Of a stretch of DNA of 64,000 bases, positions 1 to 64,000 are shown one piece after another. This stretch comes from Rhizobium sp. CF080 (GTDB lineage: Bacteria; Pseudomonadota; Alphaproteobacteria; Rhizobiales; Rhizobiaceae), in assembly GCF_000282095.2 (NCBI RefSeq), contig NZ_AKKC02000002.1, positions 124,001-188,000 of the forward strand, given 5' to 3'. The notes under the pieces are model-generated. The model was not told where the DNA came from and did no database searches. It saw only the letters and a program-made list of their open reading frames with translations. Every line of letters begins with the position of its first letter. Position 1 is the first letter of the stretch. The position numbers and the translations under genes were made by a program.

Positions 1-1
1 T

Positions 2-370
2 GTGCTGGAACCGCTTTCGGCCTATCTCGTGCTTGCCGAACGGCTGTGGGACGACCCTTCGCTTGGCGATGCCTTCAATTTCGGCCCGATCAGCCATGAG
101 GCCGCGCCGGTGCGCCAGGTGATCGAGATCGCCCGTGCCTCCTACGGCCGCGGCGAGGTGCAATATGGCGACGGAAGCGAAGGACCGCACGAAGCCGGCT
201 GGCTTGCCTTGGAAACCGCCAAAGCGCGGCATATGCTAGGCATCGAACCGCGCTGGTCGCTGGCGGAAGCCGTCGACCGGACCATGAAATGGTATCGCGC
301 GCAGAACGACGGCGCTGACGTCCGCTCACTTTGCGAGGCCGAAATCGCCGAATACGAGGCACGCCCTTGA
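2..370 (+). CDS. rfbG: CDP-glucose 4,6-dehydratase, C-terminal part (cut by window edge)
   Basis: Only the last ~122 codons are present; the N-terminal NAD-binding domain lies before base 1. The family converts CDP-glucose to CDP-4-keto-6-deoxyglucose, the entry step to CDP-deoxysugars of O-antigen or capsule. The visible part matches the substrate-domain end of this extended SDR family: an opening block LEPLSAYLVLAERLW, the NFGP motif, HEAGWLALE, and the closing PRWSLAEAVDRTMKWY. The last block is typical of sugar-nucleotide dehydratases. The following epimerase overlaps its stop, so the genes are translationally coupled. The family call is secure from these blocks, but CDP-glucose versus another nucleotide sugar is inferred from similarity of the C-terminal block alone. 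Confidence 0.8.
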   Translation: MLEPLSAYLVLAERLWDDPSLGDAFNFGPISHEAAPVRQVIEIARASYGRGEVQYGDGSEGPHEAGWLALETAKARHMLGIEPRWSLAEAVDRTMKWYRAQNDGADVRSLCEAEIAEYEARP

Positions 371-927
371 GCCGCTTCACCGTCACCGACCTGCCGCTTG
401 CCGGCCTGAAACTCGTCGAACGCCAGAATCTCGGTGATTCGCGCGGTTTCCTGTCGCGCATGTTCTGCGCCGAGGAACTGGCGTCGGCAGGCTGGTCAAA
501 GCCGGTTGCTCAGATCAACCTGACGATGACGGCGCGGCAAGGCACCGTGCGCGGCATGCACTTCCAGCATCCGCCGCATGCCGAGATGAAACTGGTCAAT
601 TGCTTGCGCGGCGCGGTCTTCGACGTCGCCGTGGATCTCAGGCGCGAATCCCCCACCTTCCTGAAATGGCATGCTCAGGAGCTTTCCGCCGAGAACCGCC
701 GCTCGCTGTTGATTCCGGAAGGTTTCGCACACGCCTTCCAGGCGCTGACCGACGATTGCGAACTCCTCTATTTCCATTCGATGCCCTATGCATCCGGTTC
801 GGAAGGTGCGCTCAACGCGCTGGATCCCGCACTCGGCATCGCCTGGCCGCTGAAGATCACCGAAATGTCGGAACGAGATCGCGGCCATTCCACCCTGACA
901 TCACAATTCACGGGACTGACGCCATGA
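367..927 (+). CDS. rfbC: dTDP/CDP-4-keto-6-deoxyhexose 3,5-epimerase (RfbC/RmlC family)
   Basis: Cupin-fold epimerase of 186 aa acting on the 4-keto-6-deoxy sugar made by the preceding dehydratase. It carries the family core RGMHFQHPP with the catalytic His, then GAVFDVAVDLR and the C-terminal block GALNALDPALGIAWP. I chose the TTG at 367, which overlaps the upstream stop (TTGA) and puts the protein start right before the conserved strand LPLAGLKLVE. An in-frame ATG at 331 would add 12 residues that look unlike the family. The stop overlaps the next gene as ATGA. In RmlC the reaction is 3,5-epimerisation; relatives feeding C-methyl sugars may epimerise only one carbon, which cannot be settled here. 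Confidence 0.85.
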   Translation: MSRFTVTDLPLAGLKLVERQNLGDSRGFLSRMFCAEELASAGWSKPVAQINLTMTARQGTVRGMHFQHPPHAEMKLVNCLRGAVFDVAVDLRRESPTFLKWHAQELSAENRRSLLIPEGFAHAFQALTDDCELLYFHSMPYASGSEGALNALDPALGIAWPLKITEMSERDRGHSTLTSQFTGLTP

Positions 928-2147
928 ACTGCCGCCACTGCGGGACCGCACTTCGCTGCGATTTCCTCGACCTCGGCTTCGCGCCGCCGTCCAACGCCTA
1001 TTTGACCGCCGAGGACCTTTCCAAGCCGGAAGTCTATTTTCCGTTGCGGCTGCAAGTCTGCGAGGAATGCTGGCTGGTTCAGACAGAGGATTATGCGTCC
1101 GCCGAATTACTCTTCAGTGCCGAATACGCCTATTTCTCCAGCGCCTCGACGAGCTGGCTCGCGCATGCCGCCCGTTATGTGGAGATGATCACCGCCCGTC
1201 TTGGCCTCGGCAAGGACAGCATGGTCATCGAGGTCGCCTCGAACGACGGATATCTCCTGAAGAATTTCGTTAAGGTCGGCATTCCCTGCCTCGGCGTCGA
1301 GCCGACTGCAAGCACGGCCGAAGCCGCCGAGGCGCTTGGCATTCCGGTCTGCCGGGAGTTCTTTGGCGAAGCGCTCGGCAAAACGCTGGCTGAGGAAGGC
1401 AAGCGTGCCGATCTCATCCTCGGCAACAATGTCTATGCGCATGTGCCCGACATCAACGATTTCACGCGCGGCATCAAGGCGGCGCTGAAGGCCGGTGGCA
1501 CGGTGACGCTCGAATTTCCGCATGTGATGCGGCTCATCGAACACAATCAGTTCGACACGGTCTATCACGAGCACTTCTCCTATCTTTCGCTCTTCACGGT
1601 CGGAAAGATCTTTAAAGCGGCCGGCCTGCGCGTCTTCGACGTCGAGGAATTGCCGACCCATGGCGGCAGTCTTCGCGTCTATGGCTGCCATGCGGATGAC
1701 TCGCGCCGGACCGCGGAGGCGGTTACCGCACTTCTCGGCGAAGAGCAGCGCCGCGGTCTTCAGACCTCGGCCACCTATGCCGACTTCCAGGCCAAGGCCG
1801 AAAAGGTCAAGAACGATGCGCTCGCCTTCCTGCTGGAGGCAAAGCGCGAGGGCAAGACGGTCGCCGCTTACGGTGCAGCGGCCAAGGGCAATACGCTTCT
1901 GAACTTTGCCGGGGTCAAGCCGGACCTGCTGCCCTATGTCTGCGATGCCGCGGCCGCCAAGCAGAACAAGTTCATGCCGGGCAGCCATATCCCGATCCTG
2001 CATCCCAACGAAATCGTCGCGCGCCGCCCGGACTATGTGATGATCCTCCCCTGGAACATCGCGACCGAAGTCCGCCAGCAGCTGGCTTCGCTTGCCGAAA
2101 AGGGCACGAAGTTCGTGACGGCTGTGCCGGAGTTGCAGATCGTATGA
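924..2147 (+). CDS. SAM-dependent sugar C-methyltransferase (zinc-finger / TylCIII-NovU type)
   Basis: A 407 aa enzyme with the three-part layout of nucleotide-sugar C-methyltransferases. The N-terminal zinc-binding region begins CRHCG, with further cysteines at CEEC. The central Rossmann SAM domain has EVASNDGYLL as motif I. The C-terminal domain contains AAYGAAAKGNTLLNF. HEHFSYLS in the middle holds the conserved His/Glu pair of this family. Members add a methyl group to C3 (sometimes C5) of a 4-keto deoxysugar, giving branched-chain sugars. The start is the ATG overlapping the rfbC stop; a longer frame reaching upstream is out-of-frame rfbC. Together with its neighbours this implies a 3-C-methyl-6-deoxyhexose (inference). 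Confidence 0.85.
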   Translation: MNCRHCGTALRCDFLDLGFAPPSNAYLTAEDLSKPEVYFPLRLQVCEECWLVQTEDYASAELLFSAEYAYFSSASTSWLAHAARYVEMITARLGLGKDSMVIEVASNDGYLLKNFVKVGIPCLGVEPTASTAEAAEALGIPVCREFFGEALGKTLAEEGKRADLILGNNVYAHVPDINDFTRGIKAALKAGGTVTLEFPHVMRLIEHNQFDTVYHEHFSYLSLFTVGKIFKAAGLRVFDVEELPTHGGSLRVYGCHADDSRRTAEAVTALLGEEQRRGLQTSATYADFQAKAEKVKNDALAFLLEAKREGKTVAAYGAAAKGNTLLNFAGVKPDLLPYVCDAAAAKQNKFMPGSHIPILHPNEIVARRPDYVMILPWNIATEVRQQLASLAEKGTKFVTAVPELQIV

Positions 2148-2977
2148 CGCCGCTGGTTCTGCTCACCGGAGGAACAGGTTTTGTCGGCCGGCAGGTGCTC
2201 CGGTCGCTGACCGAAGCTGGTGCGCGCGTCCGGGTGACCTTGCGCGAAGGATCATCGGAAAGCCGGCTTGGCGATCTCTCCGCTGTCGAGAGCATCGTGC
2301 GGACGCCGGATCTGTTCCGCGAATCGGTCGAGTGGTGGGCCAAGGCGCTCGAAGGCGTGGATACGGTCGTGCATGTCGCCTGGTATGCGGAACCCGGCAA
2401 ATATCTGCAGTCGCCGGAAAACATCGTCTGCCTCGAAGGCACGTTGCGCATCGCACAAGGTGCGGCTCTTGCGGGTGTCAAACGTTTCGTCGGCGTGGGT
2501 ACGTGTTTCGAATACGACGTCTCGGTCGGCATGCTGGCCACCGATACGCCGCTGCGGCCCATCAGCCCCTATGCCGGCGCCAAGGCCGCCGCGTTTCTGG
2601 CCCTGTCGCAATGGCTGTCGCTGCACCAGATCAGCTTTGCCTGGTGCCGGCTTTTCTATCTGTTCGGCGAAGGCGAGGACGAGCGGCGTCTCTTTCCCTA
2701 TCTTCGCGCCCAGCTTGCTGCGAGTAAGCCCGTCGATCTGACGAGCGGCAACCAGATCCGCGACTTCCTGGACGTTCGAGAAGCAGGAAGGCAGATCGCC
2801 GAAATCGGGCTCGGCGACAGAACGGGAGCAGTCAACATCTGCTCCGGAATTCCGGTCACGGTGCGGCAGATCGCCGAGCGGTTGGCCGACGAGTATGGTC
2901 GCCGCGATCTCTTACGATTCGGCGCCCGTCCCGACAATCTGGTGGATCCGCCTTGCGTCGTCGGGCTGAAAAGGTAG
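2144..2977 (+). CDS. NAD(P)-dependent epimerase/reductase of the sugar cluster (extended SDR)
   Basis: 277 aa extended short-chain dehydrogenase. The N-terminal TGGTGFVG is the dinucleotide-binding glycine motif, and SPYAGAKAA supplies the catalytic YxxxK. RDFLDVREAG and the NICSG segment are the usual substrate-domain blocks. It overlaps the methyltransferase stop (ATGA), so it is the last gene of the coupled set. By position it most likely performs the final 4-keto reduction (or a 4-epimerisation) of the methylated CDP-sugar. The exact stereochemistry cannot be read from sequence. The protein is slightly short at the C-terminus compared with UDP-sugar epimerases (~310 aa), as is common in 4-ketoreductases. 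Confidence 0.75.
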   Translation: MTPLVLLTGGTGFVGRQVLRSLTEAGARVRVTLREGSSESRLGDLSAVESIVRTPDLFRESVEWWAKALEGVDTVVHVAWYAEPGKYLQSPENIVCLEGTLRIAQGAALAGVKRFVGVGTCFEYDVSVGMLATDTPLRPISPYAGAKAAAFLALSQWLSLHQISFAWCRLFYLFGEGEDERRLFPYLRAQLAASKPVDLTSGNQIRDFLDVREAGRQIAEIGLGDRTGAVNICSGIPVTVRQIAERLADEYGRRDLLRFGARPDNLVDPPCVVGLKR

Positions 2978-3112
2978 GAAATGGCAGCAGAGCTTTGAGG
3001 CGGCGTGATCAGCCGCGATAGCCTGCCTTCAGTAAACGGCAACCGGTGTGCTGCGTTGGGATTGCCATGAGAATCAAACAAAGTTGCAACGCTGACATAC
3101 AGAGGACCCATC

Positions 3113-3883
3113 ATGAGTGATTTCCAGAAGGAAGTCGAAACTCGCGTCGAAGCCGTCGCCGGCAATAGCGAGTTGAAGGACAAGGCCGCAAAATTCTTGG
3201 AAGCGTCGGTGGCGTCCAAATATTCCTACAACTTCTTCTGGCTCGGCCGGCCGATCATCCAGTACCCCCAGGACATGGTGGCGATGCAGGAGCTGATCTG
3301 GGCCGTGAAGCCGGATCTGATCATCGAAACCGGTATTGCGCACGGCGGATCCCTGATCCTCAGCGCTTCCATGCTCGCGATGATCGAATTGGCAGAAGCC
3401 GCGGAAAAGGGCGAAGTCGTCGATCCGAACAGGCCGAAGCGCAAGGTTCTCGGCATCGACATCGATATCCGCGCCCACAACCGGGCTGCCATCGAGGCGC
3501 ATCCTTTCTATCCGCGGATCGAGATGATCCAGGGATCGAGCATCGCCGAGGACATCATCGCCCAGGTTCGCGAGGTCGCCTCGCAGTATTCGAACATCCT
3601 GGTCTGCCTCGACAGCAATCACACCCACGAGCACGTCCTCAAGGAACTCGAACTCTACGCGCCGCTGACGAGCGTCGGCAGCTATTGCGTCGTCTTCGAT
3701 ACGCTGGTCGAGAACATGCCGGCGGAAACCTCCAACGACCGGCCCTGGGGTCCCGGAGACAATCCGATGACGGCCGTGCACGAATATCTGAAGACCCATT
3801 CGGAATTCGTCATCGACAAGCATGTCGAAAACAAGCTGCTGGTCACCGTCGCTCCGGACGGTTACCTCAAGCGCGTACGCTGA
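3113..3883 (+). CDS. CmcI-type SAM methyltransferase (cephalosporin-hydroxylase / rhamnosyl O-methyltransferase family)
   Basis: 256 aa protein of the CmcI family (Pfam 'cephalosporin hydroxylase', better described as SAM-dependent O-methyltransferases). Seen: IIETGIAHGGS as the SAM motif I, LGIDIDIRAHNR as the acidic loop, CLDSNHTHEH as the post-motif region with metal-type residues, and RPWGPGDNP. In polysaccharide clusters this family O-methylates sugar hydroxyls, for example of rhamnose. It is separated from the SDR gene by 135 bases in which I see no gene, and it ends at a strong terminator. It is therefore probably the last gene of the sugar cluster, acting as a tailoring enzyme (inference). 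It now occupies the site beside fliL where fliP sits in relatives. Confidence 0.8.
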   Translation: MSDFQKEVETRVEAVAGNSELKDKAAKFLEASVASKYSYNFFWLGRPIIQYPQDMVAMQELIWAVKPDLIIETGIAHGGSLILSASMLAMIELAEAAEKGEVVDPNRPKRKVLGIDIDIRAHNRAAIEAHPFYPRIEMIQGSSIAEDIIAQVREVASQYSNILVCLDSNHTHEHVLKELELYAPLTSVGSYCVVFDTLVENMPAETSNDRPWGPGDNPMTAVHEYLKTHSEFVIDKHVENKLLVTVAPDGYLKRVR

Positions 3884-3980
3884 GGCTCTACAGACGAGGT
3901 GGTCCCGGCGCGCAGCAGTTATGCGCCGGGTTGCGATCTCCGGTCCCGTGACCGGGCGCACTGAAAGACAAATTCCCAAA

Positions 3981-4021
3981 TACAAAAAGGCGGCGAAGCC
4001 ATGCTTCGCCGCCTTTTTGTA
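3981..4021. terminator. Perfect bidirectional rho-independent terminator
   Basis: An 18-bp perfect inverted repeat (arms 3981-3998 and 4004-4021) closes on a 5-base loop. The GC core is GGCGGCGAAG, flanked by A5 on the left and T5 on the right. It therefore works for both the + strand sugar cluster ending at 3883 and the - strand flagellar operon ending at 4041. Confidence 0.93.
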
Positions 4022-4040
4022 TTGACCGGAGCAGCCGGTC

Positions 4041-4562
4041 TTATTCGATCACGAAGGAGCGAAACATCACCTTGGCGACCTTGCCCTGCGAGCGAAGATC
4101 GATGCGCTCCTTGAGATCGTCCTTGAGATACTGGAAGCCGCGCGGGCCCTCGATCTGCTGCAGCGAAACGGTGCGCATGTAGGCGAGGATATCCTGGTGG
4201 ATATTCTCGGCGAGCGGCAGTTCCGGCGGGCCTTTGAAGGCGAGCGCCACTTCGAGCCGGATCCAGTTTTCGGACGGATAGGCGAGATTGGTGGTGATCG
4301 GCTCGAGAAGAATGACGCCGTTGGCCTCCGTGGAGATATGGGGCAGCCCCTCTTCCTTCTTGCCGGCTTCGCCATGTTCGCCGCCGGCCGCCGCCGTCTC
4401 ATGGGTCTTCGTCGCGTTCGGATCCTTGGGCGCGATCATGCCGCCGACGACCCAGCCGCCGCCGGCGCCGATCACCGTCAGGATCGCGACGCCCGCGATG
4501 ACCATGATGGTACCGTTTTTCTTTTTCTTAGCGGCGTCGGCCGCCTGTGCTTCATCCGCCAT
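4041..4562 (-). CDS. fliL: Flagellar basal-body-associated protein FliL
   Basis: 173 aa single-pass inner-membrane protein that rings the stator and supports torque. Seen: a Lys-rich cytoplasmic start (KKKKNG), one transmembrane helix (MVIAGVAILTVIGAGGGWVVGG), a short acidic/His linker, then the periplasmic FliL domain with ILLEPITTNLA and the C-terminal GKVAKVMFRSFVIE. I chose ATG 4562 over an in-frame TTG three codons upstream, because AAGG lies just before it. It is the last gene of the long - strand flagellar operon. In Sinorhizobium and related genomes fliP follows fliL directly; here fliL runs into a terminator and an unrelated sugar cluster. Confidence 0.93.
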   Translation of the reverse strand: MADEAQAADAAKKKKNGTIMVIAGVAILTVIGAGGGWVVGGMIAPKDPNATKTHETAAAGGEHGEAGKKEEGLPHISTEANGVILLEPITTNLAYPSENWIRLEVALAFKGPPELPLAENIHQDILAYMRTVSLQQIEGPRGFQYLKDDLKERIDLRSQGKVAKVMFRSFVIE

Positions 4563-4594
4563 GGCCTTCAAACCTTCACGTCAAGAGATCTTCG

Positions 4595-5314
4595 TCAGAA
4601 GGGCGAGAACAGATCGACGACCTGCTGACCGACCGGAGGCTGCTGGACTTCCGTCAGGCGGCCACGGCCACCGTAGGAAATGCGGGCTTCGGCGATCTTG
4701 TCGTAGGAGATCATGTTGGTGGAATCGACATCCTGCGGCCGGACGATACCGGCAACGTTCAGAATGCGGATTTCGTGGTTGACGCGCACTTCCTGCGAAC
4801 CGCTGATGAGCAGGTTGCCGTTTTCCAGGATGCCGGTGACGACCGCTGCCACGAGCAGCTTCAGGGTTTCAGCCCGCTTGGTCGTGCCCTTGCCCTGTGA
4901 ATCGGTATTCGAATCCGTTCCGAGATCGCCGGTCGTGCCGGCCTCGGGGGTCCAGCCGAACAGATTGCTCAAGGTGGCCCCCCAGGTGAGGCTGGTCGAA
5001 TTCTTGCGGTTGCGTTCCGTCTGATTGTCGAACGACGCCTTGTCGTTGATCTTGATATCGACAGTCAGGATGTCGCCGACGTTGAGGGCGCGCGAATCCT
5101 TGAAGAGCGCGGCCTGATTGTCGCTCCAGAGCGAGTAGCCACTGGCCATCTGCCGCGGCTGCTTCGGATAGGACGACATCTGCGGCGCCTGCGCATATTG
5201 CAGGCCGCTGCCGATCGGGCTCATCGACGGCGCATTGCCGATCTCCTTGATCGTCTGGCTGGAACAACCGGCCAGCAAGAGAACGGCGAGGATTGCAGGG
5301 ATGCGTTTCGTCAT
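4595..5314 (-). CDS. flgH: Flagellar L-ring protein FlgH
   Basis: 239 aa outer-membrane lipoprotein forming the L-ring around the rod. It has a signal peptide ending in the lipobox LLAGCSS, followed by the FlgH core SLWSDNQAALFKDSRALNVGDILTV. Other family blocks are INDKASFDNQTERNR, ENGNLLISGSQEVRVNHE and IVRPQDVDSTNMISYDKIAEARI. Length is normal for the family (~230 aa). The start overlaps the motE stop by 4 bases (ATGA), so the two are translationally coupled. Confidence 0.96.
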   Translation of the reverse strand: MTKRIPAILAVLLLAGCSSQTIKEIGNAPSMSPIGSGLQYAQAPQMSSYPKQPRQMASGYSLWSDNQAALFKDSRALNVGDILTVDIKINDKASFDNQTERNRKNSTSLTWGATLSNLFGWTPEAGTTGDLGTDSNTDSQGKGTTKRAETLKLLVAAVVTGILENGNLLISGSQEVRVNHEIRILNVAGIVRPQDVDSTNMISYDKIAEARISYGGRGRLTEVQQPPVGQQVVDLFSPF

Positions 5315-5871
5315 GAGGGCACTTTCGGAACATTGGGAGTGCGTGCTTTCGACGTATTCGGGTCGGAAGCGCTTGAGATGATCGTCGAGATCATGCCGGC
5401 CTTCTGCGGGTCCATTTCCGCGAGGAAAAGGGCTGACTGACGGGCCGGAAGCTGCATGATGATCGCGGCTGCGACCTCCATGTTCATTTCTCCGAGCTGC
5501 GGTGCTGCCGCATCCGGCTTCATCGTCTTGAAGATATCGACCAGGCCTGCTTGAGCCCGCGCCAGGAAGTCGTTGCGGCGCTTCAGCCAGTCCTGGTATT
5601 CGGCGGTCCGATCCTGGAGGGCCTTGATGCGGGTATCGACATCCGCCTGCAGCTTTTCAAGCTCCTGCTTCTGCAGGAGATAACGCTGATCGCGCGCGGC
5701 ATCGGCGATATTGGTGCAGAACTTCTGGATCTCGTCGCTGGTCGATGCTTCGGTGACCGGAGCCGGCTGCTGTGCTCCGACCTGGGAGACCAGCGTCAGG
5801 ACAGCCGCAGCGGCGAGGACGCGGCGCGCCAGCGTCTTGGATATGGAAATGGTGAAAAGGGTCTCGGTCAT
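5311..5871 (-). CDS. motE: MotE, periplasmic chaperone for motility protein MotC
   Basis: 186 aa secreted protein with an N-terminal signal sequence (RVLAAAAVLTLVSQVGA) and a long central coiled coil of charged heptads (roughly residues 50-115). The C-terminal MgtE-like intracellular-N fold contains LGEMNMEVAAAIIMQLPARQSALFLAEMDPQKAG. In Sinorhizobium meliloti the gene between flgI and flgH encodes MotE, which stabilises and targets MotC. Position, length and domain order all agree. It overlaps both neighbours by 4 bases. MotB, MotC and MotD are not in this window. Confidence 0.85.
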   Translation of the reverse strand: MTETLFTISISKTLARRVLAAAAVLTLVSQVGAQQPAPVTEASTSDEIQKFCTNIADAARDQRYLLQKQELEKLQADVDTRIKALQDRTAEYQDWLKRRNDFLARAQAGLVDIFKTMKPDAAAPQLGEMNMEVAAAIIMQLPARQSALFLAEMDPQKAGMISTIISSASDPNTSKARTPNVPKVPS

Positions 5872-6998
5872 TGCAGGACGAGCTCCGCTTGAAGGGCGCC
5901 GGCGGACTTGATGCCTTGCAGGATGGCGATGATGCCGTCCGGCTTGACGCCGATGCTGTTGAGGCCGGCGACGAGGGTTCTCAGATCCGGACCGTTGAGG
6001 AGAGCGACCTGGCCGCCATCCTTCATGGCCATGATATCCGTCTGGGGCTGGACCGCCGTCTCGCCGCGCGAGAACGGTTCGGGCTGGATCACCTGCGGGG
6101 TCTCCGTGACCTGCACCGTGAGCGTGCCGTAGCTCACCGCGACACGCGATATCTTCACATCCGCACCGATGACGATCGTGCCGGTCCGCTCGTTGACCAC
6201 GACCTTGGCCGGCGTATCGGTTTCGACCACCAGGTTCTCGATCTCCGCCATCAGCCGGGTCAGATCGGCGCTCTTCGGCTTTTCGATCACCACTTCCTGG
6301 CTGTCGCGGGGCTCAGCGATCGGCCCCCCGTAACGGCGGGCCGCGAAACTGTTGACGATGTCCGAGACACGCACCGCCGTCGAGAAATCCGGATTGCGGA
6401 GCTGCAGGACGAGGTTGACGGAGTCCTTGAACTTGGACGGCAGTTCACGCTCGATGATCGCGCCGTTCGGCACCCGGGCCGCGGTCGTTACACCTTCGGT
6501 CAGCGTCGCCGCCTGACCCTGCGCCGAAAACCCTGACACGACCAGCGCGCCCTGGGCCACGGCATAGATCTGGCCATCGGCGCCGGAAAGCGAGGTCATG
6601 ACCAGCGTGCCGCCACGCAGCGAGGTCGCGTCGCCGAGCGAGCTGGTCGTGACGTCGATGCGGCTGCCCGGGCTGGCGAAGGGAGGCAGATTGGCCGTGA
6701 CCATGACGGCCGCGACGTTCTTGGCGTTGGACTGGCTGCCCTGGGTCGAGATGCCGAGGTTCTGCAGCATCGCCTTCATGGACTGGTCGGTAAAGGGAGA
6801 CGAGCGCAGGCTGTCGCCCGTGCCCTGAAGACCAACGACGAGGCCGTAACCGATGAGCTGGTTGTCGCGGCCTGCCTGCAGGGACGCGATATCCTTGATG
6901 CGGGCGGAGACGACATAGGGACCGTCGGCAGACGCCGGCGCGCTCCCCAGCAGGGAGCCGATCACGGCGAGCGTAGTGAGGAAGAAACGGGTTCTCAT
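5868..6998 (-). CDS. flgI: Flagellar P-ring protein FlgI
   Basis: 376 aa periplasmic protein that forms the P-ring bushing in the peptidoglycan layer. It has a cleavable signal peptide ending near APASADG. The FlgI family blocks follow: RIKDIASLQAGRDNQLIGYGLVVGLQGTGD, then NVAAVMVTANLPPFASPGSRIDV, and near the end GGQVALLNGPDLRTLVAGLNSIGVKPDGIIAILQ. Full length for the family. It overlaps flgA upstream and motE downstream by 4 bases each, so flgA, its assembly chaperone, is made just before it. Confidence 0.96.
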   Translation of the reverse strand: MRTRFFLTTLAVIGSLLGSAPASADGPYVVSARIKDIASLQAGRDNQLIGYGLVVGLQGTGDSLRSSPFTDQSMKAMLQNLGISTQGSQSNAKNVAAVMVTANLPPFASPGSRIDVTTSSLGDATSLRGGTLVMTSLSGADGQIYAVAQGALVVSGFSAQGQAATLTEGVTTAARVPNGAIIERELPSKFKDSVNLVLQLRNPDFSTAVRVSDIVNSFAARRYGGPIAEPRDSQEVVIEKPKSADLTRLMAEIENLVVETDTPAKVVVNERTGTIVIGADVKISRVAVSYGTLTVQVTETPQVIQPEPFSRGETAVQPQTDIMAMKDGGQVALLNGPDLRTLVAGLNSIGVKPDGIIAILQGIKSAGALQAELVLQ

Positions 6999-7477
6999 TT
7001 CGCCATCACCTGTATTGTCCCATCGGCCATGACGGTGCCGCTGACAGTGACGCCCGAATCGAGATTGCGGACACGAATGACGTCCCCGACAGCCGCATTC
7101 TCGAGCGGCGACCCGGAGGCCGAAATCGTCATGGCGCCGATGGTGAAGGTCAAGCGAACCGCTTTGCCGCGGGTGACCGCGAAGGCTTCGCGAAGTGCCG
7201 AAACCGGAACGGTGCGACCGGGCAGCAGCGTGCGCTTTGCCACCATGCCTACGACTTCCTTGGTCTTGCGGGCATAGTCGCCGGCCAGATTCGGATTGGT
7301 GATCTGCACTTCTTCGACCCTGCCCTCGGTGATCTCTTCGCCGGGGTAGATGGTCTGGGTCGGCACGACGGCCGTCCCCATCCCGGCCAGGACGGGGGAG
7401 CCCGTTGCGGCAAGAAGAGCCGCCAGGAGCCGCAAGGCCAGCCCGGCGCCAATCGCATTTTTCCGGCGAAACTTCAT
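6995..7477 (-). CDS. flgA: P-ring assembly chaperone FlgA
   Basis: 160 aa periplasmic chaperone for FlgI polymerisation. The N-terminus is a signal peptide (LRLLAALLAATGSPVLAG). The SAF-type region has VPTQTIYPGEEITEG and KRTLLPGRTVPVSAL, and the C-terminal beta domain has GDVIRVRNLDSGVTVSGTVMADGTIQV. It is shorter than the enteric protein (~219 aa), as usual in alphaproteobacteria, where the extra N-terminal domain is missing. It lies 20 bases after flgG and overlaps flgI by 4. Confidence 0.93.
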   Translation of the reverse strand: MKFRRKNAIGAGLALRLLAALLAATGSPVLAGMGTAVVPTQTIYPGEEITEGRVEEVQITNPNLAGDYARKTKEVVGMVAKRTLLPGRTVPVSALREAFAVTRGKAVRLTFTIGAMTISASGSPLENAAVGDVIRVRNLDSGVTVSGTVMADGTIQVMAK

Positions 7478-7497
7478 GTCTGCCCGTCTCCTGGTTA

Positions 7498-8286
7498 TTA
7501 TTTCAGGTTTTTGCTGACGATCGTTGCCATCTCATCGGCGGTGGTGATGACCTTGGAATTCATCTCGTAGGCGCGCTGGGCGGAGATCAGATCGGTGATT
7601 TCACGGACGGCGTCGACGTTCGAACTCTCCAGATAGCCCTGTTTCAGGTAACCGAAGCCCGGATCCTCGGGCGCTGCAACGATCGGTTCGCCGGATGCGG
7701 CGGTCTGCGCAAACAGGTTGTCGCCGAGCGGCTGCAGGCCAGCCTCGTTGACGAAGTTGGCGGTGGTGAGCTGGCCGATTTCAGTGAAATCCGCCGAATT
7801 GCCGATACGGACCATGACCTGGCCGGTGCGGGTGATCTGCGTTTCGCTGACATCCGCCGGGAAGGTGATGTTCGGCACGACCGCATAACCGTCGATCGTG
7901 ACCAGCTGGCCCTGGGCGTTCTTGTTGAAGGCACCGGCCCGGCTGTAGAGCGTCTGGCCATCCGGGGTCTGGATCTGGTACCAGCCGCGGCCGACGATCG
8001 CCACGTCGAGATCGTTCTCGGTGTGGGTCAGTTCACCCTGCGTATGGATGTTGCGAACGGCAGAGGTCTGCACGCCGAGACCGATATTGGCGCCTTCCGG
8101 CACGATCGCCTGGTTGGCGCGGTTCGGCACGCCCTGGGCGCGCTCGCTTTGATAAAGCAGGTCGGAAAACTCGGCGCGGGCGCGTTTGTAACCGGTCGTG
8201 TTGATGTTCGCGATGTTGTTCGCGATGACTTCGAGATTGGTCTGCTGGGCATCCATGCCCGTTGCTGCGACGGAAAGCGCTCTCAT
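7498..8286 (-). CDS. flgG: Flagellar distal rod protein FlgG
   Basis: 262 aa, the standard length for the distal rod subunit. The N-terminal rod signature is [28 protein letters not shown]. The central [22 protein letters not shown] is the FlgE/F/G core, and the C-terminal helix is [25 protein letters not shown]. There is no signal peptide, as expected for a type III-exported rod protein. It is placed between fliE and flgA, 17 bases after fliE, in the rod/ring part of the operon. Confidence 0.97.
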
Positions 8287-8303
8287 GTCTTCGTCCTCAA
8301 ACT

Positions 8304-8642
8304 CTAGATCTGCATTTTCGTGACTTCGAGATAGGCGGACACGATCTTGTCGCGTAGCGCCATGGCGGTCTGGAGCGACTGCTGCGCTTCAAGGACCGCA
8401 TCTACGACTTCACGGGTATTCGCCTTGCCCTGGATAGCCTTGAACGACATCGATTCCGCGCCCTTCAGGCTGTTCATCGTGTCGGTCGCCATGTTGGCCA
8501 TGACGCTGGAGAAATCCATGCCGGTATTCTGGCCCGGCGTCGTCGCGATGCCGCCAGCAAATACAGAGCTGCTCGTGGAACCGACCTCGTCAATGCCGTT
8601 CGACAGCGAAAGCGAACTAACGTTTTGAATCTTATCGATCAT
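8304..8642 (-). CDS. fliE: Flagellar MS-ring/rod junction protein FliE
   Basis: 112 aa rod-adaptor protein joining the FliF ring to the FlgB rod. The family C-terminal half is clear: [20 protein letters not shown], then the conserved [29 protein letters not shown]. The start codon overlaps the flgC stop by 4 bases. Position after flgB-flgC matches the order of assembly of the proximal rod. Confidence 0.95.
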
Positions 8643-9058
8643 TGTCCGGCCTTCAGAAGGTCAATCGTCGCAGCGATCAGTTCGCGCGTCTGCTTGATGG
8701 TCTGGATGTTTGCGTCATAGGAACGATTGGCTTCGCGCATGTCGGCCATCTCGATCAGCATGTTGACATTGGGCATCTTGACCATGCCCTTCGCATCGGC
8801 AGCCGGATGGGCCGGATCATATTCCTCGATGAACTTGGAGCTGTCGTTGCCGAGCTTCTTGACCTCGACCACGTCGACGCCGCTTGCCTTGTCCAGCTCG
8901 GAGCCGAAGGTAATGGTCTTGCGGCGATAGGGGTCCGCACCGGGCGTATCGCCTGTGGAGCGGGCGTTGGCGATGTTTTCGGAAACGATGCGCAGACGTG
9001 TCGACTGCGCCTCCATTCCCGATCCAGCTATCTTCAGGGAGGCTGAAAGCGGATCCAT
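8639..9058 (-). CDS. flgC: Flagellar proximal rod protein FlgC
   Basis: 139 aa proximal rod subunit. The N-terminal rod signature is [22 protein letters not shown]. The YRRKTITF block is typical of FlgC, and the C-terminus has [30 protein letters not shown]. Four bases separate it from flgB, and its stop overlaps the fliE start. Type III secretion substrate without a signal peptide. Confidence 0.97.
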
Positions 9059-9062
9059 TTGC

Positions 9063-9449
9063 TTACCTCTTAACTAACGTCAGCATCATGCTGTGAAACG
9101 ATTTCACCAGTCCTGTGCTCAATTCGTATTGGCGCTTGATTTCACCCGTCTTGGTCAGCTCATCGGCCAGCGAGACGGTATTTCCGGATTCCTGGACGCC
9201 GATTTCCTCGTTCAGTTCCGATGGTTTGATGTCGATCTCATCGCTGAGGTCGTTGCTGGCAAAATGGGCCGGGTTAGTGCGGGCCATTGGAATATGCGTG
9301 CGGTCCAGCACCGAATTGAAAGGCGTAATGTCCTTGGCCTTGAACTTCGGCGTGTTGGCATTCGCGATATTGCCCGCAACAACTTCCTGACGTACCGAAA
9401 GCCAATCGGCCTGACGGGATGCCATTTCGAACAATTGAATCGGCTGCAT
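9063..9449 (-). CDS. flgB: Flagellar proximal rod protein FlgB
   Basis: 128 aa proximal rod subunit, with [25 protein letters not shown] as the N-terminal rod signature and [30 protein letters not shown] at the C-terminus. A longer frame extends 39 codons upstream, but that part overlaps the preceding gene and is unlike FlgB. The ATG at 9449 gives the normal length and has GGAGAC six bases before it. That ribosome-binding site sits in the arm of a hairpin (see 9456-9478). Confidence 0.96.
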
Positions 9450-9455
9450 AGGCTT

Positions 9456-9478
9456 GTCTCCATCTTCTATCTGGAGAC
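9456..9478 (-). promoter_or_regulatory. Hairpin sequestering the flgB ribosome-binding site
   Basis: Arms GTCTCCA (9456-9462) and TGGAGAC (9472-9478) pair perfectly over a 9-base loop. On the - strand mRNA the start-proximal arm contains GGAGAC, the only good Shine-Dalgarno sequence for flgB. Folding would hide it. It is an unusual arrangement within this operon, where most junctions are tight overlaps. Confidence 0.5.
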
Positions 9479-9490
9479 TATGCCGGTAAC

Positions 9491-9497
9491 CTTGCGT
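9491..9497 (-). promoter_or_regulatory. ACGCAAG leader motif before flgB
   Basis: On the - strand the 53-base flgB leader holds AGTCCGACGCAAGG, 41 bases before the start codon. The same core appears before motA (13164-13170) and fliN (15090-15096). It may be part of a conserved flagellar leader element of rhizobia. Confidence 0.4.
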
Positions 9498-9502
9498 CGG
9501 AC

Positions 9503-10075
9503 TTACGGGCGAGCACTCCCGCCCGTATCCCGATAAACTTCTCCGCTGGAAGTAATGATGACCCACTTGCCGTCCCGTTGTTCGAGCGTGGCGAGCTTGC
9601 TGTTATCGGGCAGGACCGAGCCGACCCGGACCATGTACATGCCAGAACCGTCCTCGATGAGCGCGCGGCCGTTGGCAACGTGAAGCAGCCGGAAGTTGCC
9701 TTTGCCCGGAAAGGGCTGCTCTTCCTGCAGATTGCCATTCTTGCGGGTCTCGCCGAGCGACGATGTGGTGGCTGTGGTCAGCGCATCCATCGGCTCGACA
9801 GGCTTCGGCCAGTCCTCCTTGGAACTGTCGGTCATGGCGAGCGGCGATACGGTGACGACCGAACGGGCGACGCCCGGCGGCAGGTCGCGGGTGCGGCCCA
9901 GCGCTTCGGTGCGGATGCCGAACTTGTCGGCATTCAGAAAGACGTACCAGGGAAAGAAGGCGGAGGCTGCGGCCAGGGTGATACCCGTCGCGACCAGGAT
10001 CTTGTCGCCTAATCGCGACTGAGCCTCTTCCGACTTCGACTGAGCCGCCGCATCCTGATTGTTCTTGTCGCTCAT
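9503..10075 (-). CDS. Conserved membrane protein of the flagellar operon, function unknown
   Basis: 190 aa, not assignable to a named flagellar protein. It starts with a polar, Gln/Ser/Glu-rich cytoplasmic stretch (residues 1-25). One transmembrane helix follows (ILVATGITLAAASAFFPWYVFL, about 26-47). The rest is a ~140-residue extracytoplasmic domain that ends in LPDNSKLATLEQRDGKWVII, reminiscent of a small beta domain of the PilP/GspC-like kind. It lies between fliI and flgB, seven bases after fliI. A hypothetical gene is found in the same place in Sinorhizobium, so it is probably a real, family-specific flagellar accessory factor. Function is unknown. Confidence 0.75.
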   Translation of the reverse strand: MSDKNNQDAAAQSKSEEAQSRLGDKILVATGITLAAASAFFPWYVFLNADKFGIRTEALGRTRDLPPGVARSVVTVSPLAMTDSSKEDWPKPVEPMDALTTATTSSLGETRKNGNLQEEQPFPGKGNFRLLHVANGRALIEDGSGMYMVRVGSVLPDNSKLATLEQRDGKWVIITSSGEVYRDTGGSARP

Positions 10076-10082
10076 CGAATAA

Positions 10083-11480
10083 TCACCTTCTCGCTATGGC
10101 CGACTGCGGATTGCCCTGCCCGGCCGCCGCCCGGAGCGCATTGGCCAGATCCGCGTATGCGTCGAGCGCCGGCTTTTCCCCCGGCGTCTGCTTCAAGACT
10201 TCGTAGATGACCGGCACCTGCTTGATCGCCATGTCGAGATCCGGATCGCTGCCGGCGCGATAACCACCGATCAGGCGCAGGTCGCGGGTTTCCTCGTAGC
10301 GGTGCACCAGCGATTTCAGGCGCGAGACCAGCTTTTCCTGATCCTCGGTCCAGGCCTTGCGGGCGAGACGCGAGATCGAGGCGAGCGGATTGATCGGCGG
10401 GTAGCGGCCTTCCTCGGCCAGCGAACGGTCGAGGACGATGTGGCCGTCGAGAATGCCGCGGGTGGAGTCGGCGATCGGGTCGTTGTGATTGTCGCCGTCG
10501 ACCAGGATCGAGATGATCGCGGTGATCGTGCCGGTACCCTCGACGCCGGGACCGGCGCGCTCCAGCAGGCGCGGCAGCTCGGTGAAGACGGAGGCCGGAT
10601 AACCGCGGGCGATCGGCGGTTCGCCTGCAGCGACCGCGACCTCGCGGATGGCATGGGCAAAACGGGTGACGCTGTCGGCGATGAACAGGACGTTGTCGCC
10701 CTGGTCGCGGAAATGTTCGGCGATGGTGATCGCCACCAGCGGTGCCATCTTGCGCAGCATCGGGCTTTCGTCGCTGGTTGCGACGATGGCGATCGATTTC
10801 GACATATTCTCGCCGAGCGTATCCTCAATGAATTCACGCACTTCGCGGCCGCGTTCGCCGACCAGCGCGATCACTACCTTGTCGAAGGCATCGGCCCGGG
10901 CGAGCATCGAAAGTAGCGTCGACTTGCCGACGCCGGAGCCGGCGAAAATGCCGAGACGCTGGCCGAGGCAGAGCGGCGAGAAGATGTCGATTGCCCGGAC
11001 ACCGGTCCGGAAACCCTTTTCGACGCGGCTGCGCGTCATCGACGGCGGCGCGGTATTGGCGATGGAACGCGGATTGAGGCCGCGTGCGATCGGCCCCTTG
11101 CCATCGATCGGCTCGCCAAGCGAGTTGATCGTGCGCCCGCACCAGCTATCGTCCGGCGCGACACGAAAGGCGCCCTTGCGAATCACCGTATCGCCGATGC
11201 CGATCGGCTCGCCGGGTTCGATCGGGCAGACATAGATGATGTCCGGCTCCACGCGAACCACTTCGCCCAGATGGATGCCGGTCGCGCTGCGATGGGCGAC
11301 GAATTCGCCGAGCCGCACGTGTTTCGACAAGCCCGCGACCGTATAATGTCCTGCAGCGATGGTCCTGACATGACCCCCATGGGCGACCGAGAAGGCCGGA
11401 TCGGCATAACGCGCCGAAAGACCGGCAAGCTGGGCCAGCTTGCCGCCGTTAACTGCATCGAGGATAGCCGCTTCCATCAT
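10083..11480 (-). CDS. fliI: Flagellar export ATPase FliI
   Basis: 465 aa F1-beta-like ATPase that energises the flagellar type III export gate. Walker A is GSGVGKST (residues 181-188). Also present are GERGREVREFIED, the Walker B-type VLFIADSVTRFAHAIRE, and the FliI/YscN block GEPPIARGYPASVFTELPRLLERAG. The two adjacent ATGs at the start are preceded by AGAGGG. FliH is not adjacent. It is 22 bases downstream of flgF, in the same operon. Confidence 0.96.
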   Translation of the reverse strand: MMEAAILDAVNGGKLAQLAGLSARYADPAFSVAHGGHVRTIAAGHYTVAGLSKHVRLGEFVAHRSATGIHLGEVVRVEPDIIYVCPIEPGEPIGIGDTVIRKGAFRVAPDDSWCGRTINSLGEPIDGKGPIARGLNPRSIANTAPPSMTRSRVEKGFRTGVRAIDIFSPLCLGQRLGIFAGSGVGKSTLLSMLARADAFDKVVIALVGERGREVREFIEDTLGENMSKSIAIVATSDESPMLRKMAPLVAITIAEHFRDQGDNVLFIADSVTRFAHAIREVAVAAGEPPIARGYPASVFTELPRLLERAGPGVEGTGTITAIISILVDGDNHNDPIADSTRGILDGHIVLDRSLAEEGRYPPINPLASISRLARKAWTEDQEKLVSRLKSLVHRYEETRDLRLIGGYRAGSDPDLDMAIKQVPVIYEVLKQTPGEKPALDAYADLANALRAAAGQGNPQSAIARR

Positions 11481-11502
11481 GGTGGGCCCTCTTTCCTATC
11501 GT

Positions 11503-12240
11503 TTAAGCGTTGGAACCGCCGAGTGTCTTGATCGCATCGTCCAGCGAGGTCTCGCTGTCGCGCATCAGCGACGAAATGCTTTCGAAAGCGCGATTGACCT
11601 GGATGAGCTGGGTCATTTCACTGATGCCGTTGACGTTGGATCCCTCAAGATATCCTTGAACGACGGAATTCTCGATTCCTTCGAGAACCGGCTGCGGGGT
11701 ATCGACGGTGATGACGCCAGAGTTGTCGTGGCGGACGAAGCCCTTGGTAACGTCAGCGGTGAACAGGCCGAGGCTGGCCACCGGCTGTTCGTTCTGTCGG
11801 ATGATGCCGTCGGAGCCGACGGTCGGAGGGCCGCCGTCGCGGTTCAGCTGGATCGGCGCGCCGCCGGCATCGAGAACTGCGTAACCGCGGATCGAGCGGA
11901 GTTGACCCAACTCATCCATGGTGAAACGACCGTCGCGGGTCAGCACCTGGCCGGCCGGCGTATCGATCGCGAACCAGGCATTGCCCTTGATCGCAAAGTC
12001 GAGCGGGTTGCCCGTGCGCTGCATTTCGCCCGTGCGGGTCGACAGATAGTCGTTGCCCTGGGTCACGAAAGCGACCTTTGCGCCGATATCATTCTGGGTC
12101 TTGCTCAGAACCTCGTCGAACTTGACCTCCGTGGAACGGAAGCCGGTGGTGTTCATGTTGGCCATGTTGTCGGCGATCGTGTTCAAGCGACGCTCGAGCG
12201 CGATCTGGGAAGAGATGCCGACGTAAAGTCCGGACTGCAT
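11503..12240 (-). CDS. flgF: Flagellar proximal rod protein FlgF
   Basis: 245 aa rod protein. The N-terminal rod signature SQIALERRLNTIADNMANMNTTGFRS is followed by the FlgE/F/G core DFAIKGNAWFAIDTPAGQVLTRDGRF. The C-terminal end is YLEGSNVNGISEMTQLIQVNRAFE. In this family the gene heads the rod/ring operon away from flgG, as here. Only one base lies between it and the upstream DUF1217 gene. Confidence 0.95.
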   Translation of the reverse strand: MQSGLYVGISSQIALERRLNTIADNMANMNTTGFRSTEVKFDEVLSKTQNDIGAKVAFVTQGNDYLSTRTGEMQRTGNPLDFAIKGNAWFAIDTPAGQVLTRDGRFTMDELGQLRSIRGYAVLDAGGAPIQLNRDGGPPTVGSDGIIRQNEQPVASLGLFTADVTKGFVRHDNSGVITVDTPQPVLEGIENSVVQGYLEGSNVNGISEMTQLIQVNRAFESISSLMRDSETSLDDAIKTLGGSNA

Positions 12241-12241
12241 A

Positions 12242-13021
12242 TCATTTGCCTCCGAGTTTCAGATTGTTGATCGAGATCAGAAGATCCGTGGAAATCCCGC
12301 TCGACGACGGGGAGTTGAAGACGGCAAGCGGATCGTAGCTCTCGCTGGGATTGCTGATCTCCCACATGGCCGTGAATCGCTCGAGGAACTTGTTGACCTT
12401 GGCCGGATCCTGGAAATCCTCGATCTTGACCGTCTCTTCGATGTACTTGGCCTGACGGTCGAGGTCGGCGCCGATCATGTCTGCCGACATGCCCAGCGCC
12501 GTGCGCATGACTTCCGAAAGGGCGTCGTCGGCGAGAACTTCCATCCCGGACTTGATCGTCGGCGCTGTGCGCTCGAAATAGAGCGCAAGCCGAACGCCCA
12601 TGTTGTCGGCGCCCGCATCCTCTTCCAGCGTCTGGCGCTGGAACTTGTCTACGACGCCCTTCTGGGCCTTGTCGAAGGAGGTGGCGGTGGTGCCGAAGGC
12701 GGCGAAATTCAGGGATTCGGCCAGCTGCGCATAGCGGCTGTCGGAGAGCTGGTTGGCGAAATCGGCCTCGTTGTCGGTGCCTTCCGTCAGAACCTTGCGA
12801 ATGAATGCCTTCGCATAAGCCATATCTTCGAGGCCGTGAGCCTTCAGCGCGTAATTGTAGACGCGCGTATCGGCCATGAAGTCGTCGATGGTCTTGATGC
12901 TGCCGATCTTGGAAAGGTAATATTCGGTCTCGCGCGCAACTTCCGGCTTTTCGGCGACGCGCTCCAGCGACTTCGACATGTCGCGGCTGATCATTGCGTA
13001 GCTGGTATAGGTCGTGATCAC
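12242..13021 (-). CDS. DUF1217 flagellar-cluster protein
   Basis: 259 aa protein of the DUF1217 family, found with flagellar genes in rhizobia; its molecular role is not established. It is largely helical. The N-terminal block TYTSYAMISRDMSKSLERV and TIDDFMADTRVYNYALKAHGLEDMAYAKAFIRKVLTEG define the family. I prefer the GTG at 13021, because family members begin at the TTYTSY block. An in-frame start at 13057 would add 12 residues unlike the family. As first gene of the operon it faces motA across a 200-base promoter region. Confidence 0.8.
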   Translation of the reverse strand: MITTYTSYAMISRDMSKSLERVAEKPEVARETEYYLSKIGSIKTIDDFMADTRVYNYALKAHGLEDMAYAKAFIRKVLTEGTDNEADFANQLSDSRYAQLAESLNFAAFGTTATSFDKAQKGVVDKFQRQTLEEDAGADNMGVRLALYFERTAPTIKSGMEVLADDALSEVMRTALGMSADMIGADLDRQAKYIEETVKIEDFQDPAKVNKFLERFTAMWEISNPSESYDPLAVFNSPSSSGISTDLLISINNLKLGGK

Positions 13022-13221
13022 GATAGCTCTACCTAAGTCCGCGGAAGCGGCGGACATCGCTGCGGAGCGGGCAATCCGGTCCGATCGTGGGCAGAACTAG
13101 GCTCGAAGACTTGTGCGAAGCTGTTCGGGGCCTGCTTCTATTAGCGTCCTCACAGCCAGCCTCACGCAAGCCAGACGCCTTATCCCCAAGACAAACGAAA
13201 ACGATCGGGCACAGGTACGCG
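13022..13221. promoter_or_regulatory. Divergent promoter region between DUF1217-flgF operon and motA operon
   Basis: No gene fits in these 200 bases. On the + strand it carries CACAGCCAGCCTCACGCAAG (ending at 13170), whose ACGCAAG core recurs before fliN and flgB. On the - strand CTTCGCACAAG (13110-13119) resembles a similar box before fliF (22205-22214). Both flagellar transcription units must start here. I could not place -35/-10 hexamers with confidence. Confidence 0.6.
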
Positions 13222-14091
13222 ATGAATATTATTATCGGCTTTGTCATCACCGTTGGCTGTATTCTCGGCGGCTTCATGGCCATGGGTGGCCACATCGACG
13301 TTCTTATCCAGCCCTTCGAGCTCATGATCATCGGCGGCGCCGGTCTCGGCGGCTTCATCATGGCCAACCCGATGAAGGTCGTGAAGGATAGCGGCAAGGC
13401 GCTCGGAGAGGCATTCAAGAACACTGTCCCGAAAGAACGCAACTACCTCGACATTCTCGGCGTGCTCTATTCGCTGATGCGCGACCTCAGAACCAAGTCG
13501 CGCAATGAAATCGAAGCGCATATCGACAATCCGGATGAATCGCCGATCTTCCAGACCGCGCCGACGGTCCTGAAGAACAAGGAACTGACTGCCTTCATCT
13601 GCGACTACGTGCGCCTCATCATCATCGGCAATGCCCGCTCGCACGAGATCGAGGCGCTGATGGACGAAGAAATCAACACCATGTTCGCCGACAAGATGAA
13701 GCCCTATCACGCGATCACCGCGATGGGCGACTCGTTCCCGGCCATCGGTATCGTCGCCGCCGTTCTCGGGGTTATCAAGGCGATGGGCAAGATCAACGAA
13801 TCGCCGGAAGTTCTCGGCGGCCTCATCGGTGCGGCTCTCGTCGGCACCATGCTCGGCATCTTCCTGTCCTATTCGGTCTGCAACCCGCTGACCTCGCAGA
13901 TCAAGATCGTCCGCACCAAGCAGCACCGCCTGTACATCATCGTCAAGCAGACCCTGCTTGCCTACATGAACGGCTCCGTTCCGCAGGTCGCGCTCGAATA
14001 CGGACGTAAGACGATTTCCAACAAAGAACGGCCCTCGATCGACTCAGTCGAGCAGGAAATGATGAATCCTGGTGGAGAAAAGGCGGCATGA
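13222..14091 (+). CDS. motA: Flagellar motor stator protein MotA
   Basis: 289 aa inner-membrane proton-channel subunit. The true start is the ATG at 13222, which opens directly with transmembrane helix 1 ([21 protein letters not shown]). The frame continues upstream, but without MotA features. Later helices contain [19 protein letters not shown] and [19 protein letters not shown]. The cytoplasmic loop with [13 protein letters not shown] carries the charged residues that contact FliG. It overlaps fliM by 4 bases. Its partner MotB is not in the window; in rhizobia motBC lies elsewhere. Confidence 0.95.
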
Positions 14092-15044
14092 TGACGTCGA
14101 ATCAAGCAAATCAATCAACGGCGTCGGGCATGGACCTGGCGCTCCTGGCAAAATTGACCGGAGGTCTCGGCGACAAGAAGACCGTCGAGAAGATCAGCAG
14201 TGAGTTTGCGCAACTCTATGCGGAATTCCTGCCTGACGTCTTCCACAGCGAAACCGGCATCCGCATCGGCGTCTCCTATGTGAGCTGCACGTCCGGCCTC
14301 ATGACCGACCTCATCGCCGATCTGGGCGATGGGTTTGCCCTTTCCGACGGATCCCTGCGCAACTGGTCGCCGAATTTCGTGCTCGGTTGCGGCAACACCT
14401 TCGTGATCGCACTCATGGAGCTGATGCTCGGCTCCGCCCCCAACACGATCGAACAACCCATCGAACGTCCGCTTTCGGATATCGAGCTCGACCTCGCCGT
14501 GATGGTCTTCGAGCGGATCGCCGACGTGCTGCGTTCCGGCGTCAACGCGCAGGGTGGCTTCGAAGCAAGCCTTGAACGGCCCCATAACGCCGAAGACCGC
14601 CCAAAGCCGGACGATCTGACGCGCCCGGAATTCGGCGTCTCCATCCGCATGGCGTTCGAGCTTGGTTCGGTCACTTCCGAATTCGCACTCGTCATCCCTC
14701 AACGCGCATTCCTGAAGACCAAAGTCACCGCGCCGAAGTCGAAGGCTCAAGCCTCCAAGGCCAAGCAAGAATGGACGGACCGCATGAACGATCAAGTCCG
14801 CCGCTCGCATGTTACCCTTGAGGCCCGTATCCGGTTGCAGAAGCTGACGCTCGGAACGATCTCGCGGCTCGCCGCCGGCGACGTGATCGCTTTCCAGGAC
14901 AAGCGCGATGTCCAGGTTCAGGTCAGCGCCAACGGCCGGGACATGTATTCTTGCGAATTCGGGCGCTCCGGCGAGCGATATACAGTCCGCGTAAAGGATA
15001 ATATCAGCACGGACGACGAGATTCTCCAACACCTGATAGGCTAG
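14088..15044 (+). CDS. fliM: Flagellar motor switch protein FliM
   Basis: 318 aa C-ring protein that binds phosphorylated CheY. The middle CheC-like domain and the C-terminal SpoA (FliN-like) domain are recognisable: [23 protein letters not shown] and [20 protein letters not shown] near the end. The N-terminal CheY-binding peptide of enterics (LSQxEID) is not obvious, which is usual for divergent alphaproteobacterial FliM. The start ATG overlaps the motA stop. Family assignment rests on the C-terminal SpoA domain and on location. Confidence 0.9.
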
Positions 15045-15118
15045 ATCCGCAGCCAGCCTGTTGCCGGCTTATTTCGCCAAGGCAGGCTGACGCAAGTTTC
15101 AACAGGAATAATCACCGC
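15045..15118 (+). promoter_or_regulatory. Structured fliN leader with ACGCAAG motif
   Basis: This 74-base gap can form a hairpin with arms CAGCCTG (15055-15061) and CAGGCTG (15083-15089), with an inner GGC/GCC step. The shared ACGCAAG core (15090-15096) follows, then AGGA before the fliN ATG. CAGCCAGCCT also occurs in the motA leader, so the two leaders share more than the core. Confidence 0.45.
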
Positions 15119-15721
15119 ATGGCTACGAAGAAGACACCTCTCACCGATGACGACTCACTGATGCCGCTCGGCAATGACGCCGATCTGGATCAGGCCATCG
15201 ACGATCTGCGCGGCGTCTTGAAGACGGATGCCGATGGTGGCGTGCCGGGCTTCGATGCGGATTTCGGCGCGTCCGCAACCAGTGATTTTTCGCCCGACGC
15301 CCCGTCCTTCGGCGGTGGTTTCGAAGCACAGGCCGATACATTCGGCGGCGGCGGAAGCTTCGGTGGCGGTGCTGGCGGCCTTGGCGGCGCAAAAAGCTTC
15401 GGTGGCAACGATTTCGGCGGTTCGGCATCCAGCAGTGCCGCCTACCAGGAGCCGGGCAGCGCGCTCAACGCCAATCTCGACCTGATCATGGATATCCCGA
15501 TCGACGTCGAGATCGTGCTCGGAACGAGCCGCATGCAGGTCTCCGGCCTGATGACACTCGAGGAGGGTGCGACGATCGCACTCGACAAGAAGATCGGCGA
15601 GCCGGTGGAGATCGTGGTCAACGGACGCCGCATCGGCAAGGGTGAGATCACCGTGCTGGAAAATGACGAAACGCGCTTCGGTGTGAGACTGACGGAAGTA
15701 CTGAGCACGAGAAGAACCTGA
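15119..15721 (+). CDS. fliN: Flagellar motor switch protein FliN with long Gly/Phe-rich N-terminal extension
   Basis: 200 aa C-ring protein. The last ~80 residues are a standard FliN/SpoA domain: [35 protein letters not shown] and [11 protein letters not shown]. The first ~120 residues are far longer than the enteric N-terminus. After an acidic start comes a low-complexity tract (about residues 45-110) rich in Gly, Phe, Ser and Ala, with repeated FGG steps, ending in polar SSSAAYQE. It looks disordered. Base composition there is skewed to GGC-rich codons, but the frame is intact and continuous with the domain. Confidence 0.95.
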
Positions 15722-15749
15722 TCCCTGTTTGGGACAGAAAAGGAAGACC

Positions 15750-16802
15750 ATGATGGACTTTGAGGATTTCGGTGGCAGCGCCCTCTCGACGAAACCGTTG
15801 TCCAAGGCCGAAAAGGCCGCGGCAGTGCTCCTGGCCATGGGCAAGGGCGTTGCCGGCAAGCTTCTCAAATATTTCACCCAGGCCGAGCTGCAGAATATCA
15901 TTGCCTGTGCTCAGACGCTGCGTGCGATCCCGCCGGACGAACTCCTCGAACTCGTCAACGAGTTCGAGGATCTGTTCACCGAAGGCACCGGTCTCATGGA
16001 CAATGCCGCAGCGATCGAGGGCATTCTCGAAGCCGGCCTGACACCGGAAGAGGTCGACGGGCTGCTCGGCCGCCGCGCCGCGTTCGACGATTATCAGGCC
16101 AATATCTGGGACCGCCTGCAGGACGCCGATCCGGCATTCGTGGGCAAATTCCTGTCGCGCGAACATCCCCAGACCGTCGCCTATATCCTTTCGCAGATGC
16201 CGTCGATCTTCGGTGCCAAGGTGCTGCTCCAGCTTCCCGACAGCCGCCGCGCCGATATCATGAACCGCGCCGTCAACATGAAGGAAGTCAGCCCCAAGGC
16301 AGCGCAGATCATCGAGAACCGGGTGATGGAACTGATCGCGGCCATCGAAGCAGAGCGCAACTCGAACGGCTCGAACAAGGTCGCCGAGCTCATGAACGAA
16401 CTCGACAAGAACCAGGTCGATACCCTGCTCAACTCGCTGGAGACGATCAGCAAGGAATCCGTCAACAAGGTCCGGCCGAAGATCTTCCTCTTCGAAGACC
16501 TGCTCTACATGCCGCAGCGCAGCCGCGTCATGCTGCTCAACGACGTCGCGGGAGACATTCTCACGATGGCGCTGCGCGGTGCGACCAACGAGATCAAGGA
16601 ATGCGTCCTCTCGGCGATCAGCCCGCGCCAGCGCCGCATGATCGAAAGCGATCTGGCGGTTCAGAACATGAACCTCAATCCGCGCGAAGTGGCGATCGCC
16701 CGTCGCGCGATCGCACAGGAAGCGATCCGGCTCGCCAATTCGGGCCAGATCCTCCTCAAGGAAGAAAAGAAGGATGGCGAGAAGGCGGCCGAAGCCGCCT
16801 AA
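15750..16802 (+). CDS. fliG: Flagellar motor switch protein FliG
   Basis: 350 aa C-ring protein linking the MS ring to FliM and the stators. Seen: N-terminal LSKAEKAAAVLLAMGKGVAGKLLKYFT, the middle-domain EHPQTVAYILSQMPS (EHPQ motif), and the C-terminal torque domain with IFLFEDLLYMPQRSRVMLLNDV and LSAISPRQRRMIESDL. I chose the ATG at 15750, preceded by AGGA. A TTG further up would add seven residues. It lies 28 bases after fliN and ends before a hairpin that probably terminates the motA-fliG unit. Confidence 0.96.
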   Translation: MMDFEDFGGSALSTKPLSKAEKAAAVLLAMGKGVAGKLLKYFTQAELQNIIACAQTLRAIPPDELLELVNEFEDLFTEGTGLMDNAAAIEGILEAGLTPEEVDGLLGRRAAFDDYQANIWDRLQDADPAFVGKFLSREHPQTVAYILSQMPSIFGAKVLLQLPDSRRADIMNRAVNMKEVSPKAAQIIENRVMELIAAIEAERNSNGSNKVAELMNELDKNQVDTLLNSLETISKESVNKVRPKIFLFEDLLYMPQRSRVMLLNDVAGDILTMALRGATNEIKECVLSAISPRQRRMIESDLAVQNMNLNPREVAIARRAIAQEAIRLANSGQILLKEEKKDGEKAAEAA

Positions 16803-16826
16803 CCTGCCGATTGAGATATAAGAAGC

Positions 16827-16858
16827 AAAGCGGAGCTGGAAACATCTCGCTCCGCTTT
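16827..16858 (+). terminator. Hairpin after fliG
   Basis: Arms AAAGCGGAGC (16827-16836) and GCTCCGCTTT (16849-16858) pair perfectly over a 12-base loop, followed by CGTTTC. The T-run is weak, so termination may be partial. The rest of the 212-base gap to flhB contains no gene. It does contain a small GCGATG/CATCGC dyad (16932-16949) near the likely flhB leader. Confidence 0.65.
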
Positions 16859-17014
16859 CGTTTCACCCGCCTTTCGCCGTTATTTTCCGGCCACCCACAG
16901 TCTTTTTGTTGACTCGATTAGCGGCTAGCAGGCGATGCGATAACATCGCAGGCGGCGGCGGCCGATTCGTTTGAGCCACGTCCTCGCAACCGGAAGACCG
17001 ATTGGTTCAAAGCC

Positions 17015-18094
17015 GTGTCTGACGACGACAAAGACAGTAAAACAGAAAACCCGACCGCCAAACGAATGTCGGAAGCGGCAGACAAGGGTAACGTCCCTGT
17101 CTCCCGAGAAGTGCCGCTTTTCGCCTCGATCCTAGCATTCTATGTATATCTCGTCTTCTTCCTTCCCTCCGGCATCTCAAAGATGGCCGAGACGCTGAAG
17201 GACCTTTTCGAGCAGCCGGATCAGTGGCGGCTCGAGAACTCGACGGACGTCGTCTCGCTGAGCGTCCATCTCGGCTGGGCCGTCGCAGCGTTCCTGGTTC
17301 CGGTGATGCTGCTGTTCATCATTTTCGGGCTCGGCTCGTCATTCGCGCAGAACATGCCATCGCTGGTGCTCGAGCGCGTGCGGCCGCAGATTTCCCGCGT
17401 TTCACCTGCCAAGGGTTTCGGACGAATCTACAGCGTTCCGGGCTTCGTCGAATTCGGAAAGTCGATCTTCAAGATCATGATCGTCGCGGTGATCATGTAT
17501 TTCGCGTTGCGGCGCGAATATTTCTCCACGCTGGACGCGATGTTCTCGGATCCGCAGATCATTCTCGTCAAACTGGACGCAGTCATCCGCCGGATGGTGA
17601 TCGTTGTGGTCATGTCGGCCGGTCTGCTTGCCGTCGTCGACGTCCTGTGGACGCGCTACCACTGGTACAACGAACTGAAGATGACCAAGCAGGAGGTCAA
17701 GGACGAATACAAGCAGGCGCAGGGCGACCCGATCGTCAAGCAGCGCCAGAAATCGGTGGCGCGCGACCGCGCTCGCCGGCGCATGATCAACAATGTGCCC
17801 CGCGCCACGCTCGTGATCGCCAACCCGACTCACTTTGCGGTGGCGCTGCGTTACGTGCGTGAGGAGAACGACGCCCCGGTCGTCGTCGCCAAGGGCCAGG
17901 ACCTGATTGCCCTGAAGATCCGCGAAATCGCAGAGGAAAACGGCATCCCCGTTTTTGAAGATCCGCCCCTGGCACGCTCCATGTTTGCGCAAGTCTCGGT
18001 GGATAGTGTCATTCCGCCAGTCTTTTATAAGGCTGTGGCAGAACTCGTGCACCGGGTCTACGCTTCCCGGTCGCTCAAAAAACGGACACGCTGA
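17015..18094 (+). CDS. flhB: Flagellar export gate protein FlhB
   Basis: 359 aa export-apparatus membrane protein that switches substrate class by self-cleavage. Start is GTG 17015. The N-terminus is the family opening [25 protein letters not shown]. Four transmembrane segments follow. The long cytoplasmic tail has [17 protein letters not shown] and the autocleavage motif N270-P-T-H in [14 protein letters not shown]. All catalytic-site residues are present. It is separated from fliG by a hairpin, so it may have its own promoter. Confidence 0.96.
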
Positions 18095-18099
18095 GCGTC

Positions 18100-18534
18100 A
18101 TGAAGAAATGCACCTATTCCACCGAACGAGAAGAAATCGTCGCACAAGCAATCAGCCCGGTGGCTTCGGAACTTCGCCTGCTCGATGCCGGTGATCTCAT
18201 CTCACTTCTACGTCTGGAGTGCCACAGCAGCCTTGCCGACCTCGTGTCTTCTGCGGCCGAGCTCTATTTCCATCCGGGCACCGTCAGTTTTGGCGCCGGA
18301 GGCGACTACAAGCTCGAATGGAACGGAAAGCCGGAAGTCGTCCTCGACCTCGAAATCAAGCCGCGCGGCGTTTCGGTCTATGCCCGTCTGACGCTGGCCG
18401 ACCAGCAGGCGGCGCTCGAAATCGACCACATTGCCTTCCAGGCCCCTTTCGAGGATCCCCACGACAACACCGCGTTCCTGGCAAAAAGCCTCCAGGAAGC
18501 CAAATTCGTGAAGACCAGCAGTTCACAGATGTGA
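18100..18534 (+). CDS. Hypothetical protein downstream of flhB
   Basis: 144 aa, soluble, with no signal peptide or membrane segment. It starts five bases after the flhB stop, so it is co-transcribed. The body alternates beta-like strands (YKLEWNGKPEVVLDLEI, GVSVYARLTL) and ends in a polar Lys/Ser tail. I do not recognise a domain. A small hypothetical gene stands at this position between flhB and visR in Sinorhizobium, which supports it being a real, family-specific flagellar gene. Function unknown. Confidence 0.75.
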   Translation: MKKCTYSTEREEIVAQAISPVASELRLLDAGDLISLLRLECHSSLADLVSSAAELYFHPGTVSFGAGGDYKLEWNGKPEVVLDLEIKPRGVSVYARLTLADQQAALEIDHIAFQAPFEDPHDNTAFLAKSLQEAKFVKTSSSQM

Positions 18535-18580
18535 GCTGCATTGCTCTCGGTGCAAAAGGCGCGTCGCCTATCGGAACGGA

Positions 18581-19327
18581 TCAGTGGATGTAGCCGAGCC
18601 GGATAGCCTTGGCGATCGCCTGGATGCGATTGACCGAATCGAGCTTGATGGTCGCCGAGCCCAGATAGGCGTTGACAGTGTGGACCGAGAGGCCGAGCTT
18701 CTCGGCAATTTCTTCACTGATGCGACCGTCGCCGGCCAGTTGAAGACAGGCAATCTCACGTTCGCTCAGCGATTCGGCCGGCACGCTGCGGCGTTCGTCG
18801 AGCGCCAGCAGATCCATGACCACCTGGCAGCTTCTGACATGCTGGTCGATGATGACATCGCTCACCAGTTCCATGGAGGTCCCGAAGAAAGCAACGAAAC
18901 CGTTCCCCAGCGCACCGAGACGCACCGGAAAGGCGATACCCGAAAAAGGAACGACGCCGGTCTCCAGGCGATGTGTCAATGGCGAGAACTCGCCGGCATC
19001 GGCAAAGCTGGTATTCTCCGATCCGTTCCAGATCAGCGGCAGAAGTGACGTCTCGATATGTTCCAGCAGCGCCTCGCCATAGGCGCTGACAAGCTGGTTG
19101 CTGCTTTCGAGCGCGCCGGCACCCCAGTTTTCGAGTTCGCATACGAGTTTGCGCTTGTTGGGCAGGCCGGCACCGGCGACCCGGAAAACCGCAAAATTCC
19201 GCGCCTTCAGATTCTTCTGCATGGCGATGAGCTTCGGGAAGATGTCCGACCGGCTGGAGGCGCGCTGGAGGCGCAGATACTGGATGCTTCCAGGTCCATC
19301 TGCCATGCCGCTGCGCGAATAACCCAT
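18581..19327 (-). CDS. visR: LuxR-type master regulator of motility VisR
   Basis: 248 aa. The N-terminal two thirds resemble the ligand-binding (autoinducer-binding-like) domain of LuxR proteins. The C-terminal helix-turn-helix is clear: LSEREIACLQLAGDGRISEEIAEKLGLSVHTVNAYLGSATIKL, with the conserved Glu and Val-Asn-Tyr contacts. In Sinorhizobium VisN and VisR act together at the top of the flagellar hierarchy and activate the regulator Rem. The gene lies 13 bases after visN in the same order as there. It is convergent with the flhB unit, with only 46 bases between them holding a small AGGCG/CGCCT stem. Confidence 0.93.
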   Translation of the reverse strand: MGYSRSGMADGPGSIQYLRLQRASSRSDIFPKLIAMQKNLKARNFAVFRVAGAGLPNKRKLVCELENWGAGALESSNQLVSAYGEALLEHIETSLLPLIWNGSENTSFADAGEFSPLTHRLETGVVPFSGIAFPVRLGALGNGFVAFFGTSMELVSDVIIDQHVRSCQVVMDLLALDERRSVPAESLSEREIACLQLAGDGRISEEIAEKLGLSVHTVNAYLGSATIKLDSVNRIQAIAKAIRLGYIH

Positions 19328-19340
19328 TGAAATTATTTTC

Positions 19341-20078
19341 CTAAACTAGGTTGTTGCGAACCGCATAGGCAATTGCCTCGGAACGCGTTTTGGTTGCCGT
19401 CTTGCGCATCACACTGGTAATGTAGTTGTTGATCGTATTGCGGGATATGCCGAGGATCACGGCGATCTCGTCGCTGGTCTTGCCCTCCGCGATCCAGAAG
19501 AGGCATTCAAGCTCGCGTTCCGTCAGCTCGAAATCACGTTCAGTCCTGGCGTCGGCATTCTCTCCGAAACTGGCGCCGTAGGCAGCAAACAGGCCAACTT
19601 CCCTCAGTCGTTCCTGCGACAGGATGATACCGTCGTTAAACAGCAGCATCAGCGAGAAGCGCGTCCTGCCGACGCAAAAGGTCAGAGCGCAGTACTGCCG
19701 GCTGATGTCGTCCGGCGGCACGATGTCGTCGGGTAGCAAGGCAAAGCTGGGGGTCAGCAGCGAGAGGCACTTTTCGAGTTCGGTGGAACGCGCATAACCG
19801 CTTGCCAGCTCCGAGCCCAGGCGCCGCACAAGATCAAAGGGCCAGTTGGAGGTAACGATGAAGTCGAGGCCCTGTTCCTGGATGAGGTCGTAGCGGGCCA
19901 GCAGGAAATGAGAGGCGCCGACGTAATCGGCAAGCAGGCGCATGACCGCCTGAACGTTGTTGGAGCCCGCCAGAACTGAAAGACGGCGAACCAACTGCTC
20001 ACGCGATAGTCCCCTGGAGCTGGCAGCCTCCGCGTAGGAGCGCCCCTCCGTCATCATTTCTACCCCCGACAACTCCAT
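19341..20078 (-). CDS. visN: LuxR-type master regulator of motility VisN
   Basis: 245 aa partner of VisR. It has an N-terminal LuxR-type sensory region (ASHFLLARYDLIQEQGLDFIVTSNWPFDLV resembles autoinducer-binding folds) and a C-terminal GerE-type helix-turn-helix: LTERELECLFWIAEGKTSDEIAVILGISRNTINNYI. No autoinducer synthase is nearby; in relatives no acyl-homoserine-lactone dependence is established for this pair. The two genes form a bicistronic unit between fliF and flhB, as in Sinorhizobium. Confidence 0.93.
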   Translation of the reverse strand: MELSGVEMMTEGRSYAEAASSRGLSREQLVRRLSVLAGSNNVQAVMRLLADYVGASHFLLARYDLIQEQGLDFIVTSNWPFDLVRRLGSELASGYARSTELEKCLSLLTPSFALLPDDIVPPDDISRQYCALTFCVGRTRFSLMLLFNDGIILSQERLREVGLFAAYGASFGENADARTERDFELTERELECLFWIAEGKTSDEIAVILGISRNTINNYITSVMRKTATKTRSEAIAYAVRNNLV

Positions 20079-20418
20079 TCGCTATCTGCTCCCGGCCACG
20101 TGGTGCATCCATCATGAATGCGCGCATCGCGGCATATTGCGACTTCCATACAACCCCTCCCGCGCTGAAACGATCCCGAGTTAGACGAATTCATCAAAAG
20201 ATACTGTCTGTAGCCGCTTTCATTCGTCGTCCACACCGGGATTTCCAGCCAGCTCCACCCTCCTCGGAACCTTCGGAAGTCATTGTACGAATCAAAGCCA
20301 TTGTAGGAGACGCGTCGCGAATTACCATCGCCTGGACACCGGATTTCCCCAGTTGCGCCATATTCTCGCTGATTCGCGTACGCGCAAATCCGCCAAGTGT
20401 GTGGCGGGCTGAAAAGAA
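20079..20418. promoter_or_regulatory. Non-coding region upstream of visN (about 340 bases)
   Basis: No convincing gene lies here: the frames that cross it are readings of the reverse of fliF extended outward. It is less GC-rich than its surroundings and should hold the visN-visR promoter on the - strand. I could not identify reliable promoter hexamers or an operator. Confidence 0.5.
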
Positions 20419-20444
20419 ATGGGCCGGACAAGGGTCCGGCCCAT
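20419..20444 (-). terminator. Rho-independent terminator of fliF
   Basis: The 11-bp perfect stem has arms ATGGGCCGGAC (20419-20429) and GTCCGGCCCAT (20434-20444) with a 4-base loop. On the - strand it is followed by TTTCTTTTC. It lies 26 bases after the fliF stop and separates the chemotaxis operon from visN. Confidence 0.9.
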
Positions 20445-20470
20445 CGCGATCATATTTTCGTGATACCCTA

Positions 20471-22141
20471 TCAGGCGGCCTTTTCGAGTGCCCATTTGCG
20501 GAGAATTTTCGCAGCGCGCTCTTCGGAGATTTCGACCATCCGGGCGAGGCGTTTTTCGGGACCTTCCTTGACACGGCGGTTGAAGCCGTCGTCGTCCCCG
20601 CCACCCAGCATGTCGTTCGAGCTGTCGAAACCGAAGTCGGAACCGAAGCCATCCATGAGCGCCGGGCTTCCGGTCGTCGGCGAGAAGTCCGGAAGTTCGA
20701 GGCCTGCACCTTCCGCCGCTTCGCCGGCGACATTGGTACCGCTGACGGTGCGGATGAGCGGGCGAAGACCGAGCCAGACCACCAGGAAGGCGACCAGGAC
20801 GAAGGCGAGCGAGTTAATGATGCCGCCGACATTGCGGCTCAGCATGTCCATCACGCCCGGACCGCTGGAGGCCTCGGCGAGAAGCTGGTTCTCAAGGAAG
20901 TCCATGGCCGTCAGGGTCACGACGTCGCCGCGGCCCGAATTAATGCCGGCAGCGGATGCGACGATCTTCTGCATCTCGGCGAGGTAGGCATCAACCTTGG
21001 CCTGATCGACCGGCTCGCCGACCATTCTCGCGATACGCCCCTTGTTGACGACGACCGCAACCGAAACCTTCTCGATCTGATAGCTGTTACGCGTCGTGGC
21101 GACCGTCTTCTGGTTGATCTCGTAGTTGGTCTGCTCTTCCTTCTTGTCGGACTGATCAGACGATTTCGGACCATTCGCGCCACCCGGAGGCGGAGCGGCC
21201 TGCGGCACGTTCTGCTCCACGGTCGTGGCATTGTCGTCCTGGGTCTGCTGCGATTTCGACGCTTCCTTGGTGGTGCGGACCGAACGTTCGACGCGGGAGT
21301 TCGGATCGAACACCGTCTCGTTGATCTGCTGGCTGTCCGTATTGAGGGACGCCGTGACGCTCGAACGGAAATTGTCCATGCCGAGGAAGGGCGCGAGCGC
21401 CTTGTCGATATTGTTCTCGATTTCCTGCTGAACGTTCTGGACGATGCTCAGCGACTTGTTCATTTCGCTGCCGCCGTATTCGTCGCCGGAAGCGAGCAAC
21501 TGCCCGGTGGAGTCGAGTATGGTGACGTCATCGACGTCAAGGCCGGGAACTGCGGAGGCGACCAGGTGACGAATGGACGACGCGGCCTTGCGGCCCGTCG
21601 TCGAGCTTGCCCGGATCATCACAGATGCGGTGGGTTTCTGCTCGCCGCGACGGAAGTTGCCGACATCCGGCATCACGATATGGACGCGAGCAGCGTTGAC
21701 GCCGTTGATCTGCTGGATCGACCGCCCGATTTCACCTTCGAGGGCACGCACGCGGGTGACTTCCTGCATGAAGGAGGTCAGGCCGAGCGAACCGACATTG
21801 TCGAAGAGTTCATAACCGGCATTGGCGCTGTTCGGCAGGCCTCGCTCGGCCAGCAGAAGCCGGGCCTTGCTCGTCGTGCCGGCCGGAACCTGAAGGCTCG
21901 TGCCGTCCGTGCCGACCTGAAAAGGCATGTTTGCCTCTGCCAGCGCGATGCTCACCTGGTTGAGGTCGGCGGTATCAAGGCCGACGTAGAGCGTCTCGTA
22001 AGCCGGCTTGTTAACGAAGAGGGCCGCAGCAATAACGATCGCAATTGAAATGACGCCGACGGCGCCTAGAGCAATAAGTCGTGTCTGGCCTAAACCGGCC
22101 AGATTTTTAAAGACTTGTGAAAATTGAGCCAACAGATTCAT
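20471..22141 (-). CDS. fliF: Flagellar MS-ring protein FliF
   Basis: 556 aa double-pass membrane protein, the first structure assembled in the basal body. Transmembrane helix 1 (GVISIAIVIAAALFV) is near the N-terminus. The ring-building YscJ-type region has YETLYVGLDTADLNQVSIALAEANMPF and MQEVTRVRALEGEIGRSIQQINGVNAARVHIVMP. The second helix (IINSLAFVLVAFLVVWLGL) is near residue 450. The C-terminus binds FliG (PEKRLARMVEISEERAAKILRKWALEK). A Gly/Asp-rich linker precedes the FliG-binding tail. It is the last gene of the - strand unit that starts with icpA, but it has a 172-base leader of its own. Confidence 0.97.
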   Translation of the reverse strand: MNLLAQFSQVFKNLAGLGQTRLIALGAVGVISIAIVIAAALFVNKPAYETLYVGLDTADLNQVSIALAEANMPFQVGTDGTSLQVPAGTTSKARLLLAERGLPNSANAGYELFDNVGSLGLTSFMQEVTRVRALEGEIGRSIQQINGVNAARVHIVMPDVGNFRRGEQKPTASVMIRASSTTGRKAASSIRHLVASAVPGLDVDDVTILDSTGQLLASGDEYGGSEMNKSLSIVQNVQQEIENNIDKALAPFLGMDNFRSSVTASLNTDSQQINETVFDPNSRVERSVRTTKEASKSQQTQDDNATTVEQNVPQAAPPPGGANGPKSSDQSDKKEEQTNYEINQKTVATTRNSYQIEKVSVAVVVNKGRIARMVGEPVDQAKVDAYLAEMQKIVASAAGINSGRGDVVTLTAMDFLENQLLAEASSGPGVMDMLSRNVGGIINSLAFVLVAFLVVWLGLRPLIRTVSGTNVAGEAAEGAGLELPDFSPTTGSPALMDGFGSDFGFDSSNDMLGGGDDDGFNRRVKEGPEKRLARMVEISEERAAKILRKWALEKAA

Positions 22142-22313
22142 TCTGTTCCCACATCGCCAACTAGGTATTCGAGCCCATGCCCAGTCGCACCTTAGAAAGC
22201 GAAGCTTGTGCGAGCGTTTCGCGGGAGCGTGGATTCTGACGATTATGGAGGGCTGGCGAGACTGGCAATTTGACCGGCCGTCATGGCCGAAACATGCATG
22301 TCAGGGCAGGCGA
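22142..22313 (-). promoter_or_regulatory. fliF leader / internal promoter candidate
   Basis: This is the only sizeable gap in the che-fliF unit (172 bases, no gene). The - strand carries CTCGCACAAGCTTCGC (core 22205-22214), 64 bases before the fliF start. It resembles CTTCGCACAAG before the DUF1217 gene and, more loosely, the ACGCAAG motif of other flagellar leaders. The gap suggests that fliF can be expressed apart from the che genes. Confidence 0.4.
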
Positions 22314-22703
22314 TCAGAAGAAATCGAAATCGCCGGCTGCCTTGCTCAAAGGCTGGGAATGGCCATGGCGCATGCCATTGGTCAGCGCCTTCTGCATATC
22401 GGCAAGCTTGACGAGATTGAGTGCGGTCGAGACATCGACCATCCATTCGTTCGGAATGCCGCCGGTGATCGTGTCGATGAATTCCGCAAGGCCGCGCGTC
22501 TTCTGCACGGCAAGATCGATGCCCTGCAAGACTTTCAGACTGTCCGGCGACTGGAGGATCGTTTCGCCGCCGAGCTCCAATAGCTGCGGCTCGACCCGTT
22601 CGATCAGATAGGCGACGTCATGAAGCTCCGAGACCAGACGCATCAGAACTTCTGGCAGCGATTCCTCAAAGGGAGCGATTGGCGTCTTGACGATGTCGTT
22701 CAT
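22314..22703 (-). CDS. cheT: Chemotaxis-operon protein CheT
   Basis: 129 aa soluble helical protein at the end of the che operon, matching the position and size of CheT (formerly orf10) of Sinorhizobium meliloti. Two helical blocks are notable: LPEVLMRLVSELHDVAYLIERVEPQLLE and SLKVLQGIDLAVQKTRGLAEFIDTI. The ATG at 22703 is the sensible start; the frame runs further upstream, but there it overlaps cheD. CheT is reported to take part in chemotaxis in S. meliloti, and my memory of its exact role is limited. No known enzymatic motif is visible. Confidence 0.8.
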   Translation of the reverse strand: MNDIVKTPIAPFEESLPEVLMRLVSELHDVAYLIERVEPQLLELGGETILQSPDSLKVLQGIDLAVQKTRGLAEFIDTITGGIPNEWMVDVSTALNLVKLADMQKALTNGMRHGHSQPLSKAAGDFDFF

Positions 22704-22732
22704 GGCTTTCTTCGCCCCGAGAAATGACTTCT

Positions 22733-23290
22733 TTAAAAGAACTCGATCGAGTTCTCGACCGGCTTCGGCGGCATGCGTACCGGACGCTCCTCCATCGCCA
22801 CGGTCCGTTGAGTTTCGGCGCCGGTCAGCGGATACTGACGAGCCCGGCCACTCACGGGCCAGAACTCCAGCTTGCGCCCGTGATCCCCACCCGTCGAGGA
22901 ACCGACCACCGGAATGCCTTCGTCCTTGAGAAATTGCATGGCGAATGCGGCATTCTGCTCGCCGACATTCGAAAAGCTGGCAATTGTCTTGGCGCCGCCG
23001 AAAATCTTCGCTTCCAACCGGTCTCGCCGGGCTCCCTGCTTCAAAAGCCCATTGATCAGCAGTTCCATCAGATGCACGCCATAGCGCGTCGCATCGCCGC
23101 CCGAGGCCGTGGAACCGCCGGATCCCGGAAGCAGGAAGTGGTTCATGCCGCCGATGCCAGCGACAGGATCGCGAAGACACGCAGCCACGCAAGAGCCCAA
23201 AATCGTCGAGAGAACGGCATTCGGGTCGTTCAGGACCTTAAATTCCCCCTGGATAATATGGACACGCCTGACTGCAGCGGCGTCATTCAT
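22733..23290 (-). CDS. cheD: Chemoreceptor glutamine deamidase CheD
   Basis: 185 aa. CheD deamidates Gln in chemoreceptors and can interact with CheC-type phosphatases. The catalytic Cys-His pair is in [15 protein letters not shown] (Cys) and [12 protein letters not shown] (His). [12 protein letters not shown] and [38 protein letters not shown] are the other family blocks. It overlaps cheY2 by 4 bases. No cheC is present in the window. Confidence 0.96.
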
Positions 23291-23676
23291 TTCAATGCTC
23301 CAAACACCGCTTCGATAGCGGCCTTCATCTTTTCGATCGTGAACGGCTTGGCGAGAACGTTGTTGGCACCGAGCGAAGCGGCCTTCTGGACCAGGGCCCG
23401 ATCCCCCTGAGCCGTCAGGATGATGAATGCGGCCTTCTTGGTGTTCGGATTGGCGCGAACGGCCTGCAGGAAACCGATGCCATCCATTTTCGGCATGTTG
23501 AAATCCGAAATGACGAGATGGTGCGGCTGTTCGGCCATGATCTTCATGCCCTGTTCGCCATCGCCGGCAGACGTGATCTGTTTGAAGCCGAGCTGTGTCA
23601 GGGCGTCGCTGAGCAGCAGGCGGCTGGTGACCTGATCATCGACGATCAGAACTTTGATTTTTTCAGCGATAGACAT
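23287..23676 (-). CDS. cheY2: Chemotaxis response regulator CheY2
   Basis: 129 aa single-domain receiver. Acidic pocket D13-D14, phospho-acceptor D58 in [12 protein letters not shown], switch Thr in IILTAQGD, and Lys in VLAKPF are all present. In Sinorhizobium the CheY encoded here (CheY2) is the main motor-binding regulator, while CheY1 acts as a phosphate sink that drains phosphate from CheY2 back through CheA. Assignment as CheY2 is by position. It directly abuts cheB: the cheB stop TAA is followed at once by ATG. Confidence 0.95.
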
Positions 23677-24717
23677 TTATTCGGTACCTTCTTTTCGGGC
23701 GGCAGTTAACTTCAACACTTCTTCTCCAATGGAGCCTAGCGGCAGTTGCTGCTCGACGGCCCCCATTTCATGGGCAACCCTCGGCATGCCGTAGACCACA
23801 CAGGTCTTTTCGTTCTGCCCGATCGTGCGTGCGCCCGCGCTACGCATTCTGAGCAAACCTGCAGCTCCGTCGCGCCCCATGCCTGTCAGGATGACCCCGA
23901 CCGCATTGCGACCTGCCAGATCGGCGACCGAGTCGAAAAGGACGTCCACTGAGGGCCTGTGGCCGTTTACCGGCTCCCTTTCGATCAGCCGGCAACATGG
24001 CGCCGACGGATTGACCACCTGCAAGTGCCGTTCGCCACCGGGCGCCAGATAGATCCTGCCGATCTCCAGCCGTGCGCCGTCGGTAGCTTCCTGGACCACA
24101 GGAGCGCAGATACGATTAAGCCGTTCAGCAAAACTTTTGGTAAACGTGGAAGGCATATGTTGAGTAATTACAGTGGGCGGGCAGTTTTGCGGGAACTTTT
24201 GCAGCACCGCGATGAGGGCTTCGACACCGCCGGTTGACGACCCTATGGCCACAACCTTTCTACCCACCCGGTACTCCGCAGCGGGGGAGGCGGCGATGAC
24301 CGGGGCCGGCCCGTTGCGGCGGGGTCCCGACCGGGCTGCAGCCTTCACCTTTTCGGCAAGATCCATGAAGGGACGAATATCGCCGGGGGCTGGCTTGCCG
24401 ACGCAATCGAAGGCGCCGATCTCGAGAGCGGCCAGGGTCGCATTGGCACCCTGATGGGTCATCGCCGAAACCATGATCACCGGCATCGGGCGCAGGCGCA
24501 TGATCTTTTCGAGGAATTCCAGCCCGTTCATATTGGGCATCTCGATATCGAGGGTGACGACATCGGGGTTGAGCTGCTTGATCGCGACGCGCGCTTCCAA
24601 CGCATCGCCGGCCTGGCCGACGACATTCACTTCCGGATCGGAATTCAGGACGGCCGTGATCAGGCCTCGCATGGTGGGCGAATCGTCAACAACCAGGACT
24701 CGTGCCGGAGCGCTCAT
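23677..24717 (-). CDS. cheB: Chemoreceptor methylesterase/deamidase CheB
   Basis: 346 aa two-domain enzyme. An N-terminal receiver (phospho-acceptor D57 in [11 protein letters not shown]) controls the C-terminal esterase. The catalytic triad is visible: Ser161 in IGSSTGG, His187 in ITQHMPSTF, and an Asp in [12 protein letters not shown]. The linker contains a Pro/Ala/Arg-rich segment. The stop of cheR overlaps its start, and cheY2 follows without a gap. Confidence 0.97.
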
Positions 24718-25622
24718 GCTTTCCTCCCTGCGTTCTTACCCGCATAACGATAGGTCGTGATGCCGATGTTATCGAACAGGTTTTTCGCATCGCCAGAGAC
24801 GCGCTCGGAATGGCCGATATAAAGATGCCCGCCTTCAGGCAGGAGCGAAGCAAAGCGGGACCAGATCTTCATCTGCGTGGGCTCATCGAAATAGATGACG
24901 ACGTTGCGGCAGAAGATGACGTCGAAATTGCCCTTGAAGGGCCATTGCGCCATCAGGTTCAGCTCGTTGAAGGTGATCAGCTTCTTGACGCGTTCATCGA
25001 TCTGGAACCTGCGGCGACCGCCGGCATCGACCTCGCGAAACCACTGCTTGCGCATGGCCGGCGTCATGGTCTCGAGCGCGTTCTCGTCGTAGACGCCGGC
25101 GCGGGCCGCAGCCAGAATCTTCGGATCGATATCGGTCGCCAGGATACGGAAATCCAAATCGGCCACATTAGGAAGCAGCGACAGCACGGTCAGCGCAATC
25201 GAATAGGGCTCCTGGCCGTCCGAACAGGCGGCAGACCAGATGCGCACACGACCGCCGCTCTTGGCGCGGTTGATGAGACCCGGCAAGACCTCGTCGCGCA
25301 GGTGCTCGAAGTGGTGGTTCTCGCGGAAGAAACGGGTGAAGTTGGTCGTCAGATGCGACAGCATTTCGCGGCGGGCGGCCGCGCCGTCGGGCGACGAGAC
25401 CAGAGCGCAATAGTCCTTGAAACCGCGCAGGCCGAGTGCCCGGATATGCTTGGAAAGACGGGAATAGACCAGCGAAGCCTTGGAATCGTTGAGATAGATC
25501 CCGGCATCCGAGTAGATCATCGCCGAGATATCGGTGAGGTCGCGGCGCGTCAGCGGATATTCTCCGCTTGCGAGGACCTCATCCGGTGACTGTCGGCTTT
25601 CGATGGCGCCCAAAGGCTTCAT
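24714..25622 (-). CDS. cheR: Chemoreceptor methyltransferase CheR
   Basis: 302 aa SAM-dependent glutamyl methyltransferase. The N-terminal helical domain has [26 protein letters not shown], the CheR signature. The SAM site has [21 protein letters not shown], and further blocks are [21 protein letters not shown] and [13 protein letters not shown]. It overlaps cheB by 4 bases and cheW by 4 bases, so receptor methylation and demethylation enzymes are translationally linked. Confidence 0.97.
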
Positions 25623-26089
25623 GCGGCTTCGCTTTCCTGGTCGGGGAAGAGGGCGTCCAACTCGATCATGCAGATCATCCGCTTATCGATGGCGAGAATC
25701 CCCCGGGCGTATTGTCTCTCCAGATCGGAGGAGACTTCCGGTACTGGCTGGATATTCTCCTCGGTAATCGTAAGGATATCGGAAACGGCTTCGACGAGCA
25801 GACCAACAACTTTGGTCTTCATCTGCGCCACGATGATCACATGGCGCGCCGTCGGCTCGGCATCCTTCATGCCAAGCCGGGCCGAAAGGTCGATAATCGG
25901 CAGAACCGCGCCGCGCAGATTGATGACACCCATGACGTAGGCGGGCGCATGCGGCAGCGGCGTTGCCTGGGTCCATCCGCGAATTTCGCGGACGGACATG
26001 ATGTTGACGCAGAATTCCTGATCACCGATGCGGAAAGCAATCAGCTTCCGGTCTGCCTGAACAAGGTTTTTCACGGCAAAGGACGACAT
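25619..26089 (-). CDS. cheW: Chemotaxis coupling protein CheW
   Basis: 156 aa scaffold that joins receptors to CheA. The SH3-like domain is complete: LIAFRIGDQEFCVNIMSVREI, then YVMGVINLRGAVLPIIDLSARLG and ILAIDKRMICMIELDALFPD. Four bases separate it from the cheA stop. Sinorhizobium calls the operon copy CheW2 because another cheW exists; that numbering cannot be tested from one window. Confidence 0.96.
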   Translation of the reverse strand: MSSFAVKNLVQADRKLIAFRIGDQEFCVNIMSVREIRGWTQATPLPHAPAYVMGVINLRGAVLPIIDLSARLGMKDAEPTARHVIIVAQMKTKVVGLLVEAVSDILTITEENIQPVPEVSSDLERQYARGILAIDKRMICMIELDALFPDQESEAA

Positions 26090-26093
26090 ACAA

Positions 26094-28373
26094 TCAACCC
26101 GTGGCGGCTAAGGACATTTCAGGTTTCATGGACTGGCCGCGCGAGGCTGCGACCACGGCATCGACATCGAGAATGAGCGCGACGCGGCCATCACCGAGGA
26201 TGGTGGCTGCGGCAATGCCCGGGACGTGGGTGTAGTTCGCCTCGAGCGACTTGATGACGACCTGGCGCTGGCCCTGGATGGCATCGACCATCAGAGCACG
26301 CTGTCCGCCACCTTCCGATTCGACCAGCAGTGCGACACCTTCGACGGGATTGGCCTGAGTGGCGCGGTAGTTGAGAACCCGACCGACATCGACCAGCGGG
26401 CAGAACGAATTGCGGATCGAGATGAGCCGCTGGTTGGCGCCGAAGGAGTGGATGGCGGCAGCCTCCGGCTGCAGCGTCTCGACGATCGCGGTGAGCGGCA
26501 CCACCAGCGTCTGGCCGGCGACCGTGACCACCATGCCGTCGAGAACGGCAAGCGTCAGCGGTAGGCTCATGGTGAAGGTCGAGCCGTAACCCGGCCGCGA
26601 GGAGATCGAAATACGGCCGCCGAGCGCCTGGATCGACCGCTTGACCACGTCCATGCCGACGCCGCGGCCGGAAATGTCGGAGATCTTGTCGGCAGTCGAG
26701 AAGCCGGCCATGAAGATCAGGTTGTCGATCTCGTCGTCCGACAGGTTTGCGTCGGCGGCGATGATGTCGTTGTCGATCGCCTTCTGGCGGACGCGCTCGC
26801 GGTTGATGCCGGCGCCATCGTCGGCAAGCTCAATCAGGATGCGGCCCGACCGATGTTTTGCGGTGAGCTTGATCGTGCCTTCCGGATCCTTGCCGGCGGC
26901 TTCACGCTTTTCAGGCGATTCAATGCCGTGGTCGACGGCGTTGCGGATCATGTGGGTCAGCGGCTCGGCGATCTTGTCAATGACCGTCTTGTCGACTTCG
27001 GTGTTTTCACCTTCAGTGACCAGGCGGATCGATTTGCCGACCATGTCGGCCACTTCGCGAACGATACGCGACATGCGCTGGAAGACCGGCTTTACCGGCT
27101 GCGCGCGGATCGCCATGACCGAGTCCTGGATCTCGCGGGTGAGCTGCTGAAGCTCCTCGAGGCCCATGTTAACGGCCGACGTGCCGGTCGCATCGTTTTC
27201 GATGACGCTCTGGGAAAGCATCGCTTGGTTGATGACGAGTTCGCCGACGAGGTTGATGAGACGGTCGACGCGGTCGAGATCGACGCGGATCGTCTGGCCA
27301 GCGGCAGCAGCGGCGGCGGCCGCATTGTTCTGGGCGGCGGCAGCGGCAGCAGCCGATTCCTTCTTCTCGACGGCACGAGCAGCCCTCGAGACGTTGCTCG
27401 CGGTCTCGGCGGCAGATACGGCCGCAGCGACGGTTTCTTCCGAAACGCCCTGCTCCGCGCCCTTCTCTTCTTCTCCACCAGAGGAGTCATCGAGGATTGA
27501 AAGGTCGAACGGAACCGGGACCATCGGCAGTTCCTCGTCGGAAGATGCCTCTTCGGCAAGCTTCACTTCGAGGTCGCAATCCCATTCCGCGAATTCGAAG
27601 ACAGCGCGGATATCGTCTTCGCTCTTGGTGGTCCGGATCGAGATCTTCCAGCCGAAATAGGAGGCTTCCGGATCCATCTTGTCGAGCGGCGGAAGGGCGT
27701 CCGTATCGCAATTGATGCTCATCTCGCCGAGACGGGACAGATCGCGCAGCAGGAGCGCTGCCTCATTGCCCTTGGAGTAGAGTTCGCGGCGGGGCTTGAA
27801 GGAGACTTCGTAGACCGAACCTTCGATTGCCGGCTCTTCGTCTTCGCCGAACCCATCGAACGAGAAGGGGATCGGCTGGAAGCCGCTGTCGTCGGTCGGC
27901 TTGGGGGTCTCGGCTTTCGCCACAGGAGCCGGGGCGGGTGCGGCCTTCGGAGCCGGCTTGGGAGCCTCGTGGGCGGAGGAAGAGGGCAGTTCGCCATGGG
28001 CGAGCGCCTCGAGTTCTTTGACGAGTCCGCGGCTTCTCGATTCGTCGACGCCGCCCCCGTCACGCGATGCGCTGACGAGGTCGGCGAGCACGTCGGCCGA
28101 TTTCAACATGACCTTCAGGACGTCCGGCGTCGGCTCCAGCTTGTTGGAACGCACGCAATCAAGCGTCGTCTCGAAGACGTGGGCGAAGGAAACGAGGTCG
28201 TCCAGACCGAAGGCGCCAGCGCCCCCCTTGATGGAATGAACGGCACGGAAAACGGCGTTCACCGTTTCGGGGTCGCGATCCCCATCGTTCAGCTTGAGAA
28301 GACCCGACTCCAGTTCAGCGAGCTGCTCTTCGCATTCCTGAAAGAAGATCTCTTTGATTTCGTTCATATCCAT
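26094..28373 (-). CDS. cheA: Chemotaxis sensor histidine kinase CheA
   Basis: 759 aa. Domains in order: HPt with phospho-His46 in AVHSIKGGAGAFGL; a Pro/Ala/Lys linker (about 140-165); a receiver-binding P2-like region; an Ala-rich linker (near 340-365); the dimerisation helix RVDRLINLVGELVINQAML; the GHKL ATPase with N-box HMIRNAVDHGIESP, G1 ADDGAGIN and G2 GRGVGMDVVKRSIQ; and a C-terminal CheW-like domain. It is longer than enteric CheA (~650 aa) because of the linkers. All key residues are intact. Confidence 0.97.
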   Translation of the reverse strand: MDMNEIKEIFFQECEEQLAELESGLLKLNDGDRDPETVNAVFRAVHSIKGGAGAFGLDDLVSFAHVFETTLDCVRSNKLEPTPDVLKVMLKSADVLADLVSASRDGGGVDESRSRGLVKELEALAHGELPSSSAHEAPKPAPKAAPAPAPVAKAETPKPTDDSGFQPIPFSFDGFGEDEEPAIEGSVYEVSFKPRRELYSKGNEAALLLRDLSRLGEMSINCDTDALPPLDKMDPEASYFGWKISIRTTKSEDDIRAVFEFAEWDCDLEVKLAEEASSDEELPMVPVPFDLSILDDSSGGEEEKGAEQGVSEETVAAAVSAAETASNVSRAARAVEKKESAAAAAAAQNNAAAAAAAAGQTIRVDLDRVDRLINLVGELVINQAMLSQSVIENDATGTSAVNMGLEELQQLTREIQDSVMAIRAQPVKPVFQRMSRIVREVADMVGKSIRLVTEGENTEVDKTVIDKIAEPLTHMIRNAVDHGIESPEKREAAGKDPEGTIKLTAKHRSGRILIELADDGAGINRERVRQKAIDNDIIAADANLSDDEIDNLIFMAGFSTADKISDISGRGVGMDVVKRSIQALGGRISISSRPGYGSTFTMSLPLTLAVLDGMVVTVAGQTLVVPLTAIVETLQPEAAAIHSFGANQRLISIRNSFCPLVDVGRVLNYRATQANPVEGVALLVESEGGGQRALMVDAIQGQRQVVIKSLEANYTHVPGIAAATILGDGRVALILDVDAVVAASRGQSMKPEMSLAATG

Positions 28374-28389
28374 CGGGGGAATTCCTGGC

Positions 28390-28755
28390 TCAGGCGGTTA
28401 CACGCTCGATCGCATCAATCAGTTTGGCAGGATCGAAAGGCTTGACGATCCAGCCAGTCGCGCCAGCCTGGCGGGCGCGGTTCTTCTTTTCGGCATCGCT
28501 TTCCGTCGTCAGGACGAGGATCGGGACGGCGCGGTATTTTTCGTTGCGGCGGACGCCTTCGATGAAACCGAAGCCGTCGAGGCGCGGCATGTTGATATCC
28601 GTGACGATGACGTCCGGATTGCAGCCCTCGAGGACTTCGAGGCCTTCAACGCCGTCTTCCGCCTGAATTGTCTCAAAGCCTGCATTATTCAGGGTCACCA
28701 GAAGCATGTTCCGGATCGTCCGCGAGTCATCCACGGTCAGTACTTTCTTCTTCAT
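28390..28755 (-). CDS. cheY1: Chemotaxis response regulator CheY1 (phosphate-sink type)
   Basis: 121 aa receiver domain with D9-D10 pocket, phospho-acceptor D53 in VTDINMPRLDG, Thr in LVLTTESD, and Lys in WIVKPFD. Upstream of cheA, it matches cheY1 of S. meliloti, which acts as the phosphate sink together with CheS. The partner cheS lies 2 bases upstream, which supports the assignment. The role comes from family knowledge, not from residues in this protein. Confidence 0.93.
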   Translation of the reverse strand: MKKKVLTVDDSRTIRNMLLVTLNNAGFETIQAEDGVEGLEVLEGCNPDVIVTDINMPRLDGFGFIEGVRRNEKYRAVPILVLTTESDAEKKNRARQAGATGWIVKPFDPAKLIDAIERVTA

Positions 28756-28757
28756 TG

Positions 28758-29051
28758 CTAGATCTCCTTAGCAACCAAATTTTCGTGATTGATGCCGATG
28801 AGTTGCATCGTCTTCTGAAATGCATCCGAAGCCTTCTCCACCAGGAAGGTCTTCTTGTCGTCTTCCCAAGCCTTGACGCCGGCGACCAGAACCTGGGCGC
28901 ACTGGACACCGACCCGCTCAACGCCCGAGGCATCGATCTTAAGATCGCTGCCTCGCATGGAGACCAGCTTGCCATGCAGGTTCGAGGCCTCGTTGAGGTC
29001 CAGCACCGCGGCCAGCTTCAAACTTCCAGGTCCAGCCTTCTTTGCTGCCAT
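28758..29051 (-). CDS. cheS: CheS, STAS-domain protein coupling CheY1 to CheA
   Basis: 97 aa STAS-like protein: KLAAVLDLNEASNLHGKLVSM and DLKIDASGVERVGVQCAQVLVAGVKAW correspond to the beta-alpha core of the STAS fold, with the Ser/Asp-Ala-Ser region typical of anti-anti-sigma-like proteins. In S. meliloti the protein at this position (CheS) increases CheY1 binding to CheA and speeds signal termination. Its ATG overlaps the icpA stop by one base (TGATG), so translation is coupled. Confidence 0.88.
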   Translation of the reverse strand: MAAKKAGPGSLKLAAVLDLNEASNLHGKLVSMRGSDLKIDASGVERVGVQCAQVLVAGVKAWEDDKKTFLVEKASDAFQKTMQLIGINHENLVAKEI

Positions 29052-30670
29052 CAGCTTATTCCTTGTCGTTTCTGAAAGAGGTATTCGCCGTCATCTTCCC
29101 GGCCGGCCGTCGTCGGCGCGATCGAGACAAGGGCCGGCTGAGGTCGTGGCGCTGCCGGGCGGCGCGCATCCGCATAACGATTCTGCCGTTCGATCCGGAA
29201 CTCGCGGACCGTGCGGCCGAGTTCCAGGATGACGGTGTGGAGTTCATCGGCGCCCTCGCCCGCGCGGGACGCAAGACTTGCGTTCGAGGCGACGTGTTCA
29301 CTGACCGAGCCGATTTCCGCGCTCAGCCGGTCGAGGCCGACGGCCTGCTCGCCGGTGTCGCGGGCAATGCCCGCGATTGCATCATTGATATCGGACACCT
29401 GGCGGACGATGCCGCCGATCGCGTCCTGGGTGCGGTGAACCATGTCGACGCCCGCATCCACCTGAGACTTGGTGCCATTGACGAGCGTCTTGATCTCGCG
29501 GGCCGCATCGGCAGAGCGTTGCGCGAGCGCGCGCACTTCCTGGGCCACGACCGCAAAACCACGGCCTGTCTCACCGGCGCGAGCCGCTTCGATGCCGGCG
29601 TTGAGCGCCAGCAGATTGGTCTGGAATGCAATATCGTCGATGACGCCGATGATCTCGCCGATCTTTTCGGCAGAAGATTCGATATCGGCCATGGCGCTGA
29701 TCGCACGGCCGACCACCTCGCCGCTTGCCTCGACCGAACGGCGGGTCTCGGCGGCCGCCTTTTCGGCAGCGGCCGTCTCGTCGGCGCTCCCCTTGACCTT
29801 GGCTGTGACGTCCAGGAGCACGCGGGCCGCCTCCCTGAGGCGGGCGGACTGTTCTTCCGAAGCGGAGGCAAAGGAACGTGCACCTTCGGCGAGCGACTGC
29901 GTCAGCGCACCGGCTTTTTGACTATGGCCATCGGCCGTCTCCACCGACGAGCGCATGCCGGCAACCGCCTGGTTGAGCAGATCGGCAAGCTCGCGATAGA
30001 CATCCGGCACGTCGGCCGGCAGACAGGCCGTCAGGTCGCGGTCGGCAAGGGCTGCGATGACGTCGGTGAAGGTTTCGATCGCCTGTGCCTGATCGGCCTC
30101 GCGCTGCTCGGCAAGCGCGCGCTGATGCTTCTGGCGCTGTTCGTTGAAGCGGAGCGAGACGGCGATCTCGACATCGACCATCACCAGGCGGGTAATCGCG
30201 CCGACGAGGTCGAGCAGCTCCTGCTCGCGCTTGCGGCTACCCGGCAGCAGCGATTTCGGAGCGAGATCGACGATCGCGCCGGCGATCAGATGTTCGAGCA
30301 TGACGGCATGGCCGGCAACGTGCCACCGCGGATCGAGGCCCATGCGGCTCTCGGCATCCGACAGAACCTTCACTCGTTCGGCATAAAGCGCGTCGAAGCG
30401 GGCATCGGTCAGCACGCCCCAATGGGAGGCCTGCAGGTCGTGCAGCCGTTCGATCTGCTGCTCGCTCTCGAAATTGCGGGCAGCTTCCGGAAAGGATTGA
30501 AAGCGGTGGAAAAGATCGCGCAGGCCGGTCTTCAGGTGCCGGTCGAGCTGCGGGCGGCAGCGGCGCAGCAGATCGCGCAGTTCGCCGTCGAGGCCGGCGA
30601 ATGCCAGTCTCTCGCCCAGGCTGCCTGCCTGGCCACGTCGCGCCTGATCCGATGGCATTTCCTGCACCAA
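29051..30670 (-). CDS. icpA: Cytoplasmic globin-domain chemoreceptor IcpA (McpE-like)
   Basis: 539 aa with no transmembrane segment. Residues about 20-180 form a protoglobin-type sensor domain (globin-coupled sensor fold). A linker follows, then the methyl-accepting signalling domain with the conserved tip [44 protein letters not shown]. By alignment with the HxRIGL proximal-helix motif of HemAT-type sensors, the haem-ligating His falls on Glu107 (ESRMGL), so haem binding is doubtful. The first codon is uncertain: TTG 30670, GTG 30667 (preceded by GGGG) or ATG 30658. First gene of the che operon. Confidence 0.9.
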
Positions 30671-31042
30671 AACCCCGTCCCCAAATTAATCAAGCCAATC
30701 CCGAAGAGGATCGGCGGCATGCAGCAGCTGTCGGCCAGAATCCTGGATGAACGGGGGATGCTCGCCAGACCGGATCAATATCCGTCGGGCATGGGCAACA
30801 CGGTCACCACGGGCTTTCCTGGATTTTCATGAGCGGATACCGGATTGGACCGGTACGGCTTTGCGGCTTCATGCCTGGTGGGGGACCGCAGTCATCCCAT
30901 TTCGCCGTGGTCTCTAATATGTATGGTTAATTCCTTGCCTGAAGGTTAATAGAGCGTGCAAGGATGCCTGTTTTGCTTCAGGTGAGCGCATATTACCCGC
31001 TGTGCTTGCAATTATCTCGGCATCGCGCAGAACGCTTTGCCG
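30671..31042. promoter_or_regulatory. Non-coding region upstream of the che operon (372 bases)
   Basis: No gene fits. It lies upstream of icpA and downstream of the TPR gene, both on the - strand. The AT-rich middle (about 30910-30960, with TAATATGTATGGTTAATTC) is the most promoter-like part. A TACCGG/CCGGTA dyad lies at 30838-30855. Promoter hexamers could not be fixed. Confidence 0.5.
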
Positions 31043-33343
31043 TCAGTTCGCAGCGCCGACGTCAGCCAGCCCGCGCAATCCGGCCTTGTCGCCCGTGTCG
31101 GCAAGCGCCTGGAAAATGCGTGTGGCATCGGCATACCTGCCGAGGTTCAGATGCGCATAGCCGCGCAGCGACATCAGGTCGGACTGTTCCGGGACGATCT
31201 GGGCCCGCTGGTCGAGCGCCAGCAGCGCTTCGCGATAACGCCCGGCCTTGAAGGCGTTGAGGGCGCGATCGGAGAGGATCGCCGCCTGCAGTTCCACCGC
31301 ACGCGGGTTCGTTTGGGCGGCATCGGCCGCAGCGACGGATGCCTTGTCGGTCAAGCCGGCACGCAGATAGGCAAGGCTCTTGCCGTAAGCGGCATCAGAG
31401 CGGGCAGCGGCCGAATTGCTCGCATAGGCGACATCGAAAGATTGTGCCGCCTCAAGGGGACGGTTGAGATCCATCAGGCACCAGCCTCTCGCCAGCGCCG
31501 CCTCCGGTGGCATCTGGCGCGGATCCTGGGTGGTCGAGCATTGTCCGCGGCGGGGTTGCGCGGGTATTCTCGCGGTTCTCTGGACGGGCTGCGGCGCAAC
31601 GCGCACCACGGGAGCTTCGGTCCGGGCGACCGGATAGCTCTCCTGCGCTGGCGGTTCGGCTGCCAAAGCGTTCGTCCTTGCCTCATCGACAGCCGATCTC
31701 GATGCGATCGCGGGCTGCCGGCGCGGCGCACCTCGTTCGGTCACAGGTTCGCCGAGCCTTGTTATGCGTTCCGACCGGCCATTCCAGGCTCTCTGGATCT
31801 GGGCGACGCCTGCCTTGTCGCCGAGGTCGTTGCGTGTGAGCGCGAGACCATAGGCCGAGGGTTCGTCATCCCGCTTCCAGGAAAGTGCCGCCTGAAACCA
31901 TTCGGCTGCCGTTTCAAGCTGCTGCATGGCGCGCGCATACCAGCCGAACTGCTGTGCGGCATCGGCGTTGCGGGCGGTTATCACCACCGGGGCCATGCGA
32001 CGCAGCACCTCGTCCTGAAGAACTGGCGGAGGATCAAGCGCCAGAAGATTGGCGACGGCGGCGAGATAGGCCTCTTTCGAACCGCTGGACGTGTCACGCC
32101 AGCGATAGAGTATGGCTTCCGCCTCCACCGGCGACTTTTGAGCGACCAGCGTCAGTGCCAGACCTTCGGCGGCCGAGGCGGTCTCCTCCTTGTTGAAGGC
32201 GCGGCGGAACCAGCGCTCGGCACCGCCGAGATTGTCGCGGCGGTAATAATACCAGCCGAGCAGCAACGCATCGGAGGGCATGCCGTTCACTTCCGCGAGC
32301 CGTTCCAGACGGGTCAGATATTTTTCCGGCACGACGAGCTTTGCATCGGTATTGCCGCTGGCCACCAGCCGCCGTGCGATGTCGTCGCGCAGCGGCTCGA
32401 ATTCGGGCTGACCACCGGGCGGTGTCCGCTCCTTGGACAGCAGATCCTCCAGCATGTCCGGCGGCAACAGCTCACTCGCCTTCTGCGCGGTCGCGAAACG
32501 CTCCGAGGAATTGTCGCAGTTGTTGAGAATATAGGCATAGGCGTCTCGCGCGCGGCCCTGCCGGTCGGTCTTCGCAAAGGCTTCTGCCACCCGCCACAGC
32601 ATGTCCACTTCGCTGCAGGTGAGCAGGCTCGGATTGTCGGCCGCCATGCGGATCACCGCGTCGTAATTCCTGGCGTCGGAAGCCACGACCAGGCCGGCGC
32701 GCGCCTCGGCGAGCTTCAGCCGATCGAGCAGATCGGCCGGCGGCTGCCAGCCGGGTTCGCTCACCTGACGGTCGGCGATTGCCTTGCGGACATCCGGATA
32801 GCGGGACAGGGCGTAGAGTTGCCACATGGTTTCGAGCTGGCGGTCGGTGGTGACCTGTGCCGCCAATGGATCGGCCGGTGGCGTCCAGCTGGGATAAAGC
32901 GTCCTGAGGCGGGAAATCTCGGCCTGCAGGCGGGCGGTGTCGCCCCGGGCTGCGAAATAGCGTAGCGCGCTTTCGTCGACGACCGGCTGCTGGCCTTGAG
33001 GCGAGGCGTCAGTCGAGATGACCGGCGGCGGATTTGCAGGAGCGACCGGTGGAGCGGGCTGAGCCGTTGGCGGTGGCGCCTGGGCGATCACCAGCGAAGA
33101 CGAACCCGGTTTGACAGCCGGGGTCGCATCCTGGTTCGGATAGAGGAGCTGAGTAACGGTGCGCTCGGTCTTTTCGGCGGGCGGGGACGACGGGCGCAAT
33201 GTTTTGGGCGCGGTGGGAGCGGTGGGCACGGAGTTTACCGAACTCGTCAGCATGCCAACGTCGACCGTCGGCTGACGGCTCAAACCATACAACCCCACGG
33301 CGCCAATGCCCAAAACCGTCAATGAGATCAGCGAGAACCGCAT
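31043..33343 (-). CDS. TPR-repeat membrane-anchored protein divergent from bcsN, likely cellulose-associated
   Basis: 766 aa. I chose ATG 33343, with GGAG five bases upstream; a GTG two codons earlier is possible. The N-terminus is a signal anchor (LISLTVLGIGAVGLYGL). A Pro/Thr-rich linker (about 40-120) follows, then tetratricopeptide-like helical repeats to the end, such as ALRYFAARGDTARLQAEISRL and ALDQRAQIVPEQSDLMSLRGYAHLNLGRYADA. There is no C-terminal beta-barrel, so it is not a full BcsC porin. It shares an intergenic promoter region with bcsN-bcsA-bcsB, and rhizobial cellulose clusters commonly carry a TPR protein. A periplasmic scaffold role in cellulose export is inferred. Confidence 0.7.
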   Translation of the reverse strand: MRFSLISLTVLGIGAVGLYGLSRQPTVDVGMLTSSVNSVPTAPTAPKTLRPSSPPAEKTERTVTQLLYPNQDATPAVKPGSSSLVIAQAPPPTAQPAPPVAPANPPPVISTDASPQGQQPVVDESALRYFAARGDTARLQAEISRLRTLYPSWTPPADPLAAQVTTDRQLETMWQLYALSRYPDVRKAIADRQVSEPGWQPPADLLDRLKLAEARAGLVVASDARNYDAVIRMAADNPSLLTCSEVDMLWRVAEAFAKTDRQGRARDAYAYILNNCDNSSERFATAQKASELLPPDMLEDLLSKERTPPGGQPEFEPLRDDIARRLVASGNTDAKLVVPEKYLTRLERLAEVNGMPSDALLLGWYYYRRDNLGGAERWFRRAFNKEETASAAEGLALTLVAQKSPVEAEAILYRWRDTSSGSKEAYLAAVANLLALDPPPVLQDEVLRRMAPVVITARNADAAQQFGWYARAMQQLETAAEWFQAALSWKRDDEPSAYGLALTRNDLGDKAGVAQIQRAWNGRSERITRLGEPVTERGAPRRQPAIASRSAVDEARTNALAAEPPAQESYPVARTEAPVVRVAPQPVQRTARIPAQPRRGQCSTTQDPRQMPPEAALARGWCLMDLNRPLEAAQSFDVAYASNSAAARSDAAYGKSLAYLRAGLTDKASVAAADAAQTNPRAVELQAAILSDRALNAFKAGRYREALLALDQRAQIVPEQSDLMSLRGYAHLNLGRYADATRIFQALADTGDKAGLRGLADVGAAN

Positions 33344-33579
33344 ACTCACTCCGCTATCGTCCTTACTCCCCGTCTACGCCTCATGCTGCGGGCTTCTGCT
33401 CTTTAAGCTTTCTGTTTCGAAAGAATGAACTGATATGGTTAACGAACAATTTAGATTTACAACATCAAATAGCCGAGTCGGTCCAGGCCATCGATTCTGC
33501 TGCAGCTCACCTTGCAACGAACGGTCGTCAGAGACCTCCGACGGACATGAATGTCCGCGACCTATCGGTATTGCTCGGC
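33344..33579. promoter_or_regulatory. Divergent promoter region between the TPR gene and bcsN
   Basis: The stretch 33415-33480 is distinctly AT-rich (GGTTAACGAACAATTTAGAT) and likely holds promoters for both directions. In-frame ATGs at 33547 and 33580 precede the lipoprotein start of bcsN. No clear regulator box seen. Confidence 0.5.
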
Positions 33580-34653
33580 ATGGCGGAAAAGCATCTGGTT
33601 CGAAAACAGAAAATGAGCGGCCTCGGCCATCTGGGTGCAGCGGTTCTGTTTTCCGGGCTGCCACTTCTTGCTGTCGGCTGCGCTGGCCAGCCCCTCCAAA
33701 TGGGTACGTTTGCCAAGAATGTGCCTGCCGAACAGGCCATGGTCCTGCCGCCGCCGGCCGGCCCCGGGATCGTCAGCGTCATCGAACGGCGCTACAACAA
33801 CGCGATCGATCAGGACATCTTTCTTTATACCTCGGCCCTTACTCCGGGGCAGAACGTGCTGAAGGCACAGTTCTTCGGCACGGCCAGCCCGTTCAAGCTC
33901 AGCGACAACACGCTTACCTCCACACCGGTCACCGAAGCCGGGGTCGCTTCCGAGATGCGGAGATTGCTGCCGGGTGTGCGCATGGAGCGCTCGTCCTTCT
34001 TCGTCCAGAACAATTACGGGCCGTTCGGCTATGCCTTCGGGCGCAGCGCCGGCAGCGATCTTTGCATGTATGGCTGGCAGCAGGTCCGCAGCCCGGCCGG
34101 CACCGTCTCGCCGCTCGCCAACCACGGCTCGATCCAGATCCGCGTGAGGATCTGTGAGGCGAACGCCACGGAACAGAAGCTGCTGGCCTTCATGTACAAT
34201 TACACGATCACCGGTGCGGTGGATGACGGCGGCTGGAACCCTTACGGCGAACCTCAGCCGGTCTCGTCGAGCCTTGGCGGGGTCGGCGCGCCGATCTATC
34301 CGCGACCGGCCTCCACCGAGACGATCGTCCCGGTCCTGCCGCAGAGAGCGGTCGTCTACACCCGCCCCGCGCCGGCACCTGCCGTTCAGCAGCCGCAGCC
34401 GGTTGCCGCTGCCCCGGTTACAAGCGCGCCGCTCCCCACCGGACCGGTGGTTTCGGTGCCACGGCCAGTGATGACACAGACAGCCGCCAGCGCTCCACCT
34501 GTTGGGAGCGCTCTGCCGGTCACGACCTCACCATCCATGCCACGCGCGCCGCTCGTTCCCTCGCCATCAGGCCTGAGCGCAGCCGGGCGGGCGAGCGTTC
34601 CGGCGCCTTCCTGCGCCGACACGACCAGCGGAGCCGCCAATGCGTGCCGCTAA
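33580..34653 (+). CDS. bcsN: Cellulose biosynthesis lipoprotein BcsN
   Basis: 357 aa from ATG 33580 (346 from ATG 33613; the choice is open because neither has a strong ribosome-binding site). The N-terminus has basic residues, then a hydrophobic segment and lipobox LLAVGCAG. The conserved BcsN core is in the first ~200 residues: SVIERRYNNAIDQDIFLYTSALTPGQNVLKAQFFG and SSFFVQNNYGPFGYAFGR. The last ~130 residues are Pro/Ala/Val-rich and probably disordered. BcsN is restricted to rhizobia and relatives and is tied to cellulose operons; its precise role is not settled. First gene of the bcs unit. Confidence 0.85.
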   Translation: MAEKHLVRKQKMSGLGHLGAAVLFSGLPLLAVGCAGQPLQMGTFAKNVPAEQAMVLPPPAGPGIVSVIERRYNNAIDQDIFLYTSALTPGQNVLKAQFFGTASPFKLSDNTLTSTPVTEAGVASEMRRLLPGVRMERSSFFVQNNYGPFGYAFGRSAGSDLCMYGWQQVRSPAGTVSPLANHGSIQIRVRICEANATEQKLLAFMYNYTITGAVDDGGWNPYGEPQPVSSSLGGVGAPIYPRPASTETIVPVLPQRAVVYTRPAPAPAVQQPQPVAAAPVTSAPLPTGPVVSVPRPVMTQTAASAPPVGSALPVTTSPSMPRAPLVPSPSGLSAAGRASVPAPSCADTTSGAANACR

Positions 34654-34711
34654 TTCAAATCATGCCGACCGATCGCCCGCCGGATCTTCCGGCAGCTGGA
34701 GATAGCCAAAG

Positions 34712-36886
34712 ATGCGGACATTCCTTTCTGCGGTTATCTGGGCGCTCGCGAGCGCACTGATCATCACGCTGGTAACCCTACCTATCAACACGCGCACCCA
34801 GCTCATCGCCAGCATTCTCGTCGTCGGCGTGATGGCCGTCATCCGGCTGCTCAAGGCAGGCGGCAAGTGGCGCCTGGTGGCACTTGCCTTCGGCACCGCG
34901 ATGGTGATGCGCTACGTCTACTGGCGCACGACCAGCACGCTGCCGCCGGTCAACCAGCTCGAGAACTTCATTCCGGGCCTGCTCGTCTATCTGGCGGAAA
35001 TGTACAGCGTGCTGATGCTGTCGCTCAGCCTGTTCGTCGTGGCGATGCCGCTGCCGTCGCGTCCGCCATACGGACGCCGCGATCGGGAGCTGCCGACCGT
35101 CGACGTCTTCGTGCCGAGCTACAACGAGGACGAGGTGCTGCTCGCCAACACGCTCGCCGCCGCCCGCAACATGGACTACCCGCCGGAAAAGCTGACCGTC
35201 TGGCTGCTCGACGACGGCGGCACCGTGCAGAAACGCAAATCAGGCAATGTCGCCGACGCCCGGGCCGCGGAAACCCGCCACAAGCTGCTGCAGCAGCTCT
35301 GCGAAGATCTTGGCGTGCGTTACCTCACCCGCGAGCGTAACGAGCATGCGAAGGCCGGCAATCTCAACAACGGGCTCAAGCATTCGACCGGATCGCTGGT
35401 CGCCGTCTTCGACGCGGACCATGCGCCGGCCCGCGACTTCCTGCTGGAGACGGTCGGCTATTTCGACGAGGACCCGAAGCTGTTCCTTGTCCAGACGCCG
35501 CATTTCTTCCTCAATCCCGACCCTGTCGAGCGCAACCTGCGCACCTTCGAGAAGATGCCGAGCGAGAACGAGATGTTCTACGGCATCATCCAGCGCGGGC
35601 TCGACAAATGGGATGCGGCCTTCTTCTGCGGGTCGGCGGCGGTCTTGAACCGCAAGGCGCTCGAAGTCTCGAACGGCTTTTCGGGCGTCAGCATCACCGA
35701 GGACTGCGAGACGGCGCTCGACCTGCATGCCCGCGGCTGGCACAGCCTCTATCTCGACCGGCCCCTGATCGCCGGCCTGCAGCCCGCCACGTTCGCGAGC
35801 TTCATCGGCCAGCGCAGCCGCTGGGCCCAGGGCATGATGCAGATCCTGCGCTTCCGCTTTCCGCCGCTTAAGCGCGGTCTCTCGCTGCCACAGCGATTCT
35901 GCTACATGTCATCGACGCTGTTCTGGCTATTTCCCTTCCCGCGCACGATCTTTCTCTTCGCGCCGCTCTTCTACCTGTTCTTCGATCTCGAGATCTTCAC
36001 CTCGTCCGGCGGCGAATTCATGGTCTATTCGCTTGCTTACATGGTCGTGAACCTGATGATGCAGAACTATCTCTACGGAGCGTTCCGCTGGCCCTGGATT
36101 TCCGAACTGTACGAATATGTGCAGACGGTGCATCTGCTGCCCGCCGTCGTCTCGGTGATGCTCAATCCACGCAAGCCGACCTTCAAGGTGACCGCCAAGG
36201 ATGAATCCGTCGCCGTCAGCCGTCTTTCGGAAATCAGCCGGCCGTTCTTCGTGATCTTCTTCGTGCTGCTCGTCGCGTTTGCGATCAGCGTCTACCGCGT
36301 CTATGCCGAGCCCTATAAAGCCGACGTGACGCTGGTGGTCGGCGGCTGGAACCTGCTCAACATCATCCTTGCCGGCTGTGCGCTGGGCGTCGTGTCGGAG
36401 CGGGGAGAACGGCAGGCCTCGCGGCGCGTCAAGGTCAGCCGGCGCTGCGAATTCGGCGTCGACGACCGCTGGTTCACGGCAACCATAGAGGACGTTTCGG
36501 TGCATGGTGCCGCCGTGCAGGTCTATACGGAAGGGTTTAAGGATATCGCGGTCGAGAAAAAGGGGGTTCTCCGTTTCCAGCCCTTCAGCGACATGCCGAT
36601 CAGCGATCTGCCGGTCGAGATCCGCAATGTGGAGACGATCGGCGACGTCACCTCGATCGGCTGCCGCTATACGCCGGAACGGGCGACAGACCACCGGCTG
36701 ATCGCCGACCTTATCTTCGCCAACTCCGCTCAATGGACACAGTTCCAAATCTCACGCCGGCGCAATCCGGGCCTTGTGGCTGGCACGTTGTGGTTTCTCG
36801 GCCTGGCGATCTACCAGACGGCGCGCGGGCTCTCCTATCTTGTCCGCGATACTGGACGTGATAACGCCTCAGACGCGCGGAAATAG
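34712..36886 (+). CDS. bcsA: Cellulose synthase catalytic subunit BcsA with PilZ domain
   Basis: 724 aa inner-membrane processive glycosyltransferase family 2 enzyme. It polymerises UDP-glucose into beta-1,4-glucan and extrudes it. Catalytic motifs are complete: D167-D-G, D234-A-D236, T329-E-D331 and Q367-R-S-R-W371. Flanking transmembrane helices are at about 5-60, 85-115 and 395-560. The C-terminal PilZ domain has RQASR (567-571) and DVSVHG (594-599), the c-di-GMP-binding pair, so the enzyme should be activated by c-di-GMP. GGAG precedes the start. bcsB follows 5 bases after its stop. Confidence 0.96.
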   Translation: MRTFLSAVIWALASALIITLVTLPINTRTQLIASILVVGVMAVIRLLKAGGKWRLVALAFGTAMVMRYVYWRTTSTLPPVNQLENFIPGLLVYLAEMYSVLMLSLSLFVVAMPLPSRPPYGRRDRELPTVDVFVPSYNEDEVLLANTLAAARNMDYPPEKLTVWLLDDGGTVQKRKSGNVADARAAETRHKLLQQLCEDLGVRYLTRERNEHAKAGNLNNGLKHSTGSLVAVFDADHAPARDFLLETVGYFDEDPKLFLVQTPHFFLNPDPVERNLRTFEKMPSENEMFYGIIQRGLDKWDAAFFCGSAAVLNRKALEVSNGFSGVSITEDCETALDLHARGWHSLYLDRPLIAGLQPATFASFIGQRSRWAQGMMQILRFRFPPLKRGLSLPQRFCYMSSTLFWLFPFPRTIFLFAPLFYLFFDLEIFTSSGGEFMVYSLAYMVVNLMMQNYLYGAFRWPWISELYEYVQTVHLLPAVVSVMLNPRKPTFKVTAKDESVAVSRLSEISRPFFVIFFVLLVAFAISVYRVYAEPYKADVTLVVGGWNLLNIILAGCALGVVSERGERQASRRVKVSRRCEFGVDDRWFTATIEDVSVHGAAVQVYTEGFKDIAVEKKGVLRFQPFSDMPISDLPVEIRNVETIGDVTSIGCRYTPERATDHRLIADLIFANSAQWTQFQISRRRNPGLVAGTLWFLGLAIYQTARGLSYLVRDTGRDNASDARK

Positions 36887-36891
36887 GGGGC

Positions 36892-39417
36892 ATGATGATA
36901 AAGGCTCTCGCCATCGCAGTTGTTCTTCTCTCGGCAGGCATTGCGCCCGCCCAGACGCCGGCGCCATTCAACATGAACCCGGAACGATCCCAGGAAAACC
37001 AGCCGCCGGTCGCTCCTCCGGCCCAGCAGACCCCCCCAGCAAGACCCTCACAGCCGGCACCTGCCCCCGTTCAGACCCCCGCGCCGGTGCAGACGCCGAT
37101 CCCGCTGCCGCCGGCACCCGCTCCATTCCAGGCGGCACCTGCCCCCGCGACCGGCCCGGCACCGGTACCGACGGCACCGCGGGCAGCCACGCCGCCTTCG
37201 CCAACGCCAGTTCCTGCTGCGCAGCCGCGGGCACCGGTGCGGCAGCAACCGGCCTCCCCTGCGGCCCTCGCGGGGCGGTATTACCTCGTGCCCGAGAAGA
37301 GCCTGCGGCTGAATGGTGAGATCGAGCAGCGCTCCTGGTCGATCTACCTGACGCCGGAACAGGCATCGGCGCCGGCAAAACTCAATATCGGCTACCAGAA
37401 CTCCATCGTGGTCGCGCCGGAAATCTCCCAACTGGCGGTCACCATCAACGACGTGCCGGTCTACAACAATCCGATCACCTCTCCCGAACAGGTCAGCGAT
37501 CGCGTCCTCGACGTTCCGGCCGGCATTCTGAAAGCCGGCATCAATCTCGTCCGCTTTCGCGCCGACCAGCGTCACCGCACCGACTGCACGATCGAGTCTA
37601 CGTTCGAGCTGTGGACAGAGATCGATCCGGCGCGGACGTTCCTGACATTCGGCACCAGCGGCATGAAACGGCTGTCGCGGCTTGACGATATCCGAGCCGT
37701 CGGCGTCGATGAAAAAGGGAGCACCCGATTCCGGCTGATCGTGCCAGCCCTCGACCAGCTCGGGGCGACGGACGTACTGATGCGTCTGACCCAGGGGCTG
37801 GCGCTGATGGGCGGCATGCCCAACCAGTCCTTCGCGTTCGAGAAAACGCCGAGCGCCCTGCCGAAACCCGGCGAGCTTGCGATCTTCGTCGGTACCCGTG
37901 ACGAATTGCGGCCGTTGCTGCCGGCCCTACCCGCCGCCGCCGCCAATGCCGCCGTGGCGAGCTTCCTCGACTATCCGGGGACCGACGGCGCGTCGGCGCT
38001 CGTCCTCTCCGGTCCGAGCTGGCCGTCGCTAGAGGGCCTGATCGAGAGCTTCGTCGCCGCCACCGACGGTTCGGCGACCCAGAGGCGCGAGACGCTGTCC
38101 ACCCAGGCCTGGCATGGCCTCGATACGCCGTTCCTGTTCTCCAATGCGGAAATCGACTTCGCGCAACTGGGTATCGAAAGCCAGGAATTCGGCGGCCGGC
38201 TGTTCCGCACCCACTTCACCATCGGCGTGCCTGCCGATTTCTACGCCAATGCCTATGGGGAAGCGCGTATCCTGCTCGATGCCGCCTATACGGCCGACGT
38301 CCAGCCGGGCAGCCATATCGACATCTTCGTCAACGGCAATATCGCCTCGACAGTACCCATTACCTCCTCAGGCGGCTCCATATTGCGTCACCTGCCGATC
38401 AAGCTGACGCTGCAGCATTTCAAGCCAGGCGTGAACACGATCGTCATCGAAGCCGCCCTTCTGACCCGGCAGGATATCGCCTGCGCCCCGGGCTCAACCG
38501 CCGACAACAAGGCAAGATTTGCGCTGTTCGGCACCTCGCAGTTCCAGATGCCGGATTTTGCCCGCATCGCCCAAGTCCCCAATCTCGCCGCCACGGCCGG
38601 AACCGGCTTTCCTTACCGGCTGGGCACCGCCCCTGTTTCACTGTTCCTCGGCCGGATCGACGAGCAGACGCTGTCCGCGGCCGCGACGTTTATCGGCAAG
38701 ATGTCGATCGCCTCGCATCACATCATGCCGGTCGACGTCACCATATCGGCGGCGCGGGTTGCCGGAGCGAACGCACTCTTCGTCGGCTCCATATCGGAAT
38801 TCCCCGCCAACATCCTCACCCAGCTCAAGATCGACCAGGAGAGCCGCAATAGCTGGAACCCCGCCGGCATACCATCGAACGGATCGGCCAGAACCTCGCT
38901 GACGCTGCAGGACTGGCAGCAACGCGCCGGAAACAACTTCTTTTCCCAGCAATTCACGGCGCTCAGCGCATGGGCGAAGGACAATTTCGATCTCAGCCTG
39001 GCGATGCTGCGTTTTGCCCCGGCCACCGACGAGCTCTACAAGCCTTCGCAAACGGCAAAACTGATCATAGCCCAGGAAAGCGACCCGACGGAGGTCGGCA
39101 CCTGGACGGCCATCATCTCCCCGGACTCCGCGTCACTGGCGGAGGGCATGCGAGCGTTCTCCGCACGGGAGGAGTGGGACAAGCTCAAGGGCCGCATCAT
39201 GATCTATGAAGGCGGCGACAAGGAACCGCACGACGTGCCGGTGAGCTGGTTCCGGTTCATGCCGACACAGCCTTTCTCGCCGGCAAATGCGCGGCTGATC
39301 GCGGCCAACTGGCTGTCGGACAATATCATGTCCTATGCGCTGCTGCTGGCCGCCGGCGGCGTCCTGCTCGGGCTTGCGACGGGCGGGCTGCTGTCGCTGC
39401 TCGGCCGCAACAAATGA
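36892..39417 (+). CDS. bcsB: Cellulose synthase periplasmic subunit BcsB
   Basis: 841 aa periplasmic partner of BcsA, with a signal peptide (ALAIAVVLLSAGIAPAQ) and a C-terminal membrane anchor (ALLLAAGGVLLGLATGGLLSLLG) that completes the BcsA channel. Between them are a Pro/Ala-rich linker (about residues 22-125, with repeated PAPVQTPAPVQTP) and two carbohydrate-binding/flavodoxin-like repeats. Family blocks include RFRADQRHRTDCTIESTFELWTEI and NTIVIEAALLTRQDIACAPG. The linker is longer than in enteric BcsB. bcsZ does not follow; the next gene is the convergent mpg, whose end lies only 9 bases away. Confidence 0.95.
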   Translation: MMIKALAIAVVLLSAGIAPAQTPAPFNMNPERSQENQPPVAPPAQQTPPARPSQPAPAPVQTPAPVQTPIPLPPAPAPFQAAPAPATGPAPVPTAPRAATPPSPTPVPAAQPRAPVRQQPASPAALAGRYYLVPEKSLRLNGEIEQRSWSIYLTPEQASAPAKLNIGYQNSIVVAPEISQLAVTINDVPVYNNPITSPEQVSDRVLDVPAGILKAGINLVRFRADQRHRTDCTIESTFELWTEIDPARTFLTFGTSGMKRLSRLDDIRAVGVDEKGSTRFRLIVPALDQLGATDVLMRLTQGLALMGGMPNQSFAFEKTPSALPKPGELAIFVGTRDELRPLLPALPAAAANAAVASFLDYPGTDGASALVLSGPSWPSLEGLIESFVAATDGSATQRRETLSTQAWHGLDTPFLFSNAEIDFAQLGIESQEFGGRLFRTHFTIGVPADFYANAYGEARILLDAAYTADVQPGSHIDIFVNGNIASTVPITSSGGSILRHLPIKLTLQHFKPGVNTIVIEAALLTRQDIACAPGSTADNKARFALFGTSQFQMPDFARIAQVPNLAATAGTGFPYRLGTAPVSLFLGRIDEQTLSAAATFIGKMSIASHHIMPVDVTISAARVAGANALFVGSISEFPANILTQLKIDQESRNSWNPAGIPSNGSARTSLTLQDWQQRAGNNFFSQQFTALSAWAKDNFDLSLAMLRFAPATDELYKPSQTAKLIIAQESDPTEVGTWTAIISPDSASLAEGMRAFSAREEWDKLKGRIMIYEGGDKEPHDVPVSWFRFMPTQPFSPANARLIAANWLSDNIMSYALLLAAGGVLLGLATGGLLSLLGRNK

Positions 39418-39426
39418 TCCTCAGGC

Positions 39427-40032
39427 TCAGGGCGCCAGACCGCCCTTGCCCGAAAACTTCTTGCTGATGTGCAATGAGCCGGAAAGGCCGAAACGCCAGG
39501 GCAGATCGACGGCCTGCGAGATGCCGATCCGCCGCCCGGTGACGATCAGCGGCGGTGTTTGTGGAAGAGCCAGTTCGAATGGCGGCGCAAACAGCGGCAG
39601 GCCGTTGTGTTCAATGGTGATGCCGAGCGCCTGGCAGAGACGGCCCGGGCCGGAGCACAGGAGCAGCGGATCGGCAAGGCCGCGCCTTTTCTCCATTCTC
39701 TCGAGGCCTCGGACCGGCTGCAGCGCCCTGATCAGTACGGCGCTTCCTGGGCGGCAGACGAAATTCAGGCACCAGTGGATTCCGTAGGAACGATAGACAT
39801 AGGCATGCCCGGGCGGGCCGAACATCACCGCATTCCTCTGGGTAGGCCCACGAAAACTGTGGGAGGCCGGCTCATCCGGCTGGTATGCTTCCGTCTCGAC
39901 AATCACGCCACCGATACCCGCGACATCGAGTTCGACACCGATCAAGTCACGCGCGACTTCCACCGAGCTTCTGTCGAAAAACTGCTGGTCCATGAGAAAC
40001 GCCCGTCTCGGCTGCCTGATACGGGCATCCAT
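39427..40032 (-). CDS. mpg: 3-methyladenine DNA glycosylase (Mpg/AAG family)
   Basis: 201 aa from ATG 40032; other in-frame starts are TTG 40041 and ATG 39993, and the last fits the usual family N-terminus equally well. The monofunctional glycosylase excises alkylated purines. Seen: ARDLIGVEL, the catalytic-site block [56 protein letters not shown] and [17 protein letters not shown]. All typical AAG blocks are present. It converges on bcsB with almost no spacer, so no terminator separates them. Confidence 0.93.
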
Positions 40033-40352
40033 AGACAGCAAAGCAGAGCTTGTCTTCCCCGCCTCGCGGCGGGCCCATGCCTGGATGGGGCGCCGCCGGG
40101 TTGCCGCGGGTCAAGACGCCTTTTCGGCGATCACGATCACGGCGCCATTTCCATTGCCGCCGACCGGTTCGGGCCTCACTTGCTGTTTGCCAAGTCTTAA
40201 CTGATTTGTGGACGCACATTTTTGTGCATTGCCATGAAAACGCTCCGGGTGTCGTATTAGGTTTAGAAACATCTTGATTCTCAATGGATTGCCGCATCGT
40301 TTTCAATCTTTGCGGCAGTCGAGCAGTAGCGCAACCTTGACTGGAGATGCCT
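40033..40352. promoter_or_regulatory. Divergent promoter region between mpg and prkA (about 320 bases)
   Basis: No convincing gene. It contains a GCACA/TGTGC dyad (40214-40227) and an AT-rich tract at 40250-40300 that probably contains the prkA promoter. GGAG at 40343-40346 is the prkA ribosome-binding site and selects ATG 40353 over the adjacent ATG 40347. Confidence 0.5.
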
Positions 40353-42296
40353 ATGCCGAGTGAATCCTTGTTCGATGCCTTCACCAGGAACTATGAAGCG
40401 CGGCGCGAGACCGACATGTCGATCGCCGACTATCTGGCACTTTGTAAAAAAGATCCAATGGCCTATGCCAACGCGGCCGAGCGGCTGCTGGCAGCGATCG
40501 GCGAGCCGCAGATGGTCGATACGGCCAAGGATGCCAGGCTCGGCCGAATCTTCATGAACCGCACCATCCGGGCCTATCCGGCCTTTGCCGGTTTCTATGG
40601 CATGGAAGAGACGATCGAACGAATCGTCTCCTTCTTCCGGCATGCGGCCCAGGGCCTCGAGGAGCGGAAGCAGATTCTCTATCTGCTCGGCCCGGTCGGG
40701 GGTGGCAAGTCTTCGCTTGCCGAGCGGCTCAAATTGCTCATGGAAGCCAATCCGATCTATGTCTTGAAGGCCGGCGACGATATCAGCCCGGTTTTCGAAA
40801 GCCCGCTCAATCTCTTCGATCCAGTTACCATGGGTCCGATGCTGCTCCAGCAATATGGCGTTCCGACACGGCGTCTCAGCGGGCTCATGAGCCCGTGGTG
40901 CCTGAAGCGGCTCGATGAATTCGGTGGCGACATAACCCGCTTCCGGGTGGTGCGGCTGCAGCCCTCGCGACTGCGCCAGATCGGGATCGCCAAGACTGAA
41001 CCGGGCGATGAGAACAATCAGGACGTCTCCTCGCTTGTCGGCAAGGTCGATATCCGCAAGCTGGAAAACTATTCCCAGAACGACTCGGATGCCTACAGCT
41101 ATTCCGGCGGGCTCAACCGGGCCAACCAGGGCGTGCTCGAATTCGTCGAAATGTTCAAGGCGCCGATCAAGATGCTGCATCCGCTGCTGACGGCGACCCA
41201 GGAAGGCAACTACATGGGCACCGAGAATATCGGCGCCATTCCCTTCTCCGGCGTCATCCTGGCCCATTCGAACGAAGCCGAATGGCAGAGCTTCAAGGCC
41301 AACAAGAACAACGAGGCCTTCATCGACCGCATCTGCGTTATCAAGGTGCCCTATTGCCTGCGGGTGGACGAGGAGCAGAAGATCTACGAAAAGCTGATCG
41401 AGGGTTCGGAGCTGGCGAATGCCTCCTGCGCGCCGGCAACGCTTGAAATGCTGGCCCGGTTTTCGGTGCTCTCGCGGCTGCGCAAGCACGAGAACTCGAC
41501 ATTCTTCTCCAAGATGCGCGCCTACAACGGCGAAAGCCTCAAGGAAACCGATCCGCGCGCCCGCAGCGTCCTGGAATACCGGGATGCGGCCGGCGTCGAT
41601 GAAGGCATGGACGGAATATCGACACGTTTTGCCTTCAAGGTTCTGGCCTCGACCTTCAACCACGACACGACGGATATCGGCGCCGACCCCGTCCATCTGA
41701 TGTATGTGCTGGAACAGGCCATCCGCCGCGAGCAATTCCAGGAGGAAACTGAAAAGCGGTATATCGAGTTCATCAAGGCAGACCTTGCCCCGCGTTATGC
41801 GGAGTTCATCGGCAACGAGATCCAGAAGGCCTATCTGGAATCCTATTCGGATTACGGACAGAACCTCTTCGATCGTTACGTCGATTATGCAGACGCCTGG
41901 ATCGAAGACGTCGATTTCAAGGATCCGGACACCGGGCAGCTTCTTGACCGCGATCTGCTCAACCAGGAACTGACGAAGATCGAAAAGCCGGCGGGGATCG
42001 CCAATCCGAAAGATTTCCGCAACGAGATCGTCAAATTCTGCCTGCGTTCGCGCGCCAACAATGGCGGCAAGAACCCGTCATGGGCGAGCTACGAGAAGAT
42101 CCGGGAGGTGATCGAGAAAAGAATGTTCTCCCAGGTGGAGGATCTTCTGCCGGTAATTTCCTTCGGATCGAAGAAGGATGGCGAAACGGAGAAGAAACAC
42201 AGCGAGTTCGTATCGCGCATGACGGCGCGCGGCTACACCGAAAGACAGGTCCGCCGTCTGGTAGAGTGGTACATGCGGGTTAAACAGGCAGGTTAG
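40353..42296 (+). CDS. prkA: PrkA/YeaG serine protein kinase
   Basis: 647 aa AAA-type protein kinase of the stationary-phase YeaG/PrkA family. It has an N-terminal PrkA AAA domain with Walker A GPVGGGKS and the block YSYSGGLNRANQGVLEFVEMFKAPIKMLHPLLTATQEGNY. The C-terminal kinase-like PrkA domain contains SRMTARGYTERQVRRLVEWYMRVKQ at the end. In enterics yeaG-yeaH respond to nitrogen starvation and stationary phase. Here it heads prkA-yeaH-spoVR, the conserved three-gene stress module. An inverted-repeat element begins at its stop codon. Confidence 0.95.
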   Translation: MPSESLFDAFTRNYEARRETDMSIADYLALCKKDPMAYANAAERLLAAIGEPQMVDTAKDARLGRIFMNRTIRAYPAFAGFYGMEETIERIVSFFRHAAQGLEERKQILYLLGPVGGGKSSLAERLKLLMEANPIYVLKAGDDISPVFESPLNLFDPVTMGPMLLQQYGVPTRRLSGLMSPWCLKRLDEFGGDITRFRVVRLQPSRLRQIGIAKTEPGDENNQDVSSLVGKVDIRKLENYSQNDSDAYSYSGGLNRANQGVLEFVEMFKAPIKMLHPLLTATQEGNYMGTENIGAIPFSGVILAHSNEAEWQSFKANKNNEAFIDRICVIKVPYCLRVDEEQKIYEKLIEGSELANASCAPATLEMLARFSVLSRLRKHENSTFFSKMRAYNGESLKETDPRARSVLEYRDAAGVDEGMDGISTRFAFKVLASTFNHDTTDIGADPVHLMYVLEQAIRREQFQEETEKRYIEFIKADLAPRYAEFIGNEIQKAYLESYSDYGQNLFDRYVDYADAWIEDVDFKDPDTGQLLDRDLLNQELTKIEKPAGIANPKDFRNEIVKFCLRSRANNGGKNPSWASYEKIREVIEKRMFSQVEDLLPVISFGSKKDGETEKKHSEFVSRMTARGYTERQVRRLVEWYMRVKQAG

Positions 42297-42463
42297 CGTC
42301 TGTACTCAATTAGGATTTGGAACGCGGCAGGCACGAAAGCCGTTGAGTTTCAGAAGCACACAATGGTGGATTTGATCTCCATCATTGTGTGTGACGACAG
42401 GACGTAGGATTGTGGCATACTTAGTTGTGCAGCGCCCGAACTCTAGTTGAGTACAGACCCTAA
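42293..42463. repeat. Palindromic intergenic element between prkA and yeaH (terminal inverted repeats with inner hairpin)
   Basis: Terminal arms 42293-42314 and 42442-42463 are inverted repeats matching at 19 of 22 positions (core GTCTGTACTCAA / TTGAGTACAGAC). Inside lies a second hairpin, arms CACACAATGGTGGA (42357-42370) and TCCATCATTGTGTG (42378-42391), matching 13 of 14. The left arm includes the prkA stop codon. The element separates two genes that are normally closely spaced. Size and nested palindromes resemble MITEs or the RIME elements of Rhizobium, but identity with a known family is not shown. Confidence 0.75.
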
Positions 42464-42482
42464 TGCTCATGCAGGAGCCAAC

Positions 42483-43760
42483 ATGCACATCATCGACCGG
42501 CGGCTGAACCCGCGCGGTAAAAGTTTGGAAAATCGGCAGCGGTTTCTTCGGCGTGCAAAGGACGCCGTGCAGCAAGCAGTCAGGCGATCGCTGCAAAGCC
42601 GCAGCATCCGTGATGTCCTGGATGGCGGCGAAGTCAGCCTTCCGATCGGCGGCATGGGTGAGCCAAGTTTCCGCCGGGCCGAAGGCGGGATCACGGATCA
42701 TGTCCTGCCCGGCAACCGGGCCTTCGTTGAAGGCGATATCATTCCCCGCCCCCCCGGCCAGGGTGCCGGCCGACCCAAGGAGGCGGGCCAGGGCGATGGC
42801 GAAGATGGCTTCCGCTTCGTGCTGACGCGCGAGGAATTTCTCTCGGTTTTTCTGGATGATCTCGAACTCCCCGAGCTTGCCAAGCGGCGGCTCAGCGAAA
42901 CCGAGGAGATGAGCCCGGTGCGGGCCGGCTACTCCATTTCCGGCTCTCCTTCCAATCTCTCCATCGACCGGACGACGCGGCTCGCGATGATGCGGCGCAT
43001 CGCCCTCAAGCGCCCCAAGCCTGCCGAGATCGAGGCGCTGCAACGCCAGATCGACGAATGCGACAACGAGGAAACGCGCCTGTTGCTGGAGACGGAGCTC
43101 AAGTCGCTGACAGACAGGATCCGGCGTATTCCCTATGTCGATCCGCTCGACGTGCGCTATCGCCGTTTCGAGAACGAGCCGAAGCCGGTTGCGAAGGCGG
43201 TGATGTTCTGCCTGATGGACGTGTCCGGATCGATGTCGGAACACATGAAGGATCTGGCCAAGCGCTTCTACCTTCTGCTCTATCTGTTTCTCTCGCAGCG
43301 CTACGAGAAGGTGGAAATTGTCTTCATCCGCCACACCGAGAAGGCCGAGGAGGTGGACGAGGAGACTTTCTTCTATGGCCAGGCGACCGGCGGTACGCTG
43401 GTCTCGAGCGCACTGGCGGCGATGCGCACCATCATCGCCGCACGCTTCGACCCGACGGAATGGAACATCTACGCCGCCCAGGCTTCGGATGGCGACAATT
43501 CCTACCGGGACGAGGCCCCGACCGGCCATCTGCTGAAGCACGAGATCCTGCCGCTCTGCCAGTATTTCGCCTATATCGAGGTCGATGAGGAGGGCGGCGA
43601 TTCCTCTGTCTCTAATTCCCCCCTCTGGCGCCTCTATGAAAGCATCCGCTCAGAGATGGCTCCCCTTGCGATGCGCAAGGTCTGCCGCAAGAACGAGATA
43701 TTCCCGGTCTTCCACGATCTTTTCCAGAAGCGTTCGACACAGACGAAGGCGGTGCCATGA
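42483..43760 (+). CDS. yeaH: YeaH/YhbH family protein (DUF444, von Willebrand-like)
   Basis: 425 aa from ATG 42483, preceded by AGGAG. It opens with the family signature MHIIDRRLNPRGKSLENRQRFLRR. The middle has VMFCLMDVSGSMSEHMKDLAKRF, a MIDAS-type DxSGS motif of VWA domains, and VEIVFIRHTEKAEEVDEETFF. A basic/acidic Gly-rich segment near residue 90 (PPGQGAGRP) is typical. It works with PrkA and SpoVR in the stationary-phase/stress response; the biochemical function is not established. It overlaps spoVR by 4 bases. Confidence 0.95.
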   Translation: MHIIDRRLNPRGKSLENRQRFLRRAKDAVQQAVRRSLQSRSIRDVLDGGEVSLPIGGMGEPSFRRAEGGITDHVLPGNRAFVEGDIIPRPPGQGAGRPKEAGQGDGEDGFRFVLTREEFLSVFLDDLELPELAKRRLSETEEMSPVRAGYSISGSPSNLSIDRTTRLAMMRRIALKRPKPAEIEALQRQIDECDNEETRLLLETELKSLTDRIRRIPYVDPLDVRYRRFENEPKPVAKAVMFCLMDVSGSMSEHMKDLAKRFYLLLYLFLSQRYEKVEIVFIRHTEKAEEVDEETFFYGQATGGTLVSSALAAMRTIIAARFDPTEWNIYAAQASDGDNSYRDEAPTGHLLKHEILPLCQYFAYIEVDEEGGDSSVSNSPLWRLYESIRSEMAPLAMRKVCRKNEIFPVFHDLFQKRSTQTKAVP

Positions 43761-45325
43761 CTCAGGCGGTTATGCAAAAGGATCGGCTGCTCTTCGAGGG
43801 GGCGGACTGGGATTTTGCCACCCTCCAGCGCATCCACGACGCATGCGAGGAGATCGCGATCGGCGAACTCGGGCTTGACGTCTACCCGAACCAGATCGAG
43901 GTGATCACGGCCGAACAGATGCTGGACGCCTATTCGTCGACGGGCATGCCGCTGTTTTACCGCCACTGGTCCTTCGGCAAGCATTTCGCCCATCACGAAG
44001 CCTTCTATCGCCGTGGCATGCGGGATCTCGCCTACGAGATTGTCATCAACAGTTCGCCCTGCATCTCCTACCTGATGGAGGAGAACACCGCGACGATGCA
44101 GACCCTGGTCATCGCCCATGCGGCCTTCGGCCATAACCATTTCTTCAAGAACAACTATCTGTTCAAACTGTGGACCGACGCCGAGGGCATTCTCGATTAC
44201 CTCGATTTCGCCAAGGGCTATATCGCCCGCTGCGAGGAACGTTATGGCGAGACGGCTGTCGAACGGACCCTCGATGCCGCCCATGCGCTGATGTCGCACG
44301 GCGTGCACCGTTATGCCGGCAAGACGAGGCTCGACCTGCGCCAGGAGGAAAAACGCCAGCAGGAACGACGCGCCCATGAAGAACAGATGTTCAACGACCT
44401 CTGGCGCACGGTGCCGGCGGGCCGCAAGCGCGATGCGGCCGACGTCGATCTTGAGAGACGGCGCGCGGCGCTCGGCCTGCCGCAGGACAACCTGCTCTAT
44501 TTCCTCGAAAAGTCCTCGCCCCGGCTGCAGCCGTGGCAGCGGGAAATCCTGCGGATCGTCCGCCACGTGGCGCAGTATTTCCACCCGCAGCGTCAGACCA
44601 AGGTGATGAACGAGGGGACAGCGACCTATGTCCACTACCAAATCATGGACCGGCTACACGCCCGCGGGCAGATCAGCGATGGCAACTATTTCGAATTCCT
44701 GAAATCCCATACCAATGTCGTGTTCCAGCCGACCTTCGACGACCGGCGCTTCTCCGGCTTCAACCCCTATGCCCTCGGTTTTGCGATGATGCAGGATATC
44801 GAGCGGATCGTGACCAAGCCGACCGACGAGGATCGCGAATGGTTCCCCGATATCGCCGGCCGCGGCGACCCTATGCAGGTTCTGCGCGGTATATGGGCCG
44901 ACTACCGCGATGAGAGCTTCATCAGCCAGTTCCTGAGCCCGCACCTGATCCGCAAGTGGCGCCTTTTCCAGCTCTACGACGACCCGCAAGTGAGCGAAGG
45001 CATCCTGGTCTCGGCGATCCACGACGAGCGGGGCTACAAGCGGGTCCGCCGGCAGCTGGCGCGCGAATACGATATCGGCTGGACCGATCCGAGAATCGAC
45101 ATTGTCGACGTCGATCTCGCCGGCGACCGCCGCCTCCTCCTGCAGCACCGGGCTCCGAACGACTGGGTTCTGGAGGATAGCGAGACCAGGCAGGTCCTGC
45201 AGCATCTGGCGGATCTGTGGGGATATGACGTCATGCTGCAGGAAATCGATGGCAGCGAGCAGGTGGTGAAGGAACATTCCGCGCATCCCCGGGAGATCCT
45301 TCAAAGGGGCGAATCCTCTTCCTGA
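43757..45325 (+). CDS. spoVR: SpoVR family protein (YcgB)
   Basis: 522 aa, the usual SpoVR/YcgB length. Family blocks: DWDFATLQRIHDACEEIAIGELGLDVYPNQIEVITAEQMLDAYSS, MPLFYRHWSFGKHFAHHE, INSSPCISYLMEENTATMQTLVIAHAAFGHNHFFKNNYLF and NEGTATYVHYQIMDRL. In spore formers it affects cortex formation. In proteobacteria it belongs to the prkA-yeaH stress module with unknown mechanism. It is the last gene of that module, translationally coupled to yeaH. Confidence 0.95.
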   Translation: MTQAVMQKDRLLFEGADWDFATLQRIHDACEEIAIGELGLDVYPNQIEVITAEQMLDAYSSTGMPLFYRHWSFGKHFAHHEAFYRRGMRDLAYEIVINSSPCISYLMEENTATMQTLVIAHAAFGHNHFFKNNYLFKLWTDAEGILDYLDFAKGYIARCEERYGETAVERTLDAAHALMSHGVHRYAGKTRLDLRQEEKRQQERRAHEEQMFNDLWRTVPAGRKRDAADVDLERRRAALGLPQDNLLYFLEKSSPRLQPWQREILRIVRHVAQYFHPQRQTKVMNEGTATYVHYQIMDRLHARGQISDGNYFEFLKSHTNVVFQPTFDDRRFSGFNPYALGFAMMQDIERIVTKPTDEDREWFPDIAGRGDPMQVLRGIWADYRDESFISQFLSPHLIRKWRLFQLYDDPQVSEGILVSAIHDERGYKRVRRQLAREYDIGWTDPRIDIVDVDLAGDRRLLLQHRAPNDWVLEDSETRQVLQHLADLWGYDVMLQEIDGSEQVVKEHSAHPREILQRGESSS

Positions 45326-45398
45326 AAGAGATGAACGGTCAAATCCACCGTGATCAGCCCGCCACGGCTCGGCGCGCTAAGGGGTGCTGGCCTCGGGG

Positions 45399-45456
45399 TT
45401 CATCAATTATGATGAAGGAAGGCTGGGGACTGGTGTCGGTCCCCAATCGTGATTGG
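45399..45456. other. Three consecutive stem-loops upstream of the 45528 gene
   Basis: TTCATCA/TGATGAA (45399-45405 and 45410-45416, 4-base loop), GGGGAC/GTCCCC (45425-45430 and 45439-45444) and CCAATC/GATTGG (45443-45448 and 45451-45456) follow one another in the 202-base gap after spoVR. No T-run follows. They could form a structured leader, a small RNA or a decayed repeat. Confidence 0.45.
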
Positions 45457-45527
45457 ACATGAAAAGCGGTCTGGATCAAAATAATGACGGGCGACGGGCA
45501 TCTATTTTGTTCAAATAGGAGGCCGTA

Positions 45528-45965
45528 ATGGAGCAACGTGCAGTCGAACAGCTGAAGACTATAGCCAGGATAAACCGCAGCTATCCCAACTTCCAGATGT
45601 CCAGCAGCGAACGCCTCGAACGGTGGGCCGAGATTCTCGAGCTCAACCCCGACCGATCCCTTTCGACATTTCGGGAAACCGAATATCAGCCTGATGAAAT
45701 ACGGGCCGCCATGCGCGGCGACGGGACCGCGATCGCCGTTGCCTTTTCGGATCCTGTCCTGCGCGCGGCGGGGATGAGAGACGACACCTACGGGGAAGCC
45801 AGGCGGTTTTTTGAACTGTCCGATCGACAGCTCCACAGACTGGTCTGCTTCTGCCACTTCGGAGCGCATGTGAGCGCAAGCACGGTGGCCCATCAGGTGC
45901 GTACCATCGCCACCCGCAAATCCAGCGGCACCCTTGCATATCTGGCTTCCTTCTTCAGAAGGTAG
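45528..45965 (+). CDS. Hypothetical protein
   Basis: 145 aa, soluble, with no recognisable domain. A strong ribosome-binding site (AGGAGG, five bases before ATG) makes it a real gene. The protein is Arg/Glu-rich and mostly helical: RLERWAEILELNPDRSLSTFRETEY, and a Cys/His cluster RLVCFCHFGAHVSAS. Codon use is like the rest of the chromosome. It stands alone between the stress module and the foreign-looking gene at 46109, so context gives no function. Confidence 0.65.
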   Translation: MEQRAVEQLKTIARINRSYPNFQMSSSERLERWAEILELNPDRSLSTFRETEYQPDEIRAAMRGDGTAIAVAFSDPVLRAAGMRDDTYGEARRFFELSDRQLHRLVCFCHFGAHVSASTVAHQVRTIATRKSSGTLAYLASFFRR

Positions 45966-46010
45966 CCATCCGTTTGTGGGGGCCAACCGGACACGCCTTG
46001 ACCTGACAGG

Positions 46011-46107
46011 GCAGCATATCCCAAAACGAGTGGCGACGTTGCCGCCACTATGATATCCGGGCAAAACTCCTCTGTACGGAGTACTGGATTATATCGGGAT
46101 ATGCTGC
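46011..46107. repeat. Short inverted-repeat element immediately before the 46109 gene
   Basis: Perfect 12-base terminal inverted repeats GCAGCATATCCC (46011-46022) and GGGATATGCTGC (46096-46107) bracket 73 bases. Within them are two smaller stems: AGTGGCG/CGCCACT (46029-46035 and 46043-46049) and ACTCC/GGAGT (46066-46070 and 46078-46082). The element ends one base before the only available start codon of the next gene. Confidence 0.6.
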
Positions 46108-46108
46108 G

Positions 46109-46849
46109 TTGGCGAACTTTAGTCTGGATTTGTGTATAGTTGCGGGTAGAAGACCAGATTTGCTTGAGGAGACTTTGAAAAGCTTCTCAAAGCGTAGTTT
46201 TGCTCATCTTACTTTTTCGAATATTCTTGTGAATATCGATCCGATATTCGGAACGGAAGAAGATGAAAGCGCGTGCATAAGGGTCGTCGAAAGCTATCTG
46301 CCCTCAGCTTCCTTTTTTAGACCCAGCGAGCCGGGATTTGGGGCTGCGGTCAAGCGTCTCTGGTCCAATACCCGTTCCGATTACGTGTTCCACCTCGAAG
46401 ATGACTGGGTCGCGTTGAGGGACCTCGGCGAGGACGTTTTCGGCCCGTTTTCGGATCCAAGCGTGATGCAGGTATCCTTTCACACGGCCGACCAGAATTG
46501 GGATATCGCCAAGCATGGTCATCTTCACGAGAGAAACGAGTACGCGCGGTTCCTGGGCATAAAGATCCCGCTGTTTCGGACCTTTCCCAAATTCACCACG
46601 TCGCCTTCCATTCTTCGCGGTTCCTTCGCCCGGCAAGCTTCGAGCCTGATGGACGAGTCGCGGGACCCGGAAAAACAGTTCTATTCCGGCGTCAACGCAA
46701 AGCTGGAGCAGCTGGCGGCGCCGCACAAGAACTACATTTTCTCTCCCCAGCAGACGCCGGTCATCCGTGACACCGGAAGGGAATGGAGAGACAACCGCAA
46801 GATCAAGAAAGTCATCGAGAATACGACCTCATATTGGGTCAAAGAGTAG
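46109..46849 (+). CDS. Glycosyltransferase-like (GT-A fold) protein, possibly transferred
   Basis: 246 aa. The start resembles the nucleotide-binding strand of GT-A glycosyltransferases (SLDLCIVAGRRPDLLEETLKSFS), and VFHLEDDWVALRDL supplies a DxD-like acidic site. Family assignment is from these features only. The start is a weak TTG with no visible ribosome-binding site, right behind an inverted-repeat element, so the native start may have been lost. The first ~70 codons use AT-rich triplets (TTG, AGT, ATA, AGA) unlike the surrounding genes, which suggests horizontal acquisition. A substrate cannot be named. Confidence 0.55.
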   Translation: MANFSLDLCIVAGRRPDLLEETLKSFSKRSFAHLTFSNILVNIDPIFGTEEDESACIRVVESYLPSASFFRPSEPGFGAAVKRLWSNTRSDYVFHLEDDWVALRDLGEDVFGPFSDPSVMQVSFHTADQNWDIAKHGHLHERNEYARFLGIKIPLFRTFPKFTTSPSILRGSFARQASSLMDESRDPEKQFYSGVNAKLEQLAAPHKNYIFSPQQTPVIRDTGREWRDNRKIKKVIENTTSYWVKE

Positions 46850-46861
46850 TTTCCGACCGTG

Positions 46862-46883
46862 GCGCTCCGCGATTGCGGAGCGC
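46862..46883. terminator. GC-rich hairpin between the 46109 gene and the ABC operon
   Basis: Perfect 9-bp stem GCGCTCCGC / GCGGAGCGC (46862-46870, 46875-46883) with a 4-base loop. A third copy of the arm (GGCGCTCCCGC) nearby allows alternative pairing. No T-run follows on either strand, so it is a probable but weak terminator for the two convergent genes. Confidence 0.5.
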
Positions 46884-46939
46884 GTTATGGGCGTTAGGCG
46901 CTCCCGCTCTGTTGGTACGCTCCAGCATGGCCCCGATTA

Positions 46940-48745
46940 TCAGGCAACCTGGAAGAAATGACCCTCGCCGGCCTGCTGATAGGAGCGCTTCGGCGGCACG
47001 TAGTCCGCGGGCCGGAACGGACTCTTGATCTCGTCGTTGGAAATCCGGCGCGTCTGGCGGCGGGAGGGATCGGCGATCGGCACCGCCGCCATCAGGCGCT
47101 TCGTGTAGTCGTGCTGAGGATTCTCGAAGACGGCCTGCCGCGAACCGATCTCGACGATCTCGCCCAGATACATGACCGCGACCCGGTGGCTGATCCGCTC
47201 CACAACCGCCATGTCGTGCGAGATGAAGAGATAGCCGAGCCCGTATTTCTCCTGCAGGTCGAGCATCAGGTTGATGACCTGCGCCTTGACCGACACGTCC
47301 AGCGCGGACACGCTCTCGTCGGCGATGATCAGCTTCGGCTCGAGAGCAAGAGCGCGGGCGATGCAGACGCGCTGCCGCTGGCCGCCGGAGAATTCGTGCG
47401 GGAAACGGTCCGCCATCGATGCCGAGAGGCCGACGCGTTCGAGCAGTTCGGCCACCCGTTCCTTCGCTTCAGCCGCATCGGCCAATCCATGGGTGACGAT
47501 CGGCTCGGCGATCGCATTGCCGATGCGGATGCGCGGATTGAGGCTTTCGAACGGATCCTGGAAGATCATCTGCGCTTCCCGGCGGATGTCTGCCAGCTGG
47601 GATTTTCCGGCTCCCAGGACGTTTTTGCCGTCGATCTCGATCGTGCCGGACTTCGCATCCGTCAACCGGATGATCGAACGGCCGGTCGTGGACTTGCCGC
47701 AGCCGGATTCTCCGACGAGCGAAAGCGTCTCGCCCTGCCGCAACTGCAGTGAAACGCCTTCGACGGCGTGAATGCGGCCGACTGTCTTGCGCAGGAAGCC
47801 CTTCTTGATGTCGAACCGGGTCACCAGGTCGTTGACCTTAAGGATCGGTGCCGCATCGCGCCTCACCGTATCCACCGTGGGCTCGGGGGGCTGGATATCG
47901 CCTGTCGCCATGTCGACCTCCGGGAAGCGCAGCGGCCGGTCAAGCCCGGTCATGGAACCGAGCTGCGGTACGGCGGAGAGAAGCGCACGCGTATAGGGGT
48001 GTTTGGCGCCGGAGAAAATCTCGCGCGTCGTGCCGGTCTCGACAGCATCGCCCCGATACATGACCACGGTGCGGTCGGAGATTTCCGCTACCACGCCCAT
48101 GTCGTGGGTGATGAAGAGGACGGACATGCCCTCTTCTTCCTGCAGGGCCTTGATGAGTTCGAGGATCTGCGCCTGGATGGTAACGTCCAGCGCCGTCGTC
48201 GGCTCGTCGGCGATCAGGAGTTTCGGATCGCAGGCGAGCGCGATGGCGATGACGACGCGCTGCCGCATGCCGCCGGAGAAGTTCATGGGATACTCATTGA
48301 GGCGTGACTTCGCCGACGGAATGCGAACTTTCTCCAGGAGTCTGACCGCTTCCGCCTCAGCCTGCGCATTCGACATGCCACGATGATGGACGAGGACTTC
48401 GGTGATCTGCTGACCGATTTTCAGGACCGGATTGAGGCTGGTCATCGGCTCCTGGAAGATCATGCCGATGCGGTTGCCACGGATGGACTGCATTTCGTCA
48501 AGTGGCAGGTCGAGCAGGTTCCTGCCCTCGAAGTCGATGCGACCGGTGACGCGCGAGTTGCCGGGCGACAGAAGCCGCATGATCGACATGGCCGTGACGC
48601 TCTTGCCGGAGCCGGATTCACCGACCACCGCGACGGTCTCCTTCGCGCCGATGTCGAAGCTGACGTCGTGCACGACGTTGCGCCATTCGCCGCCGACGCG
48701 GAACGATGTGTTGAGGTTTGAAATCGAAAGGATCGGATGGGTCAT
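46940..48745 (-). CDS. Oligopeptide-type ABC transporter, fused double ATPase (DppD-DppF type)
   Basis: 601 aa with two complete nucleotide-binding domains. The N-half has Walker A GESGSGKS, signature FSGGMRQRV and Walker B LLIADEPTTALD. The C-half has Walker A GESGCGKS, signature FSGGQRQRV and LIIADESVSALD. Each half carries the C-terminal oligopeptide-transporter extension (the first ends ...HPYTRALLSAVPQL). Fused double ATPases of this kind (GsiA-like) serve dipeptide, nickel, glutathione and various glycoside or nucleoside conjugate importers. It is the last gene of the operon, 3 bases after the permease. Confidence 0.93.
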   Translation of the reverse strand: MTHPILSISNLNTSFRVGGEWRNVVHDVSFDIGAKETVAVVGESGSGKSVTAMSIMRLLSPGNSRVTGRIDFEGRNLLDLPLDEMQSIRGNRIGMIFQEPMTSLNPVLKIGQQITEVLVHHRGMSNAQAEAEAVRLLEKVRIPSAKSRLNEYPMNFSGGMRQRVVIAIALACDPKLLIADEPTTALDVTIQAQILELIKALQEEEGMSVLFITHDMGVVAEISDRTVVMYRGDAVETGTTREIFSGAKHPYTRALLSAVPQLGSMTGLDRPLRFPEVDMATGDIQPPEPTVDTVRRDAAPILKVNDLVTRFDIKKGFLRKTVGRIHAVEGVSLQLRQGETLSLVGESGCGKSTTGRSIIRLTDAKSGTIEIDGKNVLGAGKSQLADIRREAQMIFQDPFESLNPRIRIGNAIAEPIVTHGLADAAEAKERVAELLERVGLSASMADRFPHEFSGGQRQRVCIARALALEPKLIIADESVSALDVSVKAQVINLMLDLQEKYGLGYLFISHDMAVVERISHRVAVMYLGEIVEIGSRQAVFENPQHDYTKRLMAAVPIADPSRRQTRRISNDEIKSPFRPADYVPPKRSYQQAGEGHFFQVA

Positions 48746-48748
48746 GTC

Positions 48749-49690
48749 TCAGCCTTCCCGCCGGGGATTGAGAATGTCGCGCAGGCTGTCGCCGATCAGG
48801 TTGATGCCGACGATGAGCAGCAGAAGGACCAGGCCGGGGAAGAAGCTGATCCAGTAGTCGCCGGAAAGCAGGTATTCGAACCCGTTCGAGATCAGCAGGC
48901 CGAGCGACGGCTCGGTCACCGGCAGGCCGATGCCGAGGAAGGAAAGCGTCGCCTCCAGCATGATCGCATAGGCGACGCGCATGGTCGCGACGACGATCAG
49001 CGGCGGCAGGCAGTTCGGCAGGATGTGCCTGAAGAGGATGCGCCGGTCGGGAAGTGCCATGGATCGAGCCGCGTCCACGTAGGCACGCTTGCGCTCCACC
49101 AGCGCCGAGCCGCGGATCGTGCGGGCGTAATAGGCCCATTGGGTTACGATCAGCGCCAGGATGATCTTGTCGACCCCCTGCCCCAGGACGGCAAGGAAGA
49201 TCAGGGCGATCAGGATCGCCGGAAAGCTGAGCTGGATGTCGACGACGCGCATCAGGAACGAATCCAGCCGGCCGCCGGCATAGGCGCTGACGAGACCGAG
49301 GGAGGCGCCGATCACCAATGCGATCGCCGCACTCGATATGCCGACAAGGATACTGGTGCGCAGCCCGTAAAGGATAGCGCTCAGGAGATCACGGCCCTGG
49401 TCGTCGGTGCCGATCAGGTAGACCATCCCGTTCGTGCTCTGCGAACCGGGAGCCAGGCGCCCGTCGAGGATATCGAGCTGCGACAGATCATACGGATTCT
49501 GCGGCGCGATCAGGGGCGCAAGCACCGCCGCCAGAATGAAAACCAGCACCAGAAGGATGCCGACAAGCGCCAGCTTGTCGTGCAGCAGGGCCGAAAGCAT
49601 CTGACGGGCAGGCGAGCGCGAGCGGCGCGCCTGATCGTTGGTGCTGCCGACATGCAGCGAATTTGCGGCATTTGTATCCTGGCTCATCAC
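48749..49690 (-). CDS. ABC transporter permease (DppC type)
   Basis: 313 aa inner-membrane permease with the N-terminal OppC domain (LLHDKLALVGILLVLVFILAAVLAPLIAPQNPY) and the BPD_transp core. The EAA loop is in YVDAARSMALPDRRILFRHILPNCLPPLIV. About six transmembrane helices. The last residues (DSLRDILNPRREG) are the standard DppC ending. The start overlaps the DppB stop. Confidence 0.93.
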   Translation of the reverse strand: MMSQDTNAANSLHVGSTNDQARRSRSPARQMLSALLHDKLALVGILLVLVFILAAVLAPLIAPQNPYDLSQLDILDGRLAPGSQSTNGMVYLIGTDDQGRDLLSAILYGLRTSILVGISSAAIALVIGASLGLVSAYAGGRLDSFLMRVVDIQLSFPAILIALIFLAVLGQGVDKIILALIVTQWAYYARTIRGSALVERKRAYVDAARSMALPDRRILFRHILPNCLPPLIVVATMRVAYAIMLEATLSFLGIGLPVTEPSLGLLISNGFEYLLSGDYWISFFPGLVLLLLIVGINLIGDSLRDILNPRREG

Positions 49691-50661
49691 GAATTCCCTT
49701 CAAGACGAACGCGCGGGTCGACGATCGAGTAGAGGATATCGACGAGGAGGTTGATGACGCTGAACATCACGACGGTGATCATCAGGTAGGCGAGGATCAG
49801 CGGGCGATCGAGAACGGCGATGGCGTCGATGATGAGCTTGCCCATTCCCGGCCAGGCGAAGATCGTTTCGGTGACGACGGCGAACGCGATCAGCGAACCG
49901 AGTTCGAGGCCGATGACCGTGATCAGGGGAATGAGCGTGTTCTTCAGCACATGCACGGTGACGATCCGGCGTTCCGGCAGGCCCTTGGCACGCGCGAAAC
50001 GGACGAAATCGAGCTGCATTGTTTCGAGCACGCCCGCCCGCGTGAGACGGATGATGAGGGAAATCTTGAACAGCGCCAGGTTCAGCGCCGGCAGAAGAAG
50101 ATGGGACAGGCCATCCAGCGTGAAAAGGCTGATGGGAACGCCGAAAACCGGCACCGTCTCCCCTCGCCCGGATGCCGGCAGCCATCCCAGCTGGACGCTG
50201 AACAGCATGACCATCACCAGGCCGATCCAGAAGGTCGGCAGACTGAAGCCAAGGATCGAGAAGGTCATCACCGATTTGGAGATCAGACTCTTCGGTTTCA
50301 GGCCCGCATAGACGCCGAGCGGAATTCCGAAAACGAGACCGAGGACGAGCGCCACAAAGGCAAGTTCGAGCGTCGCCGGCATGCGTTTGAGGATCAGCGT
50401 CAGCGCCGGCTGGTTGAAGACGAAGGAATTGCCGAGGTCGCCAGACAAGGCGCGGGTGAGGAACAACCAATATTGCTCCCACACAGGCTTATCGAGCCCG
50501 AAGGACTGGATGACCTGCAGGCGCTCGGTCGGCGTCGCCGTGGAGCTCAGGAGCACATCGACCGGATTGCCGACGAGATAAAGGCCCACGAAAACCAGAA
50601 CCGACATCACGAATAGCGTCAGAACCGTCTGGATCGACCGGCTTAAGAGATAACCGCTCAT
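49687..50661 (-). CDS. ABC transporter permease (DppB type)
   Basis: 324 aa from ATG 50661. A longer frame exists upstream, but it overlaps the nucleoside hydrolase and is unlike DppB. N-terminal helix QTVLTLFVMSVLVFVGLYLVGNPVDVLL with the DppB-type GNP(V/D) segment. The EAA loop is in VRFARAKGLPERRIVTVHVLKNTLIPLITVIG, and the C-terminal end is LVDILYSIVDPRVRLEG. It forms the membrane pore with the DppC-type partner. Five bases lie between it and the nucleoside hydrolase stop. Confidence 0.93.
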   Translation of the reverse strand: MSGYLLSRSIQTVLTLFVMSVLVFVGLYLVGNPVDVLLSSTATPTERLQVIQSFGLDKPVWEQYWLFLTRALSGDLGNSFVFNQPALTLILKRMPATLELAFVALVLGLVFGIPLGVYAGLKPKSLISKSVMTFSILGFSLPTFWIGLVMVMLFSVQLGWLPASGRGETVPVFGVPISLFTLDGLSHLLLPALNLALFKISLIIRLTRAGVLETMQLDFVRFARAKGLPERRIVTVHVLKNTLIPLITVIGLELGSLIAFAVVTETIFAWPGMGKLIIDAIAVLDRPLILAYLMITVVMFSVINLLVDILYSIVDPRVRLEGNS

Positions 50662-50666
50662 AGATT

Positions 50667-51641
50667 TCAGCCTCCCGGCGTTTTGGGACCGGGCGCAGCG
50701 CTTCCATAAAGCGAAATGCGTTCGATCAACAGATTGATGAACCCGGCCTCGTCCACATCGGTCACCACGGTGGCGTTCGGGGTGCGGTCCATCTTTTGGT
50801 AGAAGTCGGCATAGGTATAGCCCATCGTGAGCCCGGTGACCTGCGTACCGACGGTTGCCTTGCGGCTGGTGAAAAGCTCCGGCCTGATCAGCCACGCGAT
50901 CGTCGTCGCGTCGTGGATCGGCCCGCCCGGCCGTCCGAAGCGCACCATGTCACTGCGATCGAAGGTCGAGAAGAGATTGTAGAGCGCACCGCCCGCGGCC
51001 CCGCCGCGAGTGCCGAAGCTCTTGAAGTGTTCCTCGGTGAACAGTGCCTGGAAGGTCATGTCGAGCGGCATCACCACGATCGGGACGCCGGAACGATAGA
51101 CGATCTCTGCCGCATGCGGGTCCGCAAGCACGTTGAACTCGGCCCAGGGGGTGCGATGGCCGAGCGCGGTGAAGGCACCACCCATGGATACGATCTGCCG
51201 GATGCCGCGCGCCACATCGGGATGCTGGATGAGAGCAAGCGCAAGATTGGTCATCGGCCCGATGGCGCAAATGGTGATCGGCTCGCCTGCCTCGGCCGCT
51301 TCGCGCGCCGATCTCACGATGAACCGCACCGCATGTTCTTCCGACGGCTCAATGCCGCCGCGGGCGACGAGGTCATCGCTGAACGCGCCGATCCTCGCAT
51401 ATTTTCCGAGCACCTGCTCCCGGACCAACGGACCGGCCGCGCCCGCGTAGACGGGCACATCGGTGCGGCCGGAGACGCCGACGATCCTGCAGGCGTTCGC
51501 CACCGTATCCTGCAAGGGAACATTTCCCGCCACGATCGACAGGCCGAGCACGTCGATCTCCGGCGATGCCAGCGCCATGAGGATGGCCGCCGCGTCATCC
51601 AAGCCAGGGTCCGCATCGATGATGACCCGTTGGCGGTTCAT
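50667..51641 (-). CDS. Nucleoside hydrolase (IunH family), copy A
   Basis: 324 aa from ATG 51641, overlapping the stop of the paralogue upstream (ATGA). Hydrolyses the N-glycosidic bond of nucleosides. The Ca-binding signature DADPGLDDAAAI is at the N-terminus. AEFNVLADPHAAEIV carries the nucleoside-pocket Asn/Asp, and DATTIAWLIRPELF the late Asp that completes the metal site. All metal ligands are intact. Base preference cannot be read. It is roughly co-linear with the next gene, so the pair arose by tandem duplication or was joined for two substrates. Confidence 0.92.
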   Translation of the reverse strand: MNRQRVIIDADPGLDDAAAILMALASPEIDVLGLSIVAGNVPLQDTVANACRIVGVSGRTDVPVYAGAAGPLVREQVLGKYARIGAFSDDLVARGGIEPSEEHAVRFIVRSAREAAEAGEPITICAIGPMTNLALALIQHPDVARGIRQIVSMGGAFTALGHRTPWAEFNVLADPHAAEIVYRSGVPIVVMPLDMTFQALFTEEHFKSFGTRGGAAGGALYNLFSTFDRSDMVRFGRPGGPIHDATTIAWLIRPELFTSRKATVGTQVTGLTMGYTYADFYQKMDRTPNATVVTDVDEAGFINLLIERISLYGSAAPGPKTPGG

Positions 51642-52597
51642 GCCACGGCCTTTTCGGCGTAACGCGAAAGGCGATCGAGGAACAAGGCGATAATGCCCTC
51701 CGCATCCACTTTGGTCACGATATCCGCATTGGGTTCGAGGCCGCTCTTGCCGTACCAGTCGGCGACGGTCTGGCCCATGCAAAGTTCGCTCTCGTGCTCG
51801 ACGAACACCCGGGCGCGCTCGGTCGTAAAGAGATGCGGCGCCAGAAGGTAAGCGATCACCAGCGGATCATGGAGGGGGCCGCCGCGCGAGCCGTAGCGCC
51901 GCACGTCGTTACGGTCCCAGAAGGCCATGAGTTCGGCAAGCGTCTGTGAGATCCGGCCGCTGACGTTCGAAAACTCTGCGACGTGCTCCGGCTTCAGCAT
52001 GACCTGATGCGTGGCATCGAGTGCCAGCGCGACGATCGGGATGCCGCTCGAAAACACGACATGCGCGGCATGCGGATCGGCCAGCACGTTGAATTCCGCG
52101 GTCATCGTCCGGTTGCCGGGCTCGCGATAGGCGCCGCCCATCATCACGATACGCTCGATGCCCTCGGCGACCTGCGGGTTCATCCGCAGCGCCACAGCGA
52201 GATTGGTCATCGGACCGAGGCAACAGACAGTGATCCGTTTTTTTTCCAGAGCTGCGGCGGTCAGGGTGTCGATCAGGAAATCGACTGCCGACTTGGGCTC
52301 GACCGTCTTCACCGGTTCCGGCAGCACCGTATTGCCCAGCCCGGTCTTGCCGTGGAACTGGCCATAGATCGGCTCGCGCAGCATCGGCCGGAAGCAGCCG
52401 GCATAGACCGGAATATCCGTTCTCCGGCCCAGTTCGCAGATCTGCAGGGCATTGCGCACCGTGCGTTCGAGCGGCTGGTTACCGCAGACGGGCGTGATGC
52501 CGAGGATGTCGAGTTCCGGTGAAACGAAAGCCGTCAGAAGCGCGATCGTGTCGTCTATCCCCGGATCGCAATCCACGATGATCGGAATTGGAGTCAT
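51638..52597 (-). CDS. Nucleoside hydrolase (IunH family), copy B
   Basis: 319 aa paralogue of the neighbouring hydrolase. The signature is DCDPGIDDTIAL, with AEFNVLADPHAAHVV and HDPLVIAYLLAPHLF. Catalytic and metal residues are present. Both copies keep the family length. Having two intact copies inside a peptide-type transporter operon is unusual, since nucleoside hydrolases usually go with nucleoside transporters. It follows the DapA-family gene after 39 bases. Confidence 0.92.
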   Translation of the reverse strand: MTPIPIIVDCDPGIDDTIALLTAFVSPELDILGITPVCGNQPLERTVRNALQICELGRRTDIPVYAGCFRPMLREPIYGQFHGKTGLGNTVLPEPVKTVEPKSAVDFLIDTLTAAALEKKRITVCCLGPMTNLAVALRMNPQVAEGIERIVMMGGAYREPGNRTMTAEFNVLADPHAAHVVFSSGIPIVALALDATHQVMLKPEHVAEFSNVSGRISQTLAELMAFWDRNDVRRYGSRGGPLHDPLVIAYLLAPHLFTTERARVFVEHESELCMGQTVADWYGKSGLEPNADIVTKVDAEGIIALFLDRLSRYAEKAVA

Positions 52598-52636
52598 TTC
52601 GAATTTGCCCTTGAATTGTCAGTCGTATGCCGGCGC

Positions 52637-53518
52637 TCAGAGCGCACCCACATCACGCAGAACCGCACCGATCTCGGCACGAGCCGCCTCACCGAGCGGC
52701 ACCTGCGGCGCCATCGGCGCGCCAACCGGAAAGCCCTGAAGCTCGAGCGCCGTCTTGATGCAGGCGGCGATCGAATATTTCGCGAAGATCTCGTTGACGC
52801 GCCAAAGCAGACGCTGCAATTCCATTGCCTTTGCCCAGTCCCCCGCCTTCGCCGCTTCGTAAAGGGCAATGCTCTGGCGCGGCACGATGCAGGCGGGACC
52901 GGCCATCCAGCCAACCCCACCGATCATCATCACGCAGACCGGAATATGCGCGGAGGCGGCGAACACCTCCATCCGGCCGCGGGTCCGCTCGATGATGGAG
53001 AGGAGGCGCCCGGTATTGGTCGAGGCATCCTTGATGTAACGGATGTTCTCGACATGGCTCAGACGCTCGATGACCGGGAGCGTGAGATCGGAACGCTGGA
53101 ACTGAGGATTGGTGTAGAGAACGACCGGCCGGCCCTTCGCTGCCTTGGCGATAGCCGTAAAATAGGCTTCGACGCCCTCGTCGCTGATCGGGAAATAGGC
53201 TTCGAGAATAGCCAATATTCCGTCGGCCCCGGCCTCGACCATGTATTCCGTCTGAGCAACCGCATCGCTGGTCGACGTAGACGCCACGCCGGCGACAACG
53301 GGCACCCGGCTGCGATTGGCCGAGATTACCGTGTCGACGACGTGACGCCGCTGCTCTTGGGAGAGATAGGCAAATTCACCAGTGCTGCCGAGCGGCGTCA
53401 GGCCATGGACGCCCGCGTCGATCAGGTGATCCACCAGATCAGTCAGCACGCCTTCCATCACCGCACCCGACTGATCGATCGGCGAAACAAGGTAGGGGAA
53501 AACACCGCTGAAAGACAT
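52637..53518 (-). CDS. DapA/NanA-family class I aldolase (dihydrodipicolinate synthase-like)
   Basis: 293 aa (beta/alpha)8 barrel that forms a Schiff base. GSTGE at residues 44-48 matches the family GxxGE motif, Tyr135 lies in VLYTNPQ and Lys163 in RYIKDAS. The family includes dihydrodipicolinate synthase, sialic-acid lyase, 2-keto-3-deoxy-gluconate aldolase and others. Setting (catabolic transporter operon, not lysine synthesis) argues for a lyase of a keto-acid sugar or similar; this is inference. It lies 21 bases after the solute-binding protein gene and precedes the hydrolases. Confidence 0.85.
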
Positions 53519-53539
53519 GATGGATCACCGCTTTCCGGA

Positions 53540-55090
53540 TCAGTTCGGCTTCACATAGTAGGGAAGCGTGTAGGCGTCCGACCGGCCTTCATAGGAAAGG
53601 CCGTTCTTGAGAGCCCAGGTGTTGGCGAGGTAAAAGACCGGGATGACACCGAGATCCGTCATGGCGATCTCGGTCGCCTTCTTCAGGAGCGCCTCGCGCT
53701 TGGTATCGTCGAGCGTGCCGCGGGCTTCGCTCAGCGCCTTGTCGAACTCCGGATTGGAGTAGCGGCCACGATTGCCCTGCCCTGCCTTCTCGCCATAGGT
53801 CTCGAGGATCGGGCCGAGCACGCCGGAGGCTTCGCCGGTTTCGACAGCGGCACCACCCATGATGAAGCTGAACTCCAGATTGGAAGCGCGCGTGAAGTAG
53901 ACGCTGCCCGGCAGCGTCACGACTTCCGTCTTGATGCCGATGCGGCTGAAGAACTGGCCAATCGCCTGTGCGACCTTGGAGTCGTTCGGATAACGGTCGT
54001 TCGATGCGTGGAAGGTCAACGAGAAACCGTCCGGGTAACCGGCCTTGGCCAGCAGTTCCTTGGCCTTGTTCGGGTCGTAGGCATCGACCTTGATGGCCGG
54101 ATCATAGCCGAAATAACCTTCCGGAACGACCTGTCCAGCCGGCACGCCCTGGCCGTCCATGATGCGATCGACGAGCGCCTCACGGTTGATCGAAAGAGAA
54201 AGCGCACGGCGCACGTCCGGCTTCAGCAGCGGGTTCTTGCCGTCCGGCCCCTTGGCGAAAGGCGATTCCTCGCGGCCCTGGTCCATGTGAAGATACATGA
54301 TGCGGTTACCCGCCACATTGACGACCTTGAGCTTGTCGGACGCCTGGAGCTTGCGCGTGTCGGCAGTCGGGATGCTCTCGATCATGTCGACGTCGCCGGA
54401 AAGCATGGCGGCGACACGGGCGCTGCTGTTCTTGAACACCCGGAACGTCACCTTGTCCCAAGCCGCCTTCTCGCCCCAATAGCCGTCGTTGCGCGCGACG
54501 ACAACGTTGTCGTCCGGCGTCCAGGAGACGAATTTGAACGGACCGGTGCCGATGACGCCCTTGCCCGAGTTCATGTCTTCGGTGGTCGTCTTTTCCATCT
54601 CGGCCGGCAGGATGGCGATGCGGCTGAGGTTGTTCAGAAGCAGCGGCGTCGGGCCGTCCGTCTTGATACGGACCGTGAGCGGATCGACGGCGGTAACGTC
54701 GGTGATCGCCTTTACATAGGCTGCGAACGAGCTTGGGCTATTCTTCGAGGCGAGCGGCACGCGCTTGATGCTGGCGACGACGTCTTCAGCCGTGAAGTCG
54801 CTGCCGTCGTGGAACTTGACGTTCGGCCGCAGCTTGAACTCCCAGGTCGTATCATCGATCGTCTTCCAGGATGCGGCGAGTGCCGGCTGGATCTGCTGCT
54901 TGGCGTCCTGATTGACAAGGCCATCGAAGAGGTTGCGCGCCATGGCGCTGTTCGGGCCGACGACATAGAACTGCGGATCCATGGACGTGGTCGAGGCGGC
55001 CAGGCCAACGGTCAGGTCCTTCGCATGGGCTGCGAACGGTACGGCAAAGACTGACGCTGCCAATGCGGCTGCGATCGTAAGGAATTTCAT
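53540..55090 (-). CDS. Periplasmic solute-binding protein, family 5 (oligopeptide-type)
   Basis: 516 aa from ATG 55090, preceded by GGAGGAG; the frame extends further upstream without features. Signal peptide LTIAAALAASVFAVPFAAHA. Family-5 blocks: TTSMDPQFYVVGPNSAMARNLFDGLVNQD, TWEFKLRPNVKFHDGSDFTAEDVVASIKRV, RRALSLSINREALVDRIMDGQGVPAGQVVPEG, and the DPNKAKELLAKAGYPDG block. First gene of the operon and the specificity determinant of this importer. Family-5 proteins bind peptides, but also sugars, nucleosides and opines, so ligand is open. Confidence 0.93.
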   Translation of the reverse strand: MKFLTIAAALAASVFAVPFAAHAKDLTVGLAASTTSMDPQFYVVGPNSAMARNLFDGLVNQDAKQQIQPALAASWKTIDDTTWEFKLRPNVKFHDGSDFTAEDVVASIKRVPLASKNSPSSFAAYVKAITDVTAVDPLTVRIKTDGPTPLLLNNLSRIAILPAEMEKTTTEDMNSGKGVIGTGPFKFVSWTPDDNVVVARNDGYWGEKAAWDKVTFRVFKNSSARVAAMLSGDVDMIESIPTADTRKLQASDKLKVVNVAGNRIMYLHMDQGREESPFAKGPDGKNPLLKPDVRRALSLSINREALVDRIMDGQGVPAGQVVPEGYFGYDPAIKVDAYDPNKAKELLAKAGYPDGFSLTFHASNDRYPNDSKVAQAIGQFFSRIGIKTEVVTLPGSVYFTRASNLEFSFIMGGAAVETGEASGVLGPILETYGEKAGQGNRGRYSNPEFDKALSEARGTLDDTKREALLKKATEIAMTDLGVIPVFYLANTWALKNGLSYEGRSDAYTLPYYVKPN

Positions 55091-55225
55091 GATGGAGCTC
55101 CTCCGGTGTTTCCGAAATCCGCGCTCTCCCTGCGGATTAGACATGCCATTAGAGCCTCTGCCCAGAAAAGAAAAATTGCATTTGGTGTTCCATTCATGTC
55201 CTAATGTTATGGGAGGGCACAGCGC
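55091..55225. promoter_or_regulatory. Divergent promoter region, ABC operon and lysR-type gene
   Basis: 135 bases separate the transporter operon (- strand) from the LysR gene (+ strand). A CATT-N8-AATG dyad (55191-55206) lies close to the regulator start and is a weak candidate for its binding site; it does not fit the T-N11-A rule exactly. Confidence 0.4.
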
Positions 55226-56107
55226 ATGCGATTGAAGCCACGACAGGTCGAAGCCTTCAGAAGCGTGATGATGACGGGTGGCATCACCGCCGCCGCCGAG
55301 GTTATGAACGTCACGCAGCCTGCCGTCAGCCGCCTCATCCGTGACCTGGAGGAAATCCTCGAAATCAGGCTGTTCGAACGGGTCGGGACCCGGCTCATGC
55401 CGACAGCCGAGGCGACGCAGCTCTTCCGGGAGGTCGAGCGGCTTTATCTCGGCCTCGACCAAATTGCCCAGGCCGCGGACGATATCCGCCGGCACAAGAA
55501 CATCGTGCTGAGGATCGCCAGCGTCACTTCGCTGGTCCGGCCCTACCTGCACCAGGCGATCATCGACGTCGTCGGCAACCGTCTGGACATCCCCTTGGTG
55601 ATCGATGTCGAAAACAGCCGGCATATCTGGGACATGGTCGAGAAAAACCGCTACGATCTCGGCTTCGTCTTCGGCTCGCCGCGCATGGCGGACAAGAACG
55701 CGATCCTGCTGCACGGTTCGCATGCGGTCGCCGCCATGGCGCCGGGCCATCGGCTGGCGTCTCGCAAGGTCATCACGCCTGCCGACCTTCTGGACGAGCG
55801 TGTCCTGATCCCGGGCCGCAATTCACCGCTGAGGCTGGCGCTGGACCGCGCCTTTTCGAATGAAGACCATCAACCGATCAGCACCATGGAAACCTCGATG
55901 CTGAACTGCTGCTATTTCGCGGCATCGGGAATGGGTGTCGGCATCGTCGACCATACGAGCCTTCGCTCCGCCGGCGCCGACATCATCGCCATTCCGTTCG
56001 AGCCGAGGATCGAAGTCTCCTATTTCGCCATTCGTCCGTCGGGCGGGCAGCGCATTGCCGTGCTGGACGACATCGTGAGGCGGATGGGCGAATTGATGGG
56101 TCAGTAG
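55226..56107 (+). CDS. LysR-family transcriptional regulator
   Basis: 293 aa. The N-terminal winged helix-turn-helix is typical: LKPRQVEAFRSVMMTGGITAAAEVMNVTQPAVSRLIRDLEEILEIRLFERVGTRLMPTAEA (residues 3-63). The co-inducer-binding domain follows, with LRIASVTSLVRPYLHQAI. Divergent placement over a short gap makes it the likely controller of the 55090-46940 operon. It may also influence the second cluster, which converges on it. The effector is probably a metabolite of that operon (inference). Confidence 0.92.
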   Translation: MRLKPRQVEAFRSVMMTGGITAAAEVMNVTQPAVSRLIRDLEEILEIRLFERVGTRLMPTAEATQLFREVERLYLGLDQIAQAADDIRRHKNIVLRIASVTSLVRPYLHQAIIDVVGNRLDIPLVIDVENSRHIWDMVEKNRYDLGFVFGSPRMADKNAILLHGSHAVAAMAPGHRLASRKVITPADLLDERVLIPGRNSPLRLALDRAFSNEDHQPISTMETSMLNCCYFAASGMGVGIVDHTSLRSAGADIIAIPFEPRIEVSYFAIRPSGGQRIAVLDDIVRRMGELMGQ

Positions 56108-56147
56108 CCACCGCTATCTATCAGCGCTTCGAAGACCTAAAACAGAA

Positions 56148-56174
56148 AGGAGCGGGATTCGACATCCCGCTCCT
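56148..56174. terminator. Convergent rho-independent terminator
   Basis: Perfect 11-bp stem, AGGAGCGGGAT (56148-56158) and ATCCCGCTCCT (56164-56174), with a 5-base loop. On the - strand it is followed by TTCTGTTTT, so it ends the second ABC operon. It also sits after lysR on the + strand. Confidence 0.9.
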
Positions 56175-56213
56175 GACGCTATCGATAGGATCTGAGAACG
56201 ACCGTTCTCCGGA

Positions 56214-57746
56214 TCATTCCACTTCGACATTCTCGACGGTTATGCCGGACTGAAAGGTCAGGAAGCCCGGGATATTGGTGAAGCCCTTGACCTTCTTGTT
56301 GAGGCCAAAACTCTGGTCGCGCCACATCAGATAGACGAACGGCGACTGTTCGAGGGCGCGATCCACGAACTGGCCGTAGATCTTTTCGCGCTCGCCGGCA
56401 TCGAGCGTGACGCGTCCCTTGTCCAGGAGATCGTTGATGACCGGGTCGTTGAAGTAGGCGGAGTTGTTGAGCCGCACCAGCTGCTGGCCGCCGTAGAAGA
56501 AGTTGCTGAGCCAGTCGGGGTCGGCGATATCTCCGGCCGTGCCGGCAACCAGGAAGTCGTAGTCACCCGCATTGTTCTTGGCGATACGGCCGGACCAGTC
56601 GGGGAGATCGAGCTTCGCCTTGATGCCGATCTTGGCAAGCTCGGCCTGGACGGCGATAGCGGTGTTGTTGTGGAAGCCGTATTGCGAGGTGGCGAGCAGC
56701 CGGGCTTCGAAACCGTCCGGATAGCCTGCCTTGGCGAGCAGTTCCTTGGCTTTCGCGATGTCGTACTTGAAGAAGTTCGCCTTTTCCTTCGAATACCCCA
56801 TGTAGCCTTCCGGGATTGCGATGCCGAACAGTGGGGTCCCGCGGCCGTTGAAGGCGGTGTTGATGACGGTCGCACGGTCGATTGCGTAGGAAATCGCCTG
56901 CCGCACTTCCGGCTTCGAGAAGGGCTCGAACTTGGTGTTGAACTGCAGCATCATGAACGGGCCGGTGGTGCTTGCCAGCTTCAGGTCCGAGCTGCCTTCG
57001 ATCGAACCGGCATCCTTCCACGGAACGTAGTCGATGATATCGACGTCGCCGGACTTCAGCGCGTTCACGCGGGTGTTTTCGTCGCCGTAGAAGACGTAGT
57101 GCACGTCATCGAGATGCGGCTTGCCCTTTTTGTAGTAGCCGTCGAACTTTTCGACGGTCAGCTCGCGGCCGCGCTCCCAGGTGGCGAACTTGAAGGGGCC
57201 GGCACCGACGGGCGCCGCATTCGGGTCCGTACCATGCGCCTTGATCCAGGCGGCCGGGATGATCGCCGATTCCGGAAGCGCCAGGTAATGCACCAACGGC
57301 ACGAACGGCTTGGAAAGCACCAGCTTCACGGTCTTGGCGTCCGGCGTCTCGATCGACTGGATGACGCCGAGTTCGTTCCGGTAGGTCGCCTTGCTGTCCT
57401 TGGCGGTCATGCGCTCGATGGACGCCTTGACGTCCGCCGACGTGACCGGAGAACCGTCATGGAACTTCGCGTCGCGCAGCTTGAACGTATAGTTGAGCGC
57501 ATCCGGAGCGACGTTGTAGCTCTCGGCGAGCTCCAGCGAGAGCTTGCCGTCGGCGCCGTAGTTGAAGAGGCCGCGATGGATCGCAAGCCGGATGGTGCGC
57601 GCCGGCGTGCCCGCATTGATGGTGCTTTCAAGCGTCGACGGCTCGCCGGAAATACCGAAATAGAGCGTGCCGCCATCCGCCAGCGCTTGATGAGCGAAGA
57701 CGCTCGATGCCAGGGCCAAGACGAGCCCGAAGATCTTCCTTTTCAT
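56214..57746 (-). CDS. Periplasmic solute-binding protein, family 5 (second cluster)
   Basis: 510 aa from ATG 57746, with AAAGGGG upstream; a longer frame to 57791 lacks a signal peptide at its start. Signal peptide KIFGLVLALASSVFAHQALA. Family-5 blocks: SGEPSTLESTINAGTPARTIRLAIHRGLFNYGADG, YTFKLRDAKFHDGSPVTSADVKASIERM, VRQAISYAIDRATVINTAFNGRGTPLFGIAIPEGYMGY and KELLAKAGYPDGFEA. It is the last gene of the operon, after the permeases, with 50 bases before it. Expected ligand is a glycated amino acid or related conjugate, from the enzymes upstream (inference). Confidence 0.93.
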   Translation of the reverse strand: MKRKIFGLVLALASSVFAHQALADGGTLYFGISGEPSTLESTINAGTPARTIRLAIHRGLFNYGADGKLSLELAESYNVAPDALNYTFKLRDAKFHDGSPVTSADVKASIERMTAKDSKATYRNELGVIQSIETPDAKTVKLVLSKPFVPLVHYLALPESAIIPAAWIKAHGTDPNAAPVGAGPFKFATWERGRELTVEKFDGYYKKGKPHLDDVHYVFYGDENTRVNALKSGDVDIIDYVPWKDAGSIEGSSDLKLASTTGPFMMLQFNTKFEPFSKPEVRQAISYAIDRATVINTAFNGRGTPLFGIAIPEGYMGYSKEKANFFKYDIAKAKELLAKAGYPDGFEARLLATSQYGFHNNTAIAVQAELAKIGIKAKLDLPDWSGRIAKNNAGDYDFLVAGTAGDIADPDWLSNFFYGGQQLVRLNNSAYFNDPVINDLLDKGRVTLDAGEREKIYGQFVDRALEQSPFVYLMWRDQSFGLNKKVKGFTNIPGFLTFQSGITVENVEVE

Positions 57747-57796
57747 GCTGTACCCCTTTTTTGCTTCTGTTTGTTGATGAGAAATTGCCATGTCCG

Positions 57797-58636
57797 TTAC
57801 TCCTCCCTGAGTCGTGGATCGAGAATGTCGCGCAGCCGGTCGCCCACCACGTTGATGGCAAGCACCGTCAAGGCGAGAAGAAGAGATGGCCAGATCACGT
57901 ACATCGGGTTCTGGCCGAGATAGCCGCGCGCGGTTCCGATCATCTGGCCCCAGGACGGCTCCGGCGGCACGATGCCGAGGCCGAGGAAGCTCAGGCCGGA
58001 TTCCAGAAGGATGGCGGCCGCGACCGTCAACGTTGCCTGCACGACCAGCGGCGACAGGATGTTCGGCAGGATGGCGGTGAAAACGACGCGGCGGGCTGAC
58101 GCGCCCATCGCATGTTCGGCCTCCATGAACTCCATCCGCGAGACCTGCAGCGTGGCGGCGTGCGCGACGCGGGCGAAATGCGGGACGTAGAGAACGCCGA
58201 TAACGACGGCGAGGCTGAAGATTCCGCTTTCCCAGAATCCGACCGCCAGGAGAGCCAGAAGGATGGGCGGGAAGCTCAGCATGATATCCACGCTGCGCAT
58301 GATCAGGAATGCGATCAGCGGCCGGCCATAAGCGCCCGCGATGCCGATCATGGTTCCGAGAACTCCGGCGATCACGGTCGCGCCGATCGCCACCAGCAAG
58401 GTCGGCTGAACCCCGATCAGCAGGCGGCTCAGCAGATCGCGGCCGAATTCGTCGGTGCCCAGAAAGTGGGCCGTGGAACTGCCCTGATTGACCGTCTGCG
58501 GATTGAGCAGGAACGGATCCTGCGGAGCAAGCCAGCTGCCGAAGACGCCGATGAAGACCACCGCGACGAGCAGCACGATGCTGGCAAGGAAGGACGGCTG
58601 GTTGCGGGTCGCGCGGAGAATTGCCTCGGGGATCAC
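57797..58636 (-). CDS. ABC transporter permease (DppC type, second cluster)
   Basis: 279 aa starting with GTG 58636, which overlaps the DppB stop (GTGA). N-terminal helix FLASIVLLVAVVFIGVFGSWLAPQDPF, then the OppC-type segment with STAHFLGTDEFGRDLLSRLL. The EAA loop is in EFMEAEHAMGASARRVVFTAILPNILSPLVVQ, and the ending is VVGDRLRDILDPRLREE. It is somewhat shorter than the first-cluster permease because it lacks the long N-terminal tail. Confidence 0.93.
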   Translation of the reverse strand: MIPEAILRATRNQPSFLASIVLLVAVVFIGVFGSWLAPQDPFLLNPQTVNQGSSTAHFLGTDEFGRDLLSRLLIGVQPTLLVAIGATVIAGVLGTMIGIAGAYGRPLIAFLIMRSVDIMLSFPPILLALLAVGFWESGIFSLAVVIGVLYVPHFARVAHAATLQVSRMEFMEAEHAMGASARRVVFTAILPNILSPLVVQATLTVAAAILLESGLSFLGLGIVPPEPSWGQMIGTARGYLGQNPMYVIWPSLLLALTVLAINVVGDRLRDILDPRLREE

Positions 58637-59603
58637 GAGCGTTTCCTCCGTATGCGCGGGTCGAGCAGGCTGTAGAGCAGCTCCACCACCAGGTTGATCA
58701 GGATGAACGCCGCCGCGATGGCCAGCATCGCCCCCTGGACCAGAGGATAGTTACGCGCCGATACGGCGCCAACGAGAAGCGTGCTGAGGCCCGGCCAGTT
58801 GAACATGGCTTCGACGAGAACCGTGCCGCCCATGAGGTTACCGAGCTGCAGGCCGATGATCGTGACGATCGGGATCGCGGCATTGCGCAGGACGTGCTGC
58901 CAAATGATCCGCCGTTCGGACATGCCTTTGGCACGCAGCGCGCGGACGAAATCGCGGCCGAGGATTTCCAGCATGGAGGAGCGCGTCATCCGGGCGATCG
59001 ACGCGGCCAGACCGAAGCCCAGAGCCAGCGCCGGCAAGGCCAGCTTGCGGAAATGCTCCAGCGCGTTGCGCGAGATATCCGTGTAGCCGCTTGCCGGAAG
59101 CCAGCCGAGCTTCAGGCTGAAGAACAGCACCAGCAGCGTGCCCATGATATAGACCGGCACCGATATGCCGATCGTCGCGAGCGAGGTCAGCACCGTATCG
59201 CGCATGCTGCCCCGCTTGAGTGCGGCCGCAATGCCGAGCGGAACGCCGATGAGCGTTGCAATGACGATCGCCGCAAATGCGAGCTCGAGTGTGCGCGGCA
59301 GGTTCTGCATCACGTAGTTGGCGACCGGATAACCGTTGGTCAGCGACTTGCCGAAATCGAGATGCAGCGCGTTCCAGAGCCAGACGAAATATTGGGACAC
59401 CACCGGCTGGTCGAGGCCGAGCTGGCTGCGCATCGAGGCGATTGCCTCCGGCGACGGATTGCTGTCGGCACCGAGGAGCAGGAGCACGGGATCGCCCGGC
59501 ATGATGTACATGACGGAGAAGATCAGTGTAGCGACCACCAGAAGCTGGACTAAGGCCGTCAGGAGCTTTCGCGCGGCAAGGAGCAGAGCCCCGATCGAGG
59601 CGT

Positions 59604-59607
<4 letters not shown>
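58633..59607 (-). CDS. ABC transporter permease (DppB type, second cluster)
   Basis: 324 aa. N-terminal helix ALVQLLVVATLIFSVMYIMPGDPVLLLLG with the MPGDP motif of DppB proteins. The EAA loop is in VRALRAKGMSERRIIWQHVLRNAAIPIVTIIG. The C-terminal end is LVVELLYSLLDPRIRRKRS. Same length as its first-cluster counterpart but clearly diverged. Starts overlapping the ATPase stop by 4 bases. Confidence 0.93.
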
Positions 59608-61307
<1,700 letters not shown>

Positions 61308-61318
61308 CCGACCTCCTC

Positions 61319-62212
61319 TCAGACGTGTTCGTTGGTGGGGATGGGAGCGGCATAGCCGAACGCACCGTCGATCCCGCAGATTTCGGCTGCAAACTTGCTG
61401 CCCTTTTCCATGGCGATAGCGATGGCGTCCGCCGAAGGCCGGCTGCCGCGCGTCCAGCCTGCCGCGAGCAGTGAAAGGAGTGTCGCTGTAATGAACGCAT
61501 CGCCGGCGCCGAGCGTATCGACGACATTGGCAGGCTTTGGCATGACCGAAACGAAGTCTTCGCCGTTATAGGCCGTGGCGCCTTCCGGTCCGAAGGTCGC
61601 CAAGGCCAGGCTGCAACCGTTGGAAACGGCTTCGCGCAGGACAGCAAGACCGCGTTCACGACCGACGTCGCCCGCCGAAAGCGCTGCAAAATCAAGATGC
61701 GGCGTTACGGGTCCGATCAGATCGTCCACCTGCCAGCGATAGGAAAAGTCATAGGAAAGCAGGGCGCTCGCGCCCTTCAATGCCGCCAGATGCGGATTGA
61801 GATGGCTGTAGCAGCTCGTGTGCACGAGGCGGAAACCGGCAATATAGTCTAGATCGGCCTGGTCTGGCGTGAAGGGATTTTCGCGCGCGACGCCGCCCTT
61901 GTTGGAAAAGACGAATTCGCGGTTTCCATCAACGACGCGCACATCCGCATGGCCGTTCTCGCCTTCGACAATCCGGCAGAGCGATGTCGGAATGGCAAGC
62001 TCTTCCAGCGTGGAGCGCACATGGCGTCCGGCGGTATCCGTACCGAACGTACCGAGAAAAGCCGCATCCGCGCCGAGCATCTTGGCGTAGGCCGAAAAAT
62101 TGAGCGCATTGCCGCCCGGGTACATCTTGCCCGCATGCAGGTAACGGTCGACGACGTTGTCGCCCAGTCCGAGGACCCTGAGGCCCGAATATGTCTTGTC
62201 CGGCGTCATCAT
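61319..62212 (-). CDS. PfkB-family sugar kinase, FrlD-like (Amadori-compound 6-kinase candidate)
   Basis: 297 aa from ATG 62212 (a second ATG follows directly). PfkB signatures: the N-terminal GGN motif in MYPGGNALNFSAYAKMLGADAAFLGTFGTDTAG (from residue 30) and the C-terminal DTLGAGDAF (residues 232-240) with catalytic Asp238. The start GLGDNVVDRYLHAGKMYPGGN resembles fructoselysine 6-kinase (FrlD) more than ribokinase. Together with the adjacent FrlB-like protein it points to phosphorylation of a fructosamine at C6. Substrate specificity is inferred, not proven; other PfkB sugars remain possible. Confidence 0.82.
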   Translation of the reverse strand: MMTPDKTYSGLRVLGLGDNVVDRYLHAGKMYPGGNALNFSAYAKMLGADAAFLGTFGTDTAGRHVRSTLEELAIPTSLCRIVEGENGHADVRVVDGNREFVFSNKGGVARENPFTPDQADLDYIAGFRLVHTSCYSHLNPHLAALKGASALLSYDFSYRWQVDDLIGPVTPHLDFAALSAGDVGRERGLAVLREAVSNGCSLALATFGPEGATAYNGEDFVSVMPKPANVVDTLGAGDAFITATLLSLLAAGWTRGSRPSADAIAIAMEKGSKFAAEICGIDGAFGYAAPIPTNEHV

Positions 62213-62280
62213 TCCCCGACCGCCTTCCCTGTCGTGCGGTGCCGAGACGGGTGGGACATCCGCCGATCGCGCAGCCCGAC

Positions 62281-62303
62281 CCGGCGCGAAACTCTCGCGC
62301 CGG
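62281..62303 (-). other. Intra-operon stem-loop between the SIS gene and the kinase gene
   Basis: A perfect 9-bp stem, CCGGCGCGA (62281-62289) and TCGCGCCGG (62295-62303), lies in the 124-base gap. No T-run follows on the - strand. It could stabilise or attenuate the mRNA inside the operon. Confidence 0.45.
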
Positions 62304-62336
62304 GATTGAAGGCGATGTGGGCGGACGTCTTCGTCA

Positions 62337-63383
62337 TCAGTAGTCGACTTTCCACATGTAGCGGCGCACGCTGAGCGGATGCTCGCGCAGAACCGAGAGC
62401 GTATGCGCGAACCAGTACCAGGTGACGCCAATCACGAAGGGAGACAGCAGCGGCGAGACGTCCTCGTAGCGGCCGGCATCAAAGGTGATGATCTTGTCCG
62501 TGACGCGGCGGGTGAACTTTAGCGCTCGCTGGTCGATCTTGCGGTTCTCGCCGTTGTCCATCAGGAAGACGTAGGCCATCTCCGGATCGGCGACCTCAAA
62601 CGGGCCGTGGCGGAATTCGCCCGAATGGATGTCGGACGCGTCGAGCCACAGCATCTCGTTGAAGATGCAGATCGAATACTGGTAGTTCAGCGCCGACAGA
62701 ATGCCGCTCGAAAGAACATAGTATATGTTCTCGTCCTTGTAGCGGCGGGCGAGTTCCATGCCGCGCTCGCGCTCGGCATTCTTGATGTCGTGCAGCTTGG
62801 CCGGCATCGCTTCCAGATCGGCGATGAGCTGGGCGCCCACCGGGTTGCCGAGGCGCTTCAGGAAATGGGCGGCGAAGAGATAGGCGATCATCGTCTTCGG
62901 CATGCCCGGCAACTCCTTGCTGTAGGGCAGCAGGTAGTCGCAGATCTTCGCAAGGCCGCTGTCGTGACCCGAGGTCAGCGCCACGGTGACGGCGCCGGTC
63001 GTCTTGGCCCAGCGGGCGGCGACGACCGTGTCTTCGGTCTCACCGTTATGGGACGTGAGGAGCACGACGGCCTTTTCATTGACGGGCTTCGGACGGCGCG
63101 TTTCGAGTTCCGTCGAGTTGATGCGCTCGATCCTGAGGTCGCAATATTTGTCGAGGATGTATTTGACCGGCTCGATATAGGAGTTCGAGCCGCCGGCACC
63201 GACCAGATAGATGGAGTCGATCTGGCGCGAAGAGAAGATTTCATCGACCAGCTTTTCGGCAACCGGGTTGCCGTCACGGAAGGTCATCTCCAGGACGCCC
63301 TTCAGATAGTCGCCTTCCAGGTAGTTCGGGTTCGGAGCGGACTTGATCTGTTCGTCGCTCGGCGTCAGGTTTTCGAGAGCCAT
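62337..63383 (-). CDS. SIS-domain sugar-phosphate deglycase/isomerase, FrlB-like
   Basis: 348 aa from ATG 63383, which has GGAG ten bases upstream; an ATG at 63392 is too close to that site. Two SIS folds: the first has YLVGAGGSNSYIEPVKYILDKY and VVLLTSHNGETEDTVVAARWAK, the phosphosugar loops. The second contains DIHSGEFRHGPFE, in which Glu256 and His259 resemble the Glu/His pair used by FrlB/FraB fructosamine-6-phosphate deglycases. The family cleaves fructosamine-6-P to glucose-6-P plus amino acid. Alternatives are glucosamine-6-P deaminase/isomerase-like roles (AgaS, GlmS C-domain). Next to a FrlD-like kinase the deglycase reading is best. Confidence 0.78.
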   Translation of the reverse strand: MALENLTPSDEQIKSAPNPNYLEGDYLKGVLEMTFRDGNPVAEKLVDEIFSSRQIDSIYLVGAGGSNSYIEPVKYILDKYCDLRIERINSTELETRRPKPVNEKAVVLLTSHNGETEDTVVAARWAKTTGAVTVALTSGHDSGLAKICDYLLPYSKELPGMPKTMIAYLFAAHFLKRLGNPVGAQLIADLEAMPAKLHDIKNAERERGMELARRYKDENIYYVLSSGILSALNYQYSICIFNEMLWLDASDIHSGEFRHGPFEVADPEMAYVFLMDNGENRKIDQRALKFTRRVTDKIITFDAGRYEDVSPLLSPFVIGVTWYWFAHTLSVLREHPLSVRRYMWKVDY

Positions 63384-63406
63384 GTTATTCATTCTCCAAA
63401 GGGAAT

Positions 63407-64000
63407 TCAGGAAGCGCGGCCGAAGCCACCGCCGCCCGGCGTTTGCAGGAACAGGCTGTCCCCGCGGTTCATCAGGATGTTGGTGATCGAGATGTCGTAT
63501 TCCTTGACCGTCCCGTCGGCATTCGCGAATTTCAGCCGGGCAACCTCGCCCTGGCCGCCGCCGAAGACACCGTCTGCCGGCGTCCGGAGGCCTTCGCAGG
63601 ATGCGTTCGCCCGAACGCCATCCGTCATTGCGACCACTTCGCGGACAATGCCCATGCCGCCCGTCGTCTGGCCTTCACCACCCGAGCCGGTGGCGAGCGC
63701 ATAGCGGCGCACCATCAGCGGATATTCGATTTCGAGCGCTTCGGCCGGCAGGTTCGAGGTGTTGGTGATATGCACCTGAATGCCGTTCATGCCGTCGTGG
63801 TCAAGGCTTGCACCCGCACCGCCACCGACGGTTTCGAGGTAGACGAAATTGCCTTCGCGCGTCTTGTGCGGACCGAAAAAGATCATCGTCGCGTTCATGT
63901 CGGCCGAGGAGGCAAAGACCTTCTCCCTCGGCAGCACATCGGCAAAGGCCTGGAAAATGGCGCGGACGACACGCTGGCAGCTGGTCGAGCGGATGCCCAC
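63407..64000 (-). CDS. N-methylhydantoinase/5-oxoprolinase subunit B (HyuB), C-terminal part
   Basis: Only the last 197 residues are inside the window; the start and any hyuA partner are beyond base 64000. HyuB-family blocks: NFVYLETVGGGAGASLDHDGMNGIQVHITNTSNLPAEALEIEYPLMV, RRYALATGSGGEGQTTGGMGIVREV and the Gly-rich end SLFLQTPGGGGFG. HyuA/HyuB pairs open cyclic amides (hydantoins, 5-oxoproline) with ATP. It ends 23 bases before the SIS gene start, in the same orientation, so it belongs to the same operon. It should therefore act on the same imported compound. Confidence 0.9.
   Translation of the reverse strand: MGIRSTSCQRVVRAIFQAFADVLPREKVFASSADMNATMIFFGPHKTREGNFVYLETVGGGAGASLDHDGMNGIQVHITNTSNLPAEALEIEYPLMVRRYALATGSGGEGQTTGGMGIVREVVAMTDGVRANASCEGLRTPADGVFGGGQGEVARLKFANADGTVKEYDISITNILMNRGDSLFLQTPGGGGFGRAS

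Follow-up and report, generated by a model that had tools for sequence, protein, structure and literature searches.

The window, i.e. the whole 64,000-nucleotide stretch of Rhizobium DNA analyzed here, ends inside an operon whose genes within the window all lie on the minus strand and whose products were placed by sequence similarity. A preliminary description of this DNA had listed a HyuB subunit, a FrlB-like SIS protein, a FrlD-like PfkB kinase and a complete ABC importer, all of which were found. It had further anticipated hyuA and a regulator past position 64000, and inspection of the contig (C15) beyond the window indeed located both, which gives a single operon with the order divergent LysR gene, hyuA, hyuB, SIS, PfkB, fused ABC ATPase, two permeases and binding protein. 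The features are, in window numbering:

67210-68112 (C15:191210-192112), beyond the window: divergent lysR, LysR domains
65017-67062 (C15:189017-191062), beyond the window: hyuA (PF05378/PF01968)
63407-65017 (C15:187407-189017), minus strand: hyuB, full gene (PF02538, E 6.2e-175)
63407..64000, minus strand: C-terminal third of hyuB (197 codons, Hydantoinase_B), the part inside the window
62337..63392, minus strand: FrlB-like SIS-domain deglycase with the E246/H262 pair (profile matches, PDB 3eua, identity to pTiChry5)
61319..62212, minus strand: FrlD-like PfkB kinase with the DTLGAGDAF motif (PfkB, E 7.1e-25)
59604..61307, minus strand: fused double ABC ATPase (profile matches, identity to pTiChry5 and aga)
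58633..59607, minus strand: ABC permease, DppB/NikB type (BPD permease domain)
57797..58636, minus strand: ABC permease, DppC/NikC type (BPD permease domain)
56214..57791, minus strand: AgaA-like periplasmic solute-binding protein (SBP_bac_5, E 7.7e-95)
56148..56174, minus strand: terminator-like hairpin of 11 pairs, 40 bases past the last stop codon

Adjacent genes overlap or are separated by at most about 15 bases, apart from 124 bases before the kinase gene and, in case translation of the binding protein begins further in, at its signal peptide near 57746, about 50 bases before the binding-protein gene. The hairpin is only suggestive of an operon terminator, as the whole scan gave 6 hairpins against a shuffle mean of 6.2. 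The conserved regulator gene of the operon is the LysR gene beyond hyuA, distinct from a second LysR gene at 55226-56107. The latter was rejected as regulator because, where related loci show the operon, none of their genes has it as best match; three of these loci, L049, L072 and L074, extend less than 300 bases past the binding-protein gene and are uninformative for that side.

The SIS protein contains the PF01380 domain, and its best NCBIfam match is fructoselysine-6-phosphate deglycase (NF008481), below equivalog level with 144.5 bits against a cut-off of 430. Its best PDB chain is 3eua, a "putative fructose-aminoacid-6-phosphate deglycase" (E 5.5e-49). A Glu/His pair with the right spacing of 16 residues (E-x15-H) is formed by E246 of the NEMLW motif and H262 of HGPFE, and is presumably catalytic by analogy with GlmS/FraB; the "EFxHG" site named in the preliminary description refers to a different glutamate. 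The kinase keeps the GAGD motif and best matches fructoselysine 6-kinase (NF007321), again below equivalog level (149.7 bits, cut-off 247), as does the kinase from the moc region of the octopine Ti plasmid with 176.7 bits. In HyuAB, the N-terminal and central HyuA domains (PF05378, PF01968) as well as the HyuB domain (PF02538) are all present. Solved relatives are named variously as N-methylhydantoinase, 5-oxoprolinase or hydantoinase, and the window pair groups with HyuAB pairs that adjoin FAD oxidoreductases rather than SIS genes (pTiS4, Thioclava, Salipiger, pAt2788b). The binding protein shares 68% identity with AgaA of the octopine Ti plasmid (NC_002377) and matches the AgaA structure 6hlx with E 8e-234; AgaA is the binding protein for the lactam opine agropinic acid.

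All nine genes recur in unchanged order on the chrysopine-type Ti plasmid pTiChry5 (NZ_KX388536) with 74-95% identity (LysR 95, HyuA 92, HyuB 94, SIS 92, PfkB 74, ATPase 89, DppB/NikB-type permease 93, DppC/NikC-type permease 89 and binding protein 93%). There, the operon is flanked by trb genes, accompanied by one amidotransferase gene, on one side and by a LacI/DAO-oxidoreductase/amino-acid-ABC set on the other, and its annotation offers general gene names only, one of them "fructoselysine 6-kinase". A genome-context search recovered the full nine-gene order, with hyuB contiguous, in 13 of the 14 loci from named genomes. At the fourteenth, in Allorhizobium borbori, a window-type deglycase and importer stand beside the kinase and HyuAB of another lineage. 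HyuAB genes from three HyuB lineages occur within 9 kb of 18 of the 68 SIS loci, including G070 (L138), whose HyuAB lies 6.9-8.8 kb away with 33-40% identity and is, we think, there by chance; no HyuAB was found within 9 kb of the other 50. By these counts of locus order and SIS/HyuAB proximity, the grouping of the operon parts exceeds chance.

The operon probably mediates import and degradation of a lactam-closed Amadori compound. The likeliest candidate is N-(1-deoxyfructosyl)-5-oxoproline (dfop), which is deoxyfructosyl-glutamine (DFG) in its lactam form. An Amadori compound with an oxoproline ring, as already envisaged in the preliminary description, is favored because the importer resembles AgaA and the operon matches that of pTiChry5, and this substrate class is well supported. 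The conserved gene order, the recurrence of HyuAB from three lineages near SIS genes and the retained Glu/His pair and GAGD motif also speak for this reading. Dfop or a close Amadori lactam would be taken up by the AgaA-type binding protein and the ABC importer. HyuAB could then open the 5-oxoproline ring at the expense of ATP to give deoxyfructosyl-glutamate, which may be phosphorylated at C6 of the sugar by the PfkB kinase, before the SIS deglycase would release glucose-6-phosphate and glutamate. On chemical grounds, ring opening is placed ahead of deglycation, as the latter requires a Schiff base, which does not form readily at an amide nitrogen. Expression would be under control of the divergent LysR protein. 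Weighing against dfop are the kinase and deglycase scores below the FrlD and FrlB cut-offs, the SIS loci that lack a nearby HyuAB, and the window HyuAB itself, which has an identity of only 46/40% to its aga counterpart and groups with pairs next to FAD oxidoreductases. A further caveat is that the named ligand of AgaA is a mannityl and not a fructosyl lactam.

Dfop is a known crown-gall opine, to which a paper by Chilton from 1995 is reportedly tied. Since both this opine and the Ti plasmid were known, it was too strong to speak of an undescribed pathway. Opening of a lactam opine by HyuAB has also already been proposed for pTiEU6, as far as the accessible part of that article goes (PMC6733357), which weakens the term further but favors the ring-opening step proposed here. 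The word dfop did not appear in the accessible portions of the opine literature searched, nor did an assignment of catabolic genes for this proposed lactam opine in the searchable literature.

With an importer closest to AgaA, there is a small chance that the substrate is instead agropinic acid, which HyuAB would convert into mannopinic acid, followed by oxidation of the mannityl to the fructosyl moiety by an oxidoreductase encoded elsewhere and then by the kinase and deglycase steps. This route would fit one other genus (f44/g177), in which six of eight SIS loci have an aga-type FAD oxidoreductase, an aga-type HyuAB and a PfkB gene within 9 kb; the remaining two (L090, L094) have neither PfkB nor FAD gene in that range. 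In L092 and L098, the two of the six with wider gene lists examined, these genes are moreover preceded by an SDR with 42-43% identity over about 217 residues to the SDR from the T-region of pTiChry5. A GntR gene separates HyuAB from SIS in those of the eight f44 loci (type 4) that were listed, so these may represent two neighboring operons. Yet, such an oxidoreductase is not a fixed part of window-type loci, where SDRs with 28-37% identity to the reference lie near four of the 14 named loci, and the same operon resides on a chrysopine-type and not on a mannityl-opine Ti plasmid.

Slimmer still is the chance of another cyclised glycated compound, such as a hydantoin, a diketopiperazine or an Amadori lactam built on another amino acid. 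The varied names of solved HyuAB relatives would allow for this, and the genome's own second HyuAB+PfkB+SIS locus (L048) has only 34-43% identity to the nearest reference proteins, so substrates within such loci may differ; the AgaA-like importer and the pTiChry5 match, however, indicate an oxoproline sugar compound. The hydantoin put forward in the preliminary description has only the family name in its favor. It is very improbable that two separate pathways are linked here, with kinase and deglycase acting on linear fructosyl-glutamine or -glutamate and HyuAB on free 5-oxoproline or another lactam: kinase and deglycase can serve alone, as the 50 SIS loci without HyuAB within 9 kb suggest, but the genes are tightly ordered in 13 of 14 loci and the pair has been re-assembled from other lineages, both of which argue against separate pathways.

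In the dfop pathway, the ATP-dependent enzyme system for lactam hydrolysis would be combined with that for deglycation by kinase and deglycase, and the operon genes are linked to one specific predicted metabolite, a lactam opine. A review, in its accessible part, places DFG in tumors of chrysopine-type strains (PMC4231840). A tumor plasmid in the genome of the window was ruled against by the absence of a VirE2 match; the VirE2 search gave none in G000, G140 and G028. Such a match was present in G120 and G017, which carry an operon identical to that of pTiChry5. Likewise, none of the SIS genes in the genome of the window exceeds 26% identity to that of the T-region, whereas two Ti-bearing genomes show both VirE2 and a closer SIS gene; in a RolB search, the controls themselves gave no match. 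The findings suggest that crown-gall bacteria share these food compounds with rhizobia that show no signs of a T-DNA. Tentatively, and with slightly more doubt than confidence, HyuAB, fructosamine kinase and deglycase could form a module that plant-associated Alphaproteobacteria generally use on cyclised Amadori compounds, and that was assembled repeatedly from different HyuAB lineages and borrowed by chrysopine-type crown-gall plasmids from non-tumorigenic rhizobia. If so, dfop-like lactams would be ordinary soil and plant nutrients beyond their role as tumor opines.

Among known systems, the aga region of the octopine Ti plasmid shares with the window the AgaA-type binding protein, permeases (74% identity for the DppB/NikB type, 71% for the DppC/NikC type), fused ATPase (64%) and HyuAB. 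However, aga HyuAB adjoins an FAD oxidoreductase, in place of which the window operon has kinase and deglycase, as would be required to process a 2-keto (fructosyl) sugar. The octopine Ti plasmid has its SIS and PfkB pair in a separate operon, at a distance of about 14 kb from HyuAB. A blastp comparison with the aga and pTiChry5 FAD references detected no FAD oxidoreductase among the operon genes, either in the window or at the 13 named loci that are full. In the Ti copies L080 and L081, an FAD gene directly follows the operon. Filing the locus as an aga operon was rejected because the FAD oxidoreductase is absent and SIS and PfkB are present.

The frlD-frlB and fraD-fraB pathways likewise pair a PfkB kinase with a SIS deglycase of the same Glu/His spacing, to our knowledge without a lactam hydrolase. 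SIS and PfkB also serve a DFG-type compound in the moc-type operon that octopine and chrysopine Ti plasmids carry, which combines SIS, PfkB and M24 genes. This operon differs from that in the window by low identity (SIS 28%, PfkB 37-39%, with 39% for the octopine moc-region kinase), another importer and the lack of HyuAB inside. According to the accessible part of one study, DFG is not degraded by a mocD mutant (PMC6341043). No soc-type FAD amadoriase was found by blastp with two FAD references in the window operon or related loci. Amadori opines are also used by the soc operon of pAtC58, which encodes an FAD oxidase and an amino-acid ABC importer for oxidative DFG use, and on pTiChry5 a soc-looking gene set adjoins the operon.

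The operon lies on the minus strand and is cut by the end of the window (G000:C15:124001-188000, i.e. contig C15, 1.13 Mb, of the window genome G000). The preliminary description had expected hyuA and a regulator past position 64000, and reading the contig onward indeed revealed hyuA, the complete hyuB and a divergent LysR gene. A hairpin with a T-rich tail is found at the 3' end, 40 bases past the last stop. The resulting set is a real, coherent catabolic operon:

C15:191210-192112, divergent, LysR gene, faces hyuA
C15:191170-191191 (L009:13171-13192), inverted repeat between lysR and hyuA, from gap alignment and genome scan
C15:189017-191062, minus, hyuA, beyond the window, first in transcription order
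C15:187407-189017, minus, hyuB, second, one base in common with the hyuA stop codon
window 62337-63392, minus, SIS protein (FrlB-like deglycase), third
window 61319-62212, minus, PfkB kinase (FrlD-like), fourth
window 59604-61307, minus, fused ABC ATPase, fifth
window 58633-59607, minus, permease 1, sixth
window 57797-58636, minus, permease 2, seventh
window 56214-57791, minus, binding protein, last gene

A neighbouring set (window 50667-53518, minus) encodes two inosine-uridine nucleoside hydrolases and a dihydrodipicolinate synthase family protein, an unusual pairing, near an Opp-type binding protein.

The LysR–hyuA gap was aligned for 17 loci (18 were taken; the MAG locus L085, whose LysR start was not located, was dropped), three of which (L041, L080, L081) are identical there. 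An inverted repeat is conserved in this gap; it reads ATTCCATTTTGGAAT in 11 of the 17 loci and takes other forms in the remainder, and the window copy reads ATTCCATTTTGGCAT. The surrounding 22-base pattern occurs once in the 7.05-Mb genome at up to three mismatches (reversed control: 0). The repeat is a probable LysR operator.

A SIS-protein scan of named-genome contigs, the reach of which is limited to close relatives, gave 14 loci from Neorhizobium, Xaviernesmea, Rhizobium, Oryzicola, Agrobacterium larrymoorei, Microvirga, Chelatococcus, Allorhizobium, a Rhizobiales isolate and a MAG. When these were checked for a separately placed HyuB, 13 of the 14 displayed the complete gene order, HyuB included. 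This set overlaps with the genome set used below, as L072, L078, L080 and L081 correspond to G140 (same genus as the window genome), G028, G120 and G017. SIS genes of at least 90% identity occur in ten plasmid records, and the operon order is kept in all four inspected, i.e. pTiChry5, N. galegae VafX2, N. galegae HAMBI 540 and Neorhizobium EC2-8, with split reading frames in the VafX2 and EC2-8 copies. The chrysopine-type Ti plasmid pTiChry5 (NZ_KX388536, L041) carries all nine genes in unchanged order. LysR, HyuA, HyuB and SIS are 92-95% identical to those of the operon described here, the four transport proteins 89-93% and the kinase 74%. The kinase (window 61319-62212) thus diverges faster than its neighbours (74% versus 89-95%); in L085, kinase and SIS are 55% and 82% identical to the window. 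In A. larrymoorei FPH-AR2 and R. skierniewicense DSM 26438, the nine proteins are 100% identical to those of pTiChry5. A VirE2 gene was found in the genomes matching these two strains (G120 and G017), while the same search gave no match in G000, G140 and G028.

The genome-context search proposed in the preliminary description supports a recurrent association. It covered 68 SIS places, 35 from 151 genomes of the family (E 1e-20) and 33 from 397 of the order and 385 of the class (E 1e-50), so that the cut-offs differ. Within 9 kb, PfkB was present at 66 and HyuAB, from three HyuB lineages, at no fewer than 18 places, the latter a lower bound because the sequence available on one side is sometimes shorter than 9 kb. 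A random place in the window genome (10 HyuB genes) falls within 9 kb of HyuB with a chance of 2.6%, which corresponds to about 1.7 of 68, provided that this density holds elsewhere. The 18 loci are not independent: five are window-type, one is L048, three belong to G377, G447 and G767, eight to genus g177 of family f44 and one to G070, where the proximity is probably due to chance. In quick trees with a long-branch warning, the HyuAB-association label requires five changes on the SIS tree, four of them forced by starred branches (shuffled mean 16), and the SIS-associated HyuB genes are interspersed with HyuB lacking a listed nearby SIS. FAD gene and PfkB are within reach in six of the eight g177 loci. 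G377, G447 and G767 combine a GntR gene, SIS and PfkB with HyuAB and a FAD gene that are 66-69% and 57-60% identical to the agropinic acid (aga) region of the octopine Ti plasmid. In L106, L107 and L109, from other families, aga-type FAD oxidoreductase and HyuAB are joined with SIS and PfkB, as if a single cluster might serve both mannityl and fructosyl lactams.

The window genome harbors a second HyuAB, PfkB and SIS set (L048, G000:C13:1786001-1805000). This set also includes genes for a GntR-like regulator, for a binding protein resembling AgaA (40%) and for permease and ATPase. As its four enzymes are just 34-43% identical to their nearest references, its substrate is possibly a different cyclised Amadori compound. 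Aga-type HyuAB (60 and 65%) without SIS is found in L004/L111 of the same genome. Allorhizobium borbori (L084, L110) carries window-type SIS (89%) and transporter (83-93%) genes. A HyuB of this type was not found in its genome (best match 42%), the ORF preceding SIS appears transposase-like by eye, and a GntR-PfkB-HyuA-HyuB block 50-68% identical to L048 follows. A. borbori retains all four functions using other parts.

Deoxyfructosyl-glutamine (DFG) reportedly closes to its lactam N-(1-deoxyfructosyl)-5-oxoproline (dfop), a chrysopine-type opine (attributed to Chilton, 1995), and Amadori-opine catabolic genes are said to reside on pTiChry5 (attributed to Shao, 2018). According to two papers, DFG is present in tumours of chrysopine-type strains (PMC4231840; PMC4070556). 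The T-region of pTiChry5 encodes an SDR protein (L047:19806-21038) with an N-terminal histidine-phosphatase domain (PF00300) alongside a SIS gene, which suggests that plant-side opine synthesis reverses the catabolic route, i.e. SIS condensation on a sugar phosphate, followed by a phosphatase in place of the kinase.

The gene parts, their order and their conservation are established; transport, ring opening, phosphorylation and deglycation are the steps we infer. The chemistry initially proposed holds up well, and the operon probably serves the lactam Amadori opine dfop. After transport, dfop would be opened in an ATP-dependent manner to deoxyfructosyl-glutamate, a step placed first on chemical grounds. 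Phosphorylation at C6 and deglycation could then afford glucose-6-phosphate and glutamate, as for FraD and FraB, which phosphorylate and deglycate the fructose-aspartate that an asparaginase makes from fructose-asparagine (PMC9609667). The accompanying claim that such a combination was undescribed went too far, since PMC6733357 already proposes a HyuAB pair as possible opener of pTiEU6 lactam opines. In the open-licence PMC literature, mostly represented by titles and abstract openings, no assignment of the operon genes to dfop was found.

The importer provides a further clue to the substrate. AgaA takes up agropinic acid, which is mannopinic acid closed to its lactam and thus a sugar alcohol on 5-oxoproline; import of this compound is reportedly the subject of work by Marty from 2019. 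The window binding protein matches AgaA (PDB 6hlx) with E 8e-234 and is 68% identical to AgaA of the octopine Ti plasmid NC_002377, while permeases and ATPase show 64-74% identity to their aga counterparts; a figure legend of PMC6341043 names an "agropinic acid uptake operon". On the octopine plasmid, the aga genes adjoin HyuAB and a FAD oxidoreductase. In contrast, the window operon lacks this FAD gene and carries a fructosamine-type kinase and deglycase in its place.
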